DNA of 64,000 nt from Branchiostoma floridae. Its lineage: Eukaryota; Chordata; Leptocardii; Amphioxiformes; Branchiostomatidae. Location of the stretch: NCBI RefSeq assembly GCF_000003815.2, contig NC_049986.1, positions 11,513,354 through 11,577,353 on the forward strand. Direction: 5' to 3'. The notes under the pieces are model-generated. The model searched no databases. It was not told the origin of the DNA and worked only from the letters and a program-made list of their open reading frames with translations. Below are positions 1 through 64,000 of the stretch, one piece after another. Each line of letters starts with the position of its first letter. Within the stretch, counting starts at the first letter, position 1. A program made the translations under genes and the position numbers.

Positions 1-326
1 GAGTTACTTTTACAGGGATTACTGGTACACATACACAGATACAGGTGGCTTGACATTGTACGGCAGATAGCATGCTTGTAATTTGTATGCATGACATTGG
101 TAGCAAGCAGGCAGAATAATCAAAATAGCCACCAGAGAGAAGCTTCTGTCCAACTCATGCATGGCTGATCACATTGTGGTGAAGGTATGTGTTAATCTTT
201 GCTTGTTGACATTGCAGCTGTTAGATCAGTCCAATGTTTTCTAGGCAGCATACCATGCAGCAGGCAGGGGTAGTGCAAAGGGGTCGAGTTAGAGACATGT
301 GCAGGGGGGGCAGAAGGTCATCTCAC
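1..326 (-). other. intron of the C2H2 zinc-finger gene, partial
   Basis: A strong donor (GTGAGA on the minus strand, 321-326) follows the zinc-finger exon, so this stretch is intron that continues off the left edge. I see no further exon in it. Confidence 0.6.
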
Positions 327-799
327 CTTGTTGGCATGGATAGCCATGTGTACCTGTAGGTACTTCTTAGTGGTGGTACTGTAGGAGCACTTCCCATAGC
401 TGCACTTGAATGGCTTCCCGTCGGAGTGGGCCCTCCGTATGTGAGCAACCAGGTTGGCTTTGCGCAGGCACTCAAACTCGCACTTTGGACACTTGTGGGG
501 CTTGGATTGATCGTGTATGGCCATACTGTGGCGTTTCAGGTCATATGCCTGCGCAAATGCAGAGGGGCAATGCTTACACTTGAAGGGCTTTTCGCCTGTG
601 TGGGTACGATAGTGGCGAATGAGGGCGAAGCGGTTTTCACTCAGATATGGACACTGGTCGCACTGGTAGTACACGCGTGGTTTGACTCCGTTCACGGTGA
701 TTGCGGACGCACTTGTTACAGGCACCTTCAGACTGGTGCTGTCGGCCACCATTTCTGTAACCTGATCCCCCTCCGCCATCACGGTTAGGCCTTCTGATC
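327..799 (-). CDS. C2H2 zinc-finger protein, one exon (partial gene)
   Basis: One exon of a probable DNA-binding, nuclear zinc-finger protein. The acceptor is cag before 799 and the donor GTGAGA after 327. It encodes four C2H2 fingers: YQCDQC..H..H, FKCKHC..H..H, HKCPKC..H..H and FKCSYGKC..H..H. The linkers THTGEKPF, HDQSKPH and HSDGKPF are typical of the class. The last finger is odd, with four residues between its cysteines instead of two. A likely start is the ATG at 779-777 (G at -3 and +4), giving MAEGDQVTEM, but the frame stays open up to the acceptor, so an upstream coding exon is possible. More fingers probably follow to the left of position 1. I cannot name an orthologue; target DNA and partners are unknown. 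Confidence 0.85.
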
Positions 800-2893
800 C
801 TGAGGATTGGAGAAACAGTCCACATCAACCACGATCAGCGCTCAATACACATGCGTGACACAGTCACACACCCAACAGATTTTTCTTGCATTGTGGTTTT
901 ACAACAGCCTGGTGGAAAGGTGACCTTACAAATACAGTTCAACTTTGGGATTTGAATAAAATGCTTGACATAACATAATGCAGTTTTGTTCCATACAGTT
1001 TTTTCACAGCTATAATCCTTACACGATTTTCATGACATTTGCTTAAAACAGAGTGCAAGGTAGAGTCTGTAAGATACTAAATGTTGTCTGCATTGGTCCC
1101 AGTTTCAAGTTGCTCTCAGACTACACTAAGACAAACAATGTGATAGAGGCTTCTCACATGATTTTCAATCAAATCATTTGAGTCCCAGCTCCAAATTCCC
1201 CTTCCAATTTCTGCAACCTGCCCCTACTATCTTTTTACACAGAAATCCTGTATACAATACAGAATTTAAAACAAGTAGAGTAAGGCTCAATTTGTACGCA
1301 CAGATATATACTGTACATGGTATGCAATACTATGCATACACACACCTACCTGTGTACATGTACATTCTGTACAAAAACTATGTGTTGGCAGTTGCTGTGT
1401 TGCTAGTATAACAAACTTCACAGCTTGTGAAAATACTCTCCAAATAACATTCTAGAATCCCATTGTTAGATAAACAAATTTTAAAAAATAACAAATCCCA
1501 TTGTTGATACAGGTAGAACCAACAGCAGTATTAATCTACCTTGAGGAAAGCAGCAAAGAGTAAAATATGGAAATTTACAAGAACAATCGAGTTGGCATGA
1601 CACCCCAGGCAGTGCCCCTGTAATTAATGAGCCAGTTGCTCTGGGCGTTGTCACGCAGGCGCAGACTTCAATTGTCTGGGATAATTTTGATTGACAGCTC
1701 AACCAACAAGCACCACAACTGGAACCTCGAATGTCAACAACAATCCTATATCCCCTAACTATGCTTAGAACAACACACAAATGCACAAAATTGGAGAAGC
1801 AGACGTTCAAAGTGCCGTTTACGTATTGCGTTTCGCTTTTGAAGTGAACACGAGACGGATTTAGACAAGCACAAAATGGCCGACTGGGTTGGCCACAGGA
1901 CACAAAGCCACCCTGTTGGAACAGCATAGCAACTAGGAAAGCAGGCACCCCCCACAAAACGTCCCGAATCGTTCGATTTCCAACATGAAACTTCCTGTAC
2001 GCGTTTCTTATAAATAAATGAAGTTGTACGGTCCCATTTTGAGCGTTAGGGCCGCAAACAACGCCGCAAGACACGATGTTGAGACAAGAGAGTGGTGGCC
2101 ATGCCAGTTCGATCAACAGAACATGTTCGCCGTGCATTGTTTGCCAACTTGCACGCTACACCGAGACGAAACCGAAGAAATTCCACCTTACGGCTCATTA
2201 CAAACGTCTACTTTACCCAAACTCGCTAGAATACTTTGTTACGGAGGTCCCACCCACATAAGAACCTCTGATATGGACTTACCGGTGAGAAAACCAGGGA
2301 AACTGATGAATAATGCGCCGTGATCAAATCACCTCATCTGATATGTGGAAAGGCGATACAGGTCAAAGGTCGCCCTCAGTCCCGGATGTTGATCGGCACC
2401 CACCCAGAAGTCCTTGCGCGGACAAAAACTTTCTCAGTTACTAGTACATGATCTTTCATGTATTTTGCTAAGTTTGTGGTATTGAAAGTATGTTCCCGTG
2501 TTATATCGAGTTTTCAGTGTTTCTGGATTTAACCTTTATACTTAAATAATATATTTACAACGTAATAGAGTCACGAATCTCTATAGTTGTTTGTTTGTTT
2601 TTTGTCCACTCCACAACTTGTGATTCAGAGACATTGTGATATTTCTATCACATTTTCCCATCTTTTATTTAGCATTGAGTACACATTTCAGCCTTGGCAA
2701 CTTTTCAAAACTTCAAGGGAAACTCAAATCTTTATCCTAACTGCTTTCTATCTGCATTAATTAAAAACATAGACCCAATGAACACATGGAAATCACAGAC
2801 TGATTAAAGGTATATTTTCCAATGTACAGAGTCAAAGCACTCCAGCTGTTTCTTATACATCCAATTCCACTTGTTTGAAACTTTCAAAGATAA
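800..2893. other. intron and probable 5' region of the zinc-finger gene
   Basis: No coding exon is supported here. Open frames on both strands (for example 1481-2137 minus) have no recognisable domains and no exon borders. A candidate non-coding first exon of the minus-strand zinc-finger gene ends at 2283, where the donor CACCG followed by GTAAGT lies on the minus strand. Confidence 0.35.
2283..2450 (-). promoter_or_regulatory. candidate 5' non-coding exon / promoter of the zinc-finger gene
   Basis: The segment is richer in CpG than its surroundings and ends in a good minus-strand donor (GTAAGT, 2282-2277). The only ATG I see in it opens a three-codon frame. A 5' UTR exon spliced to the exon ending at 799 would fit; this is inference. 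Confidence 0.22.
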
Positions 2894-3289
2894 GGCCACA
2901 CCAATCTAATTTGTTGCTTCTCTGATTTTTTCAGAAAAATATAGGGGCGGGCGGTCGGAAAAAAAAATAAAATGAAATTTTGCAAAAAGTCTGGGGTGAA
3001 CATACGACGTATGAGGCTTATATAACACAAAAAAAGGTCAGTAGTCAAGTTTTCAGCTTTTCATTGCATGACTTATCCAATTAATCTCTTCCTTTAATTT
3101 GATACCACCGTTCTGAATAAAGGGAATTGCTTTTATACTGAAATTATGTGTGTTGCATTTACTTATTTTTAATTACTACTATTACCATAACGTAAACCCA
3201 TATCATTTTTCTTGGGACTAAATTTTTTTTCCAAATAGAAAAAAATGGGTCGGGAAATCTGAGAAGCAACAAATTAAATTGGTGTGGCC
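2894..3289. mobile_element. MITE with PIF/Harbinger-like termini
   Basis: Inverted termini of about 30 bp begin GGCCACACCAAT at the left and end in ATTGGTGTGGCC at the right. TAA stands directly before (2891-2893) and after (3290-3292), matching the 3-bp target duplication of PIF/Harbinger elements. At 396 bp with no coding capacity it is a non-autonomous copy. Confidence 0.7.
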
Positions 3290-5085
3290 TAACGGTATGT
3301 ATACTGAACTACACCCATGCAAAGTAGAGTAAAATATGTTCTTCAAAGTTGACTTTTCATATCAATACTACCAAGTAAAAGAGGATATACCAATAACTTG
3401 CTTATATAATGTTATAGTATTCATCAATCATAATCCTGGATTAATATGTTGGTAATAAAGTTCCAACACTTGCTTTAAGTATGAACATTTTGTACAATAT
3501 CCACATTTTCAAAATTATGGTTTCATCATCATGGAAAAATCTTAATTATCAACATACACCCACAACTGACACCAACAACACAGAAGGCCCAAATGTTGGG
3601 CAAAGCACTTGTACACTACAATCCATGTTCCCTTTTTGTGTAGTTCTTTTGATTTCTCTTAAAAAGCACCTTTCATTCTAAAAAGGCATCCAAAGGAAAT
3701 GTTTTTGTCATACTTGTCTATCTATTTGTCAAACTCCCTTTGTAAATATCTACCAGTTAACTATACAATTCTGCTCTCTGGCAGTAGGATGAGGCCAGTA
3801 TAAGGCATTACCTATGGATACTACTACTACTATGCTGAAGTACATGTACCTAACAATTTTACCTAGTAGAAAAAAGAGCAACAAGATTTCACAAAACCAT
3901 ACCCATCCACACAATAACCATTTCCGCAAATATTGGATATAAGCAGCAATTTCAGGCCTGCATACAATTATAGCTTTTTGTAATTTTCAAAATTACCAAG
4001 CATCCTTTTCATACATAGCATCCTTTTCATACATAGGTTACAAAGACCTGTAAAGAATCTCATTACACCAGTAAAATTATGAACTACAGAGAATTCATTA
4101 TGGTCATAATATCATCCACCTTTACAAACACATATCTGGTCTAATTCACTAATACAACTGAGCATCACAAGTAATCATATTTTCACTCATTATTGTCCGT
4201 TGTGTCCCTAGTATGCATTTTCATTGTTTCCTATGTTTCTCCATCACTAACTAAACATTAGTTAACTAACACCACTAACTAATGTTTGTAAAAGATAGAT
4301 CTATACCACTTTTCCTATCATGGTTTTATAGAACTCCTATGTTTTAACAAATGAATATATAGAATCAGATACAATACCTAATGGTTACTTAACTTGTGTA
4401 ACAAAGTATCAAGTACTAGTAGTTTAACAACTCAGTGTAGGATACTATAATATGAGACAGGAATGTACAGCAAGAGAAAAAAATCCTATACAGAACACCA
4501 AGCATACTGTGTCTTAAAATGTATAAGGAAGATCATTTAATGAGAATGTTTACATCGCTTCGATTAATAGTACCATTGATTTTATATACAAATGAATATT
4601 TCACCGACAGAATTGCAATTGCAAAAATAAAACACATGAAATTAGCTTCAACTTACATTAAAAGAAATACACAAGTAGCACAGGAAGTAGCATAATCTTC
4701 TTAAGATAACTGCATGGCTAGCTATAAGACAAGATGGAGCAGTATGCCAGATCCTGGATATACAGAGCAAGCATGAAAGTAGAGAAGATACTAGTACACT
4801 CTTACCTCCAATACTACACTCACAAATTACCTAGTGCTAAAATTATATTGCAGCTTACAAAAGTAAAAGGCCTCTTGTTTCTTGGTAGAGAGAATGTTTG
4901 TTATCCTTCCGTCTAGAATTGGTGATTCTCTACGAATCACCCGGACTCCAGGAAGAATAGTGACATATCAGTCACAAATGGAGATCTGTCTCAAACCAAA
5001 CCAATCTTGGTGGCATAGATGGATATAATGTTATCCTAAAACTGTGCACCAAATTCAGGGATGGTTCAGCATTGAAATACACTCT
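3290..5085 (-). other. VAV 3' UTR and downstream sequence
   Basis: AT-rich, without any supported exon. It follows the VAV stop codon at 5086-5088. I find no AATAAA on the minus strand in this stretch; an ATTAAA variant lies at 4541-4536. Confidence 0.3.
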
Positions 5086-5689
5086 TCACTCATCAACCTC
5101 CTCTACATATGTTGATGGAAAGTACCCCATCTGTAGAACAGAAAAACAAGAGAATTAAATGAAAGGTTCATCATCATCTATTCATTATGTTTACTGCAAA
5201 ATCATAGCCTATTGTTAAAATCTAACATTTCAATTATGTACGAAGAAAAACATGGTTAAAGGCTTTGCAATGCACAATGCATAAAAATTGTAAGATGCTA
5301 TTCAAAGAGAGGAAAAACAAAACAAAGCTTACACTATTGTCTATAAATATTCTCAATGTTTAACAGACTGAGTGTTTTCTTTATGATAAAACCTATAGAA
5401 TTTTGGTCAATGAATTAGTCCACAAATGATTGAGCATAGTCTCCATGGTGGTTTACGATCAGTTTGTCTGTAAATCCAACAGTACATGTATTTTACCATA
5501 CCTTTCCATCTGCCCTCTGCCCCTTCCACCAGCCCTGGTCTCCTCCAGCCTTACTGAGGATGGTCACCTTCTCCCCTTCCTGTAGAGACAACTCACGCAT
5601 GTCTCGCGCTGCAAACTGGTACTTGGCCATGGCGGTGCCGATGGGGTGGTACTGTCGAGACCTCCTGTTGCTTCTTGATAATGTTGGCA
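5086..5689 (-). CDS. VAV: VAV C-terminal SH3 exons (27, 28)
   Basis: Exon 5689-5502 encodes a basic linker ([14 protein letters not shown]) and most of the SH3: [15 protein letters not shown], then GGDQGWWKG with the tandem Trp. Exon 5130-5086 adds [14 protein letters not shown] and the stop, ending like vertebrate VAVs (YVEE followed by an acidic tail). The ALYDY-type motif is present as AKYQFAARD. This SH3 recruits proline-rich partners in known VAVs. Confidence 0.93.
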
Positions 5690-8600
5690 CTGGGGGTGAG
5701 ATTCCCATAGATGTTATTTTCCAGCATTTATTACAACTATATCTTATCTTTCAAAAAATGTTGTTTTAAATTTGTATTGTCTATCTTCATTTCATTCCAG
5801 TGTTCTCGCCAGGCCTTTTCAGCATAGCGGGCCGATACGCTGTGGGCTGGAAAAATGACGCTGTAAAACGCCCGCTACGCTGCTTTTTCATCCAGCGTAG
5901 CGGCAAAAAAATGGGGAATAAAAGAAAAATATCGTAGTAAAAATACATAGGCACGCGCCAAGCACGCGCCTTCGCTGTTTCAGGAAGTTATCAACTCGAA
6001 GGGAGGTGTTTTACAGCACCGGCCCGCCGTACCGCTGTCTCGCAGCCGGCAGCCCCTCCCACCCCTTGCGTTCCCGCGCGCGGAAATGTAAACACAGACG
6101 CGAGAGGGCCTTGCCCGCACGTGATTAGCGGGGTGGGATCTCTCCCCGGAACAGCCGATGTGCATAAGGGAGCGGCGTTGATAAACAGAGGCTGTTACTC
6201 GCGGCAGTTGCGTCTTTCTTTTTCAGTACGGAAAATAGAAGCAATTATTTCTGACACATTTCTAGAGCAAGAACGGGTCGCGTTCCAAAATTTCCTGTTC
6301 TAAATTTTGCGTGTGCCGCCCTGCGTTCGTGCTAAAAAAAATAAAATGAGTAGCGCGTGTGCTGCGAGTGATCAGTGGGGTGGGCGGAACAGCCAGTTCC
6401 TGGGGAATGTCCTTATTTGGGGAGCTCGGTTGACCAACATAGGCTGTTACTGATAGTTGCGTAATTTTTATTTCAGCGCGGGAAATAGAATCAATTCTTT
6501 CCGACATAATTCTGGAGCAAGAGTGGGTCGCTTTTCCAAAATTCCTGTTCTAAATTTGAAGCTCTGTATCGGCATTCGTAAGATACAAACCATCGTAAGT
6601 TTGTATGTAAAACCCGGGCGTTAGTTTCGCCGACAAGCCCCGTGTGGCCCCGCCCACAAACCGCCAGGGCAGTTTCGGCATCTTTCCGATTTGATCAGAG
6701 GGCCGCCGGCTATCAATCAAACGCGGCTGTTGTTTACAGTTTCAGTCATGTGCCGTGTACAAGTTTACAGCGCGCGAACTTCATGCTACGTAATATTACA
6801 TTCCTTGGACCTTCTTTCCCACAGCGGTGCTTCTACGAAATATTTATTAGACTGTAACACTGAGTCCCACATGTTTTAAAGAAAGGAATCTGACGCGGAA
6901 TAGCGGTTTTTACCGGGTATTTTCTTGAAACATGTCCGTGGGATATATCGTCTAAACTCTAACGGCGAGGCGGCGACGCAGGGAGACCGTCAACAACAGT
7001 CGTACGGCACGGCGGCTAACAGCGATACTAGCGCTATAAACAAGCGCTTCAACTTCGGATGGCAACCAGGACAATATTTTTAAGTACTGTTGAGCTGAGT
7101 AAAGTTTGTTGTTTATGAGTTTTTAGTTGTCTGTGAAGCTTTGACCCGAAATATTGTTACGTCAAACTGCTGAAGAGAAGTTAAGTGACTGCTGCGATTA
7201 TCGTAGATATGGCCCTAAAAAAATGATAGAATAAGCCTTCTCAATAGCCTAAAATGCAAGAGCTTCCGGGGGGCTTCGCCCCCCTGGGTCTCCCCACCGG
7301 GGCTCTGCCCCTGGACCCCGCCGGGGGCCTTCGGCGGCCCCCGGACGCCTGCCCGACGCTGTGAAAAATTCCTGGCGAGAACACTGCATTCATTACCTTT
7401 TAGCCCAACTGGGCTAATCTTAATGCTATATAGCTTCATGTAGAAACAAACATATTCTGCTGATTTGAAAAAAAAGACCAAAAAATGTATTGATAATGCA
7501 TAATACTCTCATAGAAGTGTATAATATGCTGTACTGTAAGTAATCAGTTCTATAAAAATCACAGTATTAACCTTAATATTGTGAGAAAAGGTACCATACC
7601 TGGATTGGCTGGAGGCATAGAGTTCCTGTTCTGGGGATTCTTGTATTCCTTATAAGGAGTAGCCAGGGTGATGTCTAATCCAGGGAAGCTGCTGCCTAGT
7701 GAGTTCTTCTGGTAATATTCCACAAGCTCCTACAATAGCATGAGGATTTTGTTTAGCAAGATGCCCATGTTGCCATAGGAAGACAAAAATACCATACACA
7801 TTCTATACACTTATCAAACCATTTATTTTTTCTTTAGGTTGTACAGCAGCATTTTATTATCATTATCATTATTATTATCATTATTATGGTATTATAGCAG
7901 GTCTGTCTCCAGGACCCATCCCTCCGTCCCAGGACAGAAATTTGCTTGTTGGGACAGAAAAAAATATTGCCCCATCCGTCCCAAAAATCTGACCTTCATG
8001 ACATGAAACTGCTGAAAAGCTATTTTCATGAGCTCATGACACGTAAGGTTCTCGCCTTGTGTCTTTTCATATTTTACACTCACGCAAGTTTTAACAAGAA
8101 AAATCAACAAAATGGGTTCATTAACAATCAGTGGGATGGAAAAAAAATAATGCTGGTGACAACACACATTCTACATATTTATCAAACCATTTCTTGATAG
8201 GTTGTACAAAAAAGGGACCATGAGCTGTTTTGACGACAGAAGAAACTTAACAACCAACTTCATGCTGTTTTTAAATCAAAAACAACCATGAAACTGACAA
8301 AAAGATGGACGTACCACAATGTTGGGAAACATCTTGGCTTCTGCAATGAAGACACAGCCGTTGTGCTCGTTGACTTTGATATGCTTGACCATTTTGTGCC
8401 TGTCATACAGAATGTAAACAGTTACAAACGACTCAGCAATTCATATACCCCAGATATGCAAAAAGTACACACAATGTAATACTAGCACGACATGTAATAC
8501 ATTTTGGCAACTTAATTGCTGACAAACAGTAGTAAAAAAGTCAAGGTATTGACATGCAAATCCATGTTATAAGTTGCAAGAAAACTGCTTCTGTATCTAC

Positions 8601-11600
8601 AGCTTTGCACAAGAATCATCCTTACTTGAGACTGATAGCCCACTGTCCAGGCTTTCGAGCACTTTCCCTGACCAGATACACCCCCATAGACAGACTATCC
8701 AACATCTTCTCTGCCTCTGCACGTTCCATCTGTCCTGTGTACCTTTACAGTAAAACATTTCATGTTAGTGTACTGCATATCAAGCAATTTCAGTTGAGCA
8801 ATTGTTTTTATTATATCTTTATCAGCTATTTTTGTTATACCCGTACTTTGACAAACAAGTGATTAATCAGTAGAAAAAATTAGATTTCTATCCACTGATG
8901 CCTTCACACATTCAAATGTCTCTAATTAAAAAAATAGGTCCTCCAAACAAACAAAAACAAGACAGTAATGGTAGACCAAGCAGTAGTATCTCAACAAGAA
9001 CACCCTTAATTTCCTCAAATAAGCCGAGCATTACAATTTTATATTACACCAATCCAGGTACTGAATGAACAATTTTATATTACACCAATTAAGGTACTGA
9101 GTGAACAATTTCATATTACACCAATCAAGGTACTGAGTGAACAACTTTATATTACACCAATTAAGGTACTGAGTGAAATGCGCAGCAATCTGTCAGAGCA
9201 ACAAAAAATGTTCAGCCACAATGAAACCCAATTACAGACAAGCATGGATCACAGTGCTATGTAAACATTGAACAGATGAAATGGATGCAAACATTGAACA
9301 GATGAAATTGCACTGTTTCTATTCATACCTCTGCAGAATAAAACACATTTCATACAGTACCTTCTATGAGTTATGCATTGCCTTATTATCACCAGAGTGG
9401 AAGTATATAACATGCAAGGAATATGTGCCTTCACCAAGCTTCTGCTGTTGCACCCATGTCTATGATTGCACCCCTGATCTGTTAATGTTGTACTGGCAGG
9501 AGATTTCCGTGATCAATTAGTGGTAGCAAGGAGGTTGAAAAAAGGCAGCTACTAGCCGTGCAAAGCCAGTACACCAAAGCCCATATCACCAGGTACTGTA
9601 AGACTTTGTGGCTTTACCAGGTGTATTTGTTTAAATCTGCAACTGTAACTCGTTGCACATGTGGTGCGGACTTCCTACGTTCATTCTGCTCCCCCAGGAA
9701 CGCATCTTCGTAGCCTATGGATTGCCGTTTTGACGTTAACCCAGTTGACGATCGTCTTACTTGCCTTGGTTGCTAAAACAGAAAACAAGCACACACAAAA
9801 CAAAACATGTTTGGCTGCCTTTACCATGAAAAGGACTGAAGTGATCTGTTTGGAGCGGCAGGGGACCCATTAGTGGCTAGCGACCGAGGTCGCCAGTTGG
9901 TGTTTCTGCTCTCTGGTTCCTCGTAACTTGGCTTGTGGCTTCTAGATATTCTCTGTCAACAAACAGTTTACATTGTTCATACAATCAGTTTTTTCAGTGT
10001 TACAATGAACAAATTACAATTTACATAACACAAAGCAACAACACACCAAAAGAACACACCACACATCAATTGTTTCACAACCTGTCATAAATAGTCATAC
10101 TTATACTCAACAACTCACCAGGTCTTGAATGTCCTTGGAAATTGAGAGAAAAGTTTAACATAAATAGATGTATAGGAATAACGAATTACTCAAGGTTAGC
10201 ATAAAAACTAAGACATACAGAGAGGACAGCAGACAGTACCAATATTCAAAAATCATTAAACCATTTCTTATCCAAAACACAAATAACTGCATGCCAAAAA
10301 TTAGGATTCAGACAGCAATATAAATGCTTCAAAGTTGTAATGATACATATGAAAACTAAAATAATGTATTTTCTTTTTAATTCAGTCATGCTATCAGATC
10401 TTTATTACCTTCAACAAAATAAATACACCAAAACAAAGAGTATTAGAGCCTGAGAGGCGAAACTGACAGGGGAGGAGTTGATAGTTTAGTGAAGAAGAGA
10501 CTATCATATCTCTATGTTACCATGTGATGTAATATGATATGGTAACATATGTAATATGAAGTTGTGTAGCATGGACATAACACATTCAGAAACTTGATGT
10601 GGACGAGGTGGAGGAAAATTCTTTTTCAGAGAGTCAAGGATGAATTTTGGTTGTTGTTGTGACATGACAAGCTGTTGTTGCCATGAGGCAATATTGTAAA
10701 GGGATAAAGACGAGCTGGATGCAGGAGTAAAGAAGATCCTTACATGTTCTGACACACAGTCCTTTGGGAACCAGCCTCTTTCCAAGTCCCTCAGTCTTCT
10801 CCCCTATGGGTTGATAATTACATTTGTGAGCAAGTTAGACTTATCAAGTCTGCAAGACAAATATCATTTTCCTTCCTGTTGTTCAAGACTAAAAAAGGAA
10901 GCAACAATGCCAAAAGTCTTACACCCAATCTCAGTGATTTTTTTTTTCATTTCTGTTTAGTGCAGCCCTTCCCCATCCCTTCAAAATGAGTTGTCTAAAC
11001 AATATCACTGCTTATACATGTACCTGCTAATGCTTAAAATGATTTGTATAGAGTCATAAACATCACCATTCAAGTTTTCCTCAGATGACTATTGGCATGA
11101 GTAATGAAACAATATACATACCTCCCACCACTCGCGGTCTGTAGTGTTGGTGGTTTCTATCCTCTCCCCATCGTTAAACGTCAGAGGCTTCCTGTCCCCG
11201 ATGGGGGGAGGGGGGATCCCATGGTACGCCCTGTCTGCCTGGACTATCATGTCTACATAACAACAGGATACAGATGTCAGCAAGGACTACATCTAGCAAT
11301 GTTGTAATTTGAACTTAAAGATATGTTACAAGTTGTAAGATCAACCAACTCATCATAATTCCACCCGATGCCCTAATACCGCCACATGCACGCTTCCAGA
11401 AAGTATTACAGTCCTTAGGACAGGACGTTAAGCTGTGGTCCACCGTTCATTGTGCTAGTCGAAAAGAGTTAGGGGAATTTTCCTGGTATAATGAACCTGT
11501 AAATACTGTACAGAGCATCTGTCCTCTCTGTCACTAACAGTAGAAGACTAGCTATTCTGTGAGATAAAACTGGATCTAGATCGCCTTCCTTATTTTAACT

Positions 11601-14600
11601 AGCTTAGTTTAACGTACGTCTGTTTTCCAGCGGACTGGGTGCTGTGGGTATCCTGGGGCTGACCGGGTTCCTTGGTGGGAGTACTGGTGCTGGGGTGAGG
11701 GTCATTCTCACTTTTGCGGGAGACTGTGCATCAAAGTCCTGTATATATAGTGGAGATAACAGGTTAGAACTCACTAAAATACTGCTAAAATTCCTGTTGA
11801 GGCATATCAAGATACTTCCCATAATCATATGACTAAGATGGGCTTAAACCTAATATTGCTATCTATCCATCACACACTAAACAAGATACAATGATTCTCA
11901 AAAATACAATAGTATCTTTGGTAAATAGTAGTTAGTATCCAGTATTTGATTATTCTGCTGCTGTGTTTAAATAGCATCATGCTAACACTAGGCAATCAAG
12001 TAAAAGATTTAATGTCAAACTACAACTTTGCTAGTCTCTTTACATGCATCACATCCACATATAGTGTTGATGACATAAACATCAGAAAAGTCACTGTAGA
12101 GGGTAGGTCTGATACTCACCCTAGGCGGTGGAGGGGGTGCTAGAAGAGAGAGAAAAAAATTGTCAAAAGTTTATAAATTTTCCTATGTTCTTGTAATAAT
12201 CTGATGCTCTGTGCATTGTATTCAGTTGTTCACTTATATAGTACAACAGTTGAATAATAACATGAGAAGCACAATGACCAAAGAAATATTTCTGAAAGTT
12301 CAAAGCTATGGGAACATTTGAATGCCTTACCATCTGTCTTGCAGGCCTCCAAATATCCTATGCATTCTTTATGGCACATCTTGCCACAAACTGTAAAAAA
12401 CATGGAAGAGATATACATCTGACACAACAAAAGTTAAAAGAGTCAAGGAGGATCTAACAATTATTTAGTGAAGTCTGCGTGTTTGATGTCCTCTTTAAAA
12501 ATGCCACCTAAAATTTAAGTTGCCTAAAATTGAACTCACAGTCCTTGTCACTACCATGCTAAGTTTCTACATCTTATGTCACTTTCTTGTCATAGAAATC
12601 CACGATATTTACCAGAACAGAAATAGCCCTGATAGAAAATGCCCCGGAGCAGCTTGCTGCAGACACTGCATCTTGTGGGTTCCTTGAATGTGTACATCTC
12701 TAACTGGTGAGTGGCTCCCTTTCCCTGGGTCAGCTGCCTGGGACACAGGTTATCCCTGAAAACAAACACATCTTATCATTCTAAATATAATTTCATTCAG
12801 GTTGGTAGAACATAGGATATTGGAGATTTCTTAATAATACCTCTTTAATACCTGCTGGCAGGAAGCATAACTCCATTTAGAAGCTCTGAGGAAGATGTCT
12901 CACAGACATAGAAACATCAGCAGGTAAGAGGCATTCTAGTTGTGCAACAGAAATCTCCAAATATCCTACTTTCCAAGTAGACATTTCATCATTGAGTATA
13001 ACTGATGCAGCATGGAGCCTTAGAAGATTTTCTTTGCTATACCTTTAACTGTTAAGTAGTTTCTCGTAATGAAATTTGATGACAAAAAATCATTTATAAC
13101 AACACACAGGACTCTTTAAGCTGATCAATTCATTAATGCATAATCCCTGACAACATCATTTCTGGACCTTCCCACTTACAGTGCCATGCTGACTGCCTCC
13201 AGCCATTTTCTCTTCAGCTCAGACGTCTTGACATAAACCGTCCAGCCACAGGCTCCTCTCTTGTCCGACATCTCCCAGTAGTGATTCCACTGTTTACAAA
13301 TAAAAAACACAGTCTTGAGGCTGACAAAACTAAACAATATTGCAATAGAAATATGCCATTCTAAATATGTATGGGCAACATTAATTGAAATTTTCACATA
13401 TAACATGTAGCATGATAATTCACGCATGTTGGTAACACGTTATGGAAAAAGCTTAACTATTTTCTGTATTTTATTGGAAAATAGTTTAACTTTTCCAGAA
13501 ATTTCAACATGTTGGTATGAGGCTGGCTTGTGGCAAAGCAACTTGTTGATGACAAGGGCATGAAGGAGTACAAAAAGGATAATTTGGATAAATCTTTAAC
13601 AACATCTTAGGGTGCACAAAACGAATGTCACACCACACAACATGGCAATGATGTGGATGATACAAAATTAAATCTGCTGAACTGAATATCTCAATTTTGT
13701 ACTCACCAACAGACCAGTGACACAAAGCCAGGCATACTAAGGAAATGTGTGACATCAAACAACATCTTTTGGGAATTGCAAATATCTGCACAAGTACTTC
13801 TGAGAGAAACAAGCATCTCCTTAGAAGTGACGACCACAGAAATTGAACTGTGTCGAAAGAATATTATGCACTTCTAGGGATAACTGTAGAAAGGTAATTT
13901 GTGAACTATTTGAATAATAAAAGAATTCACAATTGAACGATATATGGATCCTCAAAAGTGTTTTGAATTCTGTTTAATACAGAATATCTCTAGACCCAAA
14001 AGAAATAATACAGAATTAAAAGCTTCCTTCGTCCTACCCTATCCCTGGCGAAGAAGCCCTTCTCAGGTACTGCATTTCTACACTCATCTATGGTCTGATC
14101 ACTGAGCTCCAGCACATCCTTCAGGCTGTACGTGTCACCCTGCAGGCAGAGAAAGGTTTTATAAGTTACAAATTTGTCTTCTGTATCTGTATCTATATAG
14201 CCGGTAACACAGCAGCTTCGCAGGCACGCGGCGCGGCAGCAGCTGGTTATATTACACCAAAGGACCCATCACACCTAACTTTTGCACATCTATCTGCAAG
14301 CATTCTTTGAAACTATCCAGGGATGATGCCCCTACTGTGCTTGGTGGTAACAAATTCCACTCTACTATAGTTCTGGGAAAATACGAATTTTTGAACACAT
14401 CAATCCTAGGTTGGTAACTCTTGTACTTATCAGTCAGTACATCTTAACTTGTTTTACTAGACTTGTCTGTCATCAGAAGGTTAGCGAAAAACAGTCTTCT
14501 TTTAACATGTGGTAACAACTAAAATACAGCGCTTCACTATCACACAGACATCATTACCATGCATAATAAAGCCTAGACAAGCAGTACAACATATAGAAGG

Positions 14601-17600
14601 CTGGTGGCAGGCAAATAGAAATTCTAAAAGGGTAGAAAGAAATGAAGAAAGAAGAACTGCAGAAAGAGAGAGGAGACAGCAAAAGTGAGCACCTGACAGT
14701 TGGGAATGATATATTCCGACATCCTACTGGATCTCTGCAGCACATTCAAAGGTGGCAGCAATGATTAAACAATCAACGAGAACACTGCTAGAAAACTACA
14801 CACATTTGGTAAGGGCACACACACAGAGCATAGAAAATAACTTGCTGAATAATACAGAGAATATTTCAGAATGACAGATGACAGCAGTATTAGCAAGAAA
14901 TAAATGACTACACCAAGGAGTAAATACATGATAACTGACCCTAAGTGGCTTGCACAATACCATGGCTTTGTCAAACAGGAAACAGTATCTGGGGACAGAA
15001 ATGGCATCATGATACCACTGTTAAAGATACCACTGTTATTTTAAGGTCTTGTATATATTTTTCAATATGTTGTTTCTCCATTGACAGCTATAGCCAGACT
15101 GGCAAAAATTACTAACAGAAATTAAATTATATTCACTTGATTATGAAGTGTAGTTTGGTTGCTGTTTCACAATATTACCAAAATATGAGTCTTGACTTCT
15201 CTTTAAATGAATGTAACTTTGTTTCTCAATACAATTCTCCATCCTGTAATTACCAACAATGAGATAAATCTTCCTTTAACATGTCCTGACCTATTCTGAA
15301 CATTGTTATCTCTCTGGTTCTTGAATCTCAGTTCTCCGTCTCGCAGTAGTCTTCCATAATCTGACAGGTCTTTCCCCTCGGGATAGTCTGTGATACTGGA
15401 GAGAATGACCAACAGGTAGTGGTATGTTTACTCAAACTACAGTATTTCTATCATTAGCAGAAGCTCAAAGTAAATATATGTATCTGACTGTCTTTTACAT
15501 ATTTACTCTTGATATTCCTTTGAACAGTTAAGAATTTTCCAAATTTCGTGTTCACAATAAAACAGCTAATAGATCTGACTCTTGTTACTTATCAGGTAGC
15601 CAGTGACTTTACTGAATAGAAAGTATGTACAATTAAACATTGAACTACATGTTTCTGACCAAACAAAACATATTGTGGAGACAGCAAACAATGTCCTACG
15701 TGAGATAAAAACACCATATATCTGCTTCTGGCAGCCAATATACAATGTCAACCTATGAAACACAGAACATTTTACCAGAAAACTAACCAAACTAAGATTC
15801 TGTACAAGGAACCAATTTTTCTTTTCTCACCTCTCTTGAACCTTCCTGATGGTCTCTACTGTCTCATTATCTCTCTTTACTTCATTCACATACTGTGCTA
15901 AATCCTGCAGGAGAGACATGAACATGTTAGTACGGCCAAAACTGTTAGCTTTTGTTACCTAATGTTCTTTACCCTTATTTCAGCACCAAGGACAGAAAAG
16001 ACCAGGATTTTTAAGATTTATTTTTTCATAGAAGTGCTGGCCCACTTGTGATATGAAATACAAGTACCTTATTATGGTTATTTCTAATGGCACTTGATTG
16101 TTTATGATTAGTTTTGCATGTACAAGAGTTTGGTGACTATGGACAGTAAGGTGTTCTTTCATGTGTTACCTGCATAGCTGCTAGTGCTTGTTCCAGTCCT
16201 TCCTTCTCTTCCTTGGGGGCCATTGGGGTTTTCTGAATGTGCTTGATAAGTTCCTATAGAGAAAGAAATCACTTAAGCAAGCATTGACCACATTGGGTAA
16301 CTTTTGAAACAAAAAACTAGCTAGAATGATATTTAGTCACAGTATCATCATTCAACTCTGTGACAAGGGGGTGTACAAACTTAGCCATGTATGGGACTGT
16401 GTTCTCACCACAAAAGTGCCTACTACATCGGCTACATATATAGCAGCAAGAAGCAGAACTCCCATTAGAAGCTGAGGCAGATGTCTAACAGGAATCAAAA
16501 CATCAGCAGGTAAGATCAACTGGTTGTGTAAAAGAAAACTCTGCTATTCTATGACCAACCAACCTGATGAAAGTATTTTTGGAATTCATTCAACTCTGTA
16601 GTCATGTCAAACTTCAGGGTAACAAAACACTATGGGTGAATCTAGTGAAGTTTGCTATCTCTGATTGTCAGTTGAAATGAGAAGGACTTACCCTGAGCAG
16701 AAGATGGTACTTGAGAACCCTCTGCATAGGCACACTCAGCAGGTCTCTCAGGCGGAACTTCCCCTGGTTACACGCCATCTGACATGTCTGGGTGGGAGAC
16801 AGGGGGCATGTAATCACAACTCATCCTGTCAAGCTTTAAATTATCTTTTTTACCACTCCAAAACTGCAAAACATGCATTCTATGATTTCCACTACTAGCC
16901 TGAGTACCATTCTCCGTGGTGACTTCTGGCTCAATACTTTTGCTTGCTAACTCCGTTGTAAGCAAGCAAAAGTATTGATCCAGCGGTCACTATGGAGGAT
17001 GGTACTCAGGCTATTCCACTACATCCTGTACATATCATTTTGGAAACTTATAGCCTGATAATCCTAGAAACTAGCTAGTAAAAGTAACAAACCTTGATAT
17101 GAGACCAACAACAAACGGAAAATAGGTGATATAACTATCTTTAAAACTTACATTAACTACTAACGTAAGGTTACCAGTTTACGTGCAGGACCAGTTTACG
17201 GTCACTTATTGGTTGATGCAGACTTCGAGGTCAATTGTAAAAAAGAAAATTCTCTTGAGTAGGAAAGAAGTACGTTTATATCATCTATGTGTCTTGCCTT
17301 ATTTATCCTATAACTTTGCATCCAGCAAATCACGTCTGAAAAATCCGACAACAATTTACATTTACGCTTGAGTGCGCACAACACTATTACAGATGACCCG
17401 GTTCTGATCGTAATTCTAGACGGCTATTTTCGTCCCCTCTTTAAAATCCAACAAACTCTTTATGAATTGAAACATCACCTCAAACCGAACCTGGAGTTCT
17501 TATCTCAAGAATGCATGGTGATTTTATGTATGTTGTCCAAGGAAACTCTTATAAACTGCATAAAAACAAGTGACTGTCCTCGCCGAGCGGGCACATAGTA

Positions 17601-20600
17601 GTTTTCGAACGCCATGTTGCATCACGTGACTTGCCCGTTATTTAAAGCTTGCTGCACTGGAGAGCGAGAAATTGTCGCAAGGGGCGCTGTTGGGGCTAAT
17701 TTATGTGGGGAGGGCACGGCGTGAGGAAGCCACATGTATACTGAACGCGTTTTAAGGCCAGTTCCTATCTATACAGGTGATAACAACATCCAAATGCGTT
17801 GCCATTATTATGAGTAGCATTGTGCAAGTTGTCGAACAGCATGGCGCTCTGAGTGGCGTTCTGCTGGGGCAAAGATGACTTACCGATAACGTTTAGCGGC
17901 GATGCAAAGTGGCGGCATGGCCATATGTATACAATTTATCCATTGTGTTATCTCAGTGAACTACGTGGGGGACTTTTAAGGGAAATGATCAGATATATGT
18001 CCTTTAGAAAAATAACCTCATGGAGAAACACCCAACTGACCGTAAATTGGTCACCCTGGAAGAATTCTTGGCTGCAGACTTGTTTATTAAAGACGCTAGT
18101 ACGGCGAGAAATCCTCAGAAGAAATATGATGCCACACAGAGCTTGACGCAGACCGACTTTGATGTCTTCCAATTAAGGACAGCTTTTCACTTCCCGACCT
18201 GCGCGCTTTCCATAAAACGGCATTATTAACAAATCGACCGTAAACTGGTAACCTTACGTTACCTTTCCACACTTGTATGTATGAAAATTATTTAAGAAAC
18301 AGTTACTGTAGTATTGATGTGATAGATTGCACATGGAGTGATATCTAAAAGATCAAGCCTTGTAGCAGGCTATTTTTTATAGAAACATCAGTTCTTACAT
18401 TTACTTGTCCTGTACAGACCTTTTGGTATGCATAAAGGTACACATAAATGCTTGGTGAAAGACTAATAAAACACACATTTATAACTAATATGTGCCACAG
18501 TGACTGACAATTAATGTAGCTACCAGTATAGTTTAGACACAAGATAGCACAGTACAGCAGAATACATCACATCACAATGGCAAAATACATGTACAACAAT
18601 GCAACACAACACACAATACAACACACAAACTAAACATACTGCACCACCTGAAGGTCCTTTTAACTGCACAAAACTTGAAACATCATCTCAACATTTTTTA
18701 GAAATAGCTGCACAGATTTGCAGGTTCATTTTCTGTTTGAATTTATGAAAAAAAAATTTATGCCATATGTTTTCATGTGAGATTGTTTGTAGGTCTACAA
18801 TAAATAATTTGATTTTTTGTTTTGTTATTCCACAAGAATTGATACAAATTTGTCATTCTACAGTGAAGGTTCTTTGTGAAGCCTCTGTACTTGTGGCCAG
18901 CACAAAAATATGAAGTACTGAAAGCACTACAGAAAAGACTGCCCGCAAAAACTTGAAGTCCCAAAAATGGCTGTGGTAAGAAATAAACCACTTGTAGTCC
19001 TGGACACAGTTAAAAGGACAGATTGGGACTCCACAGATGAGAGCTACCTCCAGTTGTACCTGCCCAAGTCCGCGCAGCTGGGACTGGCCGCATGCCGGAG
19101 AGAACAGAGCAAGATAGCAATGTAGAACACTTCAACAACACACTTGCCATAGTTAGTCACGAGAGGGTTAGACCAAGGTACATGTACCAGAAAAATCAGT
19201 TAGTAAGCATTTCAAGTCAACGTTTTCCCTTCTGCAGGCTCATTTTTACATCACTTTCGGTGGAGTTGCAGCAAGTTACAGTATACTGAACAGTATAAAG
19301 GAGGAGATTTTTTTGTAGACAGAATTTCACAGCACTAATCTGAATTCATGTCTTTTAAACACCTTTTAGGACACACACTAACTTGTGACTAAGTATCCCC
19401 AGTAAACTTAACAAACAGAAGGTAATCAATACTGAGGTACATACTTCCAAATATATGTTGTCTTTTTTTTCAAAATCAGGTCTTACTTTCTACAATGTAC
19501 ATCATCTGGCTTTCCAAATTGAAAACGATTTAGATACAGGTAGGCCAAACACAGTATCGGCAAGTGTGTTGCCATTATTGACTTATTGAGGAGAAACAAC
19601 GTCAGAAGAACAAGCATGGCTGTAAGCATTCAAAAGCAAAGAGCAGGTCAGTGAGAAAATTGAATGATCCAGCTTATCAATTCTGAAATATACATCAAAG
19701 TTATCTCAAAGGCAAGTATCTGACAGTAGAGAAAGAAAGATAGGGGATAATATGAACAACAATTCCCTTGTACTTTCAAGATACACAACAGTCATTAGAT
19801 GTGGGGTTAAATACACAATCATTTAGACATTCATCTATACAGAAAAAGAAGACTGCACACTGCACATTCATTTAGAATTCGTTAACATGAACATTCTTGT
19901 GGAAATTGAATACAAACATGTAGTACAACAGCAGCTACAATGATTTTCTTGCGACATGCGAAAGACAAGATGGCAATTAGTACTAGTAGGTAAACTCCAA
20001 GCAGATCCTACAGTGCCATAAGATAGTATCAAAGCTGGCCAAGGAGTATAGCTAGCCAAAGGGAGTCAAACGGGCACCTACGGTGGGTTTGATACTACGC
20101 CACTGTGGATCTGCTTGGAGATTACTAGTAAGTACTGGTAATAAACTTCCCTAAAGGCACTGAAAATTTGATAACTTTGACAACAGAACAAAGAACACTG
20201 TACGACAAAACATTCATATTAGAGAGTCAAAGTTTACCTCGATTTTGGTCCTGACTTCAGGCTTCCTCTGACACAGACTGTCCACATGGTCCTGCCCATA
20301 CTGCATGTCGGAGCAGTACTGCCCGTAAATCAACATCCTGTCCTTCCAGTCCAGGAAACACTTGCTGATGTTGTTTGTGTGCTGGTGCCGCGAAGCCTTC
20401 TCCAGGTCTTGGAGAAAACCCTTGTGGACATTGAACAGGTCCTGGGGAAAAGATGTTATAACATTCAGGTTTAGCAGAAAAAGGTGATGCTTCATGTAAA
20501 GAACACTGTTTCATCTTCGAACACTCTTTAATGGCTCACATTCATTTTTTTCCTTGAAAGAAAAGCAGTTTGAACAGAGAGGATTTTCCGTCTTAGGACA

Positions 20601-23600
20601 AAATCTCCCTTTGAAATTGTTAAGGACACTGGTTGAACATGTTAAAGCACATCTATTTCGAAACCATATCAACTACTTTCAGCATTAATTCCAGGCTTGT
20701 CTTCACAGTGTCATGTTTTCTTATATCAAACGGGAACCTTGAGTCTACTTAACATCTATGGGATTTAAACAAGTACAGTAGCTCATTTCCTGACCTGTAT
20801 GTTAATGAAGATGATCTGCTCATCGTCTGTGGAGATGATGTTCCTCAGAGGCAGGATGAAGTACTGGACAGAAGGAAACATTCACATCAGCCTTTTAACA
20901 AGTAGACTGCAGTACTCCCTGCTAAAGCTAGATGGCACTGCAAGATAGTGTCCATGGGCTCTTCTATTTTTCACCATAGATGAATGAATTATGATATATG
21001 TATTCTGTGCCATAATGGGTTTCTTTAAAAAATGTTGTCTTTGTTCCTGCAGTGTTATCTACATGGATGTCACCATTTGAATTTGGGTTCAATAACCTCT
21101 CAACTGGCATCCATCCAATTATGGGTTCAGCTCTATTCACAAAAGGCCTACAGCAAAAAAAGAACTGATTACTCTGCATTCCACATTGACTAGGGGCTTA
21201 TTCTCGCTGCTTCGTATGTTGGTTGGCGTAGACCAGTAAAAAGCCCCTCAATACTGGGTAAATGGCATAATGTTTGTTGTGGTTTTACCTGCACAATCAT
21301 GTTCAAAGCTTCCACATAGTTCTTCTCTGTGTCCAGCAGTTCTTTGACCACATAGTTCTTCTTCTCATGGACAGATAGTGACTTCTGGATGGGTTGTTGC
21401 TGTAAAGACAGAAGGAAAACTATTTGAGACTAGAAAGGCCGACATTTGCTTGATAGCAAATACAGCATATTTCAGCCATCTCCCTCCCCATGCAACAATA
21501 GACTATTTCAAAATCACCCATTTGAAAAATCACTTTTACTGATGACGATTTAACCCAAAAATGAATCTTACAAAATTCCCCCGTTCAAGAATGGACTCCA
21601 GTGCACCCTATGTGAATTTGCACAATAGACCAGTGCAGAAATACTCACACTGAAACATTGGCGTTTTGAATAAGAAACCAAATCCAAAATTGAATTTAGC
21701 AAAAAAGGTCCCAGTGCATGAAAAGGTATGATAGACCAGTCTAAAAACACTTCCACTAAAAATTGAATTTTGAATCATCACCCGTCCAAAACTGAATTTG
21801 AAAAAATCTCCCTTCCGTGTGCAAAAATGGACTCTTCCATGTAAAGTAGAGCAGTCCAAAAATAAATCCGTTAAAATAGGACTTTGACATATTATTAAAT
21901 CACTGAAGTCCAAAAAGATGGATTTTTAAAAAAGTGCAAGAATGGACTCTTCCAGCACATCCAAGTAAAATTGCAAATTAGACCAGTCCAAAAATAACCC
22001 TACTGAAAGACTTTGACAAACTAGAAGTCACCAAAGTCCAAAATATGAATTTAAAAAAAATCCCCCCTCCGTGTGAGAATAGACTCTTCCAGCACACTTT
22101 CTGTAAAATAGCGAAATAGACCTGTCCAAAAATACACCCACTGAAAGACTTCACCAGTCCAATGATGAATTTTAAAAAAATGAACCCCTCCGTGTAAGAA
22201 TGGACTCTTCCACATAACACCGGGCTCGCTGATTGGCTGCCACCTCCCCCTTTTTAGGATATAGATTCAGGCTAAGTGATTGGTTACCTATCTAATTAGA
22301 TTAAATAGACATAGATGCCAGTAGGTGCAATCTGCAGCTGGGGGTCAATGACCTTAAGATCATTGACCCCTCTGGCTATTGGAAAATGACAACAAAAATC
22401 CCCAAATATATCATTTTGAAGTAGATTATGACAAAAATTATACATGTGTCATTTGAATAAATATCTAGTGCACCCTTTTACCAAAATTTAGGTCATTTGG
22501 TTTTAAAACCAGAGCACCAGAGCCAAAAGTGTACGTTTTTGCAGGTAAGAACAGGTAAGCGATTTGCAGAGAATCGAACGGGGTGAGACTGTTCACGCAG
22601 TGAAGGAAATCGCGCGGGTTCGATTCTCTTCACTTGAATGCGGAGCGCGCACGGCGATGGCGAGCCTACACTACCGTGCGAGACTATTCCCTTGGTGATG
22701 AAACGCGCACGGGCGCGATTCTCATCCCTTGAAGGCGGAGCGCGCACGGCGATCGTGAGCCAATACTATACTACCGGCCTACTAGACATATCTGTATTGC
22801 CCATTTGTATTGGATTATCTGTATTGCTCATTTGTCAGCACATCTTATACTTCCCGGCATATACGACATTACGAAGTTACGCACCAGTAACTTACCCAGC
22901 GGAGGGAGGGGGCAAATAAATTGCACATGTACTAGGATTGAGCAAGCTCCTTGGATTGAGCAAGACACAAACAACGCACTCACGATACTGAGACTTACAA
23001 TTTAGTTACAAACCTTTATTTAGACATTTGTATCATAATCAAGAGTGAAAAGGACATGAAGTCAATAGTATTGTTTTCTTTTTCTACAGGTACAAATGGA
23101 ACGTCGACAGTTTCGATCTAACTCTGAGCAGCGCTAAAGTATGAAGATGAACGATGTACATGAACTTACAGGCTGGCGCTGGCCGAACGAGCGACGTGCA
23201 GCTAATACTAGTATTCAGATATATGTATGTACAAGTATTACACGATGGAATAAAGATGTACGCAGGTCGAGATATCGCACAGAATCTAAATTCTACGTGG
23301 AAACATTAACTACGTAACTCAGACACATAAACTGAACATAGCACTCACCGGGTCAAGTTTTGGCGGCACATTTAAATGTAAAAAATAATAAACCTTCAAT
23401 AACTGTTCAGAATCTTACAGATACATTTACACTGTCATTTGATTTGTCACAATTTCTTATCATAGCAGGCCGAGATATCGTACATAAGCATTTAAATTCT
23501 ACCTGGAAACATTAACTACGCTACTTGGACAAAGAAAAACATGGCGTCTTGGAATGATGACGCTAACCCGTCATGCACTGCGGGTCAACTTTTGGCGGCA

Positions 23601-26600
23601 TATTCAAATGAAAAAAAAAATAAATTACGATACATCTAAATGTACTGTGGATCAAGTTTTGGCGGCATATTCAAATGAAAAAAAAAATTACAATGCACCT
23701 AAATGTTCTGTGGATCAGGTTTTGGCGGCATATTCAAATGAAAAAAAAAATTACGATGCACCTAAATGTACTGTGGGTCAAGTTTTGGCGGCATATTCAA
23801 ATGAAAAAAATAAATTACGATGCACCTAAATGTACTGTGGATCAAGTTTTGGCGGCATATTCAAATGTCAAAAATAAATTACGATGCACCTAAATGTACT
23901 GTGGGTGAAGTTTTGGTGGTATATTCAATGTCAAAAATAAATTACGGTGAACCTGTTGGGCCCGAAGGCGTCCAGACCTTCCTTGGCCTCTTGTGTCTTC
24001 TGTTGGGCTGTCTCGGCGAGATCGCCCTTCTTATTTTACCTGAATTTACCTGAACCGCTGAGACTCCGTGGTTTGTCTCTGCAGTCAGGAGCTGGAAGGC
24101 TGGTAGCCCACTGCCGCTCCTCCGACGATCTCGGCCTCTATGTATCTGTCGATCTTATTCTTGAAACTGTTCACTGTGGTCTGGGTAACCACCTACCTCA
24201 GACGGAAGTTTATTCCAGGCTTTTACGACTCTTACAGCGAATAATCTTCTCCGGATTTCCAGTTTGGTACTGGGTATTGACAGTCTCAGATGGTGTCCCC
24301 TGGTGTTATAAGGTGTTTGTAATGGTGTGAAGAGCGTGGTTCTGTCTATTTTTTTTTTTTTAATTCTGTTTTCTTTAGCCAGGGTAGCCCAGCTCAGTGC
24401 ATCGCACTGCTTTACAGTGGGGCCCTTGATAATCTTGAATACCTCTAACATATCCCCTCGGAATCGCCTTACTGCCAGCGTAGTTAGCTTCATCTTTCGG
24501 AGCCGTTGACTGTACGTCAAATCTTGTAATTCAGGGATCATTTTACTTGCTCTCCGTTGTACGGCCTCGATCAACTTAATATCCTTTTGAAGCCAGGGCG
24601 ACCATGCTTGTACACAGTATTCCAGATGTGGACGAACGAGTTGCTTGTAAAGGCGCTTCTTATGGGCGATGCTGTGGGGGGTGATCTGCTCGGGGCAGCG
24701 GCGTGGCTGTGGGGCTTTGCAGTGGCGTGCTGTGGTGAACGGATGCCTCCTCGACCTCTGCAGCTGCCTGTTCAGTGTCCGGGACTATGTCTTCTTGCAG
24801 TAGCGAGAAGTTCATTTGCGACTCATCTAGTGGCGTGTTGTGGACACCGGCTGCCTCGACCTCTGCCGGTTCAGTTTCCGGCTCCTCGACTTGTTTAATT
24901 CCACTCAATTGATATTTCATTCTTTGGCTCTATTTACGATTTTTTCATCCAATTTCTTTCGTAATTAACTATTGCTAATTCTTGTCTTTGCTTTTCTTTT
25001 CAGCGCTTTCTTTCAGGTAGAAAACACGGAGAAGCCGGGCAACATACTGCAAAGGACGCCGGGATAGCGTGGGCAGACACCATTTTGTTAACCGACAATT
25101 TCGTAGCGATTTTGTAAATTTGTGCGTACTAATCTGTAAATACTTCGGCATGTAGTGTAAACATTGAATACATACGATACTTGCTGGTCTACGTTTTGTA
25201 CGCTTGTTTGATTTAATTACAAAATAGCAAACGCTCGATTTGTTTTCATGACTTGAGAATGATATACTGTAGTGTAGCGTCATCACGGCCCATGTTCTAG
25301 ATTTTGTACGAAGTTTGTAAACGTTGTGTGAGTTGTAAGGGTGAGTAGTTTTGTAGCGTAAACTCTGAATACACAGGATAGGTATGATGTATTTGTATAT
25401 ATTTCATGTAAGGTTATGAATTTGCTGTGGTATGTAAGTTTGTTTTGTAGAAGGTTTTAGTAGAAAATAACGATGTTGGTGGTACGTGTGCTATTTGTCT
25501 CTGTTTTGTTGCTGACTTACGTAATTAGTAACGTTAACGTTTCTACATTCCCGCAAAGTGCCAACCCAGAAATAGAGTGAGTCTTACTACACGTTATCGA
25601 CAAGTATCGCTGTCAAAAGTGTGTCATCGCCCGTACCCGGCGTCTTTCAAAATGGCGGGGGTTCGCGCGGCGCCTTGAATTGAAGATAATAGAACGTTTA
25701 ATTTGTCTAGTAGGCCGGTAGTAGCCTGTGTTTACACAAGCTCTCGCCGGCTGGGCTTAATGACCCCCTCCCTACGGGTGGCGGCAATTGTAGGGCCGGC
25801 CGCTAGGGGCTTGATTTTAGTCAGGCTAGGCCGGTAGTATTGGCTCACGATCGCCGTGCGCGCCCCGCCTTCAAGGGATGAGAATCGCGCTCGTGCGCGT
25901 TTCATCACCAAGGGAATAGTCTCGCACGGTAGTGTAGGCTCACCATCGCCGTGCGCGCTCCGCATTCAAGTGAAGAGAATCGAACCCGCGCGATTTCCTT
26001 CACTGCGTGAACAGTCTCACCCCGTTCGATTCTCTGCAAATCGCTTACCGGAACCTAGCTCGTTTTTGGTCATAAAATGGCCAAATAATCGCAAAATTAA
26101 GCATTTTGTTGTACAGTATGCCTCAAGTGTTAATGAATCCATGTGCGCATATGTCTAGGGCACTCCTATATTAAATTTCAGGTCATCCGGTTCTAAAACC
26201 AGGGTACAGGAGCCAAAAGTGTCCTTTTTTGGTCAACAGATGACCAAAAAATCGCAAAAATAAGCATTTCCTTATACTGTACACCAAAACTGATATTGAA
26301 TCTATATGGGGGACTTATCAAGGCACATCTGTGCCAAATTTCAGCTCATTCGGTTATAATACCAGGGTACAGGGGGCCCAAATATACAGTTTTGGTCTTA
26401 AGATGACCAAAAAACCTTAATAAAATCATTTAAGAGACAGATATGGAAAAAATGAAAAAAAGGGGTATTGGCTCACTCTACTCTTGCGCCAAATTTCAAG
26501 TCATTTGGTTAAGGAACAACGGAGATACCGTGTTCTGAAGATTTGACAGGAGAAAGAAAGAAAGAAAGAAAGAAACATTACGAATACAATATATTTCACC

Positions 26601-29600
26601 ATACCTATGGTATGGCTGAAATATAACTATCATTTTGACAAGGATTTGCAACACACACCTGTTCCAAGTTTGCTACACATTACTACTCCTATTCTTGAAA
26701 ACATACAATATCTATGACATTTAAAGGGATATATTGTACGATTTTGGCGCTAGAATAATAAATGTTCTGAACTTTAGTATCTCCGGACAGATTGACATTT
26801 GTAACTTATTTTCAACATATCTGTGTCATTTTTTCACATTCCTAGCATTGATTAACAATGCAGTAGCCTACCAGGAAGTAAGCCAGCTATAGATTTCTGA
26901 ATCGACCATTGCTGTCACAGCTTAGCGGGACTACCAACAAACATAAACATGACGATAACTCACCACTCCGACAATGTCTCCATAGATGTCCTCATCTTCC
27001 ACAGGGACGGTGTCATAAAGGTCATCCTCATCTGCCAGGTCACATTCACTGAGAACACAACAACAACAAGCTTGTACCACTAGAGCTTTCATTGACGTAG
27101 AGACATGCAAGAGGATAGAACTGTTATTTTGGAATTAAAGAACCATTTACAGTATTTGAAAGCACTCTGTCATTGCACTACTTTCTACATGACGGTCATT
27201 ACCATTTGCTTTCCTTCACTGTATCTTAAAATAGCCGTATGCAAACAGCAGTGCCTCTATGTACGTCTGGGTATGTGAAATATAAACACTCACTTGGCCA
27301 AGTCTTCCAGGTTTCTGTAGATGTCGTCATCGTCATCCTCTTCTTCATATCTAGCATTAGCATTAGGGAATGGCCTGGAAAAGGGACAAAATTTGATAGA
27401 TCACATCATGTTATGAAAATTTCGATTTTTATTACTAATATATCATCATCATTAATACCATTTATTATTGCTATATTTCTTTCATATTTTCAGCAAAAAT
27501 GACTCAAATTTACCAAAATTACATTGTGAACCAGTAGCTTACAAAACTAGAGCTTCAGAATGATGTGATATCAGTGACAATTCAGTGATAATTTTGTACT
27601 CAAGTTCAGCAAAGAAAGTACCGTTTTCCTGCTTGGATAGCAAGGTGTGTGTTAGACAGCTTGGACAAGGTCTTGATAACCTGTGCAAACAGACAACAAA
27701 TATTATATTGTAAATAGCACAAATGGAATATCTACGAAATTAGATCAGTTTATGGCACAAAATGTAACAAGTAAGATGTACCGTACTAAAAAACAAATAT
27801 ACAACTCTAAATATAGGCATAGCGAACCAAATTTTTGCATAAGCTGAAAGTCATCGAAAATAGTTCAGTCTCATAGATCAAATCCTCCCAGTCATCATAC
27901 TTTTTTCCGTTTTACAATACGACAAAGTTGAGATTTTATAGATTTGTTTGAAGTTGAAAAGTTTGGTGTTTTCATTGGAAGATGCTTAAGTATTGTCCCT
28001 ATGGGAAAAGTCCTGCCAGCCACGGCACCATAAAAGGCCAGAAATCCACAATTATTCACATATTTTTTACTATAACTCTCTCACTTTTCATGCTACAGTC
28101 TTCAAATTTTCAAGAGCTTGAAATCAGGCAAGGTGCTACCCAGACACAAAAATTTTAGAGAAAATTAGTTGTATTTTATGCTAATTAGGCCTAATCGGGT
28201 AATTTCTAATGAATTAATTAAAAAAGGTCTCTTTCTACACTGCAAGTTGTAAAGAAATACTCCTAGCTGACAAGGCAAACCTAGCGCTTGAATCACTTTT
28301 GATTTTTGTCATCAAGTATAGAAGGCATGTCTTGGATTTTAATTGATTGAAATATGCAAATGAGCTTAATGACTGGAATATGTAAATGCATACACATGTC
28401 AGAGGTTACATATGATATTTGCTGTAAAAGGCTGTCTCACATCTTAAATCTACATGAAACCAGATCTCAAAAACAAAGTGAACTGCAAAAATGATTGTTT
28501 ATTTAAAAAAGGCTAATTGAAACTGCTAATTAGCTGTTTCCAGTAAACTGCATCTTTGCAAAATAAACATTTGGACATAATGGCTGGATGACAAATCATA
28601 AGCATATAACTAATATATTTTGCATTCAGGATAACTTTTTTTTTAATGGAGCATTTAGATAAAAAATAATTAACAGTGAGATTCAACTATGTGTACTAAT
28701 TAGTAATAAGATATGCTAATTAGCTGGTTAGACTAAAAGCATCACATTACACAACATATGTCCTGGTAAGTCTATGACAAGTGACAGGAACTGATACATG
28801 TCTTAAAGTGCACTGAATGATTAATACTGTAATTCTTCCTGTTTCCAGATTTAACAAGAATGAAGAATAGATTCATTTCTTAATTTAAGCTAACAAAATT
28901 CTTCAACACTGCAGTCATCCCTCAGTAAAACATCTGGAGCCACATGATAGTTCTTGTTTAAAACTTTAATCCAGCCTCTAAACAATGTCCCAGCGAATGT
29001 CCTCTGGATGTCCTCTTCATCCACTAAAAAAAACATCAAAACATAGTAATTAGCATCCACTTTCTGTGTGTGTACATACAAAGGAATATTTTCCTATAGT
29101 TATAACCACTGCACTGCCACTCCGTTGAAAGGGATGAAATACGATACTAACATAACTTGACAATTTATTTGCAAACTGGCGTTGTAGATTTGCCTAAAAT
29201 AATCTGTCTAATATACTCTAAAAGCAAAGTACAGTTTTCACATAATAAAACAACGCCACTAGAACTAATTAGTCGGAGAATATTCCATAATACGACGAAA
29301 TAGCGGCGCGTGCAGGCTTGCGCTAGTAACGCCCCCCTCCCACCCCGCCTTACGGCTGGCCATTTCCGCACGCCCCAAAAATCCGCTCAAATGTATTGCT
29401 AAACCCGACACCCTAAACTCGCGTAAAATCAAACAAAAACTACGCATTGACAATCACAAGGCACCCAAATTTGTTACTTCGTTTGTGCATTTTTGTCAGC
29501 ATTTATACAAATAGTAAAATTTCGCACTTACTTTTGACGAATTTTTTCACCGGCCCACCATTTCAGTTTGCCACAAGCTATGAAGATTGCACAATCACTG

Positions 29601-32600
29601 TCATGAACCTTGATCTTTCCCCTTTCACATGATATAATTCCCAGAAGTCTAGTCGAACAGGAAGTCCGGCGGGTTTTGACTTGAAAACACGCACTTCCAC
29701 GGGGCCGCGGCGCAGGCCGGTGCCGCGTTTTCGGCGGCGGAACGTAGGGTTTTTTCGACCGTATCTCCGACTTTACCGATTTTTAACTCACTTATTATCA
29801 CGTATTCTAGAAAACAAATACCACAGATTGATAGCAAATATTCCATAGATTATTGCCAGCACAATTTTATCGGCAATTTCCGAGCGGTAACGTGTAGCAT
29901 ACGTTTGAAAGTAAATTTGTGCACCGCGCGGCGTCGCGTTCCAATGCGGAAACTGGGGCGGTTCGCTATGCCTACTAAATATATAACACTTAACTTCATT
30001 CTGTTTGTTTGTAGTAAGCCAAATCCAGTCATGAAGTTTTAAACAGGATGTTCATATATAAATACACATGTGCTGTACATCGACTTAATCAATGTCAAAT
30101 TTACAGGAAGCAGATTTCGTTCTGAAAAGTATGCATGTTCCTGATGTGGAACAGCTGTTTTACTGGGACCGTACCTTCAGGAAGTCTGTGACCTCGAACA
30201 GGACACGTGCATCAAACAGATCGTCAGGGCCCATCCCAAACTTGGTCCTGCAGGCACCCAGAAATGTGTGATGTTTCTTCTGACAAAGGAACTGTTGTAG
30301 GAAAAACACAACAACAATGTTACTTTGACTGGTGTGACAAAAACATTTCTACACAACAACTCTTTTCTGTATCTGGTTATTGATAAATCCTTATCATGCA
30401 CTTCAGTGCAAGCTGGTACAGGTTACATTTTTACAAGTGAAATGTTCAAGCACAGGTGTGAGAACGCAGATGCATTTAGTTACTACAAATATACAACCAA
30501 TGGGATCTTATTGTTTGGCAAATAGAAGTTCAAGATTCATTGGCACTGAAATGTCTAACAGCACACTGTCCTGCTACTTATTATGTACCTACTGCAGAGT
30601 GACTTTCATAATCATTTAGATGCATCATAAACTCATAGCATGGATCGCTCAGTCCTAAATGACATAGTTGTACCATGGAAGGTCAAGAGTTCGAATTCTA
30701 GCCTGTTGTCCCTCACCTAGTGTGATTTGACTAGCACACAACTGGAAAGGGTTAATGCATGAGCTCTCAGAATAATGATTGTTGCTAAAGAAAGAATAAG
30801 GAAACTCTACTCCAAAGTATACTCTCATGTAGATTTTATCAGTCACAGTTAAATACCAGCCATGACCATAGCTCTAGCTAATCCTACTGGCCATAGAAAG
30901 TTATCTCAACTCCCAGTTCCAGGAACCAAGTCTGGATTCTTCTTCACCATGACTGTTCAAAAGGATTTCCTTCTAGAAGCTCTACATCTGCTTTACTTCA
31001 GACAAAAATGTCCGAACAGGACTAAAAGATTAGCAGATGGACAGCATGACAGAGAACAGATACAGGAAACAGTAACTCAATACTTCACTTTCATAGAAAT
31101 AGCATATAGTCTTTCGGAGAAGATTGTGAGGTCATCTTCCACACGTACCAGTAGTACAGGTGTCATATTTGTGCACCAAAATGACATTTAGTTAGGGCCC
31201 ATTTAAATACATTGTGCCATCATTCATCGTTCGATTTAAAAATCAGGGCATTTATGAGATTGTTGCACGTGAGTGATATTAAGTCCTGCAAAGTTCATCT
31301 GACTTTTTACATAAAACTTATAAGGCTGTCTAAGATCCTTGTTGCCAGTAGGTTCTATCTTAGCTTGCTCAAAAATTCTGCAATATCAAAACTGTGTGAT
31401 GACCTATGAGGAATGTGACTATGCCATAACCTCTGAAGTCACAGAACTAACTTTCAAGTCAAATTGATAAATTTCCAAGCTGAAGAAGAGTCCTTTCCAG
31501 CTACCATCTCATGAACAAACATTACATGGTTATTATTACATGGTATTAAAGATCATGTTTGAATATTTCTATCCAATGACATTAGTTCCATTACAATTGG
31601 AATCCTTCACACTACTGGCACGAAGCATATATTTCCTCACCTCACTCATGACTTAACAGTTATCAGTAGTACTTATCATGTTAACACTGAGTAATAAAAC
31701 CTTATGGCTGGAGACCACTGATAAGAGTGTTCATAAGAAGATTTGTCAAGCTATTGTATCAACTTGGAAACACTAAATCTTATCCTATTGAACTCAGTAC
31801 AATATTCACTTTTTCAACATTTCCAATCTACATGTAGTTCAAGTACAAGAGCTTAATGAGGTTGACTCTGAACTTAAGCTATTCATTTTCATAACTTATG
31901 ACAAAGAGCAAATAAATTTTAGTCCTTAATACCTTTCAACTTAAATGGTCAGAATATATTTTCATCATGATTATAAAAAAATAACTTTTAAAAAACTTAA
32001 ATAAGCTATGGAAAAAATGTCAGGCAAATATAAAATGAATTCTTGAACTGATAACATAATAAGTACTATCTTAATATCTATATAATAGACAATGTTAATG
32101 TTTATGTTGGGCCACAGAACTAAGTTCTAACCCTGGATAAGACTGACAATACCTGAGGTATCATTGTATGTACTTATCTGTCACTTGTCAACAAGGACCA
32201 ATATAGAGATGCTTCTCCAGTCATTATTTGGTTGCAGATATAGTAACATGTAAGATGCTAGTTCAAAGTCCACCCGAAATGAGATCTGAGCATAGAATAC
32301 TGAACATTTTCACTTTTTTACATTGTTTTCAAGTTTGTAATGTCCACGGTGACCAATCACTGTAAACCCGTAAAGCCAAGACATTATAATCTGTCGTTAA
32401 TTGCATTTTTCCGTTGTTTCTATTATAAACTCTTGATTGCCACAAAATCTAAGTGCCATGACCTTTAATATTTATGGCTCATTCACAGTAGTTATTGGCC
32501 ATTTTCTTTCCATTCCATTGCCTCAATGACTATACCTACTTTCACAAACTGCATCATAGACCATTCCATCAGTCCATTACTGCAGCTCCATTAAATATGA

Positions 32601-35600
32601 TTACACTGCAGATAATGGTACATCAGTTATGGTGTGAGCACATTAGTCAACTGTGATCCTTGGCCATGAAAGCACATTACAAAACCTTTACTGCAATTTA
32701 GGTAATTGCTATTGCCTTCAACTTTTCACCTTGACAAGTGTCATTGACTGCTCGTCATTATAGTTCGTGTCTACTATGTACATACATGTTGATTGTATAT
32801 ACCTTTCACGTATTCCACTTTTCATCGACTTTTGTTTTGTGGAATATCATGCTGTTTCCACTTGACAATTTTCTTTTGTTTTAAATTTTAAAAATACTCT
32901 TTGAAACAATACACAAAACCATCCAGCTACAGAAATGTAGCTTTTAATAACTTAAACGTTTGTATTGAATGAAAGGCAATAAATAACGCTCCAGAAAATG
33001 GCTTTAATTGATCTACCACCCACATCACACAAAAATTATAAATTGTACCAAGTGAGTGTGAGTGTGACTGTACATGTATGGTACGTGCTTCTGCCCCAGG
33101 GTCAACATCATCTGGTTAAGAGTCTCCAACTGTCAAACATCATGAATCTAACAAAAAATTTAAGTAGGCTTTTGTCTGTGTCTGGCCATACCTGGGGGAG
33201 TTACATAATCCTGTTCTTCTAGTCATAGAGAGATTTTTATGTCATTAGCTGATGATGGATAATGTAATATTAAACAGATTTATTTTAGAAATTATTCTAT
33301 GAATGATTTATACGTGCCTAAAACAACACAATCAGAAATTGCACACACAAACTTACCCATGTTGCGTTGCAACCCTTTCCAGATAACATCATATGCCACA
33401 ATCAATTGTCTGACTTTTTTCAGATATTGGGAAAATGTCCAATAAATTTGGCTTTGGGTTGCCCTACTTTCTGAGTTCCTGTAGTCAGTTAGTCGATGCT
33501 CTACACATTTTTAGCAAGCCCTGTTTAGGAAGGCCTGTACCATCACTGGCAGTATGCCAACATGTGATAAAGAAAATTGTTATTCATGTTGGGTGGTGAC
33601 AAGTCCTTGGCTGCTAATGCCTTTGTTCTTTTGTTTGGTGATAAATAGTAGTTATTGGGTGCTAATACTTCACACACAGGCGTGAGATAAATCAATAGCA
33701 ATAGGGTCAATACCTCATCTGCTTGTGATAACAGGATTAGAATATATATACCAGACTGAGTACAATTTTTTTTTATAGAAAACTGCTATATGATATTCCA
33801 AAGACTGCATCCACATCATCTAATTTTGCCTAGATATTCTCACCATACAGGTTTGTACAGGGCCTCCTGAATAAACAATTGAACCTGTCAACAAGACATT
33901 CTTTTCCAGAATTACTGTCCTGGGAAACCTCATGTTTATACACAAGCTGATCATTTACATGATAACACCCATTTGTGGCCACATGAGGTACCTCCATTGG
34001 TATACTTTTCAGTCTACTGACAGATTTCACTTTCATGTAAATACCCTACAAACACAATGAAATTGTTCTTGAATGAACAAAAGAATGGTCTTTTGAAATC
34101 TCATGGTACGGTCTGTAGTGGATGTTTGTGAAAAAGGCCATCAAAAATACGAGAGAGCAATTCGAAAACACCTTCAACCACTATAAATATATATTTTGTA
34201 CCTGTGACCACATTTTTTGATACATCAAAAATTCATGTCATTTTTTTTTTCATTTCAGATATCATTATGCAACAATATTATTACACGTAGTCAAGAAGTG
34301 AAAAAAAAAAGTTGGTTGAAGAATGTAATCTTTCCACCAATTGTTTCCAAAACCGTGGGACATCACGTAGCTATGAAGTACTATCTCGTACTTTCAACAG
34401 GGAAGGCACTATTTTTGTTCTGAGCTCTGTAGTTAGATAACAATCTCATCCTGCTGATGTGTAACCAGGATGAGTGGTAAACTGACCCATTTTCTTACTG
34501 CAGGTTTCCTGAACATATCCGATCTGCCATGGAGGCTTTGGTCCAGAACATCCTCAAACATGGAGATTGACTTGAGTGGATTAAACTTAAAGTATGTAAT
34601 TTATTACATCTGATGACAAGCTGCTTTTTATTGGTATAGCACCCTCAATTGCATAATGCTCATCTTCCAATACGTTCCAGTAAGTTCCACCTTGGTTCCA
34701 TGTTGAACATAAGAGTTCTTCAATTGCAAAATGTTTTCCAGCTGGTATACCAACCACTGACACTATCTAAAGATGCCCTAAATTCTGCCTACACAAGGAG
34801 AAACAAAACTGCTGACAGCTCCTTACAATGTTTTGGGGTATCAGGACAACTCGGCACCTGGGACGACTCGGCACCTAGCCAAGTGGGAAAACTTGGCACC
34901 AAGAATATGACATAAAATTGTGAAGGTTTGTGAGAAATGCAAGATGTTTAACTGCAAAACATTTCTCTCACTTGTAAGTCATACAGTCGGCACAATTTTA
35001 CGGACATTTTGAGGCTCTGAACGTCACTTCAAGGTACGTTAACTTTGAACGGCCGAGGCTCTATCGGTCATCTCAACGCGTTTTTGAAACCTACAAACAG
35101 TTGTAATTTATGACCAACAAAATATATTGAACTGCTTATTACATCTATTTTCATTTGTACTAACTTGCAAACACGGTGATATAGAAGAGAAGTAGAGTGA
35201 CATCGTGAAAGAACGCCGATATAACAACTAAAAAATTGCGTCGCCGGCGCGGCCCGCAACATGTTTTGGGGATCTTGTATCCTAAAAATTTGTATCCAAA
35301 ACGTTACCTCGTGGGGTGAGATTGATTTGTACATTCTTATGTCACTTATTATGCTGCCGGAATGATGAGGATTATCATTCTCCGAGTGCAAAATATAAAA
35401 GTTATGTGCCGAGTAAGTATGGTGCCGACTAGGGCCGAGTTGTCTCAGGTGCCGAGTCGTCTCGAAACCTGTTTTGGTATGGTTGTAGGCTGGGTTGTAT
35501 AACTTGTAAGGTGGTGTTGACTAGTTGATAACCAATTGCTGTGTCAAATGTTATAGTTTGGTGCCATAACGACTTTCACCTATCCAAGAAACACTGCTTA

Positions 35601-36338
35601 TGACAAATATCACATCATCATTAGCATAATTTTGAATAGACTAAACCAACATCATTTTATATGCCTTGGACAGATATAACCCTGCATTGTAACGTGTACT
35701 GACTACATCCTTCTTTCTGCACATTATCACAAACCTCCCCTCTTCACATTCCTCATATCTATAAGACTTTGAAATCTATTATTTGAGGAATATATGCACA
35801 TTAAGCAGGGAGAGATGGGGGTTAACTCTGTATAAAATTATGAGTGTCAAGGCAGGTTCAAAAGAAAGCACTCGCTTACAAACTTGAACTCAGCAGAATT
35901 CAGAAAGACACTAGTCAGTATTTCTGCATGTAAACACCCTAGAGATTCTTATCATCTTGTTGAAGTTGGACGGAAATCTCTTACGCCTGGGGGCAGAGTT
36001 TAACATCCAGCGATTGTTTCTATAACTTGGCACTAAAACTAAGAGCAGGTAATGTCATTAGAGTGAAAGCAGTTGCGAAACTGTGACCAGGAAATGCGGT
36101 ACAGAAATCTGGAGTTGTTGTGCAGGGTGTTTACCTGGGACATCTGAGGCCGAAGGTTGATCTGTCTCAGGTCCACAGAGCCGGGTTTCAGGTTGTTGAG
36201 GAGCTGGCACAGCAACACTCCATCCCTCAGGGTCTGGGCCAGGTCGAAGACTTGTGCTTCTGGCCATGTGGCGCGGTGTGTCGGGGCTAAAACCCCACAC
36301 TCTATGAGCCACTGTACACACTGCCTCCATTCCTCCAT
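5086..36338 (-). CDS. VAV: VAV-family Rho/Rac guanine nucleotide exchange factor (complete gene)
   Basis: VAV proteins are cytosolic adaptors that, once tyrosine-phosphorylated, exchange GDP for GTP on Rho/Rac GTPases. Exons, 5' to 3': 36338-36135, 30291-30175, 27680-27622, 27374-27294, 27048-26964, 21399-21289, 20863-20795, 20441-20238, 16778-16692, 16253-16170, 15904-15831, 15395-15291, 14988-14940, 14139-14038, 13289-13180, 12755-12613, 12390-12331, 12139-12120, 11738-11618, 11252-11122, 10803-10744, 10133-10119, then either 9952-9825 or 9772-9618, 8742-8626, 8399-8315, 7729-7600, 5689-5502, 5130-5086. All phases join and all sites are GT-AG. Domain order is CH, acidic, DH, PH, C1, SH3, SH2, SH3, as in vertebrate VAV1-3. 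Length is 927 or 936 residues against about 850 in vertebrates; the excess lies in the linkers around the first SH3. I chose the ATG at 36338-36336 because MEEWRQC aligns with the vertebrate start. Confidence 0.95.
5798..7386. mobile_element. 1.6-kb inverted-repeat DNA element in a VAV intron
   Basis: The perfect 16-bp inverted terminus CAGTGTTCTCGCCAGG begins at 5798 and its complement ends at 7386. A 5-bp CATTC stands on both outer sides, shorter than a standard hAT 8-bp duplication. The element is much more GC-rich than its surroundings, has no intact transposase, and carries two diverged tandem copies of a segment of about 180 bp (about 6125-6312 and 6375-6560). The CAGTGTT start resembles hAT termini; family assignment is tentative. 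Confidence 0.65.
7600..8742 (-). CDS. VAV: VAV SH2 domain exons (24-26)
   Basis: Three exons, 8742-8626, 8399-8315 and 7729-7600, encode the SH2 domain from [14 protein letters not shown] onwards. The phosphotyrosine-binding FLVR motif is present as VYLVRES with its Arg intact, followed by [16 protein letters not shown] and [15 protein letters not shown]. The invariant first Trp is supplied by whichever alternative exon precedes, through a TG+G split codon. The block ends in [13 protein letters not shown], the linker to the last SH3. Confidence 0.94.
7855..7895. repeat. ATT/ATC microsatellite
   Basis: A short run of alternating cattat and tatcat units in the intron between SH2 exons. Confidence 0.6.
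7896..7992. repeat. dispersed repeat, copy 1
   Basis: It shares the core CTGTCTCC.GGACCCATCC and TTTGCTTGTTGGGA with 45698-45785 inside COP1. No coding capacity; family unknown. Confidence 0.5.
9033..9176. repeat. tandem repeat, four 36-bp units
   Basis: Four consecutive 36-bp units begin at 9033, 9069, 9105 and 9141. Each reads ACAA.TT.ATATTACACCAA and ends in GGTACTGA.TGA, with few substitutions. Intronic. Confidence 0.9.
9618..9772 (-). CDS. VAV: VAV alternative exon 23B (SH3-SH2 linker)
   Basis: 155 nt, acceptor ttttag before 9772, donor GTAAAG after 9618. It starts in phase 0 and ends with TG, the first two bases of the SH2 Trp codon. It encodes 51 residues plus the split Trp, ending VADLNKYTW, which parallels the start of vertebrate VAV SH2 (DLSVHLWYAG). 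It has three basic-Ser sites (RRSSTG, KRQSIG, RRKSAP) and an acidic tyrosine motif, SIGYEDAF. It cannot join exon 23A in frame, so it should replace it. Confidence 0.8.
9825..9952 (-). CDS. VAV: VAV alternative exon 23A (SH3-SH2 linker)
   Basis: 128 nt, acceptor ttgacag before 9952, donor GTAAAG after 9825. It starts in phase 0 and ends with TG exactly as exon 23B does. It encodes 42 residues plus the split Trp, from [14 protein letters not shown] to [13 protein letters not shown] fits the YxxP type of SH2-binding site. Only 52 bases separate it from exon 23B, and joining the two gives an early stop, which points to mutually exclusive use. Confidence 0.78.
10119..10133 (-). CDS. VAV: VAV 15-nt microexon 22 (DIQDL)
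   Basis: The flanks are atttccaag and GTGAGT on the minus strand; the phase is 0 on both sides. The five residues DIQDL correspond to the PPQDL segment of human VAV1 just before SH2. The match in place and phase supports it despite its size. Confidence 0.72.
10744..11252 (-). CDS. VAV: VAV N-terminal SH3 exons (20, 21)
   Basis: Exon 11252-11122 encodes [16 protein letters not shown], then [21 protein letters not shown]. Exon 10803-10744 continues [20 protein letters not shown]. The Trp pair, GWFP and the PPPP insertion typical of the VAV N-SH3 are all present. Confidence 0.92.
11618..12139 (-). CDS. VAV: VAV proline-rich linker exons (18, 19), with a 20-nt microexon
   Basis: Microexon 12139-12120 (20 nt, acceptor cttctag, donor GTGAGT) adds a run of five prolines and an arginine. 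Exon 11738-11618 adds [10 protein letters not shown] followed by a Pro/Thr-rich stretch ([18 protein letters not shown]). The segment lies between C1 and the first SH3 and is a likely docking region for SH3 proteins. This is inferred from composition. Confidence 0.8.
12331..12755 (-). CDS. VAV: VAV C1 zinc-finger exons (16, 17)
   Basis: Exons 12755-12613 and 12390-12331 encode a full C1 pattern: H-x12-C-x2-C-x13-C-x2-C-x4-H-x2-C-x6-C, seen as THQLEMYTF.., [20 protein letters not shown] and LEAC. The C-x6-C spacing matches vertebrate VAV. In VAV this domain packs against DH-PH and supports exchange activity. Confidence 0.95.
12850..12955. repeat. dispersed repeat, copy 1
   Basis: It shares the ends of 16440-16520: a GCAGGAAGC-type start, GAAGCTCTGAGG.AGATGTCT, and AAACATCAGCAGGTAAG. 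Family unknown. Confidence 0.45.
13180..15395 (-). CDS. VAV: VAV PH domain exons (12-15)
   Basis: Exons 15395-15291, 14988-14940, 14139-14038 and 13289-13180. Landmarks in order: [39 protein letters not shown] and [20 protein letters not shown], the last holding the conserved Trp of the C-terminal helix. The PH domain binds phosphoinositides and buttresses the DH domain in known VAVs. Confidence 0.93.
14200..14500 (-). pseudogene. LINE fragment (C-terminal tail of a reverse transcriptase ORF)
   Basis: On the minus strand a frame reads [17 protein letters not shown] and then [10 protein letters not shown]. This is the conserved tail found downstream of reverse transcriptase in CR1/Jockey-like non-LTR elements. 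It lies in a VAV intron and is short and decayed. Confidence 0.65.
15831..21399 (-). CDS. VAV: VAV DH (RhoGEF) domain exons (6-11)
   Basis: Exons 21399-21289, 20863-20795, 20441-20238, 16778-16692, 16253-16170 and 15904-15831. Landmarks: [16 protein letters not shown] (conserved region 1 with its Glu), [48 protein letters not shown] (the most conserved DH helix) and [12 protein letters not shown]. This is the catalytic exchange domain. Confidence 0.95.
16440..16520. repeat. dispersed repeat, copy 2
   Basis: Resembles 12850-12955: GAAGCTGAGGCAGATGTCTAA followed by AAACATCAGCAGGTAAG. Confidence 0.45.
16896..17013. mobile_element. fold-back MITE with 9-bp target duplication
   Basis: A 118-bp near-palindrome starts TAGCCTGAGTACCATTCTCC and ends with its complement; the arms run inward to GCAAGCAAAAGTATTGA. 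TTCCACTAC stands directly on both sides (16887-16895 and 17014-17022), a 9-bp target duplication. Confidence 0.8.
17163..18259. mobile_element. 1.1-kb inverted-repeat element with TA flanks
   Basis: Perfect 21-bp termini (ACGTAAGGTTACCAGTTTAC plus G) lie at 17163-17183 and 18239-18259. TA stands on both sides, as in Tc1/mariner-type insertions. Related motifs (CAGTTTACGGTC, GACCGTAAATTGG) recur inside. No transposase is seen, so it is a non-autonomous copy. Confidence 0.7.
18967..19125 (+). CDS. orphan 52-codon ORF with coding-like composition
   Basis: Frame from ATG (context AAAAATGG) to TAG, encoding [15 protein letters not shown], then [20 protein letters not shown] and [12 protein letters not shown]. 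It lies antisense inside a VAV intron. Its codons are GC-rich (GCG, CAG, CTG, CTG, GCC) compared with the AT-rich intron around it. I do not recognise a family. It could be an isolated exon of a nested plus-strand gene, a retrocopy remnant or a transposon fragment; no splice sites prove any of these. Confidence 0.25.
   Translation: MAVVRNKPLVVLDTVKRTDWDSTDESYLQLYLPKSAQLGLAACRREQSKIAM
19982..20129. mobile_element. fold-back MITE
   Basis: The inverted arms share CTCCAAGCAGATCC and ATAGTATCAAA on the left with TTTGATACTAC and GGATCTGCTTGGAG on the right, ending in ACTAGT at both outer edges. About 148 bp, no coding capacity. Confidence 0.65.
21480..22215. repeat. degenerate tandem array, unit roughly 130-150 bp
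   Basis: About five diverged units share the ordered motifs CCGTGTG..AGAATGGACTCTTCC, TAGACCAGTCCAAAAAT, ACTGAAAGACTT and CCAAAATTGAATTT. It lies in the VAV intron between the acidic-region and DH exons. Unit borders are approximate. Confidence 0.65.
22554..22780 (+). repeat. left terminal inverted repeat of the 3.5-kb element
   Basis: Begins GGTAAGCGATTTGCAGAGAA. It contains a smaller hairpin (AGAGAATCGAAC at 22568 with GTTCGATTCTCT ending 22629) and two diverged copies of GCGGAGCGCGCACGGCGAT. Confidence 0.85.
23576..23955. repeat. tandem array, six ~63-bp units
   Basis: Each unit contains TCAAGTTTTGGCGGCATATT, CAAATG, an A-run, and TTACGATGCACCTAAATGTA. Length varies with the A-run. An additional diverged copy of the GTCAAGTTTTGGCGGCA motif lies near 23350, where a longer segment (GAGATATCG to AACATTAACTACG) is also duplicated (about 23266 and 23469). 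Confidence 0.85.
24050..24665 (-). pseudogene. non-LTR retrotransposon reverse transcriptase fragment
   Basis: The minus-strand frame reads [20 protein letters not shown], then [47 protein letters not shown] and VVKAWNKLP. This order is the standard C-terminal part of CR1/L2/Jockey-type reverse transcriptases. The catalytic YxDD part is missing, so the copy is truncated. Directly 5' of it another open frame (24920-24660) holds two diverged copies of an acidic motif ([13 protein letters not shown] and [14 protein letters not shown]) of unknown origin. Confidence 0.8.
25828..26049 (-). repeat. right terminal inverted repeat of the 3.5-kb element
   Basis: Reverse complement of 22554-22780 with a handful of substitutions and a short deletion next to ACTACCGGCC. 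Confidence 0.85.
26069..26572. repeat. three ~162-bp repeat units ending in a (GAAA)n tail
   Basis: Units start at GGTCATAAAATGG (26069), TGGTCAACAGATGACC (about 26230) and TGGTCTTAAGATGACC (about 26392). Each has an AAATTTCA.GTCAT.CGGTT block. The last unit runs into GAAAGAAAGAAAGAAAG, like the 3' end of a retroposed sequence. Confidence 0.65.
26964..27680 (-). CDS. VAV: VAV acidic regulatory region exons (3-5)
   Basis: Exons 27680-27622, 27374-27294 and 27048-26964. They complete the CH domain ([18 protein letters not shown]) and encode the acidic stretch with three tyrosines: [19 protein letters not shown] and DEDIYGDIV. They match the human VAV1 sites DEDIYSGL, EDLYDCV and GDEIYEDL (Tyr142, Tyr160, Tyr174). 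In known VAVs these tyrosines hold the DH domain inactive until phosphorylated, so this switch appears conserved. Confidence 0.94.
28890..29023 (-). CDS. candidate terminal exon of an unidentified nested gene
   Basis: A minus-strand acceptor (a T-run then tag) precedes a 43-codon frame ending in [23 protein letters not shown], then [13 protein letters not shown] and CSVEEFC. The sequence looks like protein and does not belong to VAV, whose own exons join in phase around it. A possible upstream partner exon ends at 29532 (donor GTAAGT), with an open frame reading [20 protein letters not shown]; it ends in phase 2 while this exon needs phase 1, so a linking exon is missing or the pairing is wrong. 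Family unknown. Confidence 0.3.
29290..30000. promoter_or_regulatory. GC/CpG-rich block inside a VAV intron
   Basis: The segment is rich in CpG (GGCGGCGG, GGGGCCGCGGCGCAGG) within an otherwise AT-rich intron. It could be the promoter of a nested minus-strand gene (see 28890-29023), an alternative VAV promoter, or a transposon. No inverted termini were seen. Confidence 0.22.
30175..36338 (-). CDS. VAV: VAV calponin-homology domain exons (1, 2)
   Basis: Exon 36338-36135 encodes [19 protein letters not shown], then [20 protein letters not shown] and INLRPQMSQ. Exon 30291-30175 encodes [20 protein letters not shown] and [16 protein letters not shown]. The break after RPQMSQ matches vertebrate VAV, where the text resumes FLCLKN. 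In VAV the CH domain takes part in autoinhibition. The 5.8-kb first intron contains a MITE and a possible SINE. Confidence 0.96.
30630..30850 (+). mobile_element. possible tRNA-derived SINE
   Basis: GAGTTCGAATTCT resembles a pol III B box (GGTTCGANTCC), and about 45 bp upstream GGATCGCTCAGTC is an A-box-like segment. The unrelated sequence that follows would be the SINE body. Similarity to both boxes is imperfect. Confidence 0.3.
30862..34841. other. VAV intron 1, no gene seen
   Basis: AT-rich sequence. Open frames (such as 30862-31191 plus) lack recognisable domains and exon borders. No repeats with clear ends were noticed. Confidence 0.45.
34842..35471. mobile_element. 630-bp element with clustered GACTCGGCACCT motifs at both ends
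   Basis: The left end carries GACAACTCGGCACCT, GACGACTCGGCACCT and AACTTGGCACC in tandem. The right end carries their complements (GGTGCCGAC, GGCCGAGTTGTC, AGGTGCCGAGTCGTC). Both ends start CAGG. The outer flanks share an imperfect TTTTGG..TAT. A non-autonomous DNA element with subterminal repeats fits best. Confidence 0.6.
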
Positions 36339-36915
36339 TTTGGATCTGCACGGAGTCGCTCGCTTCCTGCGCAAATGGCCCAGGACCATGTATATCCAGA
36401 CGACTCCATTCATAACTCCATGGAGGGATGATAGTGTTGAAAATTTTTAACACATAAATCCCACAAAAGAAATTCTCACAATAGTTTCAATATAGTAAAC
36501 ATATTTTAGCTGATTTTTATTTTTAAAATTCCTTGACATATGCAAATGTGTATAATATGAGCAATTATGAATATTCGTATCCCCCTTTCAAGTCAGTAGT
36601 GAGCCCCAAATGTCACCATTCACGTTCAGGGTTTTGTCAGAGATCGCGGAAGTTGGCCCTCAAAACTCCAATGCTGCTAATTTTTGCCATTTCCGAGGCT
36701 TTGTTGTATGTTGAACATTAAAATCATCCGTTTTATGATGTCAATTTTGTCCTATGATGAATGGATAGTCCATAAAACTAGACAGAAGGTGCTGAAATAC
36801 GGACCGCCCCTCCACTTCCGTTTGAGCAGGTCAAAGTGCAACCTGCCGTTTCCGCCACAACAGAACCAAAACATGTCTGTAGTGGAGAAACGTTTGTTGA
36901 AATAAGAATGTGGAT
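36339..36915. promoter_or_regulatory. candidate bidirectional promoter between VAV and a plus-strand transcript
   Basis: 577 bp between the VAV start codon (minus) and the start codon of the candidate plus-strand ORF. ETS-like ACTTCCG (36815) and TTTCCG are present in a locally GC-richer stretch (36800-36860). No TATA box was identified. Confidence 0.3.
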
Positions 36916-38299
36916 ATGTTTGAAACTTTGCGTCCAGAGATCGACAATGTGACTGCAGGTCACTGTGCTATGTTTTTGAGTCAAGGTAAGCTATCAGTTT
37001 TGCTACTTCAGCTTTGTGAAAGATTTTAGAGTAACGTTAACGTTAACAAGGGGGCCATACTTCGACAGGGGTCCAAATTTCGACAGGTTTTAAAAATCAT
37101 TGTTGCGGAGAAATGCATAGATGCCTGCACATGAGATGTACACTAGCTGTAGACTAAACCTTGTTGTAAATAACTACAAAGACGGGGTATGTGTCGAAGT
37201 TAGCAAGTCCCACAGATAACGATTGAAAAACTTGCTCAAGTTTGACGCCTTCCGTGCAAGTTGACGAGAGAACGTATCGAGACCATGGCCCGGGAAACTC
37301 TTGAATTATTATTCGCAAAATACGACATGTGAAAAAATACCACCGCACATAGAAATGATGTTTATTAGCCTTCCTAAAAATAATACCTGTGTTCTGTTCT
37401 GCCTTTAAATGGGTTGGATAAACGGAGCTAAAATGATGCCACGATGTTAACGCAGTCGGGGCCCCGCCATTTTACTATCACGCACGAAGGCGGGCGAGCG
37501 ATGCTCAACACGTTGAACTCATTCACCCCGTCCGTCGAGCGACAAACATTCAAGAAAAATCGATCCCTACCGACTAAAAAATCCTGTAGCCATTGCTGCT
37601 GCCAAAAGACAGGATGAAAAGGCAATCAAGGAAGCCGAAAAGCGAAAATGCCATCACAGTCTAACGTAACAATGCGCTGCCGTTTTGCGGCAAGTTGGTC
37701 TCACCGTGAGAGGTAAACGTTTTAACACACCGTATTTGAATTAGTCGCGTAATACAAAATATGACCCATATTTGGTACAAAAAAATTAAAATGAAGACTT
37801 TTAGTCCTATTCTATTTGCATAAGTTGTTTAAAAATGCACGGCGATGGTCTGGTTGTTACTATGTCGGAGTTTGGACCCCCTTTTTGTGTTGGAACGTTC
37901 TGCTAGGACGCAAGCCGAAAACCTGCCGTAAGTTTCGTGCGCTGTCAAAGTACAGTGCGGAACGCTGCTGTTAAATGAAATATATATCTGTACAGCTTCA
38001 ATAACAGTTATATGGATGTATACTAGATGTATACAAGATCTTAACTTGTTTTTGATGAGTTCACTGTAAAATGTACATTGACAAAAGCCATGCGCATCCA
38101 CTTAGAACGGGTGTCGAAGTATGGCCCCCTCCCGTTAATCTTAATATATCTTATCACCGGTCAACTTTGCGATGTGAGAACATAAAATGATTTCCCTCTA
38201 ACATATCTACTTAGTACATGTACTTTGTTTTTAGATACACATGGACCCAACCGCAACGTACTTTGGCCACATGTTACGTTTAATGTTCAGATTCTCTAG
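36916..38299 (+). CDS. putative two-exon small protein, unknown function
   Basis: Exon 36916-36985 starts ATG and reads MFETLRPEIDNVTAGHCAMF, then LSQ, with donor GTAAGC in phase 1. An acceptor (gtttttag) at 38231-38234 opens a phase-compatible exon, 38235-38299, reading THGPNRNVLWPHVTFNVQIL then TAG. The total is 44 residues. The 1249-base intron is almost wholly a transposon (37047-38134); without it the intron would be about 160 bases. A further acceptor (tttcacag) lies before 38667. I recognise no family; it could also be the 5' part of a longer or non-coding transcript. Confidence 0.3.
37047..38134. mobile_element. TTAA-flanked 1.1-kb element (piggyBac-like target site)
   Basis: GGGGGCCATACTTCGACA lies near the left end (37050-37067) and its complement near the right (38112-38129). 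TTAA stands directly outside both ends (37043-37046 and 38135-38138), the target site of piggyBac elements. Related motifs (GTCCAAATTTCGACAG, GTGTCGAAGTTAG) recur inside. No transposase is seen. Confidence 0.65.
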
Positions 38300-38911
38300 A
38301 CTACTGATTGAGTGCAGGAAAGATATCCCTAAATCATATTATACTAACCGTTAACGTTATAACAAATCTAACGTTAGGTGAAGTCTAAGAAATTAACTAA
38401 ACCCTTCCCCAACCGAGCCCTGCCCAACATCAATGGCATAACATGAAATCAAGTCAGTGTGGCTGTAACCTTACATATTGGTTTGGCTGGCATGCACTAA
38501 TTTAGAATTATATATTCATCTTTGGCAGTGCAGCTAAACCTTAAATATGCATGACAATTCTGCAACAAGATATATGTCCAAGTCTCCAAGGGCTGGAGAT
38601 CTCTTTGATACTCATTCTAGTTGATGATCAATGTTTCTATCAAAGCATTTGTGATATTTTCACAGGTGAGGACATTGTACAAGTCTGGCAGTGCCATGGA
38701 CACTATGACAGATGGCTTACTTCACATCTACATGAGAGATTAGAAGATGGGCGGGCACGTACGCGTTCCTGACGTCACTTATAACCACAGAAACTGGTTT
38801 GATGCTGTTGGAATGTAACAGTGCCTTTAGCTTTATCATTGAAAGTCACGGCTAAGAATATCAACCAGCAAAAGCGACTAGTACGAGTCTTGTTGGAGGA
38901 GTTATGCTTCC

Positions 38912-39160
38912 ATGAATAGGAGGAAGACTGCACCAGCCATCCCCAGTTCTATCCGCCGTCGTTACCAAGACACCAGCCTGCAGATATGGCAGGAGCAGCA
39001 GAACCTGGTCCTGCCCAGAACGTACCTGGAGAGATCTCACACAGCCAGGTACAACGCGTACGGGAACACCCAGACTGTCATCGTGAAGGATGCGAAGAAC
39101 GTGCTGAAGACGGATGCAAAGTCCGAGACTGTTCGGTCAGCACTGTGCGTGGTGATGTGA
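38912..39160 (+). CDS. putative 82-residue protein, unknown family
   Basis: An open frame with coding-like codon use: KTAPAIPSSIRRRYQD, IWQEQQNLVLPRTYLERSHT, YGNTQTVIVKDAKNVLK, ending SALCVVM and TGA. It starts MNRRK at 38912, but a tag acceptor just inside (before GAGGAAGAC) would make it the last exon of a spliced gene. An AATAAA lies about 440 bp downstream (39603). It could belong to the same transcript as 36916-38299. It is basic and hydrophilic, with no signal peptide or membrane segment. Confidence 0.38.
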   Translation: MNRRKTAPAIPSSIRRRYQDTSLQIWQEQQNLVLPRTYLERSHTARYNAYGNTQTVIVKDAKNVLKTDAKSETVRSALCVVM

Positions 39161-42100
39161 GGACTAGTACTACTAGTACTGTACAACCAATTCAGGGATA
39201 TTAAAAGAAATGGTATATTTTCATCATTACAGTTTCCAATGAATGGCGAGATATTCTTGTAACCTTCCAATGTGGAGCTATTGCACAGCTTGTTTATAAG
39301 ATATGTTGCATTTCGTATTTAAAAAATCGTATAATTCCAAGATCAAAGCTCTTTGTATGTGAATGTACACAACTAAGTGTTATGTACCGAACCAATGTTA
39401 CGTGATCATTGGTAATTTTCCTCAGGGAAATACTGACTGGTTCTACTTTGCACTGCAGCTAGTCCTTGAATTTGGTCTAAAACATGAGTGATTCTGTATA
39501 CCCCTAGGCCTCACCACACTGTTCAACAGAGTTCATTGACGCTGTTAAAAACAAAGTTGCCATATTTCCACTTATCACAAGAAAGCTGTTCCATGCTGGA
39601 AATAATAAAAACTTTGTTTCTTGTGAGACTTTACTACCAGCTGTCATTTTTGCAAAATCTTTTTGACAGCTGATTTGACTTGATGTGTGTGTGTATGATA
39701 TGCATGTGTGCGCCAGTACATGTAAATGTTTTTAATGTACTATAGTATGTGATTACTGAGTCATGCTGTCAGAACAAAGTTTACTGCATGCATAGATGCT
39801 GTTACATAAGTTGCATGAATCTCAACTCTATCTCAGGATGCTCCACAACAATCAGCTGGTTGTTGAAGAATTTACAAAGGCAAACAAAAATTTGGAGTCA
39901 TAGAAGCTTCTTGTTATAACCAACCAGTCACCTAAAATTTGAACAACACTATTCCAGACGGAAGCCAGAGCCAGAGCCTAATAACTCCATTAATTAAGGG
40001 TAGTAATATCAACAAACTTGTGAGGATCATGGCAAAATAATGTTAACAAACAGAGGAACAAAAAAACAGTGAAATACTTTTATTCTTTCCCTCTATTAAA
40101 TAGAGATCAATCAGCTGTTTGACATAGTGTTATCTTATGGTACACAAGGTACAGATTAACATCATGTGTACACAGTATGTACAGTCTTAGGGAAGCTACA
40201 GTCGTCTTCTACAGGACTTTGGCATCATTGGTTTTATAAATACAACTGGCAGCCGGTACGTCACTGGATAAATAACTACAACAACAAGGCTCCCGCACAC
40301 GCACAATCAGTACTGACCACGACAACATCACAGTCTCTGGTAGGATATACAGGTCATTATATACATGACTCGGGTATTCACACTAATTCAGTGGCTGCTT
40401 ATGCACAGGCAGGGTATCACAGAGATATTAATTACAAGAGCCTTCTAGGACTATACTAGGAGATACAAGACTTTTTTAGCATACCAATTACAATTTGAGT
40501 TGTTACAACACTAAAAAACATTAAGTGGGAATGTAGCAAACATATGAGTGGTGTTAAACATATTGTGACAGAGTTATCTAAATTAGATCATGGTTTTACA
40601 TAATGTCTGGCTCAAAATGTACATGCTGGATAGCTTGACTTAAGCTAGCTGGTGCTGTGGCAGTGTGTTTACAGCAATGGGTTCACATTGGTAAGAGTGT
40701 TTACTTGAAAGTAAAACATGCTTACTGATGTGTTATTGTTTCAGGTTTGTCTGAATTGGTGGGGACTACCAGCTGTCTCAGCTATTAAACAATGGTCCAG
40801 CATGACAGTTTGTCCTAAACCTGTATTTCTTTCACAGGGCAGTGTGCTATGAGGAATTATTTTTTTAGGAAAGTTATTTCTTACAAAGATTCCACAAGAC
40901 AGGAATAAACATGAGGAACAGTAAACCTGGCAATACAAAATCAGAAGACTATACAGTAAGGACATACTATAATTATTGCATTCTGTAGTGCACACAAAAT
41001 GGTAATACAATAGACTGAGAGGACTGAGTATAAAGTAAAGTCTCAAATGTAAATTAAGTGCTACAACAACCACCACTTTAGATTCGGCACAAGTTATGAA
41101 CAACTGTGCTACCGGTATATGAGATGACTGCATAATATTGACACATCTATTACTGTAAAACAAAATGTCAATTTTTTCTATCATTTTATCTGGGTACATT
41201 TCAGCAGCAGCATTTAACAACATCAGTGTGTGGGAAATCAGTATAATATATTCTGTATCCAAACATCAGGTAGTTACAAGTTAGTCTCAAATTCAGAGTG
41301 ACTTTAGCAACATCACTTCCTTTGGTTCGTTCTATGTTTCAACCCTCCAAAGTCTTGTATTTTGACCAACCCTAAAACCCATTCAATGAATTAGGTCAAA
41401 ATTACACATGCATTTTATGACTCTCGACAGTTACTTTAGCGTGTACATGTACTGCACAGAATTAAAAGAGCTAAATAAAGCAACAAAGAAAAAGCAGAAA
41501 TTCAAGGGAGAATCAAACAGGAAGCTAAATGAATTCACAACAAAGTTGATTGTGTCTATAGATGTGTGCCTCAACCTCTATATGATACAAGAGTTACTGT
41601 AACAATGTATTGTCTTCCTTGTGTACATTTCATCATAGTAGAAATTCTGCTGATGAGGAAAATTCTTTATAACTCTAGTGTGCCGGACAACTATACAATG
41701 CAATATTCTACACATCATCATTAATGCAGCCACATAGAAATTACTGCAGTAGTGTATATATAATATACTTGTGCTCAACATAGAAAAAAATCTGGCGAGG
41801 GACAATCACATGGGGACATGACAAAGAAAGGTGTTCAGAGACATATAAGGATGAAGTCTTATCTTTAAATAAATCTTCACAAGAAAATTAGACCACATAC
41901 ATACATATGATGATCATTTCATCAAACAATTACGCACAGTGATAGTTCTTACATTCTGGTAGAAGCATTGAAAAAAAATCTAGTTTACTACAGGGTGCCC
42001 TGAAGATCCTACTCCTGGCAGTGGTCAGTCTTCTCATGCCCAGGCAAGAAAGGTGTCCCGCTCTAGTCAAAATACTTCACTTATAACACTAAATGTACTT

Positions 42101-42274
42101 GGTTAGACTTGAAAACATATTTAGGCAGAGAAGTGGTGGATGACAACAACATTAGATGCCTGCAACCAAGGTGTGATTTGTAGTGCATGTTGGGAAAGTG
42201 TTGAATGGAATTTTGAGCAGGACTCTTGCAGTTAGACAGCAATGAAGCCACACCAGACACAGAGGTGCATCTTT
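39161..42274. other. intergenic sequence and COP1 3' UTR
   Basis: No supported exon. The COP1 3' UTR begins at 42274 and runs leftward. Open frames here (for example 40166-40459 plus, 40741-41262 minus) show no domain or exon borders. Confidence 0.45.
40079..40084 (-). terminator. candidate COP1 polyadenylation signal
   Basis: AATAAA on the minus strand, about 2.2 kb past the COP1 stop. Position is plausible but unproven. Confidence 0.25.
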
Positions 42275-63967
<21,693 letters not shown>

Positions 63968-64000
63968 CTGCAAAAAGAAAGCAACAATCAAGATTAAAAT

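Follow-up and report, generated by a model that had tools for sequence, protein, structure and literature searches.

Two adjacent exons of a VAV gene in amphioxus, here called A and B, are probably mutually exclusive coding exons of a single gene, judged by the anatomy of that gene within the window (the whole stretch of 64,000 nucleotides that was analysed). VAV proteins are phosphotyrosine-controlled activators of Rho GTPases, and the two exons would encode alternative linkers between the N-terminal SH3 domain and the SH2 domain. Should the pair prove real, an invertebrate with one VAV gene could swap the SH3-SH2 segment through the choice of exon and so give the protein, or deny it, a ligand for its own SH2 domain; the pair also offers a testable prediction on how far the steric exclusion of neighbouring exons can go. 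An exclusive pair had already been proposed in a sequence-only reading of this DNA. The exclusion is now better supported than it was there because of three features: the branch-point geometry between the exons, an AG exclusion zone of 127 nt preceding A, and the abundance of UGU in the introns before both exons. The likelihoods that we attach to this and to the competing readings need not sum to one, since two of the alternatives, nonsense-mediated decay and RNA pairing, concern mechanism and partly overlap the preferred explanation.

The VAV gene and its two candidate linker exons

The gene lies on the minus strand and was identified as VAV by its Pfam domains and by its best PDB matches, which are VAV1 and VAV2 chains. 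VAV proteins have the architecture CH, DH, PH, C1, proline-rich region, SH3, SH2, SH3 (PMC6562523). The gene model (21399-5086, minus strand) runs from the first DH exon to the stop codon through DH, PH, C1, proline-rich, SH3, SH2, and SH3 segments, and consists of 22 common exons plus A or B. The modelled part comprises 748 residues with A and 757 with B, both isoforms being open, and Pfam finds RhoGEF, PH, C1, SH2, and SH3 (2 stretches) on it. The DH-PH-C1-SH3-SH2-SH3 order, together with VAV1 and VAV2 chains as the best solved relatives of the modelled protein, bears out the earlier assignment of the gene to VAV. The N-terminal CH domain of a VAV protein lies outside the DH-to-stop model, and upstream of the modelled exons a minus-strand open frame (36446-36042) carries the start of a CH domain (Pfam CH 1.4e-11, CAMSAP_CH 3.7e-15). 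Another minus-strand open frame, likewise upstream (27134-26934), contains acidic tyrosine motifs, with a stretch of 23 residues that by inspection resembles the VAV acidic region.

The VAV gene is single-copy in the assembly. When the linker-SH2 protein was compared with all 513,431,437 bases, the four lowest E-values belonged to exons of the VAV gene itself, and the next match had an E-value of 1.5e-6 at 38% identity. The A/B stretch and exon A each have a single match in their own genome, and no second copy of the A/B region, haplotype or paralogue, was found in its own assembly. A single Vav gene is the rule in invertebrates and urochordates, one choanoflagellate being the exception (PMC6562523).

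Several other elements of the gene deserve mention in their own right. It contains two very short exons, one of 20 nt (12139-12120), which adds prolines after C1, and one of 15 nt (10133-10119), which encodes DIQDL. A 36-nt stretch in the DH3-DH4 intron (19083-19048) is open from phase 0 to phase 0 with AG/GT borders (scores 1.6 and 5.2) and is a possible DH microexon of 12 residues. A candidate cassette of 111 nt in the DH4-DH5 intron (16519-16409; scores 6.7 and 6.6) is likewise open from phase 0 to phase 0; its peptide is very hydrophobic and it looks unlikely. The introns also carry repeats. A 1.6-kb insert in the SH2c-SH3c intron (5798-7386) ends in 22-nt inverted repeats that are 91% complementary, contains internal direct repeats of 93 and 32 nt, and resembles a DNA transposon. 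A second transposon-like insert of 1.1 kb in the DH3-DH4 intron (17161-18261) has perfect 23-nt inverted repeats at its ends, and near it lies a 118-nt palindromic element (16896-17013) with 56-nt arms at 88%, a MITE-like hairpin. Between exon B and the SH2 exon, the intron includes some four units of a 36-bp tandem repeat (9033-9176).

Exon A (9952-9825, 128 nt, 42 residues plus TG) and exon B (9772-9618, 155 nt, 51 residues plus TG) follow one another on the minus strand. Upstream are the last exon of the N-terminal SH3 domain (10803-10744, 20 residues) and the DIQDL microexon, which runs from phase 0 to phase 0 and can serve as the upstream partner of either exon. Downstream is the first SH2 exon (8742-8626, G + YTGQMER...), whose acceptor is common to both. 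A and B each follow an AG and run from phase 0 to phase 2. As the earlier reading had stated, both begin in phase 0 and both end with a TG before GTAAAG; the chain from the microexon through A to the SH2 exon is open, as is the chain through B, and in each the joined TG+G restores the tryptophan that starts the SH2 domain. Its account of the remaining joins was equally accurate: splicing A to B yields CNQGK and then a stop (five codons), omission of both exons yields 15 codons and then a stop, within the 16 codons it had allowed, and joining A to an acceptor 8 nt inside B (9764) keeps the frame. This alternative acceptor is formed by the first 8 nt of B (9772-9765), which end in an AG (ccaag), and splicing to it from the microexon would be out of phase (offset 8). 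Retention of the intron between A and B gives TGG TAA, a stop. A and B are adjacent, equal in phase, and splice-compatible, and the use of both or of neither disrupts the frame, with the in-frame A-to-9764 join as the exception. Exon B also has a good 5' splice site 12 nt inside it (9761/9760, CAA|GTAAGA, score 7.4), whose use would shift the SH2 frame.

No overall similarity was detected between A and B in protein or DNA comparisons, 1,420 of 2,000 shuffles scoring at least as high. The two are alike only in their last six residues, a segment picked after looking, for which 192 of 20,000 shuffles did as well. Tandem duplication, by which such pairs usually arise, was rejected as the origin here, as neither protein nor DNA similarity supports it. 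Most mutually exclusive exons are homologous, non-homologous ones numbering 73, or about 5% of the human set, and every mutually exclusive exon with an analysed structure, homologous or not, sits inside a folded domain (PMC5740500).

Splice sites, coding signal and chance

Splice sites were scored with matrices built from the same gene (21 acceptors and 20 donors), with A, B, and the microexon excluded from training. The sites of A score 6.2 and 7.3, inside the range of other VAV exons. The acceptor of B scores 0.3 in this small matrix as against 6.2 for that of A, and values about as low occur at the acceptors of SH2a (0.7), SH2c (0.3), and SH3b (−0.4). The in-frame acceptor at 9764, inside B, scores 3.1.

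The frequency with which such exons arise by chance was estimated from all AG-GT pairs of 60-300 nt on both strands of the whole window, with the minus-strand VAV exons and the interval 10743-8743 masked. At A's own score thresholds there are 77 pairs elsewhere in the window (46 minus, 31 plus); a single pair has an open phase 0-to-2 frame, and no pair combines such a frame with a terminal TG. With laxer thresholds, 26 of 1,254 pairs have an open phase 0-to-2 frame, the only one of these that ends in TG being itself in a VAV intron (13785-13715). The interval 10743-8743 holds 3 open phase 0-to-2 candidates, and the two that end in TG are A and B. The third (9876-9761) was rejected as a linker exon: its AA end fails to restore the tryptophan, and it extends across the A-B junction. 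For symmetric phases, the other VAV introns contain 5 frame-keeping cassette candidates of 12-111 nt in which both scores are at least 5. An open candidate alone is not rare and the exact phase pair with TG is rare, a statement that with matrices this small holds to an order of magnitude.

Codon usage, tried as proof that A and B are coding, gives no clear coding signal for either. In frame, A scores −0.001 and B −0.149 bits per codon, while the 16 VAV coding segments, the same segments that trained the table, range from 0.09 to 0.73. Among 168 overlapping stop-free intronic segments, 8 score as high as A and 19 as high as B, and in both exons another frame outscores the predicted one. The GC content of exon A is 0.516 versus 0.379 for introns, a value reached by 51 of 862 intron windows.

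The 166-nt intron upstream of A (10118-9953) contains 19 UGU triplets and many branch-like motifs. Its AG exclusion zone measures 127 nt, the longest of the modelled introns, compared with 40 nt before B and 14-71 nt in the 21 other introns. In the other VAV introns none of 10,712 positions is preceded by an AG-free stretch of this length, and when the intron itself is shuffled by dinucleotides, 2 of 2,000 shuffles attain 127 nt. Across both strands of the whole window, 8 of 7,666 AGs are preceded by an equally long zone. In humans, alternative splicing is more frequent for exons whose AG exclusion zone is at least 100 nt (PMC1431707).

These observations bear on a competing account, in which one exon only is used: B would be constitutive, with A rarely used or decaying and owing its frame and phases partly to luck, or the reverse. 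The weak codon usage of both exons, their lack of homology, and the 5 frame-keeping candidates with fair scores in other VAV introns would all sit comfortably with it. Set against them are the splice scores of A, which fall among those of the other VAV exons, its GC content well above that of introns, its 42-codon open frame with the right phases and the TG end, and the extreme AG exclusion zone upstream. An exon in decay would probably not have retained the whole set, and on balance we regard use of a single exon as rather unlikely.

If both exons are used, a weak case can be made as to which is the default. The pyrimidine fraction of the acceptor tract is 0.71 for B versus 0.48 for A, and the tract of B is also longer. 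The last residues of B align with the segment preceding SH2 in VAV1 and VAV2, and all seven VAV chains listed in both PDB searches score higher with the tail of B than with that of A, by 0.6-3.6 bits; p85 chains favour A by 7 bits (79.9 vs 72.5). Because of its longer, pyrimidine-rich acceptor tract and this alignment we take B as the default and the older exon, with A probably the addition, a weakly held order of events. The long AG exclusion zone of A and its pyrimidine-poor acceptor likewise point, weakly, to A as the exon under regulation, with B as the default. The acceptor matrix, which prefers A, speaks against B as the default.

Branch-point geometry and the proposed means of exclusion

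A and B are separated by an intron of only 52 nt (9824-9773), and the earlier reading took this shortness as the hindrance to splicing of both. The length is as described, but it is not decisive as a reason: in humans, splicing removes introns of 43, 49, and 56 nt (PMC4463651). The mechanism of exclusion probably lies instead in the position of the branch point. Apart from the one in its final AG, the intron has adenines only at +3, 4, 5, 9, 13, 14, 15, and 17, leaving a 33-nt A-free tract, rich in U and UGU, before exon B; at the other 23 acceptors of the model the A-free run is 0-18 nt. Since no adenine lies past +17 except that of the AG, any adenine branch point for B must fall within 17 nt of the 5' splice site of A or inside A. 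The predicted branch-site zone of B (9827-9808) overlaps that 5' splice site. Within it the best match to YNYURAY is TTTTCAT, with 1 mismatch and its A at −3, in exon A, followed by GCCAAAC (A at +15) and TGGTAAA (A at +4) with 2 mismatches each. Steric hindrance has been proposed to set in when the branch point is closer than a threshold of about 50 nt to the 5' splice site, and the branch points of human OGDH exons 4a/4b are 25-41 nt away (PMC7969005); a human survey counted 57 clusters (9%) with such branch-point proximity (PMC5740500). Every adenine branch point predicted for B falls below that threshold.

With this geometry, the U2 snRNP for B and the U1 snRNP on the 5' splice site of A would compete for one short stretch of RNA. 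Joining of A to B would be blocked, and choosing B would also disable A. Proteins that bind the UGU- and U-rich tracts before each exon would probably set the choice; in OGDH, TIA-1/TIAR and PUF60 tip exon choice (PMC7969005). The density of UGU is 114.5 and 134.6 per kb in the two introns, as against 16.8-57.5 in the 21 other introns, and 24 of 2,048 windows in other VAV introns contain as many UGU as the intron before A, so that the enrichment is a soft signal.

The same geometry weighs on two of three other accounts of how A and B relate. Both exons could be used with exclusion exerted mainly by the reading frame, A and B being joined and the product then destroyed by nonsense-mediated decay. 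That both the A+B form and the form with neither exon have premature stops agrees with this account, but any adenine used as the branch point for such a join would be within 17 nt of the 5' splice site of A or inside A, and we consider it improbable as the principal means of exclusion.

A less strict arrangement, to which we give slight credence, would have A as a cassette exon, with one form joining A to 9764 to produce a long linker (SFSWQVRRSS...). This join is in frame, and in the small matrix its acceptor, at 3.1, exceeds the 0.3 of B's normal one. It would nevertheless depend on the branch zone described for B, no further than 17 nt from the 5' splice site of A; the extra adenines available to it are within 8 nt of its AG; that AG is the second one after the branch zone; and it cannot be entered in phase from the microexon. 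Longer A-B introns made with other sites were also considered and rejected, the four other GT dinucleotides in A scoring at most 0.4 and all 11 AGs in B beyond 9764 scoring below zero.

Competing RNA pairing between docking and selector sites could in principle pick one exon where both are used, as has been proposed for other clusters such as Dscam (mentioned in PMC7969005). Folding of the 581 nt around the pair was no better than that of shuffles (z 0.40), three short pieces gave z values of −0.44 to 1.16, which is no structure beyond chance, and Rfam had no match in 8600-10900, leaving this mechanism extremely improbable here.

Linker signals and relation to known systems

With exclusive splicing, the linker between the N-terminal SH3 and the SH2, presumably disordered, would receive 42 residues encoded by A or 51 encoded by B, together with the shared tryptophan. 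Only one of the 30 tyrosines in the modelled part of isoform A fits Y[VEL]xP, the YEEP of exon A, 33 residues before the SH2 tryptophan, and none of the 31 in isoform B does. The SH2 domain of VAV1 selects [pY][V/E/L][X][P] on arrays and binds two pYELP peptides with KD values of 1.87 and 4.73 uM (PMC3514216). With the preference of VAV1 as a proxy, SYEEP fits the motif expected of the protein's own SH2 domain, and it is the most specific of the predicted linker signals. A scan for RxxS/T found RRSS, RSST (overlapping), and RRKS in B and RPRS in A. RRKSAP in linker B we take to resemble a 14-3-3 site. The signal strings described earlier for the two linkers are real but short and could be due to chance, and the basic-serine sites, which had been credited to B only, are not private to it in view of RPRS in A. 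Linker A would bring a consensus ligand for the SH2 domain of VAV, and linker B more sites for basophilic kinases.

That exon A would supply a ligand for the SH2 domain of the same protein suggests a self-latch like that of CRK; docking of other SH2 proteins at SYEEP is an equally simple reading. In its full form, the proposal would be that splicing decides whether VAV carries its own SH2 ligand, through a switch enforced by a branch site that overlaps the 5' splice site of the rival exon, where U1 and U2 would contend for the same RNA, and with a CRK-style latch in isoform A. Once SYEEP was phosphorylated, the SH2 domain of isoform A would fold onto its own linker and be insulated from receptors, or isoform A would pair head to tail with another A molecule. 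Isoform B would be without the latch and would answer to basophilic kinases instead. VAV reviews, in the parts drawn on here, assign regulation of the protein to its acidic tyrosines and to the C-terminal SH3. Taken as a whole the proposal is unlikely; if it were true, splicing in one gene would parallel the division of function that vertebrates achieved with three VAV genes.

Within the VAV family, the amphioxus gene shares the domain order and is single as in invertebrates. The spacer between the N-terminal SH3 and the SH2 differs in length among phyla (PMC6562523), whereas here the variation would arise within one gene by exon choice. The earlier statement that no such switch is known in vertebrate VAVs was compared with the literature: a term search of the main text of this review of VAV evolution gave zero occurrences of "splic", "isoform", and "linker" (PMC6562523), and among the matches listed for literature on VAV splicing or amphioxus exclusive exons, no title or abstract opening names exclusive VAV linker exons.

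The pair resembles the non-homologous subset of human mutually exclusive exons, which consists of adjacent, phase-compatible exons that lack similarity and possibly encode surface or disordered regions, as the A/B linker may (PMC5740500). The human subset is known from annotation, whereas A and B are known here from genomic sequence.

Among sterically constrained pairs, alpha-tropomyosin, alpha-actinin, and OGDH 4a/4b resemble A/B in having a U-rich tract between the exons and in excluding joint splicing, as proposed for A/B (PMC7969005, PMC1431707). The distance from 5' splice site to branch point is 25-41 nt in human OGDH (PMC7969005), but in VAV the predicted branch point would lie at most 17 nt away or, with a negative distance, inside A. 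Unlike these precedents, the VAV intron is 52 nt long and the exons are non-homologous and encode a linker. A and B would represent a variant of sterically enforced exclusive splicing in a protein family with no such case among the literature matches listed.

The closest parallel for the linker signal is CRK, where an alternatively spliced segment likewise brings or removes a pYxxP able to bind the protein's own SH2 domain: phosphorylated Y221 binds the SH2 domain of CRK itself, and CRK I ends before Y221 (PMC2689226). The self-binding of CRK has been shown by experiment, while that of VAV is suggested by its motif, and the segment that is dropped in CRK (PMC2689226) would in VAV be swapped for another exon.
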